Source: Methylocaldum sp. 14B (GTDB lineage: Bacteria; Pseudomonadota; Gammaproteobacteria; Methylococcales; Methylococcaceae). Taken from it: a DNA stretch of 64,000 nt. The notes beneath the pieces were generated by a model. That model did not search any database and was not told where the DNA came from. It worked only from the letters and a program-made list of their open reading frames with translations. A program made the position numbers and the translations under genes. The stretch covers positions 124,001 through 188,000 of the forward strand of contig NZ_MSCV01000003.1 of the NCBI RefSeq assembly GCF_002005105.1, read 5' to 3'. Below, piece after piece: positions 1 through 64,000 of this stretch (positions are counted from its first letter, which is position 1; each line of letters opens with the position of its first letter).

Positions 1-490
1 CAATCAACGCCTCGGAACCGGTCAAAAGCCAAACGTAGACGGGTGCCAGAACGGACGCAGCCAAAGCCGCAAGCGACGAGATACGCGAGACGAAAGCAAT
101 CGCAATCCACGTCAATAGAGCAGCCAAGCCTACCATCCATGAAAATCCCAAGAGTACCCCCAAGGCTGTGGCAACGCCTTTGCCGCCCTTAAACTGGAAA
201 AATACCGGGTAAAGATGGCCAAAAAATGCCGCCAACCCCACCAAAGCGATCACAAGCAGGTCAGCGTCAAAAGCCTTGGCCAACAAGATCGGAACCAACC
301 CCTTGGCGGCATCTCCTAACAAGGTAATCGCGGCTGCTTTTTTACCACCCAACCGCAGCACATTGGTCGCACCGGGGTTTTTCGAGCCCTGTTCTCGGGG
401 ATCGGGAAGGCGAAACAATCGGCTTACGATTACCGCACTGGATAGCGAGCCTAGGAAATAGGCCAAAGGAACTAAAAACCACACCGCCAT
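1..490 (-). CDS. plsY: Glycerol-3-phosphate acyltransferase PlsY (3' end cut off)
   Basis: Integral membrane enzyme that transfers an acyl group from acyl-phosphate to glycerol-3-phosphate, the first step of phospholipid synthesis. Reading the minus strand from the ATG at 490 gives about 163 residues in an open frame that runs off the window; the family is about 200 residues, so only the C-terminal end is missing. Visible family motifs are SKNPGATNVLR near residue 40, GDAAKG near 65, and GHLYPVFFQFKGGKGVAT near 100, with hydrophobic membrane segments between. It diverges from folB, the same arrangement as plsY/folB in E. coli. The identification rests on these motifs and is firm. Confidence 0.93.
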   Translation of the reverse strand, partial: MAVWFLVPLAYFLGSLSSAVIVSRLFRLPDPREQGSKNPGATNVLRLGGKKAAAITLLGDAAKGLVPILLAKAFDADLLVIALVGLAAFFGHLYPVFFQFKGGKGVATALGVLLGFSWMVGLAALLTWIAIAFVSRISSLAALAASVLAPVYVWLLTGSEALI

Positions 491-573
491 GCGCTTATTA
501 TGTATCCTGGTTGCCAGTTTTGTAATTTTTATGTTACCAATTCGCGAAATAGCGAAAACCGGTCGGATTGACG

Positions 574-939
574 ATGGACATTATATTTCTACGCGGCCTT
601 GAGATCGAGACGGTGATCGGCATCTACGATTGGGAGAGAAAGATCAAGCAAACCATCCTGATCGATTTGGAAATGGGTACCGACATCCGCGAGGCGGCGG
701 CATCGGACAATATCGAACACACGCTCGACTACAAAGCGGTGTCCAAACGCATCATTTCTTTCGTGGAAGAAAGCGACTTCTTTCTCGTGGAAACTCTAGC
801 CGAGAAGGTCGCTCAAATCGTTATCGATGAATTTGATGTGCCGTGGCTTAGGTTGACGCTAAACAAGAAGGGCGCGATCCGTAAAGCCAGCGATGTCGGA
901 ATCATTATCGAAAGAGGAGATAAACGAAAATATGCCTGA
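574..939 (+). CDS. folB: Dihydroneopterin aldolase FolB
   Basis: Cleaves 7,8-dihydroneopterin to 6-hydroxymethyl-dihydropterin and glycolaldehyde in folate (and related pterin) synthesis, in the cytoplasm. The 121-residue protein begins MDIIFLRGLEIETVIGIYDW, the typical FolB N-terminus with the substrate-binding GIYDWER region, and has the conserved VETLAEKVA segment and a lysine near residue 98 (LNKKGAIR). The ATG at 574 is preferred over an in-frame TTG at 568 because it matches the family N-terminus. The gene overlaps folK by 8 bp, so the two are translationally coupled and supply consecutive steps. Confidence 0.93.
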   Translation: MDIIFLRGLEIETVIGIYDWERKIKQTILIDLEMGTDIREAAASDNIEHTLDYKAVSKRIISFVEESDFFLVETLAEKVAQIVIDEFDVPWLRLTLNKKGAIRKASDVGIIIERGDKRKYA

Positions 940-1429
940 TGTTTTCCTGAGCATCGGCAGCAATATCGAAAGAGAAAAGCACATTCCTTCCGCTTTGAGA
1001 GAGCTGGAAGAGCGTGTCGGCTCGTTGACTGTCTCCGGCGTTTACGAAAGCGAAGCGGTAGGCTTCGAAGGCGCTCGCTTTTACAACTTGGTAGCGGCCT
1101 TTTCCACCGAACTCCCGGTATCCGAGATCGCAAAGATCCTGAGCGAGATCGAAAACAATCATGGGCGTACACGAGATTGCAAAAAGTTCTCCTCGCGTAC
1201 CCTCGATATCGATTTGATTCTTTACGGCGACGAGGTGCTCCAAGAAGGAAAGCTTACATTGCCGCGCGAGGACATCACCCGTTACGCCTTCGTATTGGAG
1301 CCGCTCGCGGAGATCGCGCCGAATCGAAAGCATCCGGTGATCGGCGAGACCTACGCCGAGCTGTGGGCCAAATTCGACAAGACTAGCGTCAACCAGTGGC
1401 GGGTGGGCTCGGTTTCGGATATCAGCTGA
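932..1429 (+). CDS. folK: 2-amino-4-hydroxy-6-hydroxymethyldihydropteridine pyrophosphokinase FolK
   Basis: Transfers pyrophosphate from ATP to 6-hydroxymethyl-dihydropterin, the step after FolB. The 165-residue product has the N-terminal FLSIGSNIEREKHI motif, the YNLVAAF region, and the ATP/Mg-binding SSRTLDIDLILYGD signature followed by LTLPREDITRYAFVLEPLAEIAP, all in family order. The ATG at 932 follows an AGAGGAGA ribosome-binding site at about 912-919 and lies inside the end of folB; a longer upstream reading would lie mostly within folB and lacks family similarity. Its stop overlaps by 8 bp the stop of the convergent pteridine reductase. Confidence 0.93.
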   Translation: MPDVFLSIGSNIEREKHIPSALRELEERVGSLTVSGVYESEAVGFEGARFYNLVAAFSTELPVSEIAKILSEIENNHGRTRDCKKFSSRTLDIDLILYGDEVLQEGKLTLPREDITRYAFVLEPLAEIAPNRKHPVIGETYAELWAKFDKTSVNQWRVGSVSDIS

Positions 1430-2153
1430 ATAAACTCCTCCCGCCATCCACGACCAGCATCTGCCCGGTCACGTACGGCGCATCATCGACCAGAAACAAT
1501 ACCGCTTTCGCGATATCCGAAGCCTCCCCGGCGCGTTTCATAGGAATACGCGCCAAGATTTCAGCTTTCTTCGCGGGATCGGCGTCGTGCTCGGGCCATA
1601 GAATGGCGCCCGGCGCGACGCCATTGACTCGAATTTCCGGCGCCAACTCTTTGGCAAGAGCGCGGGTCATCGTCGCCAATCCGGCCTTGGCGAGACTGTA
1701 GACCGAATATTTCTCGATAGGATGATCGGCGTAAATGTCGCCGATGTTGATGATGCAACCCTTACGGTCGCGTAGATAGGGAACGGCCGACTGAGCCAGG
1801 AAAAACGGCGCCTTGAGGTTGCTGCCCAAGAGGTCGTTCCATTGAACCTCAGTGATCGCTCCAAACGGCGTAGGATAGAAACCGGAAGCGTTATTCACCA
1901 ACACGTCAAAACCACCCCAAAACGCCGCCGCCTGCCGAACGAGTTCGGTCAGTCTTCCCGTTTCAAGCAGATCGCCCTGCAACAAACGAACCGAGTTCGC
2001 TCGCACGGCATTGAGCTCGTTGGCTAAAGCCTCGGCATCGGTCGCCGATCGGTGATAATGCAGCACGATGTTGTATCCGGCCGCATGCAGCCGACGCACG
2101 ATTTCAGCGCCGATGCGGCGAGCCGCGCCAGTGACGAGCGCCGATTTCACCAT
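1422..2153 (-). CDS. Pteridine reductase (SDR family, PTR1/FolM-like)
   Basis: Short-chain dehydrogenase/reductase, 243 residues. It has the pteridine-reductase variant of the NADPH loop (TGAARRIGAEIV near residue 8, with the arginine pair), the NNAS motif near 90, the catalytic tyrosine/lysine in YSLAKAG, and a C-terminal DGGRSLFS. PTR1/FolM enzymes reduce dihydrobiopterin and dihydrofolate, and this gene sits beside folB and folK, so a role in reduced pterin or folate supply is likely. The start at 2153 is fixed by the family N-terminus MVKSALVTGAARR; the open frame extends far upstream but that part is antisense to the neighbour. The exact pterin substrate cannot be read from sequence. Confidence 0.85.
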   Translation of the reverse strand: MVKSALVTGAARRIGAEIVRRLHAAGYNIVLHYHRSATDAEALANELNAVRANSVRLLQGDLLETGRLTELVRQAAAFWGGFDVLVNNASGFYPTPFGAITEVQWNDLLGSNLKAPFFLAQSAVPYLRDRKGCIINIGDIYADHPIEKYSVYSLAKAGLATMTRALAKELAPEIRVNGVAPGAILWPEHDADPAKKAEILARIPMKRAGEASDIAKAVLFLVDDAPYVTGQMLVVDGGRSLFS

Positions 2154-2179
2154 ACAATTCCCCTTGACTCCCACAGCCT

Positions 2180-3013
2180 CTACGAGTGATTGCTTTCGAA
2201 TTGCGCGAACCACTGCCCCGCCCCCAACGGCGAGGTCGGATCGTAATACAAGGACACCAGCTTCAAGTGTCCAAACGGCCCCAATTCCGGTCCCGGCAGC
2301 AAAGTACGGAACGCCTCCCCACCCATCAACTGATGGGTGATGGTTTGAAACAGGCGCGCCAGACGTCCGTTCCGCACCATCGTATCCAACATATGGGGTC
2401 CGGCGATAAGGTAAATGGTTCGGTAACCTAGCTCGCCCAGCCTGCGCGTTAGCACGTCGCCCTCCACCATTCTGCCCTTTCCCGCCAGAATCACCTCGTA
2501 ACCTTGCTTGCGCCAATAGTCCAGCTTTGCGGGGTCCGCCTGTTCTCCCGTAGCGATATAACAGGCTTGACGATGTTCTTTGATGGATGCCGGCATCGGA
2601 AAATCCAGACTGGCGCTCGCGATAATGATCGCCGGCTGAGGGCTCAGCCCCTGCTCCTCGCGCCACTTCGCGAGATCGCGAGTCGTATCCGTCAAACCGA
2701 CTTGCAGAATGTTTCCCAAGCGCTTCTGCGCCAGTGAACGGAGATACCCGCCGTGAGTGATTAGGCAATCCGCCTGGCACTCCAGCTCCAGAAACAACCG
2801 AAAATCATCCGGCGTGGTCAGGCTTTTCGGAAGGTAAGTCTGACCGCTCGAATCCTCCAGCGCGATCCGCCCGTCCAGGCTGGTAAGGAAATTGGCATAG
2901 ACGAACGGCGAGTCGGGCGTGCCCTGCCGGTGCAGATTCAGTTGTAGATAAAGTCCTTCTAGAACGACTTCTTCAAAGGGTGGGGGAAACAGACGAAAAA
3001 CTTTCTTGGTCAT
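2180..3013 (-). CDS. RibD C-terminal-domain reductase (DHFR-like fold)
   Basis: A 277-residue stand-alone protein of the RibD_C family, whose best known members reduce the ribosyl group of pyrimidine intermediates in riboflavin synthesis. Visible motifs are NFLTSLDGRIAL near residue 45, the ILAGKGRMVEGD segment, and the AGPHMLDTMVRNGRLARLF region near 210. There is no N-terminal cytidine-deaminase domain, so it is not a full RibD. It lies 26 bp upstream of the pteridine reductase on the same strand and probably shares its transcript. The family is clear, but the substrate is not: a pterin reduction is an attractive inference from the neighbours, a riboflavin step is the alternative. Confidence 0.75.
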   Translation of the reverse strand: MTKKVFRLFPPPFEEVVLEGLYLQLNLHRQGTPDSPFVYANFLTSLDGRIALEDSSGQTYLPKSLTTPDDFRLFLELECQADCLITHGGYLRSLAQKRLGNILQVGLTDTTRDLAKWREEQGLSPQPAIIIASASLDFPMPASIKEHRQACYIATGEQADPAKLDYWRKQGYEVILAGKGRMVEGDVLTRRLGELGYRTIYLIAGPHMLDTMVRNGRLARLFQTITHQLMGGEAFRTLLPGPELGPFGHLKLVSLYYDPTSPLGAGQWFAQFESNHS

Positions 3014-3426
3014 TTAAAGAAAGGTGCCGTGTATAGATGCCTCGCACTGAAACGGAAGCAATTTTCGCATGCTCGATACAAAACGTCCGGAATTTCCACA
3101 TGTCGAATTTCATGACGATCGAAAGTATCGCTATCCTTCGGATAAAGCCGACCGGCCCGTCGCACTCGGCAATACTGGATTGCTGCGGTATCCGTCCGCT
3201 TTGAGTCAAGATCCTTCGCCCCGATTAAAGCTGGCCGAGGAGGATTGATATGCTAAAATGCCGCGAAAATTATCACAGTCATATTAATTCAAGCCGGTAT
3301 TTCGCGGCTTTTGTTTTTTGAAGGGGCTCCCGATCTACCGCGGAGGCTTGGGCGGCAATCACAACTCCCATCGGTCCGGCCCGAAGAAGAGGTTTTTAGC
3401 TTTAGCTTGGGAAGGAAAAAATACGC
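3014..3426. other. Intergenic stretch with an extended -10 box and a wide inverted repeat
   Basis: No coding sequence is supported here. On the plus strand an extended -10 element (TGCTAAAAT, 3251-3259) is followed by perfect 9-bp arms GCCGCGAAA (3260-3268) and TTTCGCGGC (3300-3308), and then by a T-rich tract to 3319. This may hold the promoter of the small membrane-protein gene at 3427, or a short RNA. No -35 box is obvious at the right distance. Confidence 0.3.
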
Positions 3427-3768
3427 ATGAAAATAGATCTTATATTGGCGAAGACGTTCAAGTTCGTCGTATTCGTGTTGTTTACCTTTATGACGCTCGT
3501 CTACTTCGGCGTCATGCTGCTGTTGCCGCTGGACATACTGACCCAGATTGTTCGAATTTTCCACGGCATTGGCCTGCCGACCGTTCTCGCCGCCGGACTC
3601 GGTATCTCGGCCTTGGGCTACATCGGTTATCTCGTTTCGCGCATGCCGGAACTTTACAGACTCGTCGTCGATATCGGCGTGCAACTGATCTCTTTCGGAT
3701 ACAGCCAAATTCAGCGCTTCGATCCGCTCATCGATTCGGGAAAGCAGACCGAGACCGGTACCGCTTAA
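3427..3768 (+). CDS. Small predicted inner-membrane protein, function unknown
   Basis: I do not recognise this 113-residue protein. It has a short basic N-terminus, a strongly hydrophobic segment at about residues 8-35, a second at about 48-68 rich in Gly/Ala/Leu, and a polar C-terminal tail of about 25 residues ending in QTETGTA. The ATG at 3427 follows GGAAGGAAAAA, a fair ribosome-binding site. A rho-independent terminator follows about 70 bp downstream, so it appears to be a single-gene unit separate from the mxa cluster. Coding is judged real from the start signal, composition and clear membrane pattern. Confidence 0.65.
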   Translation: MKIDLILAKTFKFVVFVLFTFMTLVYFGVMLLLPLDILTQIVRIFHGIGLPTVLAAGLGISALGYIGYLVSRMPELYRLVVDIGVQLISFGYSQIQRFDPLIDSGKQTETGTA

Positions 3769-3835
3769 GGAACGTCGGTTCGTACGATTACGCCATGCAT
3801 TTCTAGCAAGCGATCGACCGGCAACCAACCCTGAC

Positions 3836-3862
3836 AAAAACCCCGCAATGCGGGGTTTTTCC
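3836..3862 (+). terminator. Rho-independent terminator after the small membrane protein
   Basis: The stem CCCCGC/GCGGGG with a 3-base loop (3841-3855) is flanked by A5 and T5 tracts. It separates the small membrane-protein gene from the mxa operon and could work in both directions. Confidence 0.85.
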
Positions 3863-3938
3863 TTTGCGCCTTCCGATGCTGTAACCTATTGGGTCAGCTG
3901 CTGCACCTCTCCCTACTCCGTTGACCCGTTTCTGCGCT

Positions 3939-4967
3939 ATGTCTCGATACGATAAAGATACCTTGCTCTCAGATTGGCGGCAGCGCGCCCTGAGCTTCCA
4001 GCAAGAAATCGGAAACGCCGTAATCGGCCTCGATCACGCCATCCGCCAAATCACGCTAGCGATTTTCTCCCGCGGCCACGTCATGCTGGAAGGCGACGTC
4101 GGAGTGGGTAAAACGACTTTACTTAGAGCAGTCGCTAGGGGACTGGGCGGCGCTTACGAACGAATCGAGGGCACAATCGACCTGATGCCCAACGATCTCA
4201 TTTACCATACCTATATCAACGAGGTAGGCAGGCCGCAGGTCGATCCGGGCCCCATCCTCAAGAACGGCGAGCAGCTTTCCGTTTTCTTCTTCAACGAGGT
4301 GAACCGGGCCCGCCCTCAAGTGCATTCATTACTGTTGCGGGTCATGGCCGAACGCAGCATAACGGCCTTCAACCGAGAGTATTTTTTCCCGCACCTCCTG
4401 GTTTTCGCCGATCGCAATCGGGTCGAGAAGGAAGAAACCTTCGAAATTCCCTCGGCGGCACGCGATCGTTTCCTGATGGAACTGCACATCGAAACGCCAC
4501 AGGACCCGGCTATGCAGCGTGCCTTGATGTTTGACCCCCGGTTTCACGACACCGATCGGCTGATAGAGGACGTACAGCCAGGCGTTCTGCCCTACCGCGA
4601 CATTGCGGATATCGCCCGTGTCATTCAAGTCGAGATCAAGGCCAGCGACGCATTGCAACAATACGCGCTCGATCTCTGGCAGGCGACTCGGCGACCTCAG
4701 GATTACGGCATCAAAATGGACGGCGTGGACATGCGGCAATTGGTCCTGGCCGGCGCCAGCCCCAGGGGAATGAGCATGATGATGCGGGCGGCCCGGGTCT
4801 CGGCTTGGCTGAATGATCGGACCAGCCTGATCCCCGAGGACATTCGGCAGGTCTTCGTAGACACCACCGCTCACCGGGTCTTCTTCAATCCGGTTTATGA
4901 ACTTCGCCGAAGCGATCTGGTCGGTGAACTCATGAGCGGTATTCTGCAACGCGTCGCGGCGCCTTGA
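3939..4967 (+). CDS. mxaR: MoxR-family AAA+ ATPase MxaR
   Basis: First gene of a cluster matching the mxaRSACKL accessory genes of methanol dehydrogenase. MoxR AAA+ proteins act as chaperones together with von Willebrand A (VWA) partners; these Mxa proteins are known to be needed for a functional, Ca-loaded enzyme. The 342-residue product has a Walker A GDVGVGKTT at about 52-60 and a Walker B region reading FFFNEVNRA at about 116-124. The usual aspartate of Walker B is therefore asparagine (N119). A sensor-1-like segment (VFADRNRVEKEE) and an SAARDRF arginine-finger-type motif follow. The ATG at 3939 gives the family N-terminus; a TTG at 3921 is possible. It overlaps mxaS by 4 bp. Confidence 0.85.
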   Translation: MSRYDKDTLLSDWRQRALSFQQEIGNAVIGLDHAIRQITLAIFSRGHVMLEGDVGVGKTTLLRAVARGLGGAYERIEGTIDLMPNDLIYHTYINEVGRPQVDPGPILKNGEQLSVFFFNEVNRARPQVHSLLLRVMAERSITAFNREYFFPHLLVFADRNRVEKEETFEIPSAARDRFLMELHIETPQDPAMQRALMFDPRFHDTDRLIEDVQPGVLPYRDIADIARVIQVEIKASDALQQYALDLWQATRRPQDYGIKMDGVDMRQLVLAGASPRGMSMMMRAARVSAWLNDRTSLIPEDIRQVFVDTTAHRVFFNPVYELRRSDLVGELMSGILQRVAAP

Positions 4968-5806
4968 TCCCCGAGTTTCATTATCACGTTAATTGGCGCT
5001 CACCGGGTGTCCATCCCGGCCACCACCGTAGCGCACGGCAGGGCGGCGGCTACGAATTCGCCGGTCATACGCTATTAACATCCAATCCGGACCCGCGAAA
5101 TCTGGATATACGCGCCACACTGCACGATCCTTTCGAGCAGCTCATGGTGCGAACTTTTCGCCAAAGGAGCGCGATTCCCGTTTATGTAGTCGCCGACCTT
5201 TCGGCATCGATGGGTTTCCGGGGCACGAGATCGAAGACCGAACTGTTGGCCGAATTCACCGCTTCGGTGGCCTATACCGCCTACCGCACCGGCGACTTCT
5301 TCGGCTTTATCGGCTGCGACAGCACGATACTCCAGGACATGCTCCTGCCGCTGCGCTGGCATAAAGGCGCCGCGCCGGAACTGTTGGAGAACCTCAAGAA
5401 CCTCCGCCCTCGGGGCAGATCCTCCGACGGGCTGAACGAGGTCGTACCGTATCTCGGGAAACGGAAAGCCTTAGTATTTCTCGTTTCGGATTTTCATTTA
5501 ACCCTGGATCGCCTCGATACACTGCTCAAGGCCCTGGTCCGCCATGATGTGGTGCCGGTGGTTTTATGGAACAGCGCCGAATTCGATCGGCTACCTTCGT
5601 GGGGTCTCGTTAATTTCGAAGACCCAGAGACCGGTGCCCGGCGGCGATTGCTCATGCGACCCGCGCTACGAGAGAAGATCAGTGCGTCGTTCGAGAAGCG
5701 CCGCGAGGAACTGGGGCAGATTTGCGCGCTTCATGGTCGAGAGCCGTTCTTCCTGATCGACCGTTTCGACCCGGACGAGCTGACCCGTTATTTTTATCGA
5801 ACCTGA
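4964..5806 (+). CDS. mxaS: DUF58 protein MxaS
   Basis: 280-residue DUF58-family protein with a VWA-like fold. The metal-site motif DLSAS (residues 78-82 in YVVADLSASMGF) is intact, followed by FGFIGCD and LVFLVSDFHL strands typical of the domain; there is no membrane segment. MxaS is one of the proteins required for active, calcium-containing methanol dehydrogenase in methylotrophs; its molecular action is not settled. The start is a TTG overlapping the mxaR stop (TTGA). No downstream ATG preserves the conserved N-terminus FHYHVNWRSPGVHPG, which is why the TTG is chosen. Read with MxaR, it looks like an ATPase-VWA pair. Confidence 0.83.
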   Translation: MIPEFHYHVNWRSPGVHPGHHRSARQGGGYEFAGHTLLTSNPDPRNLDIRATLHDPFEQLMVRTFRQRSAIPVYVVADLSASMGFRGTRSKTELLAEFTASVAYTAYRTGDFFGFIGCDSTILQDMLLPLRWHKGAAPELLENLKNLRPRGRSSDGLNEVVPYLGKRKALVFLVSDFHLTLDRLDTLLKALVRHDVVPVVLWNSAEFDRLPSWGLVNFEDPETGARRRLLMRPALREKISASFEKRREELGQICALHGREPFFLIDRFDPDELTRYFYRT

Positions 5807-5809
5807 ACG

Positions 5810-6730
5810 ATGCGCCCGATGTTTAAACTGCTTTTCGGCTTGAGCCCGGCGCTTCTACTGGCCCCTGCCCTCGCCTGCTCCGCCGAATTGACGCCTCGCA
5901 TCGAGCCGTCGGCACCGCGGAATTTCGGCTATGTCATGGGAGACCTGATCGATTATCACGTCCTCATCACGGTACCCGAAAGCTATGCTTTGGAGACCGA
6001 ATATCTGCCCAAGCCCGGCGCGCTCGATGAATGGCTGGATCTCCGCACCGTCAGTTGGACCAAGACTAACGCTAAAGACGTAGCCCATTACCGACTGCGG
6101 CTGACCTATCAGGTGTTCAAAGGCGTACGGCAACCGGAAAAATTGACCATCCCGTCACTGCCGGTCCGTTTTCAGGGACAAGCCCCGCTAGAAGCGCGAA
6201 CGCCGCCGTGGTATATCACGATCGCACCGATCATTCCGCCCGACATTGCAGACGAAAAAGTCGAAATCCGCGAATCCGTGGTACCGGAGCCGCTTCCGAT
6301 CCTGTCACACCGCCTGAGGCTTATCGCCTATCTCGCCGGAACCCTGGCCGTACTGCCGCTTCTCGCATGGCGTTACGGCAAGCTGCCGTTCTTTACAAAG
6401 ACAGCCCCGCCGTTTGCGCGCACCATGCGCGATCTCAAGAAGCTCAGCCGTAAACCGGCCGATGCCGATGCGTACCGGACCGCGATCAAGCTCCTGCACC
6501 GAGCCTTGGACGACACCGCCGGTTTTCGTCTGTTTGCCGGGGAATTGGAATCCTTCCTGGCAGACCATCCGGCCTTCGCCGAGCTTCGAGACGAGCTTAA
6601 CCATTTCTTCGCCCTGTCCCGGCAAGTCTTTTTCACCGCCCCCGATGCACCGATACCAGCGGATTCCCTGTTTTCCCGGCTTGAAGCCTTATGCCGCCAG
6701 TGTGTCCTTGCTGAACGGAGGAGTGTTTGA
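5810..6730 (+). CDS. mxaA: MxaA, membrane-anchored accessory protein
   Basis: 306 residues. A signal peptide (MRPMFKLLFG then a hydrophobic run to about residue 24) leads to a periplasmic beta-rich domain of about 150 residues. A membrane segment follows near 165-185 (LRLIAYLAGTLAVLPLLAW), then a cytoplasmic helical domain. This layout and length fit MxaA better than the short DUF4381 proteins of Bat operons. MxaA is needed for calcium insertion into methanol dehydrogenase in known methylotrophs. The gene begins 3 bp after the mxaS stop. An ATG at 5819 is an alternative start that would also leave a usable signal peptide. Confidence 0.78.
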   Translation: MRPMFKLLFGLSPALLLAPALACSAELTPRIEPSAPRNFGYVMGDLIDYHVLITVPESYALETEYLPKPGALDEWLDLRTVSWTKTNAKDVAHYRLRLTYQVFKGVRQPEKLTIPSLPVRFQGQAPLEARTPPWYITIAPIIPPDIADEKVEIRESVVPEPLPILSHRLRLIAYLAGTLAVLPLLAWRYGKLPFFTKTAPPFARTMRDLKKLSRKPADADAYRTAIKLLHRALDDTAGFRLFAGELESFLADHPAFAELRDELNHFFALSRQVFFTAPDAPIPADSLFSRLEALCRQCVLAERRSV

Positions 6731-7710
6731 GCATCGGGCTTTCCGCACCTTGGGCACTGATTCTCGGCATTACCGCCCTGATTCCTTTATTAAAGCGCGG
6801 GCAAGCCGCGATTTCCTATCCCTCCATCTCGATGCTCCCGAGCGATCCGCTGTCGACGATGCTCGATCGACTGCTGCGGTCTAGCGCCGCCGCTGCAGCG
6901 CTTAGTCTCAGCCTGGGCATCGCGGGTCCTTACTTGCATGAGCAATGGGTGGAAAGAGTCGGGACCGGGGCCCACATCGTGCTTCTGCTCGATAGGAGCA
7001 GCAGCATGAACGAGAATTTCTCCGGCAGCTATATGGGCGGTCGCGCGCAGGAAACCAAAGGCGCCATAGCCCGCAAGCTGCTGGCCGAATTCGTCGCCCG
7101 ACGGGAGCACGATCTGTTCGCCATGATCGATTTCTCGGCTGCACCAATCTACGTCATGCCTTTCACTCAAGATCGGCCGGCGATCTTAGCGGCTATCGAA
7201 GCGACCAGCGGTCGCGGTCACGGAGTAACCAACATCGCGCCCGGATTGGCGATGGCGCTCGATTTTTACAGCGGAAAACCGTTCACCGGGTCCCGAATCG
7301 TTCTGCTGGTCTCGGACGGAGCGGCGCGCATCGAAGAGGAAACCCGCGACCAGCTACGGCAATGGTTTCAGGAAACGCAGGCGACCCTTTACTGGATTTA
7401 CCTCCGAAATCCAAGGAGCGGACGCCTTTCGGAGAAGCCGGTCAATCCGGGCGAAAGCACGACGCCGGAATATTTTCTACATCAATATTTCCAAAACCTT
7501 GGCGTCCCCTATCGGGCTTTCGAGGCGGAAAATCCGGAAGCGCTGCAGCGCGCAATTCTAGAGGTCGAGCAGTTGGAAAATCTTCCGCTGCACTACCTGG
7601 AAAAACTGCCGCGAAGGGACATCTCCGGCTACTGCTATGCCGCTGCTCTCGCATTTCTGGCACTGCTCCTGAGCGCCAAAGCATTGGAGGTGAAGTCGTG
7701 GCCCGTTTGA
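6727..7710 (+). CDS. mxaC: VWA-domain membrane protein MxaC
   Basis: 327 residues with a BatA/MxaC-type architecture: an N-terminal hydrophobic segment (about 5-22), a second (about 53-70), a VWA domain starting at IVLLLDRSSSM with a complete metal-site DRSSS (89-93), and a C-terminal membrane segment ending LLLSAKALEVK. Family members face the periplasm and are required for methanol dehydrogenase maturation. The start is a TTG overlapping the mxaA stop (TTGA), placed 5 bp after a strong GGAGG. It overlaps mxaK by 13 bp. Confidence 0.82.
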   Translation: MSIGLSAPWALILGITALIPLLKRGQAAISYPSISMLPSDPLSTMLDRLLRSSAAAAALSLSLGIAGPYLHEQWVERVGTGAHIVLLLDRSSSMNENFSGSYMGGRAQETKGAIARKLLAEFVARREHDLFAMIDFSAAPIYVMPFTQDRPAILAAIEATSGRGHGVTNIAPGLAMALDFYSGKPFTGSRIVLLVSDGAARIEEETRDQLRQWFQETQATLYWIYLRNPRSGRLSEKPVNPGESTTPEYFLHQYFQNLGVPYRAFEAENPEALQRAILEVEQLENLPLHYLEKLPRRDISGYCYAAALAFLALLLSAKALEVKSWPV

Positions 7711-8258
7711 TGCGAATGTGGCGCTCGCCGATGCTGATCTGGGGTCTTCTGGCAGCCCTCCTGGCCGGAGTCGTTTACGAAAGTTATGCCGTTTTCAGAA
7801 TCGCCCGCCAAAACACTCTAATCTCCCAGCCGGAAAGGGTCGAGGTCGACGACAAAACACCGCCCGTTCTGGTACTCGCCAAAGCCCATCGGCTCGAACG
7901 ATCGGGCGAGACGCAGGAAGCCCTGCGCCTTTACACCACCATTCTCGAACGCGGCGACGAGCACCTTCGCGAGCAGGTTCATTACAATCTTGGAACACTG
8001 TATCTTCGAGAGGCCGCCCAACTGTGGAACGCCAAAGGCGTATTGGAATATGTCCGTGTCAACACGCTGGTCGCCCTGGCCAAGGAACAGTTGCAGAAGA
8101 CTCTTCGGCTGAATCCGGCTAACTGGGATGCCCGTTTCAATCTCGAATACGCACATAGGATTACCCCGCCGGCCAAGGAGCGGGAAAAGGCGGATTGGCA
8201 CGGAGCGAAACCCAGTGTATTCGCTACCGTGCCCACGATTCCGGGTGGTGCGCCGTGA
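7698..8258 (+). CDS. mxaK: MxaK, membrane-anchored TPR-like protein
   Basis: About 186 residues: one N-terminal membrane helix (about 10-30) and a helical repeat region with tetratricopeptide character (EALRLYTTILERGD, HYNLGTLYLREA, ALAKEQLQKTLRLNPANWDARFNLEYA). MxaK sits between mxaC and mxaL in methylotroph clusters and is needed for calcium-loaded methanol dehydrogenase. The GTG at 7698 is chosen because GGAGG lies at 7686-7690; an in-frame ATG at 7710 is the alternative. The much longer open frame upstream is antisense to family expectation and lies inside mxaC. Confidence 0.75.
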   Translation: MARLMRMWRSPMLIWGLLAALLAGVVYESYAVFRIARQNTLISQPERVEVDDKTPPVLVLAKAHRLERSGETQEALRLYTTILERGDEHLREQVHYNLGTLYLREAAQLWNAKGVLEYVRVNTLVALAKEQLQKTLRLNPANWDARFNLEYAHRITPPAKEREKADWHGAKPSVFATVPTIPGGAP

Positions 8259-9181
8259 GGATGCGGCTCGTTCGCCGGGACTGGCGCACGACGGCGCTGT
8301 TCGTTGCCACCGTGCTCGTGGCGCTGACCTTTGCCGATCCGAAACTCCCGCTGCCGCTTCGGGTCTATCGCTATGCCTTCGTCATCGACATCACGCAAAG
8401 CATGAATGTCCGCGATTACCATGTCGCAAACATGCCGGCGGACCGGCTCAATTTCGTCAAGGAATCGATCCGGCAGGCGGTGCATGATCTTCCGTGCGGC
8501 TCGGAAGTCGGGCTCGGACTTTTCACCACTCAGAGCGTTCAATTACTGTTCGAACCCATAGAAGTGTGCGAACACCTGCGCGTGATCGACGATGTGCTCG
8601 GCCATGTCGACTGGCGCATGGCCTGGGCAGCCAACAGCTTTGTCGCTCAAGGCGTTTATGCCGCTATCCGGGACGTAAAAAACCGAGATCCCGGCATTCG
8701 GCTGGCGCTCTTCACCGACGGCCAGGAAGCACCGCCGCAAACAATACGACCGACATTTTCCGGAAAACCGGGAGAAATCGCTGGCTTGATCGTGGGTGTG
8801 GGCGGATTGCATCCGACCACAGTGCCGAAATACGATCGCGAAAACCGGCTCATCGGTTATTGGGAAAACACCGATATCGCGCAAATGCCGGAATCCAGCA
8901 CAGCCTACGAAACAACCGAGACCGTACCCCGACCGCCGCGCGAAGGCTATTATCTTTCCTGGCTGGACGAAAACCATCTACGCGAACTGAGCGCGACAAC
9001 CGGCCTCCGCTATCATCGCCTGGAAACGCCGGAAGGTCTCATGGACGCATTACGCGCCCCGGAATTCGTCGAGCGCCGCACGACCAAAACCGACATTCGG
9101 TGGCTGCTAGGCATCGCAGCACTCTTGCTGTTCGCGACGGTCTACTTGATTGATGGTGGCGAAGCGTCAAAGAGGACTTGA
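8255..9181 (+). CDS. mxaL: VWA-domain protein MxaL
   Basis: 308 residues: an N-terminal membrane segment (about 12-28), a VWA domain opening with FVIDITQSMN whose metal-site motif is the DxTxS variant (DITQS), strands GLGLFTT and LALFTDGQEA, and a C-terminal membrane segment (WLLGIAALLLFATVYLI). MxaL completes the MxaC-MxaK-MxaL group that is inferred to form a membrane complex for methanol dehydrogenase maturation. The GTG at 8255 overlaps the mxaK stop (GTGA); ATG at 8261 is the alternative. Confidence 0.8.
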   Translation: MRMRLVRRDWRTTALFVATVLVALTFADPKLPLPLRVYRYAFVIDITQSMNVRDYHVANMPADRLNFVKESIRQAVHDLPCGSEVGLGLFTTQSVQLLFEPIEVCEHLRVIDDVLGHVDWRMAWAANSFVAQGVYAAIRDVKNRDPGIRLALFTDGQEAPPQTIRPTFSGKPGEIAGLIVGVGGLHPTTVPKYDRENRLIGYWENTDIAQMPESSTAYETTETVPRPPREGYYLSWLDENHLRELSATTGLRYHRLETPEGLMDALRAPEFVERRTTKTDIRWLLGIAALLLFATVYLIDGGEASKRT

Positions 9182-9184
9182 GCG

Positions 9185-9400
9185 ATGTCTTTCGGGAAAA
9201 TTCTCATCTACGTCGGTATCGGCCTGTTTCTGCTCGGATTGGTCCTATCCTACGCCCCGGGACTGTTCGGCTGGTTCGGAAAGCTTCCCGGTGATATCCG
9301 GATTCAGGACGAGAACCGGTACATATTCATCCCCATCACCTCCATGATCATCATCAGCCTCGCGCTGACTCTGCTGATCAACCTGTTCTTTCGTCGCTAG
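9185..9400 (+). CDS. DUF2905 family small membrane protein
   Basis: 71 residues with two membrane helices (about 5-24 and 48-67) joined by the family hallmark GKLPGDIRI and the nearby RYIFIPITS segment. The function of DUF2905 is unknown; it is widespread and not a known part of mxa clusters. It starts 3 bp after mxaL, so it is probably the last gene of the operon, although it may be a passenger. Confidence 0.8.
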   Translation: MSFGKILIYVGIGLFLLGLVLSYAPGLFGWFGKLPGDIRIQDENRYIFIPITSMIIISLALTLLINLFFRR

Positions 9401-9553
9401 CCGGCGTCACAACCGCCGAGCTCGCGTCCATCGTCGCAGCTTCATCTAGCCGCGTGAACACCAGCACGGGTTTCCGCTAATGCCATATCAACTTATTGTT
9501 TTATTAGCATATTCTGTAACTCCTTTGGTCACGACCCGGTACGTTAACCCAGT

Positions 9554-9569
9554 ATTCGGGAACAAGAAT
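9554..9569. promoter_or_regulatory. ATTC-N8-GAAT palindrome, possible SqrR/BigR-type operator
   Basis: The two 4-base arms are exact. From memory of the family literature, this is the motif described for the persulfide-sensing repressor SqrR. It lies about 185 bp before fccA, a sulfide-oxidising gene, and the window encodes a regulator with the matching cysteine spacing at 29717-30028. Two fixed tetramers give roughly one chance hit per 65 kb, so the location, not the motif alone, is the evidence. Confidence 0.35.
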
Positions 9570-9671
9570 CCGCCCAGAAAGCGGCCGCGGCATGGAAATT
9601 TCAGTACATCCCGTAGGGTTACCGAAACACACCCGAAACCTGCCCCCCACCAAGGGCGACAGAGAAACGTC

Positions 9672-9707
9672 CCGTCGCGCGGGGAAACTTAAGTGACCGC
9701 GCGACGG
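9672..9707. repeat. Perfect 11-bp inverted repeat in the fccA leader
   Basis: The arms CCGTCGCGCGG (9672-9682) and CCGCGCGACGG (9697-9707) pair perfectly around a 14-base loop. No T-tract follows, so it is not a normal terminator. It ends 47 bp before the fccA start and could be an mRNA-stabilising hairpin or an operator. Confidence 0.7.
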
Positions 9708-9754
9708 CAAACGAATTGGCCAAACCTCATTAACGTCACCGAGCGAGGTAACAC

Positions 9755-10075
9755 ATGCGTAAATCGTTTTACCCCCTAAGAACGTGTTTCGTATTGATTA
9801 CTGCCACGGCCACTCCACTAAGCGCCTTTTCCGAGCCTCCCGCCGGACGTCTCCTTGCCGCGCAATGCGCGCAATGTCACGGAACCGACGGTTCGGGCTA
9901 CGAGTCGCTGGCAGGGGAGTCTGCCGACGAGTTGTATGACGAGCTGATCGAAAGAAAGTACCGCCCGGTCGAGGACATCATGGACAGGCAAGCCCGCGGT
10001 TATACCGATGATCAACTACGGTTGATCGCCGACTACCTTGGCTCGCTTCCGCGAGCCTCGTCCTCGGACGACTAG
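9755..10075 (+). CDS. fccA: Flavocytochrome c sulfide dehydrogenase, monohaem cytochrome subunit
   Basis: 106 residues with a signal peptide (cleavage likely near residue 26, SAFSEPP) and one haem-binding CAQCH (C38, C41, H42). Further on, DIMDRQARGYTDDQLRLIADYLGSL carries a likely methionine ligand and the usual C-terminal helix of class I cytochromes c. It is followed directly by the flavoprotein subunit, so it is taken as the cytochrome subunit that receives electrons from sulfide oxidation in the periplasm. It is shorter than the dihaem FccA of phototrophs, so only one haem is present. Confidence 0.83.
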   Translation: MRKSFYPLRTCFVLITATATPLSAFSEPPAGRLLAAQCAQCHGTDGSGYESLAGESADELYDELIERKYRPVEDIMDRQARGYTDDQLRLIADYLGSLPRASSSDD

Positions 10076-10125
10076 CCTCCTACCGCAGGACCAATGACGC
10101 CAACTCCCGACAGGAGAGACTAAAT

Positions 10126-11397
10126 ATGACTGCTTTCAACAGACGGCAATTTCTAAAACTCGCCGGCGCAACCTCGCTTGTTGCGGCCATACCCAGAAGT
10201 TTGAGCGCCGCGACACCGCTCTCGAATCGAGTCGTCATCATCGGCGGAGGCTTCGCTGGCGCAACGGCCGCCAAATACCTCAAACATTGGGACAATACCA
10301 TCGATGTCACCCTGGTTGAGCCCAACGCCACACACTACGCCTGTATTTTGTCCAACCTGGTCATCACCGGCGCCATCTCGATGAACCGGATCAACCTAAG
10401 CTACGACGGTTTAAGAAATCGAGGCGTCAAGATCGTCCAAGCCATGGCTGCCGCCATCGACCCGGTCGGTAGCAAGGTGGGTCTGTCGAATGGCGCCACA
10501 CTAGACTACGAGCATCTGATCCTTGCGCCCGGCATCGACTTCATCAACCCGAATCCGGCCGGAGCCGAACGTCTGTACGACCCGAACCTGACGCCCCACG
10601 CCTGGAAAGCCGGGCCCCAGACTACCCTGCTCAAGAATCAATTGGCGGCCATGCCGGACGGTGGCGTGTTCGTCATGAACGTCCCCAAAGCGCCCTATCG
10701 CTGCCCACCCGGCCCATATGAGCGTGCATGTATCGTCGCCGCTTATCTGAAGCGCAAGAAGCGACGTTCGAAGATCATCGTGCTGGATGCGAACCCAGAC
10801 ATCGTGGCCGAGCCGCATACATTCGGCACGGCATTCAGCCAGACCTATGCAGGAACGCTCGAATACCACGCCAACGTAGGCATTACCCAAGTCAATTCAT
10901 CGCTCAAGACAATAGACACCACGATCGGCACGTTGTCGGCGGACGTGCTCAACATGATTCCCAACCAGAAAGCCGGACAGATCGTCTTCGACGCCGGCGT
11001 GGTCAACGATCCGACGGGCCGATGGGCGACGGTCGATCCGCTGACTTACGGTTCAACCGTCTACGAAAACATCTATGTGATCGGCGATTCTCAGGCAACG
11101 GCACAACCGAAGTCCGGCCACATGGCGAACTCCCAGGCCAAAGTTTGCGTCGACTCGATCATCCGCGCGTTCGTCGGCGAAACACCGGACCCGCAGCCGA
11201 CGACCAATTCGGCCTGCTTCAGCCCCATCACCGAGACCGAAGCGTCGTGGTTGACTGCGGTTTACCAATACGATCCGACAACGCACAGCATGAAGCGCGT
11301 CGAGGATTCGTTCGGCGAAGCGGCGGAGCCGTCGTCGGAAAATTACGAGCACATGTTCCATTGGGCCGACAACATCTTCGCGGATTCGTTTAGGTAG
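10126..11397 (+). CDS. fccB: Flavocytochrome c sulfide dehydrogenase, flavoprotein subunit
   Basis: 423-residue periplasmic FAD protein oxidising sulfide to sulfur or polysulfide and passing electrons to the cytochrome subunit. It starts with a twin-arginine signal (NRRQFLKLAG), then the dinucleotide fold RVVIIGGGFAGATAA near residue 36. The conserved cysteine region CPPGPYERAC and a late NSACFSPI segment fit the redox-active cysteines and FCSD C-terminal flavin-binding domain. The C-terminal half contains the family segment VYENIYVIGDSQ. The start at 10126 follows CAGGAGAG. It lies 50 bp after fccA and is followed by a terminator, giving a two-gene operon. Confidence 0.88.
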   Translation: MTAFNRRQFLKLAGATSLVAAIPRSLSAATPLSNRVVIIGGGFAGATAAKYLKHWDNTIDVTLVEPNATHYACILSNLVITGAISMNRINLSYDGLRNRGVKIVQAMAAAIDPVGSKVGLSNGATLDYEHLILAPGIDFINPNPAGAERLYDPNLTPHAWKAGPQTTLLKNQLAAMPDGGVFVMNVPKAPYRCPPGPYERACIVAAYLKRKKRRSKIIVLDANPDIVAEPHTFGTAFSQTYAGTLEYHANVGITQVNSSLKTIDTTIGTLSADVLNMIPNQKAGQIVFDAGVVNDPTGRWATVDPLTYGSTVYENIYVIGDSQATAQPKSGHMANSQAKVCVDSIIRAFVGETPDPQPTTNSACFSPITETEASWLTAVYQYDPTTHSMKRVEDSFGEAAEPSSENYEHMFHWADNIFADSFR

Positions 11398-11445
11398 GGC
11401 GGCGACCCGCTTTCCACAAGACCGGCCACGCGAGGCCATAAAACC

Positions 11446-11478
11446 GAAGGCCAGCCTAACGCTGGCCTTCACCTTTTC
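11446..11478 (+). terminator. Rho-independent terminator of fccAB
   Basis: Ten-base arms GAAGGCCAGC (11446-11455) and GCTGGCCTTC (11461-11470) pair perfectly around CTAAC, followed by ACCTTTTCT. Confidence 0.8.
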
Positions 11479-11524
11479 TGAAATGCTAGCTCGATTCGGT
11501 AATCAAAATTTCATATTGCGCCCC

Positions 11525-11552
11525 TTGAAAACTAAATCCGCATCGCTATATT
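11525..11552 (+). promoter_or_regulatory. groESL promoter (sigma70-like, possibly also sigma32)
   Basis: TTGAAA (11525-11530) and TATATT (11547-11552) are separated by 16 bp. The preceding bases make CCCCTTGAAA, which also resembles a sigma32 -35 box, but a CCCCAT-type -10 is not evident. Confidence 0.7.
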
Positions 11553-11553
11553 G

Positions 11554-11580
11554 TTAGCAGCTCTCGACAGAGAGTGCTAA
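11554..11580. promoter_or_regulatory. CIRCE element (HrcA operator) before groES
   Basis: The right arm GAGTGCTAA (11572-11580) is an exact CIRCE half-site. The left arm is TTAGCAGCT (11554-11562) rather than TTAGCACTC, so its last three bases diverge; total length 27 bp is as expected. Its place just after the -10 box fits repression by HrcA. Confidence 0.75.
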
Positions 11581-11632
11581 CACTACAGTGTTTTTTTGAG
11601 GTTCAAACTTCTTCAAGGAGAAAACAGTCATC

Positions 11633-11923
11633 ATGAAAATTCGTCCCTTGCATGACCGTATCGTCGTAAAACGCTGGGAAGAAGAAAAAACATCCCCGGG
11701 CGGAATCGTCATTCCCGACACCGCAAAGGAAAAGCCGATCAAAGGCGAAGTGGTTGCTGTAGGAAACGGAAAAGCCCTGGATAACGGTCAAGTGCGCGCA
11801 CTGGATGTAAAAGTCGGTGACAAAGTCTTGTTCGGCAAGTATGCCGGTACCGAAGTCAAAATCGACGGCACCGAATATCTGATGCTGCGCGAAGACGACA
11901 TCATGGGCGTATTCGAAGCCTGA
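11633..11923 (+). CDS. groS: Co-chaperonin GroES
   Basis: 96-residue heptameric lid of the GroEL chaperonin, cytoplasmic. It begins [18 protein letters not shown], has the mobile loop ETKT-type segment ([14 protein letters not shown]) and the typical end [16 protein letters not shown]. The ribosome-binding site AAGGAGAA precedes the ATG. It forms an operon with groL, 42 bp downstream, under the CIRCE-marked promoter at 11525-11580. Confidence 0.98.
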
Positions 11924-11962
11924 TCCACGACCTAACGTTCAGACTGATTTTGGAGGAATTAA

Positions 11963-13594
<1,632 letters not shown>

Positions 13595-13621
13595 TCGGTT
13601 GCTTCCACGACCGAGAACACC

Positions 13622-13652
13622 AAAGCCCCGCCGAAAACGGCGGGGCTTTTTC
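13622..13652 (+). terminator. Rho-independent terminator of groESL
   Basis: AAAGCCCCGCCG pairs with CGGCGGGGCTTT around AAAA, followed by a T-tract. A textbook terminator. Confidence 0.92.
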
Positions 13653-13756
13653 GTCTGATCTTATCCCGTTTTTCTATATCAAAAGTTGTTTTTAGAATTT
13701 TTAGGATTGAATCTCGTGTGTTACCTTATCCGTCACGGTTTCTACCCCGATACGAC

Positions 13757-14494
13757 ATGAGTACTCAATTCTTCGATCTCGATCAGCTTAAAGGCGAATT
13801 GGCCGGAAAAAATCCCCGCGCGATTCTCAAGGCGGCGCTGACATGGTTCGACAACATCGCCATTTCCTTCAGCGGCGCCGAAGACGTGGTATTGATCGAC
13901 CTAGCCAGCAAGCTCAAGCCGGGCATTCAGGTCTTCACCTTGGATACCGGTCGCTTGCATCCCGAAACCTACAGATTGATCGAGACCGTTCGGGAGCGCT
14001 ACCCCATTCGGCTGGACGTTCTTTCGCCGGATCGCGTGCAACTGGAAACTTTAGTCAGAGAAAAAGGCTTATTCAGCTTCTACAAAGACGGCCATCACGA
14101 ATGTTGCAGCATCCGCAAGGTCGAGCCGCTTCGCCGGAAGCTTAGTCAGCTGGACGCCTGGATTACCGGTCAGCGACGCGACCAAAACCCGACTCGGGAA
14201 AATTTGGCCGAGATCGAGCTTGACGAAGCTTTTTCCACGCCCGACCATCGCCTGATCAAATTCAATCCGCTCGCGAACTGGTCGTCGGCGCAGGTGTGGG
14301 ATTACATCGAAGCCTACGACGTGCCCTTCAACGAACTGCATCGTAAAGGTTTCGTCAGCATAGGCTGCGAACCTTGCACTCGGCCGATTCTGCCCAATCA
14401 GCATGAGCGCGAAGGCCGGTGGTGGTGGGAAGATGCCGGGAAGAAGGAATGCGGCCTACATGCCGGGAATCTGAAAACAGCTGAAAAAGCTTGA
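13757..14494 (+). CDS. cysH: Adenylylsulfate (APS) reductase, 4Fe-4S type
   Basis: 245 residues of the PAPS/APS reductase family, which makes sulfite from activated sulfate in assimilation. Four cysteines in two pairs (C116-C117 in [12 protein letters not shown] and C204/C207 in GCEPCTRP) are the iron-sulfur ligands that distinguish APS reductases from PAPS reductases. The catalytic cysteine is C232 in KKECGLH. The substrate loop [14 protein letters not shown] is near residue 38. The ATG at 13757 matches the family; a GTG at 13718 would add 13 residues. It faces cysB, with 46 bp between the ends. Confidence 0.9.
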
Positions 14495-14540
14495 GGATCA
14501 ACACCGGCCTTGGCGCATCACCAAGCCGGGCATGCGAAAA

Positions 14541-15557
<1,017 letters not shown>

Positions 15558-15699
15558 TTATACTCTTTTCAATAGCATCATTTCGCAAAGCTCAACTCTA
15601 AGGCTGAATTAATCGCGAAAAGCTACCAACCTCGAGCAGCCCCGAATTTCGGCAAATACTCTATCTCTAGGTAAGATCTGCGAGGACTGCTAAACGCCT

Positions 15700-16222
15700 G
15701 TCGCCGTTGCCGGTATCGTTTCCGACGAACCGGTTCCCGCTCCACCTCAAAACCGACTCGAAACTGCGGAGCGCTTGTATTTCGGGTGCCTCAGGAACAG
15801 GAATTCTTGAAAGCATGGGTCGAGTCGGACCTCCGTTGCGGTGAAGCTGGACAAGTGGGATACGATGCCGTGGCAGGCCATCGGAGCATCGAATTCCGAT
15901 CGGTGACCGTAACCACCGTAAAAGGCGAAGGCAAGGAGTACATCGACCGCGGCCATGCGGTCATTTACCGCGGCACCTACGAAAAGTTTCGCGACGAGGA
16001 CGGATACATCTTTCCACGCGGGGAGCGGATCGCGGCGTGCGAACGCACTTCCGCATGATTACCGAAGATCCTTATGAAGACGATTTCATCGGGATCGAGC
16101 CGTATATCTTACAAGACCCCGCAGCCTGGTGCGCACATCCCGGCACGCGCCGCCCAGTTCAGTTTTCCAAGAGCGGACGACAAATCTTGAGCGATTGTGA
16201 AAACAGCAGCGGCAGCTGCTGA
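15700..16222 (+). pseudogene. Decayed C-terminal part of a SAM-dependent (ArsM-like) methyltransferase
   Basis: Successive frames give pieces in the order expected for one protein: GIVSDEPVP from about 15712, QEQEFLKAWVES from about 15789, VKLDKWDTMPWQAI from 15841, SIEFRSVTVTTVKGEGKE and DRGHAVIYRGTYEKFRDEDG from 15885, then FRMITEDPYEDDF from about 16049 to a stop at 16222, with the tail ending SSGSC. This matches, from memory, the C-terminal third of arsenite-methyltransferase-like proteins. At least three frameshifts and the absence of the N-terminal Rossmann domain show it is not functional. The family name is less certain than the fact of decay. Confidence 0.7.
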
Positions 16223-16254
16223 AACGTGTTCGGTTCAAGACCGACTGTTCACGA

Positions 16255-16284
16255 CAAAAAGGCGCTGCTGACTTCAACAGCGCC
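16255..16284 (-). terminator. Rho-independent terminator of fdxA
   Basis: Read on the minus strand, GGCGCTGTTG pairs with the later CAGCAGCGCC (one mismatch) around a 4-base loop and runs into TTTTT. It lies about 110 bp after the fdxA stop. Confidence 0.85.
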
Positions 16285-16391
16285 CTCGACAGCGGAGATT
16301 GAGACTTTTCAGTTGAGGCGACGAAAAGACGAATTATCGAACCCGATTGAACTCCCCGCCGTATAACTCATCGCTAGCCACGACCTTCCGA

Positions 16392-16715
16392 TTATTTTTC
16401 GAGATATTGCATCTTGTCCGGTTTGCCGTTCCACTCGTCCGCATCTTCCAAAGCTGGCTTGACTTCCGTGATGCTTGGCCACACTTTCGAAAGCTCCGCG
16501 TTCAATTGGATGAATTGTTCCTGGCCCTCCGGAACTTCATCTTCGGAATAAATCGCGTTCGCGGGGCATTCGGGCTCGCATAAAGTGCAGTCGATACATT
16601 CATCAGGATCGATGACTAGAAAATTCGGCCCCTCGTGAAAGCAGTCGACCGGGCAAACATCGACGCAATCGGTAAATTTGCACTTGATGCAGTTTTCGGT
16701 TACTACGAAAGTCAT
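16392..16715 (-). CDS. fdxA: Seven-iron ferredoxin FdxA
   Basis: 107-residue ferredoxin. The N-terminal cluster region reads [20 protein letters not shown] and the second reads [12 protein letters not shown], the pattern of one 3Fe-4S and one 4Fe-4S cluster. A C-terminal extension of about 50 residues ending [10 protein letters not shown] is typical of the FdxA group in gammaproteobacteria. It acts as a low-potential electron carrier; the partner is unknown. It is downstream of the P460 gene on the same strand with a 218-bp gap, so co-transcription is uncertain. Its own terminator follows. Confidence 0.93.
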
Positions 16716-16933
16716 TTCAAATTTTCCTGTAAGCTGTATGGGTTACCAGATAACAGCCTGTTTCGCTCGTTATTGGACTCGGCTCTATGCGTGCAGTTTC
16801 ACCGCCCCGCCAAACCCGTTCCAATCTATCTTGCAAGCAGCAGTGACGGGCAGCCTCTTGAAATTAAGAGGCGCATTTTACATGCACCTGGGGCAATTCC
16901 CAAGCAACCCCCGCCGATATCGTCTTTTCCGGT

Positions 16934-17434
16934 TCAAGGCAAATTGATCGGTCCCGTGAATACCCAATCGTTCTGTTGAACAGTCGTGTGGCAGCCGACG
17001 CATTCCTGTGCAAAATTCGCGTCCTTGCCATAAGGTTCCTGCTTCTCTCCCAGCCAGCGGGCAAAACCCCAGCCGCCCGTTGAAGCATACTTGGCTGAAT
17101 CCTTGATCATGAACTCGGCATGGACGAATTCACCCGGCACCATGGCCGTGGGATATTTGGGATGGTTTTTTTGCTTTACCACCAGCTTGGCCAGCACCGC
17201 TCCATCTGGCCAAGGATTGGTATTTCCGGCTCTCGCCGCAGCAATAGCGACATCATTACCTAAAATGGCACGGAGCGTACTGGTTTCCGGACGCTGAGAA
17301 ACAGCGATTAGCCGCCAATCTTTATAATTCTGCGGGATCGTAATCCCATTCGGAGCCGGTGCTACATTGGACTGTTCCGCCCAAGCAAACGTCGCGATGA
17401 CCGCGGCCCCCAAGATCATCATAATTCTTTTCAC
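16934..17434 (-). CDS. Cytochrome P460 family protein
   Basis: 166 residues with a signal peptide (cleavage near FAWAEQS, residue 20) and a C-terminal haem site CVGCH (C145, C148, H149). The segments GITIPQNYKDWRLIAVSQR, TNPWPDGAVLAKLVVK, VPGEFVHAEFM and GGWGFARWLG are those of cytochrome P460 as known from Methylococcus and Nitrosomonas. P460 oxidises hydroxylamine, to N2O with NO as reactant or intermediate, in the periplasm. Lysines near 82-88 could include the haem-crosslinking residue; without it the protein would be a cytochrome c'-beta, the alternative. The start is a GTG with AGGAG eight bases upstream. It diverges from the haemoglobin gene. Confidence 0.85.
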   Translation of the reverse strand: MKRIMMILGAAVIATFAWAEQSNVAPAPNGITIPQNYKDWRLIAVSQRPETSTLRAILGNDVAIAAARAGNTNPWPDGAVLAKLVVKQKNHPKYPTAMVPGEFVHAEFMIKDSAKYASTGGWGFARWLGEKQEPYGKDANFAQECVGCHTTVQQNDWVFTGPINLP

Positions 17435-17639
17435 TGCAAAATCTCCTCTGAGAGTCGTAAAACTTGCCCCCTAGCGAAGACGAACACACGTTATCACCGG
17501 CACTTCACTCGAATAAGGTAAATCCAGCGCTACCGATCGTCGAACCTTGCCAAGGTGTTGCGTCTAGCGGATGCCGGGGACAAAGGCAGCCGATTTTCGG
17601 TCTTTTTGTCCAAGCCTGCAATCCGCAAACCTAGGCCGA

Positions 17640-17669
17640 TTGACAGAGTAGCGTACCGTCTCTTAATAT
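17640..17669 (+). promoter_or_regulatory. Sigma70 promoter for the haemoglobin-reductase genes
   Basis: TTGACA (17640-17645) and TAATAT (17664-17669) are 18 bp apart. Transcription would begin near 17676, leaving a leader of about 108 bases before the start codon at 17784. Confidence 0.7.
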
Positions 17670-17690
17670 TCATCGAGCACGCATATTAAG
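17662..17690. promoter_or_regulatory. Inverted repeat overlapping the -10 box
   Basis: CTTAATAT (17662-17669) and ATATTAAG (17683-17690) are perfect 8-bp arms with a 13-base spacer, covering the -10 box and start point. The position suits a repressor; which one is unknown. Confidence 0.5.
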
Positions 17691-17696
17691 TGCAAT

Positions 17697-17730
17697 AAAC
17701 GCGATTTACGCGTTTTTTTATGCGCGTAAA
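17697..17730 (+). promoter_or_regulatory. Two mutually exclusive leader hairpins (attenuator-like)
   Basis: Hairpin 1 pairs AAACGCG (17697-17703) with CGCGTTT (17709-17715), a 5-base loop followed by T4, which looks like an intrinsic terminator. Hairpin 2 pairs TTTACGCG (17705-17712) with CGCGTAAA (17723-17730) and uses the same CGCG. Only one can form, as in an attenuator. No coding leader peptide is evident. Confidence 0.45.
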
Positions 17731-17749
17731 GATGCATTAATGCTACATG
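17731..17749 (+). promoter_or_regulatory. NsrR-like operator
   Basis: GATGCATTAATGCTACATG fits the gammaproteobacterial NsrR pattern GATGYATTT-N-AAATRCATC at 13 of 18 fixed positions. It lies 35 bp before the haemoglobin start. NsrR represses NO-detoxifying genes. No nsrR gene is in the window. Confidence 0.4.
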
Positions 17750-17783
17750 ATTGACAGAAACCCATAGTTTTGGAGAACTCTAA

Positions 17784-18152
17784 ATGAGCCAAAGTCTTTT
17801 TGAAAAGCTGGGGGGCGAAGCTGCCGTAGACGCTGCCGTCGATATTTTTTACCGCAAGGTCTTGAGCGACGACCGAATCGCCCATTTCTTCGAAAGCGTC
17901 GACATGGAGGCACAAGCGGCCAAGCAGAAAGCATTCTTGACCATGGCATTCGGGGGTCCCCATCACTACTCCGGTCTCGACATGCGGCGAGGCCACGCTC
18001 ATCTTGTCAAGAACGGATTGAACGACGCTCATTTTGATGCGGTGATGGAAAACCTGGCCGCGACCATGCAGGAACTCAAAGTTCCGGAAGAACTTATTGC
18101 CGAAGCTGCGGCCATCGCCGAAAGTACTCGGAACGACGTTCTCGGTCGATAA
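17784..18152 (+). CDS. Group I truncated haemoglobin
   Basis: 122-residue trHbN-type globin: LFEKLGGEAAVDAAVDIFYRK carries the B10 tyrosine (Y23), and the proximal histidine is in MRRGHAHL (H71). Group I truncated haemoglobins bind O2 and NO, and several act as NO dioxygenases when reduced by a partner. That partner is probably the flavin reductase 29 bp downstream. The ATG follows TTTGGAGAA. The control region upstream has a possible NsrR site, in keeping with NO stress. Confidence 0.92.
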   Translation: MSQSLFEKLGGEAAVDAAVDIFYRKVLSDDRIAHFFESVDMEAQAAKQKAFLTMAFGGPHHYSGLDMRRGHAHLVKNGLNDAHFDAVMENLAATMQELKVPEELIAEAAAIAESTRNDVLGR

Positions 18153-18181
18153 CCCGCGGTTTATTCTGGGGAAGGGTCTCG

Positions 18182-19159
18182 ATGCCGAATATCCGCTACG
18201 ATGGACAAATCTATTCGCTACGCGACGGTCAGTCCGTTCTTGAGTGTTTGACCGAGCACGGCGCATCCGTGCCGTTCGGTTGTCGCGCCGGTATTTGCCA
18301 AGCCTGTCTGATGCGGGCGGAGGTCGGGCGTCCACCGGAAGCTTCGCAAAAAGGACTGAAGCCGACGCTAAAAGCCAAGAATTACTTTCTGGCGTGTATT
18401 TGCAATCCGGAAGAAACCCTTTCAGTCTCGTTGCCTGGCAACGAGCTTTCCAGGACCCCCGCGACGATTGTGGGCATGGAGCTTCTAAACGCCGAGATCA
18501 TGCAGGTCAGCCTGAAAGCCCACGAACAGATCGAGTATCGGGCCGGTCAATTCATCAACCTGTATCAGGGCGAGAATCTGGCGCGAAGCTATTCCGTCGC
18601 CAGCCTACCGACCGAAGATCCTCATATTCATATCCACGTACGGCGAGTACCACAAGGGAAAGTGAGCAATTGGGTGCACGACGCCTTGCGCCCGGGCGAC
18701 ACGATCGACATTCAAGGTCCAGGCGGCGATTGCTATTACCTACCCGGATCGCCCGAACAAGGCCTGCTGCTGATCGGCACGGGCAGCGGACTGGCGCCGC
18801 TGTACGGCGTCGTTCGTGACGCTCTCGCCCAGGGCCATATCGGACCGATCAGGCTCTTTCACGGCAGCCGGACTCCGAACGGTCTCTACCTAACCGATAA
18901 ACTGCGAGAACTTACCAGAGCCTACTCCAATTTCGAGTACACAGCCTGTCTTTCGGGCAGCCACGTTTCGAAAGAATTCGCAAGCGGAAGGGTTCACCAG
19001 ATCGCGTTGAATGAGGTGCCCAACTTGACAGGATGGCGAGTTTTTCTGTGCGGACACCCGGAAATGGTGAAAGCCGCTCAAAAGAAAGCCTTCCTGGCAG
19101 GCGCATCCATGAAAGACATCGTGTGCGACGCGTTCACGTCACGTGTGATTCCCAGCTGA
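18182..19159 (+). CDS. 2Fe-2S ferredoxin-FAD-NAD(P)H oxidoreductase
   Basis: 325 residues in three domains like MmoC and other class IB oxygenase reductases. A plant-type ferredoxin has cysteines C34-X4-C39-X2-C42 and C72. An FAD domain (RSYSVAS near residue 140) and an NAD(P)H domain (GTGSGLAPLYGVV near 200, ending CDAFTS) follow. It moves electrons from NAD(P)H through FAD and the iron-sulfur centre to a partner. The neighbour is a truncated haemoglobin rather than an oxygenase, so together they resemble a flavohaemoglobin split into two polypeptides. An oxygenase partner elsewhere in the genome cannot be excluded. Confidence 0.85.
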   Translation: MPNIRYDGQIYSLRDGQSVLECLTEHGASVPFGCRAGICQACLMRAEVGRPPEASQKGLKPTLKAKNYFLACICNPEETLSVSLPGNELSRTPATIVGMELLNAEIMQVSLKAHEQIEYRAGQFINLYQGENLARSYSVASLPTEDPHIHIHVRRVPQGKVSNWVHDALRPGDTIDIQGPGGDCYYLPGSPEQGLLLIGTGSGLAPLYGVVRDALAQGHIGPIRLFHGSRTPNGLYLTDKLRELTRAYSNFEYTACLSGSHVSKEFASGRVHQIALNEVPNLTGWRVFLCGHPEMVKAAQKKAFLAGASMKDIVCDAFTSRVIPS

Positions 19160-19343
19160 TCGAAAAAACTCGGAGCCTAGCGGGTCCCGGGTTTGGCGTC
19201 GGCAGGAACGTGAACCGCCGCGACCATCCCTGCCCCTGATATCGACGGAGACGTGAGATGTGGAGGCTACCTTCAGGCCGCTCCCGTCGAGTAGATGTTG
19301 CTCAGGGTGGTGCGAAACCGACCGAGCGTAAAAAATACCTTCC

Positions 19344-19826
19344 TCAGTCATCATCTTCCTCGATGGTCACCTGAGTGCCATCCGCCGAAACAAAAACCTC
19401 GATCTTCTTGTTCCTTTCGTCCCGTCCCTCGAACTCGTATCCGGCGGGGCCAATTCCCTTAGTGACCGATTCGACCTCGTCCGGTTTGAAATTGGGCAGC
19501 CTCGCTTTCAATGCTTCACGCGCGACGATGGGGACCTCCTCCAACGGAATCTCGGTCTCGGCCTCGACCAATGTCCCTTCGGGCGTCACCTCAACCTCTA
19601 CTTTACGATTCGATGAATCACGTCCCTTCAGTTCGTAAATGGCCTGGCCCTTTTCCGTTTCCGTCTCAGCTTTCTCCCATTGGACTCCAGGCACCGCCTT
19701 GTCTGCCGTTGCTCTTACGGCTGGCGGCACTTGATCCAAAGGAACCTTCTTCTCGCCTGAACTCCCGGAGCCGTCACAACCGGTAAGACTGACGAGACAC
19801 AATAAACCGAAGGTGATAAATCTCAT
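19344..19826 (-). CDS. PepSY-like-domain lipoprotein with an internal duplication
   Basis: 160 residues. The lipoprotein signal ends in the lipobox LTGC (cysteine near residue 17), followed by a Ser/Gly linker and two repeats of about 65 residues. Each repeat starts with PLDQVP/PLEEVP, has a helix, and ends with GRDSSNRKVEVEVTPEGT or GRDERNKKIEVFVSADGT. This is the PepSY-like pattern of small periplasmic proteins; the function is unknown. The C-terminus is very acidic (EEDDD). The start at 19826 has GGAGGG upstream; an upstream in-frame extension would bury the signal sequence. Confidence 0.75.
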   Translation of the reverse strand: MRFITFGLLCLVSLTGCDGSGSSGEKKVPLDQVPPAVRATADKAVPGVQWEKAETETEKGQAIYELKGRDSSNRKVEVEVTPEGTLVEAETEIPLEEVPIVAREALKARLPNFKPDEVESVTKGIGPAGYEFEGRDERNKKIEVFVSADGTQVTIEEDDD

Positions 19827-20122
19827 GATTCGAACCCTCCTTGTCCGTCCGATGAATAGAAATGCGCCGCTCATCGCCTTGGCTATTTGGGCAGTGAGCA
19901 GCCTCTCGTTCGAGTGATGTAAGCAACAAGCGCGAGTACCGTCAATTGGGACAAATCCCTAACGCAGAACGGCCGAAACCACGCCTGAAGACCGCGCCAT
20001 GCCGAAATGGGCACTAGTCCCAGGCCCCCTGGACTATCGGAAATGTCGCCTTAAGCTACGCCGACCGCCTTAGTCTTGAACGATGCGATAACATCCTCTC
20101 TTTCGATCAACAGAAACTGAAC
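19827..20122. other. Intergenic stretch without a recognisable feature
   Basis: This divergent gap of 296 bp lies between the lipoprotein and the symporter. It must hold promoters for both, but no -10/-35 pair, repeat or hairpin stood out. Confidence 0.4.
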
Positions 20123-21433
20123 ATGAAAGCAAAACGATGGCCCCTGTCGATACGCGTACTGATAGGCGTCGCGCTGGGAGCGTTACTCGGCGTCGTCGGT
20201 GGCGATGAAGCTTATCTTTGGGGCCTTCGAAACGACCATCTCGGGCAGCTCGGAATGCTCGTGATCCGACTCTTGAAAGCGCTTGCCGTGCCGCTCATTC
20301 TATTTGCGATTCTCGATGCATTTGCGCGAACCCATATATCCGCAAGAAGCGGAGGACGGCTGGTGACGATTTGCCTCATCAACGTTTCGGTCGCTTGCAT
20401 GATCGGCTTGCTGCTGATGAATGCGATAGAACCCGGGCTGGCATGGCAGGACAGGATCGAGCAACTCACCGCCCAACTTTCCGGAAATTCCGCTCTGGCG
20501 AGCTCAAACGCGGTCCCGGCGGCAACCCTCAACCCATTGAAGAACCTCGGCGCCTATATCCCTCAAAGCCTGATCGAACCGCTTGCCGGCAATAACGTGA
20601 TCTCGGTAGTTCTGCTCGCCTTGCTATTCGGCGCCGCCCTACGCTGGCTTAAAGATCGCCAAGGCGAGAGCGATATCGCAGACATTCGACCGTTGGAAGG
20701 ATTTGTATCCTCGGCCTATCAGATTCTAGCCAAGGTGCTTTCTTGGGTTGTCGAAGCCGTTCCGTTCGCAGTCTTCGGCCTCGTAGCTCAAGTCGTCGGA
20801 AAAACCGGTCTGGAAATCTTCGCCGATTTAGGCGGGTTTCTCGGTGTTATAAGCCTTGGCCTGGCTTTGCACGGCCTCGTTTATTATCCCTTGGCGGCAT
20901 GGCTGGCGGGTGGAAAGCCACCGCACATTTATCTGAAGCAAGGCGCGGATGCCATCATGACCGGCTTATCGGCAAACAGCAGTTTGGCGGCCATGCCCGT
21001 TACCTTGCGGTGCCTGAGGACCATCGGCGTCTCGGACTCATCTGCGCGCATCGCGGTTTGCGCCGGAACAAATCTTAATAACGACGGCATCACGCTGTAC
21101 GAGGCTATGGCGGCACTGTTCCTGGCACAGGCATTGGGTTACGGGCTTGGAGCCGGACAACAAGCCATTATTGTGCTCTCGGCGCTTATGGCGGCTATCG
21201 GCGTCGCCGGAATTCCGGAAGCGGGATTGATTATCCTTCCACTGGTGCTGAGTGCGTCAGGTTTGCCGGAGACAATCGTAGCCGCAGCGATACCTCTGAT
21301 CGCGCCGGTCGACTGGATCCTCGCGAGACTCCGGTCCGGGGTAAACGTGCTCGCCGATATGCTCGTGGCGATCTTGCTCGATGCTTGGGAAGGACGCGGA
21401 TCAGACCGCGAAAAAAAGCGTAGCCGCGGATAA
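20123..21433 (+). CDS. Dicarboxylate/amino acid:cation symporter (DAACS family)
   Basis: 436-residue inner-membrane transporter of the GltP/DctA family, which imports glutamate, aspartate or C4-dicarboxylates with sodium or protons. About eight membrane helices and two re-entrant loops are evident. The serine-rich loop reads LSANSSLAAMPV near residue 285, the cation-site motif reads TNLNNDGITLYEA (NMDGT in typical members), and AGIPEAGL marks the second loop. The substrate cannot be assigned. Its stop codon lies inside the terminator stem shared with nhaD. Confidence 0.85.
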   Translation: MKAKRWPLSIRVLIGVALGALLGVVGGDEAYLWGLRNDHLGQLGMLVIRLLKALAVPLILFAILDAFARTHISARSGGRLVTICLINVSVACMIGLLLMNAIEPGLAWQDRIEQLTAQLSGNSALASSNAVPAATLNPLKNLGAYIPQSLIEPLAGNNVISVVLLALLFGAALRWLKDRQGESDIADIRPLEGFVSSAYQILAKVLSWVVEAVPFAVFGLVAQVVGKTGLEIFADLGGFLGVISLGLALHGLVYYPLAAWLAGGKPPHIYLKQGADAIMTGLSANSSLAAMPVTLRCLRTIGVSDSSARIAVCAGTNLNNDGITLYEAMAALFLAQALGYGLGAGQQAIIVLSALMAAIGVAGIPEAGLIILPLVLSASGLPETIVAAAIPLIAPVDWILARLRSGVNVLADMLVAILLDAWEGRGSDREKKRSRG

Positions 21434-21449
21434 CGGCTACGCCTTGTTT
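21411..21449. terminator. Bidirectional terminator between symporter and nhaD
   Basis: GCGTAGCCG (21418-21426) and CGGCTACGC (21434-21442) form a perfect 9-bp stem. On the minus strand it runs into T7, a strong terminator for nhaD. On the plus strand it is followed by CTTGTTT and its loop contains the symporter stop codon. Confidence 0.88.
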
Positions 21450-21467
21450 AAATGAGCCGAAGCGGCG

Positions 21468-22826
21468 TTAGCCGTTGATCCAATAGTGGGTCAAAATGCT
21501 CGCGGCATAGCCGGCGATAATGGCCGGCGTCCAGCGCAGATGGCTGAAAAAGGTATACATGCCGCGCGACGTCCCCATGAGGGCCACACCCGCCGCCGAA
21601 CCGATGGACAGCATGGTTCCGCCCACGCCGGCGGTCAAGGTCACGAGCATCCACTGATAAAGGTCCATATCGGGATTCATGCTCAGCACCGCGAACATGA
21701 CCGGAATGTTGTCGACGATGGCCGAAAGCACGCCGATCAGAATATTTGCCGTCGTCGCCCCGAGTCCATCGTACATCGCCTCGGAAACCAGTTCCAAATA
21801 ACCGATGTAGCCCAAACCGCCCACAGCGAATACCACGCCGAAGAAAAACAGCAGGGTATCCCATTCCGCATCGCGAACATTGGCGAATACATCGAACCTC
21901 CCATTCTCGGCGCTGTACAACAGTTTCAAGCGGTATCCATAGAACATCAGAAAGGAAAGTCCCACCATCATGCCCAGGAACGGCGGAAGATGCAGAAATT
22001 GCTTGAAGCTAACGGCGGTCACGATGGTGAGAGCGAACAAGCCGCAAACGATTAGGGCGCCGTCCTTCATCTTGACCTGCTCCTCATCGGGGAAACTGGG
22101 TGCTTCGTCCGGTATGGCGAAGTGCATGAAGGCGGCGGGCACAGCGAAGTTTACCACCGACGGAATGAACAGCTCGAAAAAGTCGAAGAACTCCGCCTTG
22201 CCGGCCTGCCAGACCATTAGCGTGGTGATATCGCCGAAGGGGCTGAACGCGCCGCCCGCATTAGCCGCGCTCACCAAATTGACAAAACCCAAAGCTACGA
22301 AGCGTGGGCTATTTGCACCGACAGCCATCACCACAGCACCCACCAACAGCGCGGAAGTCAGGTTGTCAGCTACCGAGGACAGGAAGAAAGTGATCACCCC
22401 GGTGATCCAGAAAAGCTTGCGATAACCGAATTTACGGCTCACCAGCCAGGAACGCAGGGCCTCGAACACATTTCGGTCGGCCATGGCATTGATGTAGGTC
22501 ATAGCGACCAACAAGAACAGAAACAGCTCGGCATACTCGCGGAGATCGTGCTCGAAGGCCTTGTGCACCTTCTCCGATGGAACGCTGTTGCTGGCGGCCA
22601 GATAAGCCACATGCGCCCAAATGATGCCGGCGGCAAGAATGACCGGCTTGGATTTTCGCAAATGGGTAAACTCTTCGGTCATCACGAACCCGTACGCGAT
22701 GATGAAGACCAAGACGCAATAAAGGCCCCGTTGGGTACCGGTCAGCCCCAAGACCTCCGATCCTTCGGCCGATGCCAAACCGGGCACAAGAAATAGCAGC
22801 GAAAGTAAAACGAATGCGCGTAACAA
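21468..22826 (-). CDS. nhaD: Na+/H+ antiporter NhaD
   Basis: About 452 residues of the ion-transporter superfamily: a signal-like first helix (RAFVLLSLLFLVPGLASAEG) and around 12 further membrane segments. NhaD features include FLSSVADNLTSALL and the ANAGGAFSPFGDITTLMVW loop in the middle, and SAIVDNIPVMFAV and GTMLSIGSAAGVALMG near the end. NhaD expels sodium in exchange for protons and is common in salt- or alkali-tolerant bacteria. The TTG at 22826 with GAGGG upstream is chosen; a TTG at 22898 would add 24 residues that do not look like a membrane protein start. Confidence 0.87.
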   Translation of the reverse strand: MLRAFVLLSLLFLVPGLASAEGSEVLGLTGTQRGLYCVLVFIIAYGFVMTEEFTHLRKSKPVILAAGIIWAHVAYLAASNSVPSEKVHKAFEHDLREYAELFLFLLVAMTYINAMADRNVFEALRSWLVSRKFGYRKLFWITGVITFFLSSVADNLTSALLVGAVVMAVGANSPRFVALGFVNLVSAANAGGAFSPFGDITTLMVWQAGKAEFFDFFELFIPSVVNFAVPAAFMHFAIPDEAPSFPDEEQVKMKDGALIVCGLFALTIVTAVSFKQFLHLPPFLGMMVGLSFLMFYGYRLKLLYSAENGRFDVFANVRDAEWDTLLFFFGVVFAVGGLGYIGYLELVSEAMYDGLGATTANILIGVLSAIVDNIPVMFAVLSMNPDMDLYQWMLVTLTAGVGGTMLSIGSAAGVALMGTSRGMYTFFSHLRWTPAIIAGYAASILTHYWING

Positions 22827-23140
22827 AGCTAAGCCCTCTTCGGTGTTTTTGAAAAACGTCTGTGCCACTGCCGTCAAGCAGCACGACCCCCCAGTCAAAA
22901 CAGCCCTGCATTATATATATAGAAGGGCTAGCGAATGAATAACCAAGCACTTTTTCCGCACTTCGGTTCAGGTGCACTTGTGACGGAAGAACGGCGTTTA
23001 CAGGCAGAGTCGATATGAAGTAAATTCATAGATATATCCAGTTTTATTATTTTTTCCTATTAACGGCTCCATGTTATAGTTTTTCCCTACTGAATTACTC
23101 AGGCTTTTCTCTCGCCTAGGCAGACGGATTTCTTCCATAT

Positions 23141-24790
23141 ATGTACCAGTACGACAATTACGACCAGACCTTAGTGAATGAGCGCGCCGCTCAATTCAGG
23201 GGTCAAACAGAGCGGTTCTTGAAGGGAGAACTCAGCGAAGATCAGTACCGGCCTCTTCGCTTGATGAATGGTTTATACATCCAAAAACACGCGCCGATGC
23301 TGCGCATTGCCATTCCTTATGGCCTGCTCTCGTCGCGCCAACTGCGGATGTTGGCTCATATCGCGCGAACCTATGACAAGGGTTACGGCCACTTCACGAC
23401 GCGACAGAACATTCAGTTCAATTGGCCGAAACTCGAGGACGTGCCGGATGTTCTGAGCGAACTCGCTACGGTACAGATGCATGCGATCCAGACGAGTGGC
23501 AACTGCATCCGCAACGTCACCAGCGATCATCTTGCGGGAGTCGGCGGAGACGAACTCGAGGACCCACGCCCTTATTGCGAAATTATCCGGCAGTGGTCCA
23601 CCCTCCATCCGGAATTCAGCTTTCTGCCGCGCAAGTTCAAGATTGCCGTCAATGGTGCGGCAAAGGATAGAGCCGCAACCCAGCTACACGACATCGGTTT
23701 GCAGCTCGTCAAGAACGATCGGGACGAGATAGGTTTCGAAGTTCTGGTAGGCGGCGGCCTCGGGCGCACACCGATCATCGGCGTGACAATCCGCCCGTTT
23801 CTCGAGAAAAAGCACCTGCTGTCTTATCTGGAAGCGATTCTCCGCGTTTACAACCGCTTCGGACGTCGCGACAACAAATTCAAGGCGCGAATCAAGATCC
23901 TGGTCAAAGAGCTGGGAAAGGAAAAGTTTACCGAAATGGTCGAAGCCGAGTGGGCTGCAATAAAGGACGACCTGCTCCTGGATCTTGAAGAAATCGAGCG
24001 GATCAAGACGTTCTTCCAACCACCGCCTTACGTGACGCTAGCCGACAATCCCTTGTTAGCGGAAAAAACCGCCCACGACAGCCAGTTTGCCGCTTGGTTC
24101 CGCCATAACACCTTCCCTCATAAAATGCCGGGTTATCGGGTTGTCTTCGTGTCCCTGAAAACGCCGGGAAAACCCCCAGGAGATCTCAGCGCAAGCCAAA
24201 TGGACGTAATTGCCGATTTAGCCGACCATTACAGCTTTGGCGAAATTCGAGTCACCCACACCCAGAATCTCGTTCTGGCCGACGTTAAACAGGCGGATTT
24301 GCACGACTTATGGCAGCGCCTTAAATCTCTTGAACTGGCGACACCCAATATCGGCACGGCGACGGATATCATCTGCTGCCCCGGCCTCGACTTTTGCTCA
24401 TTGGCAAATGCGACATCGATTCCTATCGCTAACGGCATTCAGCAGATCTTCGACAATTTGGACTATCTCTACGATCTAGGCGATATCCGGATCAATGTCT
24501 CGGGTTGCATGAACGGTTGCGGACATCATACCGTCGGTCATATCGGCATTCTGGGCGTCGATAAAAAAGGGGAAGAGTGGTACCAGATTACCCTGGGCGG
24601 CTCATCCGGAAAGGATGCTTCCCTCGGTGAACGCCTAGGTCCCTCCGTAGCCAAGGACCAGGTTTGCCATGCGATAGAAGCCATCTTCCAAACTTACCGA
24701 GAGCATCGACTGGAAGACGAGGCATTTCTTGAAACGGTTAGACGTATCGGTATGCGACCATTCCAGGGGCGAGTTTATGGAGATAATTAA
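23141..24790 (+). CDS. cysI: Sulfite reductase haemoprotein subunit (CysI-type)
   Basis: 549 residues of the nitrite/sulfite reductase family, reducing sulfite to sulfide with six electrons at a sirohaem-4Fe-4S centre. The cluster-binding cysteines are in CCPGLDFCSLA near residue 411 and GCMNGCGHH near 455. Two ferredoxin-like half domains precede each catalytic half (YGHFTTRQNIQFNW; ASQMDVIADLADHYSFGEIRVTHTQN). There is no flavoprotein CysJ beside it, so the electron donor is probably ferredoxin or an unlinked reductase. It overlaps the DUF934 gene by 14 bp. CysB control is likely but no site was identified. Confidence 0.88.
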   Translation: MYQYDNYDQTLVNERAAQFRGQTERFLKGELSEDQYRPLRLMNGLYIQKHAPMLRIAIPYGLLSSRQLRMLAHIARTYDKGYGHFTTRQNIQFNWPKLEDVPDVLSELATVQMHAIQTSGNCIRNVTSDHLAGVGGDELEDPRPYCEIIRQWSTLHPEFSFLPRKFKIAVNGAAKDRAATQLHDIGLQLVKNDRDEIGFEVLVGGGLGRTPIIGVTIRPFLEKKHLLSYLEAILRVYNRFGRRDNKFKARIKILVKELGKEKFTEMVEAEWAAIKDDLLLDLEEIERIKTFFQPPPYVTLADNPLLAEKTAHDSQFAAWFRHNTFPHKMPGYRVVFVSLKTPGKPPGDLSASQMDVIADLADHYSFGEIRVTHTQNLVLADVKQADLHDLWQRLKSLELATPNIGTATDIICCPGLDFCSLANATSIPIANGIQQIFDNLDYLYDLGDIRINVSGCMNGCGHHTVGHIGILGVDKKGEEWYQITLGGSSGKDASLGERLGPSVAKDQVCHAIEAIFQTYREHRLEDEAFLETVRRIGMRPFQGRVYGDN

Positions 24791-25259
24791 AGACGGCCAT
24801 ATCGTCGCAAACGACTGGCGGCACTTGAGCGACGACGAAGCCTTGCCGGAACAGGCTGTAACGGTTTCGCTGCTCCGCTGGAAGAACGAAAGGGATCGCC
24901 TGCTCGCTTGCAGCGTCCCCTTGGGGCTGCGCCTAAACAGCGACGACAGTCTCGAAGAAATTGCAGATGATCTTAAGTACTTCTCGATAATCGTCTTGGA
25001 ATTTCGCCAGTTCACAGACGGCCGAAGCTTTTCTCTGGCTCGGCTTTTGCGGGAACGTTACGGTTTTAACGGCGAGCTTCGCGCCCGCGGCGATTTTCTC
25101 AGGGATCAGATGTTTTTTCTGAGTCGGGTAGGCGTAAACGCCTTCGAACCGAACGGCTCCGCGAATGCGCAAGAACTGCTGCCCGCATTGCAGGAGTTCA
25201 CGGTGAAATATCAAGCCGCCGTAGACGTTAAAGAACCACTTTATCGGCGGCGTAAATAG
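24777..25259 (+). CDS. DUF934 family protein, sulfite reductase partner
   Basis: 160 residues, no membrane segment or cofactor motif seen. The centre LEFRQFTDGRSFSLARLLRERYGFNGELRARGD is the DUF934 signature. This family is almost always encoded directly after a CysI-type sulfite reductase, as here with a 14-bp overlap, so a role in sulfite reduction is inferred; its biochemistry is unknown to me. The ATG at 24777 follows AGGGGCGAG. Confidence 0.85.
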   Translation: MEIIKDGHIVANDWRHLSDDEALPEQAVTVSLLRWKNERDRLLACSVPLGLRLNSDDSLEEIADDLKYFSIIVLEFRQFTDGRSFSLARLLRERYGFNGELRARGDFLRDQMFFLSRVGVNAFEPNGSANAQELLPALQEFTVKYQAAVDVKEPLYRRRK

Positions 25260-25299
25260 CTGGGAAGCTCGGGCAACTCAAATACGTTCGACAAACAAT

Positions 25300-25320
25300 A
25301 CCCCCGGTCAAGCCGGGGGT
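25300..25320. terminator. Terminator hairpin between the DUF934 gene and ctpA
   Basis: ACCCCCGG (25300-25307) pairs with CCGGGGGT (25313-25320) around TCAAG. It lies between convergent genes. The minus-strand side continues ATTGTTTG and the plus-strand side GTGCTTC, so neither T-tract is perfect. Confidence 0.7.
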
Positions 25321-25343
25321 GTGCTTCAATTCTCCGACACGGC

Positions 25344-26666
25344 CTAGTTCTTTTTATGGCCGTATCTCATGATATTGATACCCTTTAGAAGATTAAGGGC
25401 TTCGTTCAGCGGATAATCCTGCAGGGCCAAGGCCTCTTCACTCTTATCCCCTGCTTTGGTTTCGTCCTTCTTGAGCGGTTTCTCGGCTCCATTCTCGAGA
25501 TGGTTTACCAAATCGGCTTCCTTGATCGGAGAAAACTCCGATTGGGCGGCCATTTCCAACTTCACCTTCGAGATCGGTACGTCCGGCGCGATGCCCTCCG
25601 CTTGAATGGAGCGTCCGGAAGGCGTGTAATAGCGCGCCGTGGTCAGTTTGACCGCGCCGCCATTGCTGGTCGGTAAGATTGTCTGCACCGAACCTTTGCC
25701 GAAGGTCTTTTCGCCCATGATGATGGCGCGTCCATGATCCTGCAAAGCACCGGCCACAATCTCCGAGGCCGAAGCGGAGCCGGAGTTTATCAGCACTACG
25801 ATTGGAGCACCGTTCAGAACGTCATTCGGAGTCGCACTGAACCTCATCTTGGCGTCTTCGACACGACCATCGGTATAAACGATCAGGCCACTCTCCAGGA
25901 AGGCATCGCTAACCGCCACCGCCGCATTGAGAACTCCGCCGGGGTTATTGCGAAGATCCAGCACAACGCCCTTCAAGTCGCCTTTCTTTTTGAGCTCGCT
26001 GATGGCTTCGATGACATTGTCTCCAGTCTTGGACTGAAAGCTCGTAATGCGAACATAGCCGTATCCTTCCTCAAGAAGCCGGCTCTTTACGCTTTTGACC
26101 TTGATGACGTCGCGTACGATTTTAACCTTCAGCGGCTGCTCGACACCCTCGCGAACTATGGTCAACACGATCTCGCTACCCGGCTCGCCACGCATCATTT
26201 TAACCGCGTCGTTCAGGCTCATGCCTTTTACCGGCTTGTCGTCCAACCGGATAATGAGGTCGCCGGCTTTTATGCCAGCCTTCTGCGCGGGGGTATCGTC
26301 GATAGGCGCGATGACCTTCACGAAACCGTTTTCCATTCCGACCTCGATACCCAAGCCGCCGAACTGTCCGGTAGTACCGACCTTCAGCTCGTTATACTGC
26401 TCCTGATCCAAATACGCTGAATGCGGATCGAGACCAGCGAGCATTCCGCGAATGGCGTCTTCCAACAATTTCTGGTCCGTTACCGGCTCTACGTAATCCT
26501 GGCGTATGCGTCCATAAACCTCCGAAAAGGTTTTCAATCCTTCGAAGGGGATTGCATTTGTATCGCCACTGGCCTCCCGCTCGGCGAGGACGCTACTGCC
26601 CGTACTGATCAAAATGCCGAGCAGAACGCCAAAGATAAGAACCAGAAAATTTCTTTGTCGCAACAT
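25344..26666 (-). CDS. ctpA: S41 family carboxy-terminal processing peptidase
   Basis: 440-residue periplasmic serine protease with an N-terminal signal/anchor helix (about 5-25), a PDZ domain around residues 95-170 (GLGIEVGMENGFVKVIAP, GIKAGDLIIRLDD) and a catalytic core. The nucleophile is the serine in LINSGSASASEIVAGAL, with the lysine in GEKTFGKGSVQ. These proteases trim periplasmic proteins and can regulate peptidoglycan hydrolases. That fits its place after envC and gpmI in one operon. The ATG at 26666 follows AGGAAAA; a longer reading overlaps envC. Confidence 0.92.
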   Translation of the reverse strand: MLRQRNFLVLIFGVLLGILISTGSSVLAEREASGDTNAIPFEGLKTFSEVYGRIRQDYVEPVTDQKLLEDAIRGMLAGLDPHSAYLDQEQYNELKVGTTGQFGGLGIEVGMENGFVKVIAPIDDTPAQKAGIKAGDLIIRLDDKPVKGMSLNDAVKMMRGEPGSEIVLTIVREGVEQPLKVKIVRDVIKVKSVKSRLLEEGYGYVRITSFQSKTGDNVIEAISELKKKGDLKGVVLDLRNNPGGVLNAAVAVSDAFLESGLIVYTDGRVEDAKMRFSATPNDVLNGAPIVVLINSGSASASEIVAGALQDHGRAIIMGEKTFGKGSVQTILPTSNGGAVKLTTARYYTPSGRSIQAEGIAPDVPISKVKLEMAAQSEFSPIKEADLVNHLENGAEKPLKKDETKAGDKSEEALALQDYPLNEALNLLKGINIMRYGHKKN

Positions 26667-26725
26667 AGATTTTCCTACAACCAAAAACGCCCTGGATAAG
26701 GCCTCATAAATCAATCCGTAAAAAG

Positions 26726-27895
26726 TCAGTCTTTGTGACTGCACCATAACATAGGATTCACCGGTCTTCCTTTTTCGCGAATGCCAAAATAAAGTCCGGA
26801 CTCCGCACGACCGCCGCTGGCACCGACTGTAGCGATGATATCACCGCCGTTCACCGAGTCCCCGACATTCTTATACAAACTCTGATTGAAAGCGTAGAGA
26901 CTCATATATCCCTCGCCGTGATCGATAATGGTCAACAAGCCATAGCCCCGCAACCAATCGGAGTATGCCACCCTCCCCGCCGCAACGGCATGCACCGGCG
27001 CGCCCTCCGGTGCTCGTATAACGACACCATCCCAACGGCCACTCGCTCGCGGACTGCCGAACGACTCAAGCAGTGAACCCTTCGTCGGATATGTTAACTG
27101 ACCATAAAGGGCGGAAAAGGGTCCTTTGCTGGCTGACCGATCTCGCGCCGAGTCGTCCGACAAAGGGCGAATGGCGGCAACCAGATCTTGCAGGCGCTCT
27201 TCATCCTCCTGGAGCCGCCTCAGCTGGGTGTCCTTATCCTGAAGGCTATGTTCCAAGTCGGCCAAAACCTCGCGTCGGGATTGTCGGAACTTATCCAACT
27301 CGAGGCGATCTTTTGCTACCTGCTCACGAGTGGATTGAAGCTTCGCCGCTTCGGCCGACGCTTGCTGCTGCAATTGCGAAACGGTTGTTAAATCCTTTTG
27401 CATCTCCCTCAGCAGCGAGAATCGAGCTTGACTCAGATAATTGTAATAAGCCAGCACGCGACTGAGCTGGCGTGGGTCTTCCTGATCCAACACCAGCTTC
27501 AGCCAATCTTGCCGGCCGGCGGCATAGGCCGCACGAGCTTGTCCTGTCAATGTTTTATATTGCGCTTTCACTGCCGCCCGCAACTCACTGCTTTGGCGTT
27601 CCAAATCGTTCAAATGCCGCAATTGGGCTTGCGCTTGAATCTCGAGCTCTTTAAGCCGTTTTGCCAGACGTCCGTAGTCCCGCTCGATACCGCTCAATTG
27701 CCCGATCAGAGCTCGTCTGCGCGACTCTAGAGCGTCCCTGGACTTCTGGACCGTCTTAATACGCTCCCGAACCGTAGTTAGTTCATCCAAACGATCCTTT
27801 GGTTCCGAGACCGCCGCCGCGAAAGGCATTTTGAATGCTAGAGCCAGACAGAAAACTCGCGCGACTCGGTGACAGGACAAAACGGCAAACCTCAA
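26726..27895 (-). CDS. envC: EnvC-type activator of cell-division amidases
   Basis: 389 residues: a signal peptide, a long coiled coil (about 35-250, rich in Gln/Arg/Leu/Glu) and a C-terminal LytM/M23 domain (about 270-385). The zinc ligands are gone: the usual HxxxD reads RWDGVVIRA and the HxH region reads SLYAFNQS, as in E. coli EnvC. It should therefore act by activating amidases at the septum, not as a hydrolase. The start is a TTG overlapping the gpmI stop (TTGA). Its place with gpmI matches the enterobacterial gpmM-envC order. Confidence 0.88.
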
Positions 27896-29433
27896 ATCAG
27901 CAACGATCGCCCCGTCATATCCGCCGGCTTTTCAAGCCCGATAATCGCGAGCAATGTCGGCGCGACATCGGGCAGACCGCCTCCGTCGCTTAACCTACCG
28001 GCTTTGCCTTTATACACGAGCGGCACGGGATTAACCGAGTGCGCGGTCTGAACTTCGCCGGTCGAAGGATCGATCATTTGCTCGACATTGCCATGATCTG
28101 CCGTAATCAGCATTTCGCCCCCGACCTTGTCGAGAGCCTCGACGACTCGACCCAATGCCTCATCCAAAGCCTCTACCGCCCGAATCGATGCGTCCAGGTT
28201 ACCAGTATGACCAACCATATCCCCGTTGGCGTAGTTACAGATGATGACGTCGTACTCGCCGGACTCGATCGCCTTGACCAATTCTTCCGTCACTTCAGGA
28301 GCACTCATTTCCGGCTTCTGATCGTAGGTCTTGACCTTGGGCGACGGCACCAAGATGCGCGTTTCTCCGGGAAAGGGCGTTTCTACTCCGCCATTAAAGA
28401 AAAACGTAACGTGAGCGTACTTTTCAGTCTCGGCCAACCGCAACTGCCTTAGACCATGCTTCGACAAGACTTCGCCCAGGCTGTTGGTCACGTCTTGCGG
28501 CGGATAAGCGACGGGAAACGTAAAGTCTTGGTGATATTCCGTCAATGTAACAAACCCACCCAGCTTCGGAACGACCTCGCGTCGAAACCCCACGAAATCG
28601 GCCTCGTTGAGTGCGCGCGTCAGCTCTCGGGCGCGATCGGCCCGAAAATTCATGAATATCACGACATCGCCGTCCTTGAGAGTAATCGGCGCTTCACCGT
28701 CCGGAACGATTGAAGTCGCTTTGACGAACTCGTCGGACTCACCCCGCTCGTAAGCCAGCGTCAAGCCCTCGATCGCCGTTTCCGTGCGGTAATCGGCTTT
28801 TCCTTGCACGATAAGGTCGTATGCCTGCTGGATACGGTCCCAGCGATTATCGCGATCCATCGCGTAAAAACGGCCAATAATGGATGCAATCCGCCCTGCC
28901 CCCAGTTCTTCGAACTTCGAATCCATTCTGCGTATCGGGTCGCCTGCGCTCTTGGGTGGGGTATCTCGCCCATCCAGAAAGGCATGCACATAGACCTTTC
29001 TCAGCCCCTTCCTAACCGCGAGCTCCGCCATTGCATGAATGTGAATTTCGTGGCTGTGAACGCCGCCGGGCGACAGCAGTCCTAAAATATGGAGTGCCTT
29101 ATCGTTCCGAAGGGCCTTGTCCACGGCTTCGCGCAGAACGGGATTGGTGTAAAACGAACGGTCCCTAGCCGCTTTACTGATCAACGTAAAATCCTGATTG
29201 ATAAGTCGACCCGCCCCTAAATGCAAATGTCCCACCTCGGAATTGCCCATTTGATCGTCGGGCAAGCCGACGACTTCACCGGAGCAATCGAGCAATGTAT
29301 GCGCGCAAGTATTCCACAGCTTCGTCCATGTCGGGGTTCTTGCAAGAGCGATAGCGTTATGGTCTTTGGTTTCGCTGTAACCAAAACCGTCCAGAATGAT
29401 GAGGACAACAGGTTTAGGACGATTCAACTTCAA
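27892..29433 (-). CDS. gpmI: 2,3-bisphosphoglycerate-independent phosphoglycerate mutase
   Basis: 513-residue manganese enzyme interconverting 3- and 2-phosphoglycerate. It belongs to the alkaline phosphatase superfamily: [13 protein letters not shown] at the start, the phospho-serine in [24 protein letters not shown] and [12 protein letters not shown] in the substrate domain, and [11 protein letters not shown] near the end. The start is a TTG at 29433 with AGGGAG eight bases upstream; no suitable ATG precedes the catalytic LDG motif. It diverges from the ArsR-family gene. Confidence 0.95.
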
Positions 29434-29660
29434 AGTATAATCTCCCTCTCGGTTTTTGCGCGTTTGCCTGGCAATAAAGGCATTGTTGCTTCCCGCAGAA
29501 AAAATCAGTATGTCCCAATGGCCAAGCGGCTGCTTTCGCGGAAAGGAAAAGACCTCGAACTCAATATCGCCGGATAAATATGAATTTGAGAATGAGGCGC
29601 CATGGGCTTAGGCAAAGGGAAAAACGGAGTAGTATTTTAACTTTTTTTTGCAACCCCGTG

Positions 29661-29672
29661 TTGCTCGAGCAA
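29661..29672. promoter_or_regulatory. Perfect 12-bp palindrome between gpmI and the ArsR-family gene
   Basis: TTGCTCGAGCAA is fully self-complementary and lies 45 bp before the regulator start, where an autoregulatory operator would be expected. It does not match the ATTC-N8-GAAT pattern. No other motif was recognised in the 283-bp divergent gap. Confidence 0.3.
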
Positions 29673-29716
29673 TCGCGGCTAAAGAGCGCACAAACTCTTA
29701 CAATGCGAAGCCTCCG

Positions 29717-30028
29717 ATGACCAAACCAAACGAGATACTGATTACGGAAGATGCCGATATCGCGCAGGCTGCCTATTGCCTGAAAGCCATGTCCCATCCG
29801 CTGCGACTCAAGATTTTATGCACCTTGGGGAACAATAAAGTCAGCGTTCAGGACATCGTCGAGCAGGTCGGCACGACTCAGAGCAATATCTCTCAGCATC
29901 TGGGCATTCTGCGCGATAAAGGTATTCTCGCCTGTAAGAAAGACGCTAACCGCGTGTACTATTACGTTGACGACGAGCGCACACTGCAGCTGATCAAGCT
30001 GATGAAAGAAGTATTTTGTCATCATTAG
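29717..30028 (+). CDS. ArsR-family repressor with SqrR/BigR-like cysteine pair
   Basis: 103-residue winged-helix regulator. The helix-turn-helix is SVQDIVEQVGTTQSNISQHLGILRDKG (about 43-69), after the family motif AMSHPLRLKILCTL. Four cysteines are present: C21, C35, C73 and C101. C35 and C101 are 66 residues apart, the spacing of the persulfide-sensing pair in SqrR (C41/C107) and BigR (C42/C108), and fall in the equivalent helices. Metal sites of classic ArsR/SmtB type (CxC in the recognition helix) are absent. The next gene is a rhodanese, which handles sulfane sulfur. Sensing of reactive sulfur is inferred. The ATG at 29717 matches the family N-terminus. Confidence 0.8.
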   Translation: MTKPNEILITEDADIAQAAYCLKAMSHPLRLKILCTLGNNKVSVQDIVEQVGTTQSNISQHLGILRDKGILACKKDANRVYYYVDDERTLQLIKLMKEVFCHH

Positions 30029-30047
30029 TTGGAGCCGAATTTTCTCT

Positions 30048-30497
30048 ATGACTGTCACACCCGACCGCCTGTTGGAATTCCTGGGCAATCACTGGATCAT
30101 GGCCAGCGGTTTGCTCATTGTTACGATTTTGCTGATTCAGGATTTTATCGACAGCGCCTTCCGTAAACACAAAGTAATCTCGCCGACGGAAGCCGTAAAC
30201 CTGATGAATGATGAAAACACCATCATTATCGATGTCCGCGAACCGCACGAACATGCCAACGGCCATATCGAAAATGCGAAATTCATTCCCTTGGGCAAAC
30301 TCGAGGAACGAGCACAGGAATTGGAGGCATACAAACAAAATCCCGTTATCGTAACCTGCCAGTCCGGCACGCGATCTCCCCAGGCCTGCAAGAAACTGAC
30401 CGGTTTAGGCTTCACCCGAGTGTTTGAAATGAAAGGCGGCATGCTCGCATGGGAAGACCAAAAATACCCCGTCGTTAAGAAGCGGAATAACAAGTAA
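30048..30497 (+). CDS. Membrane-anchored rhodanese (YibN-like)
   Basis: 149 residues: an N-terminal membrane helix (about 16-33), then a single rhodanese domain with DVREPHEHANGHI near residue 62 and the active-site cysteine C104 in VTCQSGTRSPQA. Rhodaneses carry sulfane sulfur as a cysteine persulfide. It matches E. coli YibN in topology and in location beside secB. It lies 19 bp after the ArsR-family gene and is probably co-transcribed with it. Confidence 0.88.
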   Translation: MTVTPDRLLEFLGNHWIMASGLLIVTILLIQDFIDSAFRKHKVISPTEAVNLMNDENTIIIDVREPHEHANGHIENAKFIPLGKLEERAQELEAYKQNPVIVTCQSGTRSPQACKKLTGLGFTRVFEMKGGMLAWEDQKYPVVKKRNNK

Positions 30498-30547
30498 TTC
30501 GCCCTCTCCCGATTTTTCCAAGCTTACGAAACAAATAAGGATTATCC

Positions 30548-31009
30548 ATGGCCGAAGAAACCACTCAGCCAGAAAGACAGTTCGTCCTGCAAAAGATTTA
30601 CGTTAAGGACGTCTCTTTCGAGACGCCGAATTCGCCGGAGGTATTCACGCTCAAATGGGAACCGAAGGTCGAATTCAACCTGTCGAGCAATGCGCAAAAG
30701 CTTCAGGAAAATCTGTACGAGGTCAGTCTCACCACGACGGTAACCGTTAAACTCGGCGAAAAAACCGCTTATTTGGTGGAAGTCTGCCAAGCGGGGATTT
30801 TCGCGATGGCGGGCTTCGACGACCAAGAACTCGGCCCTCTGATCGGTAGCTACTGTCCGAACGTTCTCTTTCCGTATGCGCGCGAGGCCGTTTCCGATCT
30901 CGTGACCAAGGGCGGTTTCCCGCCCATGCTCCTTGCCCCCATCAATTTCGACGCCTTGTACATGCAGCAGATGCAACAGCAGCAGGGCTCCGCCCCCACA
31001 AGCCATTAA
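30548..31009 (+). CDS. secB: Protein-export chaperone SecB
   Basis: 153-residue tetrameric chaperone that keeps preproteins unfolded and delivers them to SecA. Typical features: FVLQKIYVKDVSFETPNSP at the start, YEVSLTTTVTV, and GIFAMAGF followed by LIGSYCPNVLFPYAREAVSDLVTKGGFPPMLLAPINF. The tail is glutamine-rich (MQQMQQQQ). It lies between the rhodanese and gpsA, as in E. coli, although grxC is absent. SecA is encoded in this window at 41847. Confidence 0.97.
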   Translation: MAEETTQPERQFVLQKIYVKDVSFETPNSPEVFTLKWEPKVEFNLSSNAQKLQENLYEVSLTTTVTVKLGEKTAYLVEVCQAGIFAMAGFDDQELGPLIGSYCPNVLFPYAREAVSDLVTKGGFPPMLLAPINFDALYMQQMQQQQGSAPTSH

Positions 31010-31032
31010 CGGGATAGTCCGCAATCGCCCAC

Positions 31033-32037
31033 ATGACAGCTGTATCAGTTCTCGGCGCGGGCTCATGGGGCACAGCCCTAGCCCTTTTGATAGCCCGCAA
31101 CGGCCATCCCACTGTGCTTTGGGGGCATCGCCCCGAACATTTGGCCAAACTCAACGCCGCCCGGGGCAACGAGCGCTATTTACCCGGTGCGCGCTTTCCC
31201 GACAACCTCCGGGTCGTCGCGAATCTGGAAGAAGCCGTTAAGACCGCGGAAATTCTCGTAGTTGCGGTGCCCAGCCATGCATTTAGAAACCTCCTGATGG
31301 ACCTGGCACCGCATCTCACCCCGGAATCCAAGATCGCATGGGCCACGAAAGGTCTGGAACTGCAAAGCGGAAAGCTTTTGCACCAAGTCACGGAGGACGT
31401 TCTGGGACCCGACATTCCCGCCGCCGTGCTGTCCGGCCCAAGCTTCGCCCGCGACTTGGCCGCCAATCTCCCGACCGCCATTACGGTAGCGTCACGGGAG
31501 ATCGAATTCGCCAAAATGCTGGCGGGGCTGCTTCATAACAACCGATTCCGCGCATACACCACCGAAGACATCATCGGCGTTCAGTTGGGCGGGGCGACCA
31601 AGAACGTACTGGCTATCGCCGCCGGGGTCGCCGACGGCCTGGGCTTCGGCGCCAACTCCCGTGCGGCGCTGATAACCCGCGGACTCGCAGAGATGATGCG
31701 CTTGGGTTTGGCATTGGGTGGCAAACCGGAAACCTTCATGGGACTTGCCGGTGTCGGCGATCTCATTTTGACCTGCACCGACAATCAATCTCGAAACCGG
31801 CGCTTCGGCCTCGGGCTCGGCAAAGGGCTCCCGCGAGAGCAAGTCGCGGCCGAAATCGGCCAAGAAATCGAAGGGATTCTTACTACGAAGGTTATTTACC
31901 AGCTGGCGCAAAGTCTCGGGATCGAGATGCCGATTACCGAACAGACCTACAAAATCCTTTACGAAGGGCTCGCGCCTTTAGAGGCCGTCAACAATCTACT
32001 CCTGAGAGAACAGAAGCCGGAAGCCTTGGCCGGTTGA
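31033..32037 (+). CDS. gpsA: Glycerol-3-phosphate dehydrogenase [NAD(P)+]
   Basis: 334 residues, reducing dihydroxyacetone phosphate to sn-glycerol-3-phosphate for phospholipids; its product is the substrate of PlsY at the left edge. The nucleotide site VLGAGSWGTALA is at residues 5-16. Further motifs are AVPSHAFRNLL, LSGPSFARDLA, and the catalytic lysine region QLGGATKNVLAIAAG, with GLAGVGDLILTCT. It follows secB by 23 bp. The E. coli order secB-gpsA-cysE-trmL is kept except that cysE is missing. Confidence 0.95.
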   Translation: MTAVSVLGAGSWGTALALLIARNGHPTVLWGHRPEHLAKLNAARGNERYLPGARFPDNLRVVANLEEAVKTAEILVVAVPSHAFRNLLMDLAPHLTPESKIAWATKGLELQSGKLLHQVTEDVLGPDIPAAVLSGPSFARDLAANLPTAITVASREIEFAKMLAGLLHNNRFRAYTTEDIIGVQLGGATKNVLAIAAGVADGLGFGANSRAALITRGLAEMMRLGLALGGKPETFMGLAGVGDLILTCTDNQSRNRRFGLGLGKGLPREQVAAEIGQEIEGILTTKVIYQLAQSLGIEMPITEQTYKILYEGLAPLEAVNNLLLREQKPEALAG

Positions 32038-32048
32038 GCCTGCTTCGG

Positions 32049-32522
32049 TCAAACCCGTTCAATCGCTCCCGAAAAGCCGTTCTGCCGCCATGCTTCGTAA
32101 AGCACCAACGCTACGGTATTGGACAGATTCAGGCTGCGGCTTTCCGGTTTCATAGGCACGTAAAGAAGGCGCGGCTTCGGCAAGGAAGCCAGCAAGGTTT
32201 CCGGCAATCCCCTGGACTCCGGACCGAACAGCAAGGCGTCATTCGGGCGGAAGTCGGCATCCGCGTAGCAGCACCGCCCTTTGGTGCTGAGCGCGAACAG
32301 CCGCTCCGGCCGAACCCGTTCCAAGAATTCATCCAGTCCCCCGTATTCCCGCACATCTGCCCATTCCCGATAATCGAGGCCGGCGCGCCGCAACCTGGCG
32401 TCATCAAGCCGGAAGCCCAAGGGATGGATGAGATGCAGCCAAGCGCCCGTGTTGGCGCAGAGACGGATGATATTCCCTGTGTTCGGCGGTATTTCCGGCT
32501 CGTAAAGGACGATGTGGAACAC
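32049..32522 (-). CDS. trmL: tRNA (cytidine/uridine-34-2'-O)-methyltransferase TrmL
   Basis: 157-residue SPOUT-family enzyme methylating the wobble ribose of tRNA-Leu. Motifs: VLYEPEIPPNTGNIIRLCANTG at the start, LLFGPESRGLP, and the knot region VPMKPESRSLNLSNTVALVLYE. The start is a GTG at 32522. It converges on gpsA with 11 bp between the ends and lies 8 bp after glgP on the minus strand. Confidence 0.93.
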   Translation of the reverse strand: MFHIVLYEPEIPPNTGNIIRLCANTGAWLHLIHPLGFRLDDARLRRAGLDYREWADVREYGGLDEFLERVRPERLFALSTKGRCCYADADFRPNDALLFGPESRGLPETLLASLPKPRLLYVPMKPESRSLNLSNTVALVLYEAWRQNGFSGAIERV

Positions 32523-32530
32523 GTTAGGAC

Positions 32531-35035
32531 TTATTCACACCGAGGGCGGATCGGCTCCAGTTTCCAAATGTCGCGGTTGTACTCCGAAATCGTGCGGTCG
32601 GTGGAAAACTTGCCGCCAGCAGCGCAGTTTAGGATGCTCATTCTTGCCCACTGCTCTTGATCGAGGTAAGCAGCGGCCGCGCGCCTCTGGGCTTCTACGT
32701 AACTTTGAAAGTCGGCAGCCGTCATCCAAGGATCGTGCGGGCTTTTTATGGCATGGATGATGGGATCGAAAATTCCCGGTTCGAATTGGTTGAAGTGCCC
32801 GCTTTCCAAGAGATGCATCACCCGGCGCAGGTCGTCATTGCCGTTTATGACGGACTCGGGATCGTATTGGCCTCGCTTCGCCTCCACCTCCTCGGCGGTG
32901 AGGCCGAACAGGAAGAAATTCTCGGCCCCCACTTCCTGACGAATCTCGATATTGGCGCCATCGAGAGTACCGATAGTCAGCGCCCCATTCAGCATGAACT
33001 TCATGTTGCCGGTACCGGACGCTTCCTTACCCGCGGTCGAAATCTGTTCGGAAAGATCGGTGCCGGGACAAATGTATTCCATCGCAGTCACCCGGTAATT
33101 GGGCAGGAAGGCCACCTTGAGCAGCTCGCCGGCCGCAGCATCGCGATCGATCACGTTGGACACATTACTGATCAATTTGATGATTCGCTTCGCCATGGCA
33201 TAGCCCGGTGCCGCCTTGCCGCCGAATAGGACGCACCTCGGCGTCCAATTGGCCGTATCGCCGCGCTTAATGCGGTCATAGAGGTGAATGACATGAAGTA
33301 CGTTGAGCAACTGGCGCTTGTATTCGTGTATCCGTTTAACCTGAACGTCGAACAGCGCATCCAGTTCGATATCCACGCCCAGCTCCGCTTTCTTATAGCG
33401 TAAGAGACGCTCCTTGTTATGGCGCTTGATTTCCCTCCAGCGTTGGCGAAACGCAGAATCATCGGCATATGCGGCCAGCTTGCCGAGTTGGGACAGATCG
33501 GTCAACCAACCCTCGCCTATCGTTTCCGTGATCAACGAGGCAAGCTTGGGATTACACCCGGCCAGCCAGCGGCGAGGCGTAATACCGTTGGTCTTGTTGT
33601 TGAACTTATTCGGCCACAGTTCGTAAAAATCGCGAAACAGCCCTTGCATGAGCAGATTGGAGTGAAGCTCCGCCACCCCGTTGACCGAAAAGCTCCCGAC
33701 GATGGCCAGGTAAGCCATGCGAACCTGTTGCTCCCAGCCTTCCTCGATCAGGGACATCCGCGCCAATCGGTCCAGATCGCCCGGCCAGCGGTTGGCGACC
33801 TCACCCAAGAATCGTGCGTTGATGTCGAAAATGATTTCCAGCAACCGCGGCAACAATTGCCGGAACAGGCGCACCGGCCATTTCTCCAAGGCTTCCGGAA
33901 GCAGTGTGTGATTGGTATAAGCCATGGTACGCGAGGTGATGGCCCAAGCCTCATCCCAATGCAACCCATGCTCGTCCATCAAAAGGCGCATCAGCTCGGC
34001 TACGGCAATACTCGGATGGGTGTCGTTGAGCTGAAAACAATTCTTTTCCGCAAACCGACTGAAGTCCTCGCCATGCACCAGCACCCATTTGCGGATGACG
34101 TCCTGAAGACTGGCCGAAGCCAAAAAGTATTGCTGGCGTAGCCTCAACTCCTTTCCGTTCTCGCTTGCATCATTGGGATACAACACCATGGTGATGTTTT
34201 CCGCCATGTTCTTGGAACGGACCGCTTCGGTGTAATCTCCGGCATTGAAGTCTTGTAGATCGAATTCATCCGTGGCAGCCGCTTTCCACAGGCGCAGCGT
34301 GTTAACCGTACCGTTCTTGTAACCGGGAATCGGGATGTCGTACGGGACTGCGAGCACATCGTGGGTATCCACCCAGCGCCTCCTCGGGTGGGATTCGTCG
34401 CCGCCATAAGTATCCGTCCGCCCGCCGAAACGTATCCGCACCGTCAGTTCCGGACGCTCCAGCTCCCAGACGTGGCCGTTCCGCAGCCAATGATCGGGCT
34501 CCTCGACCTGATGGCCATCCTCGATGTTTTGCCGAAACATGCCATATTCGTAACGGATGCCGTAGCCCATCACCGGCAACTGCAGCGTCGCACAGCTATC
34601 TACGAAACAAGCAGCCAGCCGACCCAGCCCGCCGTTACCCAATCCGGCATCTTGCTCGCTCTCGACGATCTCCTCTAGATCCAGCCCCAGGTCGTGTAAA
34701 GTTTCGTGCAGAGGATCGTCGATCCCGAGATTGAGCGTGGCGTTACTCAAGGTCCGCCCCATCAAGAATTCCATGGATAAATAGTAAGCACGCTTGCAGT
34801 CCGCTTCCTCATAGGCGTAATGCGTATTCTTCCACCGCTCCATCAAGCGGTCGCGGACCGTCAAAGCGACCGCCGTGTAGGCATAGTGCGCGGATGCGCA
34901 GTACTTGTCGCGGCCGAGCGTGTAGCTGAAATGACGGCGGATGTCCACGGCCAAATCCTTGGCCTTCAACCCCAAGGCAGGCAGCTCGGTCAACCACGGT
35001 TTTCGCTTACTATTCACAAGACTTCGGTTTGGCAT
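32531..35035 (-). CDS. glgP: Glycogen/starch/alpha-glucan phosphorylase
   Basis: 834-residue GT35 enzyme releasing glucose-1-phosphate from glycogen using pyridoxal phosphate. The PLP lysine region reads KEASGTGNMKFMLNGALTIGT (about residue 670), followed by DGANIEI; GLGNGGLGRLAACF near 130 is the substrate/phosphate loop. Full length for the family. It allows use of stored glycogen, which gamma-methanotrophs commonly make. trmL follows by 8 bp. No promoter was identified in the 147-bp gap before ntrC's end. Confidence 0.95.
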   Translation of the reverse strand: MPNRSLVNSKRKPWLTELPALGLKAKDLAVDIRRHFSYTLGRDKYCASAHYAYTAVALTVRDRLMERWKNTHYAYEEADCKRAYYLSMEFLMGRTLSNATLNLGIDDPLHETLHDLGLDLEEIVESEQDAGLGNGGLGRLAACFVDSCATLQLPVMGYGIRYEYGMFRQNIEDGHQVEEPDHWLRNGHVWELERPELTVRIRFGGRTDTYGGDESHPRRRWVDTHDVLAVPYDIPIPGYKNGTVNTLRLWKAAATDEFDLQDFNAGDYTEAVRSKNMAENITMVLYPNDASENGKELRLRQQYFLASASLQDVIRKWVLVHGEDFSRFAEKNCFQLNDTHPSIAVAELMRLLMDEHGLHWDEAWAITSRTMAYTNHTLLPEALEKWPVRLFRQLLPRLLEIIFDINARFLGEVANRWPGDLDRLARMSLIEEGWEQQVRMAYLAIVGSFSVNGVAELHSNLLMQGLFRDFYELWPNKFNNKTNGITPRRWLAGCNPKLASLITETIGEGWLTDLSQLGKLAAYADDSAFRQRWREIKRHNKERLLRYKKAELGVDIELDALFDVQVKRIHEYKRQLLNVLHVIHLYDRIKRGDTANWTPRCVLFGGKAAPGYAMAKRIIKLISNVSNVIDRDAAAGELLKVAFLPNYRVTAMEYICPGTDLSEQISTAGKEASGTGNMKFMLNGALTIGTLDGANIEIRQEVGAENFFLFGLTAEEVEAKRGQYDPESVINGNDDLRRVMHLLESGHFNQFEPGIFDPIIHAIKSPHDPWMTAADFQSYVEAQRRAAAAYLDQEQWARMSILNCAAGGKFSTDRTISEYNRDIWKLEPIRPRCE

Positions 35036-35182
35036 AGTCGGTCCGCTTATTTGGCAATTTCAGATTGGGCACGAAAAGCTCGTCGTTCCTCTGCGGCTGT
35101 CCGCAGACGACAAAGCCGGAAAGGGGCGATTATCGCATCAAAGCCGGAGCTGTTGACGATAAGCTTGCCGGTACTCGATTTC

Positions 35183-36592
35183 TTACACGTCCAGACTCAG
35201 CTCGCTGATCTTTCGTGTCAATGTATTGCGGCCGTAACCTAATAACTTTGCTGCTTCCTGGCGACGCCCGCGGGTGAATTGTAACGCCGTGGCGATCAAA
35301 ATCCCTTCGGCTGAATCTATAGCTTCCTTTGCGACATTTCTATCCCCACGCCTCAAGCGCTTATCGACCCATTGCCGGAAACAATCTTCCCAACTGTCGA
35401 CGACAGTAGAGGTACTCGCCTTAACACTCAGTAATTCCGGCGGCAGATCGTCCAGATGAACCTCCTTGCCCGCCGCCATAACCGTGATCCAGCGACAGGT
35501 ATTCTCCAACTGACGCACGTTGCCCGGCCAATCGAGCCGACAAAGATAGTCCTCCACATCCGGCAACAAGACTTTTGTTTCCACCTTCAGCTCTTGACTG
35601 GCCTCCTTGAGGAAATGGTTCAGCAATAAAGGAATATCCTGGCGACGCTCCCGCAAGGGCGGGAGGTGAATGCGGATGACGTTCAATCTGTGGAACAAGT
35701 CCTCCCGGAAACGGCCTTCGGCGACAAGCGTATCCAGATTTTGATGAGTGGCGGCAATAATGCGGACGTCCACCTTGACCGGTGCGTGCGCACCAACGGG
35801 AAAAAACTCGCCGTCGGCCAACACGCGCAACAAACGGGTCTGCAAATCCGCAGGCATATCGCCGATCTCGTCCAAGAACAACGTGCCTCCGTCGGCTTGT
35901 TCGAAACGCCCGGCGCGGCGAGCCTGCGCGCCGGTAAACGCACCGCGTTCGTGGCCGAACAATTCGGATTCCAGCAGATCGCGGGGGATCGCCGCCATAT
36001 TGAGGGCGATAAAAGGCTTGTCGGCCCGTGGACTATGGCGGTGCAGCGCCCGCGCAACCAACTCTTTCCCGGTCCCCGATTCGCCGTTGATCAGAACGGT
36101 GATGTGGGAGCGGGCGAGTCGCGCGATGGCGCGAAAAACCTCTTGCATGGCCGGCGCCTCCCCGATGATTTCGGGCGTTTCCTCGGCCACCTCGGGCGGA
36201 CCTTGCTCTTGCCGCGCGCGCTGACTTTGTGCGCATGCACGCTGCACCAGATCAACGGCATCGTCCACATCGAACGGCTTCGGCAGATATTCGAACGCGC
36301 CGCCGTGGAATGCCGAGACCGCGCTCTCCAGATCCGAGTGCGCCGTCATGATGATGATGGGAAGTTGCGGATGCTTGATCTGCAGCTGCCGCAAAAGCTC
36401 CAGCCCGTCCATGCCCGGCATCCGAATATCGGTCAATATGGCATCGGGCTTGCCCTGATCGAGAGCATCGAGCAATCCGCCGGCGTTCGAAAAACAGCGC
36501 GCGTGTATCGATGCCTTTTGCAAGGCCTTTTCCAAGACCCAGCGGATCGAGCGATCATCATCAACCACCCATACTTGGGCTGAACTACTCAT
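35183..36592 (-). CDS. ntrC: Nitrogen regulator NtrC (sigma54 activator)
   Basis: 469 residues in three parts. A receiver domain has phospho-acceptor D55 in LTDIRMPGMDG. A sigma54-activating AAA+ domain has Walker A GESGTGKE and the sigma54-contact loop GAFTGA, both intact. A Fis-type DNA-binding domain is at the end (RRQEAAKLLGYGRNTLTRKI). It activates nitrogen assimilation genes when phosphorylated by NtrB. The ATG at 36592 overlaps the ntrB end by 8 bp; the longer open frame lies inside ntrB. Its likely boxes are at 37778-37794 and 39618-39634. Confidence 0.95.
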   Translation of the reverse strand: MSSSAQVWVVDDDRSIRWVLEKALQKASIHARCFSNAGGLLDALDQGKPDAILTDIRMPGMDGLELLRQLQIKHPQLPIIIMTAHSDLESAVSAFHGGAFEYLPKPFDVDDAVDLVQRACAQSQRARQEQGPPEVAEETPEIIGEAPAMQEVFRAIARLARSHITVLINGESGTGKELVARALHRHSPRADKPFIALNMAAIPRDLLESELFGHERGAFTGAQARRAGRFEQADGGTLFLDEIGDMPADLQTRLLRVLADGEFFPVGAHAPVKVDVRIIAATHQNLDTLVAEGRFREDLFHRLNVIRIHLPPLRERRQDIPLLLNHFLKEASQELKVETKVLLPDVEDYLCRLDWPGNVRQLENTCRWITVMAAGKEVHLDDLPPELLSVKASTSTVVDSWEDCFRQWVDKRLRRGDRNVAKEAIDSAEGILIATALQFTRGRRQEAAKLLGYGRNTLTRKISELSLDV

Positions 36593-37658
36593 GGTCCTTC
36601 TCCAACGGCAGGAAAATAGAAAAAACCGTGTTGCCCGGGGAACTCGAGCACTCGACCAATCCACCATGCTGATTGATCAAGGACTGTGCGATCGACAGGC
36701 CTAAACCGGTACCGTCAGCGCGCCCGGTTACCATCGGGTAAAAAATCTGACCGAGCAACTCCGGCTTAATACCCGGACCATCGTCGATGATGTCGATCTT
36801 GACGGCCATCGGGTTGCGCCTATGACCAATGGTCACCTGGCGATGGATGCGCGTGCGAATCAGGATGTGCCCTTTCTTCCCTACCGCCTGCGCCGCGTTG
36901 CGCACGACGTTCAAGATCGCTTGAATCAGCTGATCGCTATCGCCATTCACCAACGGCAAACTCGGGTCGTAGTCTCTTTCGATGACGACGCTTGGAGGAG
37001 CCTCCACCTGCACCAACTGACGCACTCTCTCCAGTACCCGGTGGATATTGAGCCGGCTTTTCCGCGGCGGTTTGTTGGGCTCAAGCATCCGGTCGACCAG
37101 CGATTGCAGGCGGTCGGATTCCTCCATGATAATTTTCGTATACTCCCGCATCTCTTCTTCGACCAACTCCCTGTCGAGCAACTGCGCCGCACCGCGCAGA
37201 CCGCCCAAAGGGTTCTTTATTTCGTGGGCCAATCCCCGCAACAGCATGCGAGCGGCGTTCTGCTGCGCCAGAAGCTGCTCTTCCATGGAGATGCGCAAAT
37301 GCCGATCCACCTGTTCAATCTGCACCAATGCGGCGACCGGTTTATCCTGCTCCAGCATCGGCGTGATCGTGAAATTGACCGTAATAGCTTGAGACGGAAG
37401 ACCCAACGACAAATTTCGCTTGGTCAACGATTCACCCTGTTGCAAGGTTCGTTTCAAATCTTTCTCGATGTTCTGATCGTATAGAAAGAAAAGCTCTTTG
37501 GCCCCCGAACCCAGAACCTGTCGTGCACTCACTGCGAACAACATTTCCCCGGCCACATTGATATAAATCAGGCGGTACGCGGGATCGAAAACCAACACGG
37601 CGTCCGTTAAATGATCGAGGATGCGTTGATATAGTGGAATGGGATCTGGGTTATTCAT
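36585..37658 (-). CDS. ntrB: Nitrogen sensor kinase NtrB
   Basis: 357 residues, soluble: an N-terminal PAS domain (about 8-115), a dimerisation domain with the phospho-histidine H145 in RGLAHEIKNPLGG, and an ATPase domain (NVVRNAAQAVGKKG, DDGPGIKPE, GTGLGLSIA). It phosphorylates or dephosphorylates NtrC depending on the PII protein. The ATG at 37658 has no clear ribosome-binding site, and the predicted sigma54 start point is only about 2 bases upstream, so the mRNA may be leaderless or transcribed from further up. Confidence 0.94.
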   Translation of the reverse strand: MNNPDPIPLYQRILDHLTDAVLVFDPAYRLIYINVAGEMLFAVSARQVLGSGAKELFFLYDQNIEKDLKRTLQQGESLTKRNLSLGLPSQAITVNFTITPMLEQDKPVAALVQIEQVDRHLRISMEEQLLAQQNAARMLLRGLAHEIKNPLGGLRGAAQLLDRELVEEEMREYTKIIMEESDRLQSLVDRMLEPNKPPRKSRLNIHRVLERVRQLVQVEAPPSVVIERDYDPSLPLVNGDSDQLIQAILNVVRNAAQAVGKKGHILIRTRIHRQVTIGHRRNPMAVKIDIIDDGPGIKPELLGQIFYPMVTGRADGTGLGLSIAQSLINQHGGLVECSSSPGNTVFSIFLPLEKDHE

Positions 37659-37670
37659 TACGATTTGAAA

Positions 37671-37686
37671 AGCAAGATGGAGGCCA
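37671..37686 (-). promoter_or_regulatory. Sigma54-like promoter before ntrB
   Basis: On the minus strand TGGCCTCCATCTTGCT matches TGGCACG-N4-TTGCW at the invariant GG and GC with correct spacing. Three bases inside the -24 box differ. The start point would be near 37660. Confidence 0.45.
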
Positions 37687-37777
37687 ATTGTCCATGCAAG
37701 CTGCGCTTGATTGTAGGTGCCTCAAGACCTATAGAACTCAGCAGCGGACACTCGCGGCCACAGAACCTCAGGCAATG

Positions 37778-37794
37778 CGCACCATCTTGGTGCA
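37778..37794. promoter_or_regulatory. NtrC box before ntrB
   Basis: CGCACCATCTTGGTGCA is a near-perfect palindrome and matches the enterobacterial NtrC box TGCACCAT-N-TTGGTGCA closely. It lies about 100 bp upstream of the -24 element, a usual enhancer distance, suggesting autoregulation of ntrBC. Confidence 0.75.
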
Positions 37795-38028
37795 TATTAG
37801 ACCGATTTGCTGAAACATCTGTTCCATTTGAAGTTATTTCGGAATTTACCAATATAGATAATCCAACACTCGACAAAGGCGCTACCGCCCGAGCCAGTCA
37901 CTTTTGAGCTCACATTCGCCCTTTCGGACTTGTCACTGGGATAGACAGCCTTGTTCAGCCGAATGAATCGCCAGACTACTCTTTACGCGAGCTCTCTATA
38001 GCGTCTCGGATTCGGAAAATACCCGAAC

Positions 38029-38056
38029 AAAAAAAACGCCCCATAAAGGGGCGTTT
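38029..38056 (-). terminator. Rho-independent terminator of glnA
   Basis: On the minus strand AACGCCCC pairs with GGGGCGTT around TTTAT and is followed by a run of Ts. It lies just after the glnA stop, so ntrBC is mostly transcribed separately. Confidence 0.9.
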
Positions 38057-38079
38057 TCAGATTCGGGCCGAATAGCCGT

Positions 38080-39489
38080 TTAGAGGCTGTAATACATATC
38101 GTATTCAACCGGATGCGTGCTCATGCGCAGACGGGTGACTTCCTGCATCTTGAGGTCGATGTACGCATCGATCGCATCATTGGTGAAGACGCCGCCGCGA
38201 GTCAGGAATTCGCGATCCGCACTCAATGCATCCAGCGCCATATCAAACGCATGACAAACCTGCGGAATGCTCTTCTCCTCTTCCGGCGGCAAATCGTAAA
38301 GATCCTTGTCCATGGCGTCGCCCGGGTGAATCTTGTTTTGGATACCGTCGAGACCGGCCATCAGCATGGCTGCGAAAGCAAAATATGGATTGGCGGTGGA
38401 ATCAGGGAAACGAACCTCAATGCGGCGCGCTTTCGGATTAGTGACATACGGAACGCGGATCGATGCCGATCGGTTGCGGGCGGAATAAGCCAACATGACC
38501 GGCGCCTCGAACCCCGGCACCAAGCGTTTGTAGCTGTTGGTGGACGGGTTGCAGAAGGCATTCAAAGCTCTCGCATGCTTGATAATGCCGCCGATGTAAA
38601 ACAGCGCCAACTCAGAAAGGCCGCCATACAAATCACCGGTAAACAAGTTCACGCCACCCTTGGACAGTGATTGATGAACATGCATTCCGTTGCCGTTGTC
38701 GCCGACCAGCGGCTTCGGCATGAAGGTCGCGGTCTTGCCGTAAGCGTGAGCGACATTGTGTACCACGTATTTGAGGGTAAGCACCTCATCCGCCTTCCGG
38801 ACCAACGTACCGAACTTGACGCCGATTTCGCACTGTCCGGCGGTCGCCACCTCGTGGTGATGAACCTCGACGATCAGCCCCATTTCTTCGAGCGTATTGC
38901 ACATGGCCGCGCGCAAGTCCTGCATGGAGTCAACGGGCGGCACCGGAAAATAGCCGCCTTTGATGCCGGGACGATGGCCGATGTTGCCGTCTTCGTAAAC
39001 TTTTTCGGTGTTCCAACTGGCTTCTTCGGAATCGACTTTATAGAACGAACCCTGCATGGAAACGCCCCAGCGCACATCGTCGAATACGAAGAATTCGTTT
39101 TCTGGCCCGAACAGCGCGGTATCCGCGATGCCCGTGGATCTCATGTAAGCTTCAGCACGTTTGGCGATGGAGCGAGGATCGCGCTCATAACCCTGCATGG
39201 TAGAGGGCTCGACGATATCGCAGCGCAAAATCAGGGTTGGATCGTCGAAAAACGGATCGATAACCGCCGTCGTCGGATCAGGCATCAGGATCATGTCCGA
39301 CTCGTTGATGCTCTTCCAGCCCGCAATAGACGAACCGTCGAACATCTTGCCGTCTTCGAACATGTCCTCGTCCACACTGTGCGCCGGAATGGAAACATGC
39401 TGTTCCTTGCCCCGAGTGTCGGCAAACCGCAAATCAACGTATTTGACCTCCTTTTCCTTCATCAGCTGAAGTACATCTTGTGGCGTCAT
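38080..39489 (-). CDS. glnA: Glutamine synthetase, type I
   Basis: 469-residue dodecameric enzyme making glutamine from glutamate, ammonia and ATP. It has [10 protein letters not shown] near residue 50, the ATP region [16 protein letters not shown], and the adenylylation loop DLYDLPPEE with the target tyrosine near 398, so activity is probably controlled by adenylylation. Length equals the E. coli enzyme. It precedes ntrBC on the same strand, with an NtrC box and sigma54-like promoter upstream, which fits induction under nitrogen limitation. Confidence 0.97.
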
Positions 39490-39538
39490 TCTTTATCTCC
39501 CGAATATTAGGGTTGTAAAAATCTCAAGCGGGTAATTA

Positions 39539-39554
39539 AACAAAAATTGTACCA
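39539..39554 (-). promoter_or_regulatory. Sigma54-like promoter of glnA
   Basis: On the minus strand TGGTACAATTTTTGTT resembles TGGCACG-N4-TTGCW with the GG pair intact. The -12 GC is GT, so the match is imperfect. It is 50 bp before the start codon. Confidence 0.45.
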
Positions 39555-39617
39555 ATAGAAAAACGCTGTTATCTCCCGGAATTACAATAGTGCAACAACT
39601 TGTTCGCAAAACAAAAA

Positions 39618-39634
39618 CGCACCATTAATGTGCA
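39618..39634. promoter_or_regulatory. NtrC box upstream of glnA
   Basis: CGCACCATTAATGTGCA keeps the GCACCA half exactly and the TGCA end of the other half. It lies about 65-80 bp upstream of the sigma54-like promoter. A weaker palindromic segment (GCAACAACTTGTTCGC, 39592-39607) lies between them. Confidence 0.7.
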
Positions 39635-39655
39635 TACGACCCATTTCAGTGCCGT

Positions 39656-40603
39656 TTACGGAAGAAATCCGCGAATTCCCGCCACGCCCTGAGCCCCATG
39701 GGACTTTGCAACGTCCACATCCGCTGGAGACACCCCCCCCAAAGCGAAGACCGGAATATTTACCTGATCCACCAACTCGGCAAAAGTTATCCATCCTAGC
39801 GGCACGGCATGGGGGTGGGTGGGCGTGGACAGCACAGGGGCAAGAACGGCCAGATCGACGCCGATTCGCTCCGCGTGCTTCAGTTCACCGAGATTGTGAC
39901 AAGATGCGGCAACCCACCGGGCTTTCTCCAATGGCCGTTCACTCAAGCTCATCAGTCTTTGTGCCGTAAGATGAAGCCCCGCGGCGGACGTCCCGACCAC
40001 CCAGCACGGATCCGCATTCAGAAGTAGGATCGCGCCCCGTTCCCGGCAGTACTCCACAGCATAATGCGCCAACGCCTCGTATTGGTGCACACCCAATCGG
40101 CGCGCCCGTAATTGGATCAAACCGGCTCTGCGCGACACCAGATGGTGCAAACGCTCGCGCAAAAGCGCCTCATCGCCCGATTCATCGTCCAGAATCGCAT
40201 ACTGATCGGGAAGTCTGGCAGCCGTTACGATGGGGCGATTCGCGGCCGGAAATGCGAAGCCGGGCAATTCGTCTGGCGAAACCCAACGAATCGGCTGTCC
40301 CTGCATGCCGATTGGCGTCCCCTCGAACCGGTCCACCCGCCACACATCCAGCAGTACGCAACGCTCCGGATAAGCGTGACGAATCCGAATCAAGGGCGAT
40401 GCCTCTATCACTTCGAGGTTAAGCTCCTCGCGGATTTCTCTGGATAAAGCTTCCTTTGCGGTTTCGCCGGCTTCCAGCTTGCCTCCCGGAAACTCCCAAA
40501 GATCCCCTTGATGGACGTGGGCGAGGCGCCGCGCAATGAGAATTTGGCCGAGTCCGTTCCGGATGACACCGGCGGCTACATGCAACTCGGAGCAACCGCT
40601 CAC
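39656..40603 (-). CDS. MutT Nudix hydrolase fused to a ThiE/TenI-like domain
   Basis: 315 residues. Residues 1-130 form a MutT Nudix domain with box GGKLEAGETAKEALSREIREEL, which removes oxidised dGTP from the nucleotide pool. Residues about 132-315 form a thiamine-phosphate-synthase-like barrel (LIQLRARRLGVHQYEALA, GVDLAVLAPVLSTPTHP, VPVFALGGVSPADV). This fusion is common in gammaproteobacteria near secA and argJ; the second domain's activity is unknown and probably not thiamine synthesis. The start is a GTG at 40603 with no ATG nearby. Confidence 0.88.
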   Translation of the reverse strand: MSGCSELHVAAGVIRNGLGQILIARRLAHVHQGDLWEFPGGKLEAGETAKEALSREIREELNLEVIEASPLIRIRHAYPERCVLLDVWRVDRFEGTPIGMQGQPIRWVSPDELPGFAFPAANRPIVTAARLPDQYAILDDESGDEALLRERLHHLVSRRAGLIQLRARRLGVHQYEALAHYAVEYCRERGAILLLNADPCWVVGTSAAGLHLTAQRLMSLSERPLEKARWVAASCHNLGELKHAERIGVDLAVLAPVLSTPTHPHAVPLGWITFAELVDQVNIPVFALGGVSPADVDVAKSHGAQGVAGIRGFLP

Positions 40604-40623
40604 CGGGATACGTTCAGCCTCGA

Positions 40624-41835
40624 CTAGGTTCGATATTCCGCGTTGATGCGGACGTAATCGTAAGAGAGATCACACGTCAGGACACGCTGATGCGCGCTCC
40701 CCCTCCCCAGCACAACGCGAATCAGGATGTCATTCTCAGACATCACGGCTCTCCCGGCCTCCTCGGTGTAGCTCATGGCGCGTCCTCCATTTTCCACGAT
40801 CAGCACGTTCCCCAACCATATAGAAACGCCCGATATATCGAGATCGGCGCAGCCTGAACGACCGATCGCAGCCAAAATCCGGCCCCAGTTCGGATCGCTG
40901 GCGAAAAAAGCGGTTTTGACCAGAGGCGAATGGGCGATAGTCTTGGCCACATTCCGCGCTTCGGTTTCATCCCTGGCCTCTTGGACCTCTATCCGCATCA
41001 CCTTGGTGGCGCCTTCGCCGTCCCGCACGATGGCTTCAGCCAAGTCTTCACAAACCTCCCGAACCGCTCGGGCCAGGAGAGGGAAATCCACGCTTTGCCG
41101 GCTAAGTTCGGGATTACCGGCTCCGCCCGTTGCGAACAGAACGCAGGCGTCGTTAGTCGAGGTATCACCGTCCACCGTGATCAAATTAAAAGAGCCGTCG
41201 ACGGCGTCGCTCAAGCAAGCCTGCAAACTAGCCGGTTCAACCTTCGCGTCGGTGGCAATGAAGGCCAGCATGGTGGCCATATCGGGGTGAATCATGCCGG
41301 CGCCTTTGGCGATGCCAGTGACGGTCACCGATACTCCAGCCAGATTGACAGTCCGGCTTGCACCTTTAGGCCGCGTATCGGTCGTCATGATGGCCCTTGC
41401 CGCGCGCGTCCATCCCGCCTCATCCAAGGCGCTCAGGGCTTTGGGCAAAGCCGATTCGATCTTTTCCACCGGAAGATATTCGCCGATTACACCGGTCGAG
41501 AAAGGAAGCACCTGCTCGGCCGCCGCGCCGGTCAGCCGGCCGAGCGTCCGGCAGGTCCGACGAGCATCGTCCAGCCCTCGCTGGCCGGTTCCGGCATTGG
41601 CATTCCCGGAATTGACCAAGAGCCAGCGTGGATGGTGTCCGAGATGATCTCTCGCCACGATCACCGGCGCGGCGCAAAAGGCATTTCGGGTAAAAACGGC
41701 CGCACAGGTAGACCCTTTGGCTGCTTCGATCACCACGATATCGTCACGATCGCTCTGCTTGATGCCGGCACAGGCCGCACCGAGCCGAACGCCTTTTACG
41801 GTTGCCAGGGTCAACTCTTCGCTCAAGACGCTCAT
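40624..41835 (-). CDS. argJ: Glutamate N-acetyltransferase / amino-acid acetyltransferase ArgJ
   Basis: 403 residues. Transfers acetyl from N-acetylornithine to glutamate in the cyclic arginine pathway and may also use acetyl-CoA. The self-cleavage site is in [12 protein letters not shown] (between A187 and T188, which becomes the nucleophile), giving alpha and beta chains. Other motifs are [13 protein letters not shown] and [12 protein letters not shown]. The ATG at 41835 is preferred; a TTG at 41850 overlapping the secA stop is possible. Confidence 0.93.
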
Positions 41836-41846
41836 ACGCGGCGATT

Positions 41847-44570
41847 TCAATCCAATTTGCCGTGGCAGTGCTTAAATTTCTTCCCGGAACCGCAAGGGCA
41901 AGGCTCGTTACGGCCCACTTTGGCGACGTCCCGGATATAAGGCTGTGCGGGCCGTGGTTTAACCGGCTTTTCCTCGACCTCCGCCTCTTCAGGTTCCGCA
42001 GTCAGTGCGTGTGCCTCGGCATGTTCGAAATGCATTTCTTGAGGTACGGCGCGGCGCTGTTCCTCCATGACATTGACTTCTTCTTCGCTGTGCACCTGAA
42101 CCTTGGATACGATGCCGATCACCTCGTGTTTAATCCCGTCCAGCATGGAGGTGAACATCTCGAACGCTTCGCGCTTGTATTCCTGCTTCGGATCCTTCTG
42201 CGCATAACCGCGTAGATGGATGCCCTGGCGCAGATGGTCCATGGCCGCCAAATGCTCTTTCCAGGCGTTATCGAGAACTTGCAGCATCACCGTTTTCTCG
42301 AAATGACGCATGACCGATTCGCCTATAACGGCACTCTTTGCCTGATAAACCGCATCCAGCTGATCGATGATTTTCTGGAGCAGGCGGTCCTCATCCAGCC
42401 GCGAATCTTCATCCAGCCATTGTTGCGCCGGCAGCTTCGATCCGAGTTCCCGCAATAGCGTGTCTTCCAGACCCTTGACGTCCCACTGCTCTTCAAGGGT
42501 GTGCGGCGGAATGAACTGGGTGAATATCTGGCCGACAACGTCCCGACGCATGTTCGTGATCGCCTCGGAAATATCGTCCGCCTCCATCAGTTCGTCACGC
42601 ATGTGATAAACCACCTTGCGCTGATCGTTGGCGACGTTGTCGTAATCCAGCAACTGCTTGCGGATGTCGAAGTTGCGCGCTTCAACCTTGCGTTGAGCGC
42701 TCTCGATCGCCCGTGTCACCCATGGGTGTTCGATCGCCTCGCCTTCCTTCATTCCCAGCTTTTGCATGAGCACGGCCACCCGATCGGAAGCGAAAATCCG
42801 CATCAAGGGATCTTCCAAGGACAAATAAAACCGTGATGAGCCGGGGTCACCCTGCCGTCCGGACCGTCCCCGCAACTGGTTATCAATGCGCCGAGATTCA
42901 TGCCGCTCCGATCCGATGACGTGCAAGCCGCCTGCTTCCACAACCTGAGCGTGACGGACTTTCCACTCCTCTTTCAAGCGAGCGACGGACCCCTGATCGC
43001 TGGGATCGATAGCCGCCAAATCCTCTTCCAGGCTGCCGCCGAGAACGATGTCGGTGCCGCGGCCCGCCATGTTGGTCGCAATAGTGACCGCACCGGGCTG
43101 ACCGGCTTGCGCAATGATATGAGCTTCCTGCTCGTGATGCTTGGCGTTCAGCACCTGATGCGGAATGCCTTCCTTACGGAGGAAAGTCGCCAAGAGTTCC
43201 GAGTTTTCGATGGATGTAGTCCCCACCAGCACCGGTTGGCCGCGTTTCACGCACTCGCGGATATCCTCGATGATGGCGCCGTATTTCTCACGAACGGTGA
43301 GGTAGACGAGATCACCGAGATCTTGGCGGACCATGGGCCTATTGGGCGGAATGACGACAACTTCGAGGCCGTAAATCTGATGAAACTCCGGGGCCTCGGT
43401 ATCGGCCGTACCGGTCATGCCGGCCAGTTTTTCGTACAGGCGGAAATAGTTCTGAAACGTGATGGAGGCCAGCGTCTGGTTTTCGTTTTGAACCGGAACG
43501 TTCTCCTTAGCCTCGATCGCCTGATGCAGCCCTTCGGACCAACGACGTCCCGGCATCGCGCGGCCAGTGAACTCGTCCACGATGATCACCTGGTTTTCCC
43601 TAACGATATAGTCGACATCCCGCTGGAACAGCGCGTGAGCCCGCAATCCGGCATTGATGAAATGCATGAGTCTGATGTTGACGGCGTCGTACAGACTTTC
43701 GTCTGCATTGATCAATCCCTGCTGAACCAGCAACTGCTCGATGCGCTCGTGCCCCTCCTCCGTGAGGTAGACTTGCCGGGATTTTTCGTCGACGCTGTAA
43801 TCGCCGCGAGCGCCTTCTTTTTCCTGACGCTTGAGATGAGGAATAAAGGCGTTGATCTTATGGTAAAGGTCGCTGCGGTCCTCGGTCGGCCCCGAAATAA
43901 TGAGAGGCGTCCTGGCTTCGTCGATCAAGATGGAGTCGACTTCGTCGACGATCGCAAAATATTTTTCCCTCTGCACCCTCTGGTCGCGGGAAAATGCCAT
44001 ATTGTCCCGGAGGTAATCGAAGCCGAACTCGTTATTGGTACCGTAGGTAATGTCGGCCGCGTAGGATTCCCGGCGCTGCTCCGCGTTCAGACTGCTGACT
44101 ATGACGCCCACGGAGAGTCCGAGGAAGTTATAGAGCTTGCCCATCCATTCGGAGTCTCGGCGCGCCAAATAGTCATTGACGGTGACGACATGTACGCCTT
44201 TACCGGGCAGTGCATTCAGATAAGCGGCCAGGGTGGCGACCAGCGTCTTGCCCTCGCCGGTTTTCATTTCCGAGATCTTCCCGTCATGGAGCACCATCCC
44301 GCCTATCAACTGAACATCGAAGTGGCGCATGTTCAGAACGCGGCGAGATGCTTCCCTGACGGCGGCGAAAGCCTCTGGGAGTAACGCATCGAGCATCTCA
44401 CCCTCGTTCAGGCGGTCTCTGAATTCTTGGGTTTTCCCTCGTAACGCCTCATCGGATAGATTCTGGAACTGAGGTTCCAGCGCGTTGATCTTCTTGACGA
44501 GTTTTCTTTTTCTATTGATGATTCGCTCGTTGCGACTGCCAACGATTTTCTTTACTAGCTTGCCTAGCAT
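41847..44570 (-). CDS. secA: Preprotein translocase ATPase SecA
   Basis: 907-residue motor of the Sec pathway. Features in order: Walker A in [19 protein letters not shown] near residue 100, [20 protein letters not shown] near 210, the preprotein-binding region, [10 protein letters not shown] and [12 protein letters not shown] in the second ATPase half, and a C-terminal zinc-binding tail [16 protein letters not shown] that binds SecB. The zinc tail fits the presence of secB in this window. Full length. The large plus-strand open frames in this gene are shadows. Confidence 0.98.
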
Positions 44571-44634
44571 TGCGGTTTAATTCCGAGTCCAAACGAAAAA
44601 TAATCCAACGATGATACCGCAAAACCATGGTATT

Positions 44635-44640
44635 TATAAT
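44635..44640 (+). promoter_or_regulatory. Consensus -10 box ahead of dciA
   Basis: TATAAT is perfect, but the hexamer 17 bp upstream (TGATAC) is a weak -35. It would serve dciA, which starts at 44748. Confidence 0.35.
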
Positions 44641-44747
44641 GAGTCGAGGGCCATATCAGACGTTGGCGAGAAATTGAGGCAAATTCGAACAGGTTTGCTG
44701 GGTTCGATTCGGCTAACCGCGACTACCATGGAGGGCTGATTTCGAAG

Positions 44748-45215
44748 ATGCGCCAACCAGAATCCGTTGCCGGTCTATTTCAAGGCGCCGCGATCCAAGG
44801 GCTCCTGATCCAGGTAGAAAAACACCGCCGCGTACTCGATGTGGCAAAAAGAGCACTGCCAGGCTTTCTTGCGGACCATTGTGTAGACTGCGTGGTCAAG
44901 CCGGACCGCCTGATTCTTTACGTGGACTCGCCGGCTTGGGCCTCACAAATACGCTTTTATGCCTTGCACCTCTTATCCAAGGTTCAGCAATCGACCGGAT
45001 ACCGGTTCAACGATTTACTGATTCGTAACGCACTGCCTGCCGCAGCAAGACCTCTCGACAAACCAGTTCTCGCCTTGCCATCCGGCTTCGCCGCCGAGGT
45101 ACTGAAAAATAGCGCATTGTCGACATCTTCCGGGGAACTTAAGGAAGCGCTGCTGCGGCTGAGCGCAACAGTGCAGGCACTGAGGAACGCCGACCCCGGA
45201 AAAGAAAATCAATAA
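44748..45215 (+). CDS. dciA: DUF721 protein, DciA-type helicase loader
   Basis: 155 residues. The N-terminal DUF721 domain includes FLADHCVDCVVKPDRLILYVDSPAWASQIRFYALHLLSKVQ, a KH-like fold. DciA proteins load the DnaB replicative helicase in bacteria that lack DnaC/DnaI. Position between lpxC and secA matches Pseudomonas; E. coli has secM there instead. Here it is on the opposite strand to its neighbours. A GGAGGG lies 12 bases before the ATG, rather far for a ribosome-binding site. Confidence 0.82.
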   Translation: MRQPESVAGLFQGAAIQGLLIQVEKHRRVLDVAKRALPGFLADHCVDCVVKPDRLILYVDSPAWASQIRFYALHLLSKVQQSTGYRFNDLLIRNALPAAARPLDKPVLALPSGFAAEVLKNSALSTSSGELKEALLRLSATVQALRNADPGKENQ

Positions 45216-45396
45216 AAAACAGCGTCGAAAATTCAGCCGACAGAGATCGTTTGCCCCTGGACTGATGCCCAAATTACGGGCACGCGAGAGAAGTCCAACC
45301 CGGCGGCTGGATAAGAATCGGCTTCCCTGCCGCATTTCGATAAGGATTTAACACCGATCGTTCGCCTGGACCTGACCAGTCCAGAGAGAAAAGGAA

Positions 45397-46311
45397 TCAG
45401 CCAGCGGCCTGCGCCGCCCTCATGAAATAAATCGGCAGAACGTCGTCTTCCATGTAAGTCACCGATTCCCAGGCATCCCTTTGCTTGAGCAGCTCCATCA
45501 GCAGTCGATTGTTCAAACCATGGCCGGATTTATGGCCGGTAAACGAACCGATCAGACTGTGTCCGAGGAGATAAAGGTCCCCGATCGCATCCAGAATCTT
45601 GTGTTTTACGAACTCGTCGGCGTAACGCAACCCATCTTCGTTCAAGACGCGGTAGTTATCCACCACTATCGCATTATCCATGCTGCCTCCCAGGGCCAGC
45701 CTGCGTTTGCGCAAGGCTTCGATATCGCGCATAAAGCCAAAGGTCCTCGCTCGACTCACTTCCTTAACAAAAGATGTCGATGAAAAATCGATGCTGGCCG
45801 TTTGCACATCCTTGCGAAAAGCCGGATGTTCGAAATCGATCGTAAAGGTAACTTTAAAGCCGTCATAAGGCTCAAAACTAGCCCACTTATCACCGTCTTC
45901 AACCCTAAGTTTGCGCTTTATCCGAATAAAACGCTTCGGTGCGTTTTGCTCCTCCACGCCCGCCGACTGAATGAGAAACACGAATGGGCCGGCGCTGCCG
46001 TCCATAATGGGTACCTCCGGCGCGCTCACATCGACATAGGCATTGTCGATTCCGAGCCCGGCGAACGCCGATAGGAGATGCTCGACGGTGGAAATCTTCA
46101 CGTCCCCCTTGACGAGGGTTGTCGATAGGGTGGTTTCGCCGACATTTTCCGGCCTTGCCTCGATGATGACGGGTTCAGGCAAGTCCACGCGCCGGAATAC
46201 AATACCCGCGTTAGGAGCAGCCGGACGGAGGGTCAGATAGACCTTCTCTCCGGTGTGCAACCCGACTCCGGTACCTCTAATAACGTTCTTTAGTGTTCTT
46301 TGCCTGATCAT
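45397..46311 (-). CDS. lpxC: UDP-3-O-acyl-N-acetylglucosamine deacetylase LpxC
   Basis: 304-residue zinc enzyme for the committed step of lipid A synthesis. Zinc and catalytic residues are in [14 protein letters not shown] (His near 78), HKILDAIGD and [12 protein letters not shown]. The ATG at 46311 follows AGGTGA; a GTG three codons earlier is in frame. It is the last gene of the division and cell wall cluster, 132 bp after ftsZ, as in other gammaproteobacteria. Confidence 0.97.
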
Positions 46312-46443
46312 TCGACTCACCTATCTTGTCTGACTATCCCCAAAAATCCCTCATATAGCCCTGCACAGTTTAAACCGCCCAAGCATACGAACTACGCAGG
46401 GCTCAGACCAGTGGGGGCGGACCGAAGCGTCCTCGCTACTTTC

Positions 46444-47589
46444 TCAATCGGCCTGACGGCGCAAGAACGCCGGAATATCTAAGTAATCGAGATCCATATC
46501 CTTCTTCGCTTCCGCCCGAACATCATGCTTGGGCTGCTTGCGAATTACAGTCGGACGCTGCAATTGATCATAATCGATCTCACCCGTGTGCTTATGCACC
46601 AACTTGATCGTCGCTTCGTTCGCCTGCCGCTGGTTGTTTAGTCCCGTCGCCACCACCGTAACGCGCACTTCATCGTCCAGCTCCGGATCGATGGCCGTAC
46701 CAATCACGACGACCGCGTCATCCGAAGCGAAGTCTCTTATGGCGTCGCCCACCTCGCTGAACTCGCCGATCGAGAGAGTTTGGCAGGCCGTAACGTTGAC
46801 CAGAACGCCACGCGCGCCCTGAAGATTGATGTCTTCGAGCAAGGGACTGGCGATGGCTTTTTCGGCTGCCTGGCGGGCACGGTGCTCGCCGGTACCCACA
46901 CCGGTACCCATCATCGCCATGCCCATCTCGGACATTACCGTACGCACATCGGCGAAGTCCACGTTGATGAGCCCCGGCCGGGTAATGAGATCGGCGATGC
47001 CCTGCACCGCGCCGAGCAGGACATCGTTCGCGGCAGCGAAGGCATTGATCAAGCTGACGTCTTTGCCCAATACCGGCAACAGCTTCTCGTTCGGAATCGT
47101 AATCAGCGAATCGACGAATTGACCGAGCTCCTCGATGCCTCTTTCCGCCACGCTACGCCGTTTCTTGCCTTCGAACGGAAACGGTTTGGTGACCACGGCA
47201 ACCGTAAGAATACCCGCTTCCTTGGCAATCTCGGCAATCACCGGAGCCGCTCCAGTCCCGGTTCCGCCGCCCATGCCGGCGGTAATAAACACCATGTCCG
47301 CACCTTCCAGAACTTCCATGATGCGATCGCGATCATCCAAGGCGGCCTGTCGGCCGATTTCCGGATTCGCTCCCGCTCCAAGCCCCTTGGTCAGTGCATT
47401 TCCCAGCTGAATGACCGACTTGGCCCGAATGTTCTTCAAAGCTTGCGCATCGGTATTGGCGCATATGAATTCAACGCCCTCGACATGGCTGTTGACCATG
47501 TGGTTGAGAGCATTTCCACCACCGCCCCCGACGCCAATTACCTTGATAACCGCGTTTTGGCTATAAGAATCCACTAGTTCGAATTGCAT
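46444..47589 (-). CDS. ftsZ: Cell division GTPase FtsZ
   Basis: 381-residue tubulin homologue that forms the division ring. The nucleotide site begins IKVIGVGGGGGNALNHM and continues to the tubulin signature GGGTGTGAAPVIAEIAK near residue 105. The C-terminal peptide DLDYLDIPAFLRRQ binds FtsA and ZipA. The ATG at 47589 with GGGGTGG upstream is chosen over a GTG three codons earlier. Confidence 0.98.
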   Translation of the reverse strand: MQFELVDSYSQNAVIKVIGVGGGGGNALNHMVNSHVEGVEFICANTDAQALKNIRAKSVIQLGNALTKGLGAGANPEIGRQAALDDRDRIMEVLEGADMVFITAGMGGGTGTGAAPVIAEIAKEAGILTVAVVTKPFPFEGKKRRSVAERGIEELGQFVDSLITIPNEKLLPVLGKDVSLINAFAAANDVLLGAVQGIADLITRPGLINVDFADVRTVMSEMGMAMMGTGVGTGEHRARQAAEKAIASPLLEDINLQGARGVLVNVTACQTLSIGEFSEVGDAIRDFASDDAVVVIGTAIDPELDDEVRVTVVATGLNNQRQANEATIKLVHKHTGEIDYDQLQRPTVIRKQPKHDVRAEAKKDMDLDYLDIPAFLRRQAD

Positions 47590-47638
47590 TGTTTCCACCC
47601 CGTCTTAACTGCATTTCCACTCCGGGGAATTTTCGATC

Positions 47639-48874
47639 CTAAAAATTACCCGTGAACCAACTCTTCATCCTTGCCCACAACCCTTTAAAGCCCGTTCCCA
47701 AGGGCATATACCTCCCCGCCAGCGTCTGGTGCTGCTTGCCGAATAGAAGCAGTCCGACGCCCGTCGCGTAAATCGGATTTCGAACCACATCGGTCAGACC
47801 GGTGACATACTGCGGCAAACCCAGGCGTACCGGCATGTGGAAAATTTCTTCCGCCAACTCCACCAATCCCTCGACCTTGGCGCTGCCGCCACTCAGCACA
47901 ATTCCCGCCGCGATCAAGTCCTCGAAACCGCTCCGACGCAGCTCTTGCTGCACCAGCAACAGCAGCTCCTCGTAGCGAGGCTCGACGATTTCAGCCAAAT
48001 TCAAGCGGGAAATCTGGCGCGCCGGCCTGTCGCCGATACTGGGCACCTCGATGGTGTCCTCCAGCTTGGCCAATTGGGTTAACGCACAAGCGTGTTTGAT
48101 CTTGATTTCTTCGGCGAACTGGGTCGGCGTCCTAAGCGCCACCGCGATGTCGTTGGTTACCTGATCTCCGGCAATAGGAATGACGGCCGTATGGCGAATG
48201 GCTCCGTCGGTGAATACGGCCACATCGGTGGTTCCTCCACCGATGTCTACTAAGCATACGCCGAGATCCTTCTCATCTTCGGTCAGCACCGCCGTGCAAG
48301 ACGCAAGCTGTTCCAGGATGATGTCCTCGACGTCCAGGCCGCAGCGACGAATACATTTGATGATGTTCTGCGCCGCACTGACCGCGCCGGTTACGATATG
48401 CACCCGTGCTTCGAGACGGATTCCCGACATGCCGACCGGTTCCTTGATACCTTCCTGCCTATCGATCACGAACTCCTGCGGCAGGATGTGAAGGATTTTC
48501 TGATCCGCCGGGATGGCAACCGCGCGCGCCGAATCGATTACGCGATCCACGTCGCTCTGGGTTACTTCCTTCTCCTTGATGGCGACGATGCCGTGCGAAT
48601 TCATGCTGCTGATATGGCTGCCCGCGATGCCCGCATAGACCGACTGAATCCGGCATCCCGCCATCAATTCGGCTTCCTCGACGGCACGCTGGATCGATTG
48701 AACCGTGGTCTCCAGGTTGACCACCACACCCTTTTTCAGGCCGCGGGACGGATGGGTACCGATACCGACCACCTCGATTTCACCGTCCTCGTTTATCTCA
48801 CCGACGATGCAAGCCACCTTGGAGGTACCGATATCCAAGCCAACGATGAGATTCCGATCTGATTTTCTAGCCAT
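47639..48874 (-). CDS. ftsA: Cell division protein FtsA
   Basis: 411-residue actin-like protein tethering FtsZ filaments to the membrane. It shows LIVGLDIGTSKVACIVGE at the N-terminus, DIGGGTTDVAVF near residue 205, LSGGSAKVEGL near 335, and an amphipathic C-terminal helix (GLWARMKSWFTGNF) for membrane binding. It lies between ftsQ and ftsZ in standard order. Confidence 0.97.
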   Translation of the reverse strand: MARKSDRNLIVGLDIGTSKVACIVGEINEDGEIEVVGIGTHPSRGLKKGVVVNLETTVQSIQRAVEEAELMAGCRIQSVYAGIAGSHISSMNSHGIVAIKEKEVTQSDVDRVIDSARAVAIPADQKILHILPQEFVIDRQEGIKEPVGMSGIRLEARVHIVTGAVSAAQNIIKCIRRCGLDVEDIILEQLASCTAVLTEDEKDLGVCLVDIGGGTTDVAVFTDGAIRHTAVIPIAGDQVTNDIAVALRTPTQFAEEIKIKHACALTQLAKLEDTIEVPSIGDRPARQISRLNLAEIVEPRYEELLLLVQQELRRSGFEDLIAAGIVLSGGSAKVEGLVELAEEIFHMPVRLGLPQYVTGLTDVVRNPIYATGVGLLLFGKQHQTLAGRYMPLGTGFKGLWARMKSWFTGNF

Positions 48875-48902
48875 TGCAATGAATCTTTGTTTTTAATTCA
48901 CG

Positions 48903-49685
48903 TCAGGTATATATCCTGCTCCGAATTCGGCCGCGCGCGATGCAATCGGGTTGGGCCAGAGAAACAAGATCCGCTTGGGATTGCGGTCTGAAAATCACTG
49001 CAAACCCGTTCGGATAGCGCAAGTCCACTTTCTGGAGCGCCGCAATTCGCGCTTCGCCCAAGCGCGGCAATAACGTCAGCAAACGTTCCAGCGCAAGAGC
49101 CGGATCTTGTTTTCCGAACTCGATTTCCACGCCACTGGCCAGACGAGCGCTCCACGCCCGCCGCCCCGTGAGCTTCAAGGAATCGATTCGCATACCTTTC
49201 TGCTTTAACTTCCCGTTCAATAGATAAAGCATGCTCAAAAGCTGCTTTTCCTGTCCCGGTGGGCCGTCGAGGATCGGCAACTTCACATAGGACTGGACGT
49301 TTCCGGGCGAAAACCGCCCCCCGCGATCGTTGATCAGCCCACCGTCGCTGGTGCGGGCAACCGGTTTTTGCTCAACGACTTTCAGCAGCAAGGTATCGGG
49401 CCAGAGCCGAGCAACCTGAACGCTGTCTAACCAAGGAAATGATTTGGCGGCTTCTTCAATGCCATGCGTATCCACTAGAAAATATCCGACCTGGGTCAAC
49501 GGCAGCAAAGTCCTCGTGAACTCTGCCGCATCGAGATTCCGAATCTCCCCCTCCACGCGCACATAACGTATGGGCATGAAACCCTTGATCTGCCCGAGAT
49601 CGACACTCATGGCAGCCAGACCGCAGAGAGCCACGACCCCAAAAAAGAACAATGCCCTGACGGGCACCGCTTTAGGCCTCGGCAT
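48903..49685 (-). CDS. ftsQ: Cell division protein FtsQ
   Basis: 260-residue bitopic protein of the divisome: a membrane helix at about 9-27, a POTRA domain (IRYVRVEGEIRNLDAAEFTRTL) and a beta domain (SFPWLDSVQVARLWPDTLLLKVVEQKPVAR). The C-terminal region KVDLRYPNGFAVIF binds FtsB/FtsL in known systems. It overlaps ddlB by 14 bp. Confidence 0.95.
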   Translation of the reverse strand: MPRPKAVPVRALFFFGVVALCGLAAMSVDLGQIKGFMPIRYVRVEGEIRNLDAAEFTRTLLPLTQVGYFLVDTHGIEEAAKSFPWLDSVQVARLWPDTLLLKVVEQKPVARTSDGGLINDRGGRFSPGNVQSYVKLPILDGPPGQEKQLLSMLYLLNGKLKQKGMRIDSLKLTGRRAWSARLASGVEIEFGKQDPALALERLLTLLPRLGEARIAALQKVDLRYPNGFAVIFRPQSQADLVSLAQPDCIARGRIRSRIYT

Positions 49686-50628
49686 CGCCCTCTCCGCGAC
49701 GCGGGAAGCTCGTTTCCAATATTCGCCACGTCAAGTCCTCGAACGATAAGCCCGCCACTTTCGCCGCCATCGGAACCAAGCTGTGGTCGGTCATGCCGGG
49801 AACCGTGTTGACCTCGATCAACCACGGCTGGTTATCTTGATCGACCAAAAGATCCACCCGAGCCCAGCCGGTCACGCCGAGCGTATCGCAAGCTTGTAGA
49901 GCCAATTTCTGGAGAGCGGCCTCCTCTTCACGGGGAAGTCCGGCCGGACAGTGATAACGAGTGGTCTCGGCGCGATATTTGGCATCGAAATCGTAAAAAG
50001 AATGGGGCGTTTCCAAGCGAATCAACGGCAACGGCTCGCCGTCGAGCACGCCGGCTGTATATTCCCGACCGACAATCCAAGCCTCCGCAAAAACCGCGCA
50101 ATTATAGTGTGAAGCGCGTTCCCATGCTTCCATTAATTCGATTTTATTTTCGGCCCGCCCCATTCCGATGCTGGAACCCTCTTGAGCGGGTTTCACGATG
50201 ACCGGGAATCCCAGCAGATCGGCGCACCGGTCTACGTCCTCCGGCCCTTGAAGTTTCATCCAGCGCGGCGTCGGCAATCCCGCTCCGAGCCAGCACAGCT
50301 TGGTCCTGAGCTTGTCCATGCTCAAGGCCGACGGCAGGACACCGCTTCCGGTGTAGGGCAGTCCCAAGGCTTCCAGAGCCCCTTGAAGAACGCCGTCTTC
50401 GCCACCCCTTCCATGGATCACGTTGAACACGCGGTCAAAATGTTGTTCGAGCAGCGGCTGTATCGGATTTCTCGTTACATCTATGCCGACCGCATCGATG
50501 TTATTTTTCAACAAGGCCGCCAAAACCGCCTGACCGCTCTTCAAAGAAATTTCGCGCTCCGCGGCGGCACCGCCCATCAACACGGCAACACGTCCAAATT
50601 CAGCCGATTTCAGGATTCGCTTGCTCAT
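49672..50628 (-). CDS. ddlB: D-alanine--D-alanine ligase
   Basis: 318-residue ATP-grasp enzyme making D-Ala-D-Ala for the peptidoglycan stem peptide. Motifs: VLMGGAAAEREISLKSG at the start, HGRGGEDGVLQGALE, PVIVKPAQEGSSIGM, and IEVNTVPGMTDHSLVP. The loop tyrosine region (KYRAETTRYHCPA) is typical of ligases making D-Ala-D-Ala, not D-Ala-D-Lac. It directly abuts murB. Confidence 0.96.
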   Translation of the reverse strand: MSKRILKSAEFGRVAVLMGGAAAEREISLKSGQAVLAALLKNNIDAVGIDVTRNPIQPLLEQHFDRVFNVIHGRGGEDGVLQGALEALGLPYTGSGVLPSALSMDKLRTKLCWLGAGLPTPRWMKLQGPEDVDRCADLLGFPVIVKPAQEGSSIGMGRAENKIELMEAWERASHYNCAVFAEAWIVGREYTAGVLDGEPLPLIRLETPHSFYDFDAKYRAETTRYHCPAGLPREEEAALQKLALQACDTLGVTGWARVDLLVDQDNQPWLIEVNTVPGMTDHSLVPMAAKVAGLSFEDLTWRILETSFPRRGEGDAEA

Positions 50629-51561
50629 TCAATCTCTCCTCGTCGATTTTTCGCCCACGATCCGAACTTCGGGAATCAAGTGCTGCCCGAATGTCTGCTC
50701 AACGGTCGTCTGGACGAACCCTATCAGAGCCTCGATATCGGCCGCCCTGGCCGCACCCGTGTTAATGATGAAATTGGCGTGTTTTTCGGAAACGCATGCA
50801 TCGCCCATGCGATACCCCTTGAGCCCGCAGGCTTCGATAAGGCGCGCAGCATGATCGCCCACCGGGTTCCGGAACACCGAGCCGCAATTCGGCAGATTGA
50901 TGGGCTGCGATGCGCTTCGTTTAGCCAGCAACGCCCGGATTCGTTCGCGGCTGGCAACCGCATCACCAGACTGAAGCCGGAGCTCACAAGCCAAAAACCA
51001 TTCGTTCTCTGGACCCTTCACGCTGCGGTAGCCAACGAGAAAGTCGCCCCCGCTGCGGTCCCGCAACGTACCGGAACGGTCGACCGTCACCACCCGCGCC
51101 ACCAGGGGCCATGTCTCGCCGCCGAATGCCCCGGCATTCATTGCAAGGGCGCCGCCCATGGTGCCCGGAATTCCCGCCAGGAATTCGGCGCCGGTCAGTT
51201 CCTGTTCCGAACAAAATCTGGCCACGTGAGCGCAAGGCACGCCCACCTCGGCATAAATGCGTCCGGAACCTGAACGCCGGAGTACTCTCAAACGATTTCG
51301 GGTACAGATAACCGTACCTCTGATTCCGCCGTCCCGAACCAGCAGATTACTGCCCAGGCCCAGCCAGAAAACCGGTTCATTGGGAGGCAGCGAACGCAAA
51401 AACAGAACCAAATCGTCCGCGTCGGCCGGCAAGTAAAAGCGATCGGCCGGTCCACCGACGCGCCAGGAGGTGTGGTTCGCCAGTGGCTCGTTATAGCGCA
51501 TCTCGCCCCTTAAACCGAGCGAACTGACCGCGCTTATCCCATCTTCGCAGACCGCAGTCAC
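50629..51561 (-). CDS. murB: UDP-N-acetylenolpyruvoylglucosamine reductase
   Basis: 310-residue FAD enzyme forming UDP-N-acetylmuramic acid. FAD motifs: [33 protein letters not shown], and [20 protein letters not shown]. The catalytic serine region reads [11 protein letters not shown] and the catalytic Glu is in LIPEVRIVG. The GTG at 51561 overlaps the murC stop (GTGA) and has GGAG seven bases upstream; a GTG at 51594 is the alternative. Confidence 0.95.
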
Positions 51562-53003
51562 TGGATTGCTCCGACCGGCATGTCGGTCAAGCACAACGGC
51601 AATTCGACAGCAACTTGCCCGATGCTTCCGGCCCCGAGCGTCAAAACGACATCGCCCGGCTCGACTATGCCCGGAAGGATTTCAGCCAGGTCGCTTACCT
51701 TTTCGACGAAAACCGGATCGATCTGGCCTCGCACCCGGATCGCCCTCGATAATGCCCGCCCGTCCGCGCCGATTACCGGCGCTTCGCCGGCGGCATAGAC
51801 ATCGAGTAGCACCAGAACGTCGGTTTTGGACAGAACCTGCACAAAATCCTCGAACAGATCGCGCGTCCGCGTATAGCGATGCGGCTGAAACACCAATACC
51901 AGCCGCCGGTCCGGCCAGGCTTGGCGCGCCGAGTCGAGGGTCGCCGCAATCTCTCGCGGGTGATGCCCGTAGTCGTCGACGAAAGTGACGAAGGAGCCGC
52001 CGAAAGGTACCTCGGCATTGATCTGAAAACGCCGTCCAATACCCCGAAATCCCAGCAAAGCACGCTGTATGATCTCGTCGGAAATACCCAATTCTCCAGC
52101 GATGGCAATTACTGATAATGAATTCAATATGTTATGCCGCCCCGGGAGATTTAGGCTCACGTCGAGCGGTTCATCGCACCCCGACCTAAGCACCGAAAAA
52201 TGCGAACGCAATCCGTCTTGACGGATATTCACGGCCCGGATGTCGGCTTCCGGACTGAAGCCGTAGGTTTTCATCGGCTTACTGATTTCCGGCAGAATAT
52301 CCCTGACGCCCGGATCGTCCAGACACAGCACGGCCAGACCGTAGAACGGCACATGATGCAAGAATTCGACGAAGGCCCTCTTCAGTCTGCTGAAATCACC
52401 GCTATAGGTCTCCATGTGGTCCCGGTCGATATTGGTGACCACGGCAATCATGGGCTGCAAATATAAGAAAGAGGCATCGCTCTCGTCCGCCTCGGCGACA
52501 AGATAGGAGCCTTTGCCGAGCTGAGCGTTGGTGCCTACGCTGTTGAGGCGCCCTCCGATAACGAATGTAGGATCGAGTCCGGCTTCGGCAAGTACGCTGG
52601 ATGTCAGGCTGGTCGTCGTGGTCTTGCCGTGGGTGCCGGCTACGGCGATGCCGTAGCGGAACCGCATCAGTTCGGCGAGCATCTCCGCCCGCGAAATGAC
52701 CGGAATTTTCTGGGAACGTGCAGCATCGACTTCCACGTTGGATCGATTGACGGCGCTGGATACGACCACGACCTCGGATTCCGCGATATGCACGGGCGCA
52801 TGACCGAAGAATATTTTCGCGCCGAGTTCAGCCAAGCGCCGTGTATTGGCATTTTCATTAAGATCCGAGCCCGAGACCTGATACCCGAGATTTAGAAGAA
52901 CCTCGGCAATGCCGCACATGCCGGTGCCGCCGATCCCGACGAAGTGAATCCGACGGATGCGGTTCATGCCGTATTGTCCCGCGATTTGCTCAGGCAGCTT
53001 CAC
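51558..53003 (-). CDS. murC: UDP-N-acetylmuramate--L-alanine ligase
   Basis: About 481 residues. Adds L-alanine to UDP-MurNAc, the first residue of the stem peptide. It shows the Rossmann motif [17 protein letters not shown], the ATP loop [12 protein letters not shown] near residue 115, and [15 protein letters not shown] later. The GTG at 53003 has GAGG six bases upstream; an ATG at 53015 would add four residues and an ATG at 52967 would remove twelve. It overlaps murG. Confidence 0.95.
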
Positions 53004-54066
53004 GGTCGACCTCATTCAGGCAGATTTCGGCTACCACCTGGGCCGCATCCGGCTTCGCCAGGGCCGATGCGCGCTCCGCCATGGCCTTCAGTCGGGCCGG
53101 TTCCTGCATCAGGGCGGTGATTTCTTCGGCAAGACGCTCCGCGGACAGCTCGGCCTGAGGAATCAGCACGGCCGCTCCATTATCGACGAGGTACCGGGCA
53201 TTGTGAGTCTGATGATCGTCTATGGCGTATGGATACGGAACCAAGATCGACGGCAACCCCGCCGCGGTCAGCTCACTGATCGTCATCGCTCCCGAACGGC
53301 AAACCACCAAATCTGCCCAGGCGTAAGCCTCGGCCATGTCCTCGACAAATGCTTCGATCCGCGCCGACAGTCTCAATTGTGCGTACCGGACCGCTGTTTT
53401 TGCCCGCATCGCCTCTCCGGTCTGATGAAAAACGCGAATCGGCATCTCAACCCTCGCGAGGGCCTCCGGCACGATCTCGTTCAAAGCCCTGGCGCCTTGG
53501 CTACCTCCGAGAACCAAAATCTTAAGGGGCTCGTCCCATCCGGCCCCGATTTCTCGTTTAAGAAAAACAATTTCTTGCCGTACCGGATTTCCGGTACAGA
53601 GCGCTCCCAACTTGGGTGCGAAACTATCGGGAAAAGCTTCCAATACCACTTGCGCCCTCCGGGCGAGCCAGCGATTGGTAGTTCCTGGAATGCGGTTTTG
53701 CTCATGAAGCACCAAGGGGATACCCAGCAGACGCGCCATAAGCCCCCCCGGCCCCGAGACGAATCCCCCCATCCCGAGAACCACGCTCGGCTTGACGCGA
53801 CGCAAAATGAACAATGCCTGCAAGCAAGCTTTCGTCAGCATGAACGGAAAACTCAACTTGGCTAACCAGCCCTTGCCGCGCAAACCTGACACCGACAACC
53901 ATTCCACGGGGATACCGGCCGCCGGCACGACTCGCGCCTCCAACCCGGACCGAGTCCCCATCCAGACTACCTCGTGCCCCCGCGCCAAAAGCTCCCGCGC
54001 GACCGCCAAGGCCGGATACACATGACCGCCGGTACCGCCGGCCATGATCATCAGACGTGCGCCCAT
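52990..54066 (-). CDS. murG: Lipid II synthase MurG
   Basis: 358-residue membrane-associated GT-B glycosyltransferase adding GlcNAc to lipid I. Motifs: [18 protein letters not shown] near the start, [14 protein letters not shown] near 98, [14 protein letters not shown] near 180, and [24 protein letters not shown] near 250. It overlaps ftsW by 16 bp. Confidence 0.97.
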
Positions 54067-55250
54067 TTGGCCCTAACCCTGGGCGCCGCGGCATAAGCCT
54101 CGAGGGCTTCGCTCCGAACCCGAAATAAAAGTCCTAATGCCGCACACATAACCATCATGCTTCCGCCGCCGTAACTCATCAGCGGCAAGGTCAGTCCTTT
54201 CGTGGGCAACATGCCCATATTCACTCCCATATTGATAAACGATTGAAGTCCAAACCAAATACCGATGCCGTAAGCAACGAACGCACCAAAGCGGTTCTCA
54301 GCCCGGTCGGCCAGCTGACCTATTACGAGCGCACGCCAAACAATCAGCATAAACAGCGAGATAACAGCGGTGGTACCGACCAATCCCAACTCTTCGCCAA
54401 TGATGGAAAAGAGAAAGTCGGTATGCGCCTCCGGCAAATAAAACAGCTTTTGCACGCTCGAACCCAAACCCACCCCGGTCCACTCGCCGCGACCGAACGC
54501 GATCAGGGCCTGGGTAAGCTGAAAACCGGTATCGAGCGGATGTTCCCAGGGATTGGTAAAACTGAGTACGCGCTTCAAACGGTATTCAGCGCTGTAAATC
54601 AGCCCAACCCCGGCAAATGTCATTAGGCCGAGCAGTACGCCGAACTGCCATAATCTCGCACCACCCAGAAACAACATGCCCAGTGCCGTCGCCATGACTA
54701 CCGCAGTCGCACCGAAGTCGGGCTCCATGAGCAGCAGTAATGCACCTATGGATAGCAGCGCCAGAGGCCGGATCATTCCTTGAACCGAGTCGCGCACCGT
54801 GCGGAGATGACGGTGGATATAGCTTGCCGTATAAATGACGGCGATGAGCTTGAATACCTCGGAAACCTGAACCCGTATGCCGAATAAGTTGATCCAGCGC
54901 GAACTCCCGTTCACGACCTTGCCGACGCCGGGCATCAAAACCACGACCAGTAGAACGAGCCCAAACAGGAACAAGCTCAACGACGATTTCTGCCATGACT
55001 CTAACTTGACCGAGGCGACGGCGCAACCGGCGCAAAGACCGAGAGCGATGTGGACTAGCTGGTGTCGGGGGAAATAAAAGCTGTCCTCGGCGAGTTTCTC
55101 CCCGAGGTGCAGAGAGGCCGAGGCAACCATTACGAAACCGAGGAGCAGAAGCCCTAAGGACGCAACCAATAAGACAGTGTCCAAATAAAAGCGCCGGTCC
55201 CCCCAATGCAGCACCAACCCGCGCCCGCGGACTGTCACTTTCGCCCTCAT
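54051..55250 (-). CDS. ftsW: SEDS peptidoglycan polymerase FtsW
   Basis: 399-residue membrane protein with about ten helices, polymerising septal glycan with FtsI. Conserved segments: VNGSSRWINLFGIRVQVSE near residue 115, LLLMEPDFGATAVVM, the catalytic-loop aspartate region LPEAHTDFLFSIIGEELG, and LPLMSYGGGSMM near 360. The ATG at 55250 overlaps the murD stop (ATGA); upstream readings are inside murD. Confidence 0.96.
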   Translation of the reverse strand: MRAKVTVRGRGLVLHWGDRRFYLDTVLLVASLGLLLLGFVMVASASLHLGEKLAEDSFYFPRHQLVHIALGLCAGCAVASVKLESWQKSSLSLFLFGLVLLVVVLMPGVGKVVNGSSRWINLFGIRVQVSEVFKLIAVIYTASYIHRHLRTVRDSVQGMIRPLALLSIGALLLLMEPDFGATAVVMATALGMLFLGGARLWQFGVLLGLMTFAGVGLIYSAEYRLKRVLSFTNPWEHPLDTGFQLTQALIAFGRGEWTGVGLGSSVQKLFYLPEAHTDFLFSIIGEELGLVGTTAVISLFMLIVWRALVIGQLADRAENRFGAFVAYGIGIWFGLQSFINMGVNMGMLPTKGLTLPLMSYGGGSMMVMCAALGLLFRVRSEALEAYAAAPRVRAKWAHV

Positions 55251-56632
55251 GGCGAAAGCCCCATGACTTCTTCCGTGAACACCCGTCCCCTTTCCTGATA
55301 GTCCTTGTATTGATCGAGGCTGGCACATGCCGGAGCCAGCAGAACCGAATCGCCACGCTGCGCCAAGGACCGTGCAGCCCGGACCGCCTGACGCATATTT
55401 TCGACGCGGACCGTGGGAACGACATCTCTCAACGCCGTTTCCAACAACGGGGCGTCTTTGCCCATCAGCACCGCCGCCCGCACCTTTTCGGCGACTACGG
55501 GTCTGAGTACGGAGAATTCTGCATCCTTACCATCCCCCCCCGCAATCAGTATTGCCTTTGTATGCAACCCGGCCAAGGCCGCCATGCACGCACCGACGTT
55601 GGTGGCTTTGGAGTCGTTAATCCACGTGACGCCGTCGATTTCCGCCACCGTTTGCATCCGATGCGCCAGCCCCTCAAACTGTTCGAGCGCATTGATCATG
55701 GCCGCTTGCGACAAGCCGATCGCTTCTCCCAGCGCGACGGCAGCTAGGGCGTTGGATACATTATGGCGTCCTTGAATACCGATTTTCTCAGTCCGGATCA
55801 GCGGCTCGCCGTGACTTGTCAGCCACTCCGCTCCGTCGGCGACCGAAATGCCGTAATCGACACCCGACTCCCGCAAGCCGAACCACACACAGCGTCGATC
55901 CGGTTCCACCATCGCCGCAACCATAGGATCGTCGCGATTCAGCACCATTACGCCCTGCCCGCGAAAAATTCGTCGCTTGGCATCGGCATAAGCCTGGATG
56001 TCCGGATAGCGATCCATATGATCGGGGCTGATGTTGAGAACGGTCGCTGCGTCCGGCCTTAAAAGCGAGGAACGCTCCAACTGAAAGCTCGACAGCTCTA
56101 GAACGTAAAGCTCCGCTCGGTCGTCCAGAAGCTCCAGCATCGGTGTACCGAGATTCCCCCCCACTCGCACATTCCTGCCGTCGGCTTCCGCCATCAGGCC
56201 GACTAGTGTCGTTACGGTACTTTTGCCGTTCGCTCCCGTGATCGCCAGAATGGGCGCTTTCGCCATGCATGCGAAAAGATCGAGATCGCCGAATACCGGT
56301 ATCTTCCGCCGTTGAGCCTCCTTGATTTTCGGCTGGTCCAACGGCACGCCCGGGCTAACGATCAAATGGGTAGCGGCCGAGAATGCCGCACTGTGAAGGC
56401 CGCCCAGAAAGACTCCGGCGTCGGGGCAAGTCTCGCGCAATTCTGCCAGACACGGGGGCCATTCCCGAGTATCGGTCACCGCAAATTCGATACCTTGGCC
56501 TGCCAGAAAACGCGCTACCGAAAGACCGGTCTTGCCCAACCCGAAAATCAGAACACGCGCGGAGCGGCGGTCCAATCCGAGTTTGTCCAATGGATTTACG
56601 GCATCAAGATAAACCTCTGCGTTTGCCGCCAT
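55247..56632 (-). CDS. murD: UDP-N-acetylmuramoylalanine--D-glutamate ligase
   Basis: 461-residue Mur ligase adding D-glutamate. It shows LIFGLGKTGLSVARFL near residue 30, the ATP loop ITGANGKSTVTTLVGL near 130, and WINDSKATNVGACMAAL near 330. It is 3 bp after mraY and overlaps ftsW by 4 bp. A second short Met-initiated start is possible near codon 17 but the longer reading is kept. Confidence 0.96.
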   Translation of the reverse strand: MAANAEVYLDAVNPLDKLGLDRRSARVLIFGLGKTGLSVARFLAGQGIEFAVTDTREWPPCLAELRETCPDAGVFLGGLHSAAFSAATHLIVSPGVPLDQPKIKEAQRRKIPVFGDLDLFACMAKAPILAITGANGKSTVTTLVGLMAEADGRNVRVGGNLGTPMLELLDDRAELYVLELSSFQLERSSLLRPDAATVLNISPDHMDRYPDIQAYADAKRRIFRGQGVMVLNRDDPMVAAMVEPDRRCVWFGLRESGVDYGISVADGAEWLTSHGEPLIRTEKIGIQGRHNVSNALAAVALGEAIGLSQAAMINALEQFEGLAHRMQTVAEIDGVTWINDSKATNVGACMAALAGLHTKAILIAGGDGKDAEFSVLRPVVAEKVRAAVLMGKDAPLLETALRDVVPTVRVENMRQAVRAARSLAQRGDSVLLAPACASLDQYKDYQERGRVFTEEVMGLSP

Positions 56633-56635
56633 CTT

Positions 56636-57718
56636 TCACCTCAACTTCAAGGTCGCGAGTCCAATCAAGACCAGAATCACGGTGATGATCCAAAAGCGTA
56701 CGATCACGCGCGGTTCCGGCCATCCCTTTAACTCGAAATGATGATGAATAGGTGCCATGCGAAAAATACGGCGACCGGTGAGCTTGAATGAAATGACCTG
56801 AAGCATCACCGATAAGGTCTCCATGACGAACACGCCGCCCATGATCATCAGCACGATCTCTTGCCGGACCAAAACAGCGAGTGTTCCGAGAGCGGCGCCC
56901 AGCGCCAGGGCACCAACATCGCCCATGAAGACCTGAGCCGGATAAGCGTTGAACCAAAGAAATCCGAGCCCGGCCCCCACCAAGGCGCCGCAAAATACCA
57001 CCAACTCGCCCGCCTTGGGTATAAACGGAATGCCTAGGTATTCGGCAAAGTTCACGTTGCCCGAGACGTAGGCAAAGATGCCGAGAGCACCGCCCACGAG
57101 CACCGTCGGCATGATGGCGAGACCGTCGAGGCCATCGGTCAGGTTCACCGCATTACTCGAACCTACGATCACGAAATAGGCCAGAATTGGATAGGCGAAA
57201 CCCAAGTTCAGCACAACCTGCTTGAAGAACGGCACAATGAACTGAGTCTCGGTCGAGACCGTGGCAGTGCCATAAAGAAACACCGCTGCCGCCATACCGA
57301 CCACGGACTGCCAAAAGTACTTGTGTCGTGCGGCCAAGCCGTCGCTATTGCGCAGTACCAGCTTTTTGTAATCGTCGACGAAACCCACCAGGCCGAATGC
57401 CAGCGTGACCAGCAAAATGACCCACACATAGCGATTGCTGAGATCGGCCCAAAGCAGGGTGCTGATCGCTATCGACACCAGAATGAGCGCCCCGCCCATG
57501 GTCGGGGTTCCGGCTTTGGAAAAATGGCTCTGCGGCCCGTCGCTCCGGATACTCTGTCCGACTTTATATTTACTGAGGTGTCGGATCATCACCGGTCCGA
57601 CAATGAATGAAATGATCAGGGCGGTTAACACGCCCAAAATGGCTCGTAACGTCAGATACTGAAAGACGCGAAAAACGTCGAAGTACTTTTGGAGAGCCTC
57701 TGCCAGTATCAGCAGCAT
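56636..57718 (-). CDS. mraY: Phospho-N-acetylmuramoyl-pentapeptide transferase MraY
   Basis: 360-residue membrane enzyme with ten predicted helices that makes lipid I on undecaprenyl phosphate. Signature segments: [14 protein letters not shown] near residue 68, [18 protein letters not shown] near 110, the aspartate cluster in [13 protein letters not shown] near 190, and [21 protein letters not shown] near 325. It overlaps murF by 10 bp. Confidence 0.97.
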
Positions 57719-59082
57719 AGATCGCTCCGCTCCCGCAATGCCTCTACTACCCGCTCCATATGTTGACTGCGTGAACCTTTAATCAATAACACAACGTTCT
57801 CGTTAATCTGCTGTCGTATTTGTTCAATCAACTGGTCCTGCTCTTGGCAATACAGAGCACCTTCGCCGAAAGACTCCGCCGCCCGGTCCGCATTCGGGCC
57901 CACGGCAAATAACCGAGCCACGCCCATCGCTTTCGCTTGGCGGCCGATCTCGGCGTGCAACTCCGCGCTCGCCTCACCCAGTTCGCCGAATGCGCCCAAG
58001 GCAACCCAGTGCTCGCCCGAAAGCTGCCGTAGCACATTTAGAGCGGCCCGAAAGGAATTGGGATTGGCGTTGTAGGCATCGTTAATCAACAAGGATCCTC
58101 GAATGCCGTTTGCCGGCTCGACGCGCCCCGGCACCGGAACAACGCGGGAAAGCCCTGTCCGTATCTGTTCGATATCGAAACCCAGTGCGTAAGCCACCGC
58201 TGCCGCCGCTAGCGCATTCGTCACGTTATGATTTCCAGCCAAGGACAAAGCCAGAGGATAACGGCCTCCTTGATATAGAAGATCGAAGGACGAGCGGAAC
58301 TTACCGTCGCTTATGCCCGTTCGTATGGAATCCGCATCGGCGCGTACCACAGCATCGGGGCCGAAGCCGAAACTGATGACCTCCCGGGAGCCGGCCATTT
58401 CGCGCCAGCGTCCGAAAAAACGATCGTCCGCATTGAGCACGGCGGTACCGTCCGGCCCGAGTGAAGCAATCAATTCTCCTTTTGCTGACGCCACGCCCTC
58501 GAGCGAGCCGAAACCTTCCAGATGCGCCGCTCCGGCATTGGAAATTACGGCGACGTCCGGTTTCGCCAATCCGGCGACGTAAGCAATCTCGCCCGGATGA
58601 TTCGCACCCATTTCTATTGCTGCAAAACGGTATTCGTCCGCCAGCCGCAACAACATCAAAGGAACACCGATATCATTATTGAGGTTGCCCTGCGTCTTGA
58701 GCACCGGTGCGGCAACTCCCAGGATGGCCGCAATCATCTCTTTGACGGTCGTTTTTCCGTTGCTGCCGGTGATGCCGACTAAACGACCGGTCCAACGATC
58801 GCGGCAAGCCGCCGAAAACTGTCCGAGCGCTATTCGTCCGTCTTCGACCCTCACTTGTGGCAATTCGCAATCGGTCCAGCGCTCGACCACTGCTCCACAG
58901 GCACCCGCCGATTTCGCTTGGGCGACGAACTCGTTGCCGTCGAACCGGGCTCCGCGAATAGCCAGATAGAGATCACCGGGCTTCAAAGAGCGGGTATCGA
59001 TACTTAGATTCTCGAATGCCACATCGTCGCCATGCCGCTCACCGCCGACAATCGTGCTGAATTCGGAAAGACGCATCTTCAT
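57709..59082 (-). CDS. murF: UDP-MurNAc-tripeptide--D-alanyl-D-alanine ligase
   Basis: 457-residue Mur ligase adding the D-Ala-D-Ala made by DdlB. It has the ATP loop [19 protein letters not shown] near residue 105, [22 protein letters not shown] near 155, and [12 protein letters not shown] near 325. The ATG at 59082 overlaps the murE stop (ATGA); ATG at 59076 is also in frame. Confidence 0.96.
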
Positions 59083-60593
59083 CTCGGCAACTCCAGTGCG
59101 GAAAGGATTTCCATTACCACTTCGCGATCACTGAAAGGATATTTCTGGCCTTGAATTTCTTGGGTGTCTTCGTGTCCTTTTCCAGCTACCAGAACGATGT
59201 CGCCGACAGCCGCCCGTCCGAGTGCCCAGGCGATGGCTTCACGGCGATCGCGGATCGTGACGGTATTACCGAGACGACAACCGGACCGAATATCCCGGAT
59301 GATCTGGTCACCATTCTCGGAGCGGGGATTGTCATCGGTCAATACGACGCCGTCGGCCAGATCTTCTGCGACGGCACCCATCAGCGGCCGCTTGCCGCGG
59401 TCGCGGTCGCCGCCACACCCGAAAACCACCCACAACTTTCCTTCGCAATGCCGACGCAAGCTCCTCAAAACACTGGCAAGGGCATCGGGGGTATGGGCGT
59501 AATCCACGACAGCGGTCCGCCCTCGCTCGGAAAATCGTTCCATGCGTCCGGGCACGGGGCGAACATTCTTGAGCAGTTCCGCTGCTTCGGGCAATTCGCA
59601 ATCCAAACCAAGCAAAACGGCCAAGGAAGCAGCCAGATTTTCCACGTTGAAATCGCCGTAGACCGGTGCGAACACATCGGCAAGCTGCTGACGATACCGT
59701 GCCTGAAAAGCGATTCCTTGCGAATCTTGATGTACGACGCTTACGGAGACCACGGCTCCAGATTCGATTTTTCGCTCGCGCGAACTAAAAGCGACCAATT
59801 TTAGATGAGATGGTGCCCGGCTCAAAATGGCGTCGGCGATCGGATCATCGGCGTTGAAAACCGCGAATTCGAGCCCCGGCCAAGCCAGAAGACGTAACTT
59901 TGCTTCCAGATAGGCATCCATCGTACCGTGGTAATCCAGATGATCACGGCTGAAATTCGTGTATAGCGCCCCCTTGAAACGGACGCCGTTGAGTCGACCC
60001 TGAACCTGGCCGTGGGACGAGGCTTCCATGGCTATGAACTTGACGTCTTGGCCGTGCAGGCGAGCCAAAAGATCGTGAACTTCGATGGCGTCCGGCGTGG
60101 TGTGGTGAGTAATCTCGAGTGAGCCGGGCACCCCCCAGCCCAGAGTTCCGATTACGGCAGCCGGCGCTTTAGCCGAAAGTGCATCGGCGAGGAAGTGGCT
60201 ACACGAGGTTTTGCCGTTGGTGCCGGTAATGCCGACAATGTCCAAGAACGCGGACGGCTCGCCGAAAAAACGATCCGCGATAAAGCCGATTTTTTGGTCG
60301 AGCGACTCGACCGGCATGCAGGGCATTCCGGCAATACCCCTTGCCAAAACATCGCCGTCATCCGCGGGATCATAAATGATGGCCGAACAACCTTGCCGAA
60401 TCGCCTGTTCGGCATGGTGCATGCCATGCGAACGGTGTCCCGCCAGCGCCACGAAAAGATCGCCTGGACGAGTGCGCCGACTGTCATGACTGAGTCCGCC
60501 GACCTCAACCGAACGCGAAACGGGAGCATCGACAAAGCCGGACAATAAGGCATCCAGCCTGTGCGCCCGAATCTGTGTTTCGACGGTCGTCAT
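59079..60593 (-). CDS. murE: UDP-MurNAc-L-Ala-D-Glu--meso-diaminopimelate ligase
   Basis: 504-residue Mur ligase. The ATP loop reads VGITGTNGKTSCSHFLADAL near residue 117. The DNPR motif that selects meso-diaminopimelate is present (DDNPRSENGDQI near 420), so the cell wall should be the usual Gram-negative type. Other motifs: AMEASSHGQVQGRLNGV and NFSRDHLDYHGTM. It overlaps ftsI and murF by 4 bp each. Confidence 0.96.
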   Translation of the reverse strand: MTTVETQIRAHRLDALLSGFVDAPVSRSVEVGGLSHDSRRTRPGDLFVALAGHRSHGMHHAEQAIRQGCSAIIYDPADDGDVLARGIAGMPCMPVESLDQKIGFIADRFFGEPSAFLDIVGITGTNGKTSCSHFLADALSAKAPAAVIGTLGWGVPGSLEITHHTTPDAIEVHDLLARLHGQDVKFIAMEASSHGQVQGRLNGVRFKGALYTNFSRDHLDYHGTMDAYLEAKLRLLAWPGLEFAVFNADDPIADAILSRAPSHLKLVAFSSRERKIESGAVVSVSVVHQDSQGIAFQARYRQQLADVFAPVYGDFNVENLAASLAVLLGLDCELPEAAELLKNVRPVPGRMERFSERGRTAVVDYAHTPDALASVLRSLRRHCEGKLWVVFGCGGDRDRGKRPLMGAVAEDLADGVVLTDDNPRSENGDQIIRDIRSGCRLGNTVTIRDRREAIAWALGRAAVGDIVLVAGKGHEDTQEIQGQKYPFSDREVVMEILSALELPR

Positions 60594-62323
60594 GCGGGCT
60601 CATCCTGCTGCGCGGCGAGGATTGGCATGATATCTCCCTGATCCGGGGCGATGTTCAACAATCGCAAAGCCCCCTCCATGACACGCGAGAAAACAGGCGC
60701 GGCCACCGCTCCGCCGTAATACTCGCCTGCTGACGGCTCATCGATCATGACCACCATGACTAGGCGTGGCTTGCTTGCGGGCGCCATTCCCGCGAAAACC
60801 GACAAATAACGCGAAGATGAGTAGCCGCCCACCCCGCTTTTCTTGACCGTCCCGGTCTTGCCGGCCACGCGAAAGCCTGGAATGGCAGCCTTCAGCGCGG
60901 TCCCTTCACGGGTCACGACTTGCTCCAGCATTGCGCGCACGCCGCCAGCGGTCTGGGCCGACATGATCCGATGCAATTCGGGTGAGTTGTTTCGCTTGAC
61001 CAGACTTACCATGGGCATCACCCCGTCATTGGCCAAGGACAGGTAAGCTCTCGCGAGCTGTAACGTCGAGGCGGATACGCCATAACCAAAGGACAAGGTC
61101 GCCTGTTCGAACGGACTCCAGCCTTGATAGTCCGCAAGGCGACCATTGGCCTCACCGGGAAAACCGGTCTCCAAAGGTTGGCCGAAACCTAGATTGTTAT
61201 AGAACGCCCAGAACTTTTTCGAAGGCAAGTTGAGCGCGATCTTCGTGACGCCCACGTTGCTCGACTTTTGAAGGACATGCGCAACATCGAGAACGCCATA
61301 GTTGTGGATATCCTTGACGATGTTGTGTCCCACGCGCATCGTACCCGGCGCCGTATCGATCACGGTATCGGGGCGGTACAGTCCGAGCTCCAGGCCCAGG
61401 GCCACAACAAACGGTTTCATCGTCGAACCCGGCTCGTAAATATCGGTGATCGCCCGGTTGCGCGACGCACTGCCCTTGACCTGAGTACGGCTGTTGGGGT
61501 TGTAGGAAGGCTGATTGACGATCGCCAACACTTCACCCGTCTGAGTATCCAGCAACGCCAAAGAGCCGGAGCGCGCTTGATGCTGAAGTACGGCTTTCTT
61601 GAGTTCTCGATACGCTAAATATTGCAGGCGCTGATCGATGCTCAGAGCAAGATCCTTGCCGGGTACCGGCGGCCTGATGCTTTCCAAGTCTTCGATGACG
61701 CGCCGCTTGCCGTCACGGATTATCCGCTTGGCGCCCTCCACGCCCTTCAGCCAATCGTCGTAGGCCAATTCCATCGCCTCTTGGCCCTTGTCATCGATAT
61801 TGGTAAAGCCGACCAGGTGAGCAGCCACTTCTCCGGTGGGATAGTACCGACGATATTCGCGCTCCGAATAAACACCCGCGATGCCCAGCGCAATCACCTG
61901 GTCGGCCAATTCTGGGCTTATCCTTCGCTTCAGATAAGCGAAACTGCGATGCTCGTCGCTTCCGACGTGTTTCTCGAGCGCGCCGGACGATAGGCCTAGA
62001 AGATCCGCCAAGGCTTTGCGCTTGTCCGCCGGAATCTGTGCCTCGCGGAACTCCTTCGGATTGACCCAGATGGATTTGACCGGCGTGCTGATGGCCAGCA
62101 ACTCTCCGTTACGATCAAAAATCCGCCCCCGGTGCGCCGGCACCGGTAATATCCCGACGTGACGCAGATCGCCTTGACGTTTTAAGAATTGTCGATCCAA
62201 CACCTGTAGGTAAACGGCGCGTCCGATCAAACCCGTCATGGCGACCAGCATAACGATCAACAGAAAATACCAGCGACCGCTGTAGTCTGCCTCATTTACC
62301 GGCCTGGGTTGGATAATCAACAT
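60590..62323 (-). CDS. ftsI: Septal peptidoglycan transpeptidase FtsI (PBP3)
   Basis: 577-residue class B penicillin-binding protein with an N-terminal membrane helix (about 18-38), a dimerisation domain (HRGRIFDRNGELLA) and a transpeptidase domain. Active-site motifs are EPGSTMKPF (nucleophile serine near 300), SSN in LQKSSNVGVTK and KTG in RVAGKTGTVKK. It cross-links septal peptidoglycan together with FtsW. 15 bp separate it from ftsL. Confidence 0.97.
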   Translation of the reverse strand: MLIIQPRPVNEADYSGRWYFLLIVMLVAMTGLIGRAVYLQVLDRQFLKRQGDLRHVGILPVPAHRGRIFDRNGELLAISTPVKSIWVNPKEFREAQIPADKRKALADLLGLSSGALEKHVGSDEHRSFAYLKRRISPELADQVIALGIAGVYSEREYRRYYPTGEVAAHLVGFTNIDDKGQEAMELAYDDWLKGVEGAKRIIRDGKRRVIEDLESIRPPVPGKDLALSIDQRLQYLAYRELKKAVLQHQARSGSLALLDTQTGEVLAIVNQPSYNPNSRTQVKGSASRNRAITDIYEPGSTMKPFVVALGLELGLYRPDTVIDTAPGTMRVGHNIVKDIHNYGVLDVAHVLQKSSNVGVTKIALNLPSKKFWAFYNNLGFGQPLETGFPGEANGRLADYQGWSPFEQATLSFGYGVSASTLQLARAYLSLANDGVMPMVSLVKRNNSPELHRIMSAQTAGGVRAMLEQVVTREGTALKAAIPGFRVAGKTGTVKKSGVGGYSSSRYLSVFAGMAPASKPRLVMVVMIDEPSAGEYYGGAVAAPVFSRVMEGALRLLNIAPDQGDIMPILAAQQDEPA

Positions 62324-62338
62324 ATTTCGGCGCGACGT

Positions 62339-62596
62339 CTAAGGTTTGATATAAATGATTGATTCTCTAGCAGGCAACATCATGCCCAAGCGGCCGTGCG
62401 CCAGCCTCTCGATACGGCTATGCTCGGCCCACGTATTTTGCTCGAGCTGCAACTGTCCCCATTCCTCGTCATAGGCGTCCAGCTCCTGCTCGAGCTGCTG
62501 AACCTCGGCGAACAACATCCTCGAGCGATACTTGGTGTACACAACACCCAAGGCAGAGGCCACGGCCACCACAAGCAACATCAGCAGAAATCTCAT
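62339..62596 (-). CDS. ftsL: Cell division protein FtsL
   Basis: 85-residue bitopic protein: a membrane helix at about 3-20 and a periplasmic coiled coil (AEVQQLEQELDAYDEEWGQLQLEQNTW) ending in the conserved RIERLAHGRLGM segment. It joins FtsB and FtsQ to activate FtsWI. The ATG overlaps the rsmH stop (ATGA). Short and poorly conserved, but position and topology are decisive. Confidence 0.93.
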   Translation of the reverse strand: MRFLLMLLVVAVASALGVVYTKYRSRMLFAEVQQLEQELDAYDEEWGQLQLEQNTWAEHSRIERLAHGRLGMMLPARESIIYIKP

Positions 62597-63534
62597 GATT
62601 GGATGCGCTCCGCCACGCGCAGGACCGCACTTCGAGCACGCGGATTGCTTCGAACTTCCTCCGGCTCCGGCATGCGAGCTTTACCGATGCGCTTCAGCCT
62701 TCCAGGCTCGGTAGGGTGCAAGGAAAAATGCGAGAGCACCGCCCCTCCGCGCTCCTCATCACGCATAAATCGCTTCACGATCCGGTCCTCCAATGAATGA
62801 AAAGCTATGACCACCAACCGCCCGCCGGGCTTTAGTACATCCATGGCTTGCCGCAGTCCCTGCTCAAGCTCCTCCAGCTCTCTGTTTATGAAGATGCGGA
62901 TCGCCTGGAAACTCCGCGTCGCCGGATGTTTGCCTCTTTCTCGCGTGGGAACGGCCTTTTCGATGAGCTCGACCAATTCACCCGTGGATACGATCGGGCT
63001 TTTCGAGCGCCTCTCGATGATCGCCCCGGCGATGCGCCGGGCATAACGCTCCTCGCCGTAATCCCGAAGCACGCTGACCAGCTCGCTCTCGGACGCACCC
63101 GCGAGCCATTCGGCCGCCGTCATGCCTCGGCCGGTATCCATGCGCATATCCAAAGTACCGTCGCGCATAAAACTGAATCCCCGGCCCGCCTCATCCAACT
63201 GAGGCGAAGACACGCCTAAATCCATCAACACTCCGGCGACATGACTTGACCATCCGCGGAGCTGTACAAATTCGCGCAGACTCGCAAAACTGCCGTATTC
63301 GAGGGCAAACCGCGGATCCGTCATAAGCCGCTGGGCCTCTTCGGAGGCTACGGCTTCGGGATCTTTGTCCAAAGCCAGCAGTCTTCCTTCCGGCCCCAAG
63401 CTCTCGAGGATTGCTCCACTATGTCCGCCACGCCCGAACGTGCAGTCGACATACAAGCCGTCAGCCTTCAGTGCCAAACCATCCAGCACCTCACGCAGCA
63501 TGACCGGCCGGTGCGCCCGATCTTCCTGACTCAC
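62593..63534 (-). CDS. rsmH: 16S rRNA m4C1402 methyltransferase RsmH
   Basis: 313-residue SAM-dependent methyltransferase acting on 16S rRNA C1402. Motifs: HRPVMLREVLDGLALKADG at the start, DCTFGRGGHSGAILE, LALDKDPEAV, and GVLMDLGVSSPQLDEAGRGFSF. The C-terminal part has VIAFHSLEDRIVKRF. The GTG at 63534 overlaps the mraZ stop (GTGA); an upstream in-frame reading lies inside mraZ and is rejected. Confidence 0.95.
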   Translation of the reverse strand: MSQEDRAHRPVMLREVLDGLALKADGLYVDCTFGRGGHSGAILESLGPEGRLLALDKDPEAVASEEAQRLMTDPRFALEYGSFASLREFVQLRGWSSHVAGVLMDLGVSSPQLDEAGRGFSFMRDGTLDMRMDTGRGMTAAEWLAGASESELVSVLRDYGEERYARRIAGAIIERRSKSPIVSTGELVELIEKAVPTRERGKHPATRSFQAIRIFINRELEELEQGLRQAMDVLKPGGRLVVIAFHSLEDRIVKRFMRDEERGGAVLSHFSLHPTEPGRLKRIGKARMPEPEEVRSNPRARSAVLRVAERIQS

Positions 63535-63989
63535 AGCGCCAAAGATCCCAACTCGGGCGACAAGTCCTCCAGGCTCTCCAGGCGCTCCTCTTCGATCCAC
63601 TCGTCACGAGAGGCATTCCAGGAATCCTCGTCCCAAATCTCGAATTTATTACCTTGACCGATCAGCGCCACACGCTTTTCCAATCCGGCGAACTTCCTCA
63701 AAGGCTCGGGAACCAGGAACCGTCCCTGGCCATCCATCTCACACTCGGTGGCATGGCCGATCAACAGGCGCTGCAAACGCTTTGCCTGTTTATTTAGAGA
63801 AGGAAGCTTCACCAGCTTGCGCTCAATCTCTTCAAACTCGGGAAGCGGGTAGAGCATGAGGCATTTGTCCAGACCGACCGTAACCACCAATTGGCCGTCA
63901 CAATTCTCATGCAACTCCGCTCGATAACGCGTAGGCATGGCCAGACGACCTTTTTCGTCGAGATTGATGGAGTTAACGCCTCGAAACAA
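63531..63989 (-). CDS. mraZ: Transcriptional regulator MraZ
   Basis: 152-residue protein with two SpoVT/AbrB-like domains, each with the MraZ arginine motif (INLDEKGRLAMPTRYR near residue 8 and CEMDGQGRFLVPEPLR near 84). MraZ binds repeats in front of its own gene and controls the dcw operon; those repeats would lie beyond the right edge, of which only 11 bases (AGGGGG ribosome-binding site) are visible. The C-terminal tail is longer and more acidic than in short homologues. Confidence 0.96.
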   Translation of the reverse strand: MFRGVNSINLDEKGRLAMPTRYRAELHENCDGQLVVTVGLDKCLMLYPLPEFEEIERKLVKLPSLNKQAKRLQRLLIGHATECEMDGQGRFLVPEPLRKFAGLEKRVALIGQGNKFEIWDEDSWNASRDEWIEEERLESLEDLSPELGSLAL

Positions 63990-64000
63990 GAAATCCCCCT

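Follow-up and report, generated by a model that had tools for sequence, protein, structure and literature searches.

A candidate persulfide-responsive ArsR-family repressor heading the yibN-secB-gpsA gene cluster of methanotrophs and other Gammaproteobacteria

Gene organization of the locus

The window, i.e. the whole 64,000-nucleotide stretch of Methylocaldum sp. 14B DNA analyzed here, carries on its forward strand a run of four closely spaced genes: an ArsR-family regulator of 103 residues (29717..30028; ATG start), a YibN-type membrane rhodanese of 149 residues (30048..30497; Rhodanese PF00581, 74.1 bits), the protein-export chaperone gene secB (30548..31009; PF02556, 199 bits; NF004393, 226.7 bits against a cut-off of 180) and gpsA, coding for the NAD(P)H-dependent glycerol-3-phosphate dehydrogenase (31033..32037; PF07479/PF01210; NF000940, 453 bits against a cut-off of 202). 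The gaps between them are 19, 50 and 23 bp, respectively. Upstream of arsR, gpmM, which encodes the 2,3-bisphosphoglycerate-independent phosphoglycerate mutase (27892..29433, reverse strand; PF01676 and PF06415; TTG start), and envC run divergently, and the intergenic region between gpmM and arsR (29434..29716) is the expected location of an operator. Downstream, a convergent gene on the reverse strand for a SpoU-family RNA methylase (trmL-like; 32049..32522; PF00588, 109.9 bits) closes the unit; trmL of E. coli is likewise found near the equivalent genes. The TTG of the gpmM frame is preceded by GATTATAC, and the stretch at 29423-29441 is conserved through the family, the same methanotroph family to which Methylococcus capsulatus belongs.

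The rhodanese begins 19 bp after the arsR stop codon and has its active-site cysteine at C104 (codon 30357-30359), as the initial annotation had stated. It combines a hydrophobic N-terminal segment with the catalytic loop CQSGTRS, and aligns over nearly its full length with E. coli YibN (29% identity); its match to YgaP is less close and confined to the rhodanese domain. An N-terminal membrane segment and a rhodanese domain encoded beside secB-gpsA identify it as a YibN-type rhodanese. The catalytic cysteine of the neighboring rhodanese is present in all 148 readable loci of the ArsR family described below. E. coli YibN itself (L165:5588-6016) shows DGSGMQC where its relatives carry the cysteine of the catalytic loop (CxSGxR), and is in this respect atypical of its own family. 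The E. coli case had prompted the idea that arsR and the rhodanese catalytic cysteine are lost together; this was rejected, as the cysteine is kept in 30 of 30 loci lacking arsR. In E. coli, YibN is a partner of YidC, and work on that species treats yibN-grxC-secB-gpsA as an operon whose functions concern the envelope (PMC12282094).

A conserved cysteine pair in the ArsR-family protein

The regulator is a member of the ArsR/SmtB superfamily, as seen both in profile matches (HTH_5, 42.7 bits against a cut-off of 22; NF033788, 80.5 bits against a cut-off of 55) and in an AlphaFold2 model (pLDDT 87.5) that displays the winged-helix ArsR domain and retrieves PDB structures with Z-scores up to 15.8. 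It contains four cysteines, at positions 21, 35, 73 and 101; the initial annotation had named only two of these, C35 (codon 29819-29821) and C101 (codon 30017-30019), and the separation of 66 residues that it gave for them holds in the translated frame. Among 152 family members, C35 is present in all and C101 in 149, whereas C21 and C73 are found in just 50 and 34, respectively. Since C35 is part of the peptide pattern by which 80 of the 152 loci were collected, the unbiased set for this residue comprises the other 72, recovered by whole-protein searches, and C35 is present in every one of them; C101 was part of neither collection pattern. The retention of both residues across the 152 members, with C21 and C73 rarely kept, thus indicates a pair conserved beyond chance. 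The window protein is the sole PF01022 match in its genome with a pair of the C35/C101 type.

The three exceptions at C101 (L153, L158 and L159) come from a single gammaproteobacterial family, have valine at this position and belong to genomes that each encode two family matches. Relatives outside the class, from another class of the phylum (L220-L228), have V, A or I in place of C35, within LRLKILVAL, LRIKIIAAL or similar segments, while C21 and C101 are kept; a membrane rhodanese follows in most of these loci. These outside-class proteins may use another cysteine pair or form no bridge.

In the predicted model, C35 lies inside the helix spanning residues 28-37 (α2) and C101 directly after the helix spanning 87-100, i.e. 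at the end of α5. Gap-free superpositions place the two residues on positions 41/107 of SqrR (6o8m; 94 residues, 1.4 Å, offset 6) and 42/108 of BigR (3pqj; 98 residues, 2.0 Å, offset 7), which we take to be the reactive cysteine pairs of these proteins. On HlyU (4k2e; 92 residues, 1.1 Å, offset 3) they fall on 38/104, the only cysteines of that protein (PMC10509353). The earlier proposal that both residues occupy helices matching the SqrR/BigR pair is thus borne out without a single gap in the register. The fold by itself does not discriminate between sensor types: the metal sensor CzrA superposes on the model (Z-score 15.3) as well as HlyU.

Relationships and sensor class

In a sequence search of the PDB, the nearest solved relatives of the window protein are BigR (63.9 bits), HlyU (61), YgaV (61) and SqrR (49), followed by weaker matches to NolR, Rv0081, NmtR and SmtB, with CzrA at about 26 bits. 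A profile of 20 family members recovers these groups in the same order, with HlyU as the best match at 77.7 bits. BigR, HlyU, YgaV and SqrR are treated as sensors of reactive sulfur species (PMC12423496, PMC10509353), and the reactive-sulfur group of ArsR proteins, which also includes SoxR, is marked by one cysteine in α2 and another in α5 (PMC10509353; PMC12423496). Three features of the persulfide-sensing group (cluster 4 of the sequence similarity network in PMC10509353) are seen in our family: the α2/α5 cysteine register, conservation of the pair and adjacency to a rhodanese.

In a maximum-likelihood tree the family forms a clade of its own (support 98/98) that, with long branches leading to the reference proteins, is firmly joined neither to the reactive-sulfur sensors nor to the metal sensors. 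It scores 74.5 bits with the NCBIfam BigR equivalog NF040642, far below the cut-off of 155. The phylogeny thus does not place it firmly with the metal sensors, as would have spoken against the persulfide-sensor reading of the initial annotation, and equally provides no firm placement with the reactive-sulfur sensors; this reading draws its support instead from the nearest relatives, the register and conservation of the cysteines, the rhodanese and the missing metal site.

The last of these bears directly on the possibility that the protein senses a metal or metalloid in the manner of ArsR/SmtB. Such a function is suggested by the generic NCBIfam label 'metalloregulator ArsR/SmtB family', by the equally close fold of CzrA and by potential ligands in the window protein, namely H102, H103 and the four cysteines. 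However, there is no cysteine in α3, the site of the CXC motif of such sensors, and the α5 ligand positions of CzrA, presumably D84, H86, H97 and H100, correspond to D86, R88, V99 and H102, i.e. an arginine replaces an α5 histidine, and neither H102 nor H103 is conserved in the family. Neither type of SmtB/CzrA metal site is therefore found. Moreover, the examined loci are flanked by gpmM/envC and rhodanese-secB-gpsA, with no adjacent metal transporter or ars genes, and we regard metal sensing as very improbable. Even slightly less probable is a regulator responding to heme or another ligand, in which the cysteines would be structural. YgaV and SqrR do bind heme, but DNA binding by YgaV is little affected by it (PMC9774250), and a purely structural role sits poorly with a conserved C35/C101 pair that exactly matches the reactive one. 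The window protein is best read as a persulfide-responsive repressor, and its family adds a new lineage to a known sensor type.

Comparison with characterized systems

The closest functional parallel is YgaV of E. coli, an ArsR repressor with a Cys31/Cys98 pair that shares its operon with a membrane rhodanese and is derepressed by sulfide (PMC9774250). The ygaVP locus resembles that of the window in coupling an ArsR protein bearing a cysteine pair to a membrane rhodanese, and the pairing as such is therefore already known; it differs in being located elsewhere, without secB or gpsA, in its rhodanese YgaP, which is not of the YibN type, and in YgaV representing a separate lineage. BigR of Xylella and Acinetobacter is the best single PDB match and has its cysteine pair in the same register, whereas the window protein falls short of the BigR equivalog threshold. 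BigR operons carry other sulfur-oxidation genes.

HlyU of Vibrio is the best profile match and shares the cysteine spacing of 66; unlike the repressor proposed here, it serves to activate a distant gene (PMC10509353). SqrR of Rhodobacter capsulatus and SoxR/sHdrR of Hyphomicrobium are ArsR repressors responding to sulfane sulfur (PMC12423496), but differ from the window protein in governing sqr, sox and shdr genes; the Hyphomicrobium paper makes no mention of secB (PMC12423496). Conversely, the yibN-grxC-secB-gpsA operon of E. coli shares with the window the type of rhodanese, secB, gpsA and the divergent gpmM-envC, while differing in the lack of arsR, the presence of grxC, which is missing from the window, and a YibN without the usual catalytic cysteine.

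Phyletic distribution and conserved gene neighborhoods

Searches recovered the arsR gene from 28 of the 38 genomes of its family, from 178 of 251 at the level of the order and, at E 1e-20, from 198 of the 377 genomes sampled for the class. A rhodanese gene directly follows it in all 28 loci of the family and adjoins it in 78 of 80 named loci that span Methylococcales, Chromatiaceae, Ectothiorhodospiraceae, Thiotrichaceae, Sedimenticolaceae and others; 43 of 44 additional loci agree with this arrangement. In nearly all of the 80, wherever the contig extends far enough, gpmM or envC lies divergently and secB-gpsA downstream, and grxC occurs near the rhodanese in 15. Evolutionary distances are correlated in mirror-tree comparisons between ArsR and the rhodanese (r 0.64), less so between ArsR and gpsA (0.41) and not between ArsR and secB (0.02), values that fit a shared history of the genes no better than its absence.

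Genomes without arsR retain the same neighborhood, including the rhodanese with its catalytic cysteine; arsR is thus an optional addition at the head of an old gene cluster. E. coli K-12, in which the initial annotation had noted the absence of a regulator at this spot, is indeed such a case, with nothing of the kind between gpmM-envC and the divergent yibN-grxC-secB-gpsA, and is one of many genomes lacking arsR. The arrangement had also been considered unusual. It is in fact conserved across much of Gammaproteobacteria; what does hold is that no paper we found describes it. Our search of the open-access literature for an ArsR regulator tied to secB or gpsA returned none, and the presence of arsR at the head of this export and envelope cluster across Gammaproteobacteria is new to the literature searched.

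Presence of the regulator also correlates with that of sulfur-oxidation genes of the SoxY type. When 127 families are represented by one genome each, 55 have both arsR and SoxY, 14 arsR alone, 15 SoxY alone and 43 neither (Fisher p ~1e-9, uncorrected for kinship of the families). This association bears on whether C35 and C101 might instead constitute a general thiol-redox switch, forming a plain disulfide upon exposure to peroxide, hypochlorite or glutathione disulfide. SqrR does crystallize in a disulfide state (6o8o), and sequence cannot tell these chemistries apart. Nevertheless, the associations with the rhodanese and SoxY point to sulfur, HlyU with the same pair neither reacted with H2O2 or GSSG nor released DNA in their presence (PMC10509353), and the peroxide sensors sit in a separate cluster (PMC10509353). 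Accordingly, we consider a general redox switch unlikely.

Promoter, operator and extent of the transcript

A scan of 29380-32100 for sigma-70 consensus promoters found none, and no terminator-like sites were found between arsR and secB in the window. Upstream of arsR, the block ATTTTAACTTTTTTTTG (29634..29650, forward strand) recurs at a similar position, between -73 and -97, throughout most of the family; we infer that it belongs to the arsR promoter/operator or else forms the -10 element of the divergent gpmM promoter. The ATTTTAAC block may be the operator in the window, as may other sites.

Of the loci examined, roughly one in four has the exact sequence ATTATTGTATAAT, which contains a TATAAT -10 box, upstream of arsR, mostly 60-120 bp before the gene. 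The 16-mer ATTATTGTATAATGTT, which overlaps the -10 box, occurs exactly once per genome, at arsR, in 7 genomes from 4 families, and such uniqueness is consistent with an autoregulator that has one target. Allowing up to one mismatch, ATTATTGTATAATGTT is absent from the window genome and from three genus-mates, and is thereby ruled out as the operator in the window. Expectation-maximization motif runs on the upstream regions of methanotrophs returned the gpmM start region. A near-perfect palindrome, TTAGAC-N3-GTCTAA, lies close to the gpmM start in about 25 loci, many of them from gammaproteobacteria other than methanotrophs (e.g. L071 at -224, L147 at -237 and L148 at -175, upstream of gpmM/arsR). 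It is found in up to six places per genome.

The reach of the proposed regulation depends on how far transcription proceeds. In Methylococcales the median gaps are 39 bp for arsR-rhodanese, 49 bp for rhodanese-secB and 17 bp for secB-gpsA, and these short distances make it likely that secB and gpsA are carried on the arsR-rhodanese RNA in methanotrophs. Beyond Methylococcales, more than 100 bp often separates arsR from the rhodanese gene and the latter from secB, making a separate promoter for secB possible, and a shared RNA is proposed there less surely. This leaves as a serious contender, to which we accord somewhat less than an even chance, that the persulfide repressor controls only arsR and the rhodanese, with secB and gpsA being old neighbors that have their own promoter and escape sulfur control. 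The ygaVP precedent is a two-gene unit under YgaV; the yibN-(grxC)-secB-gpsA order without arsR in many genomes speaks for a neighborhood independent of the regulator; and many non-methanotroph loci have a large gap between rhodanese and secB (third quartile 312 bp), some with grxC in between. Against this narrower range of targets, the 50-bp gap in the window has neither a terminator-like nor a promoter-like site and is close to the Methylococcales median. Judging from this spacing of the genes, sulfur may plausibly control secB and gpsA as well.

Mechanistic interpretation and implications

Taken together, the above leads to the proposal, which we judge probable, that the window protein is an ArsR-type homodimer that represses its own transcript and is released by persulfide, with read-through extending to secB and gpsA. 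In the reduced state, C35 and C101 would be free thiols and the dimer would occupy a putative operator upstream of arsR. Upon accumulation of sulfane sulfur in the form of persulfides or polysulfides, the two cysteines would be joined by an intraprotomer polysulfide bridge, and the bridged dimer would leave the DNA, allowing arsR and the rhodanese gene to be transcribed. The mode of action is predicted to be repression rather than activation. The rhodanese would then move or remove sulfane sulfur at the membrane, while read-through from arsR-rhodanese into the downstream genes would raise SecB and GpsA too. More tentatively, and with the odds against it, an old single-target persulfide sensor might set the expression of YibN-SecB-GpsA, taken as a module for membrane insertion and export, in roughly every second gammaproteobacterial family sampled, with reactive sulfur directly tuning both protein export and the supply of phospholipid precursors.

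Known persulfide repressors guard genes for sulfur oxidation, biofilm formation or virulence. Here, a repressor of the persulfide type appears to head a set comprising YibN, SecB and GpsA, and is retained in a range of lineages that includes methanotrophs and purple sulfur bacteria. Should these genes lie on one transcript, reactive sulfur would be linked to the export of proteins and the building of membranes. The arrangement also offers a possible role for YibN, a YidC partner with unexplained rhodanese chemistry.
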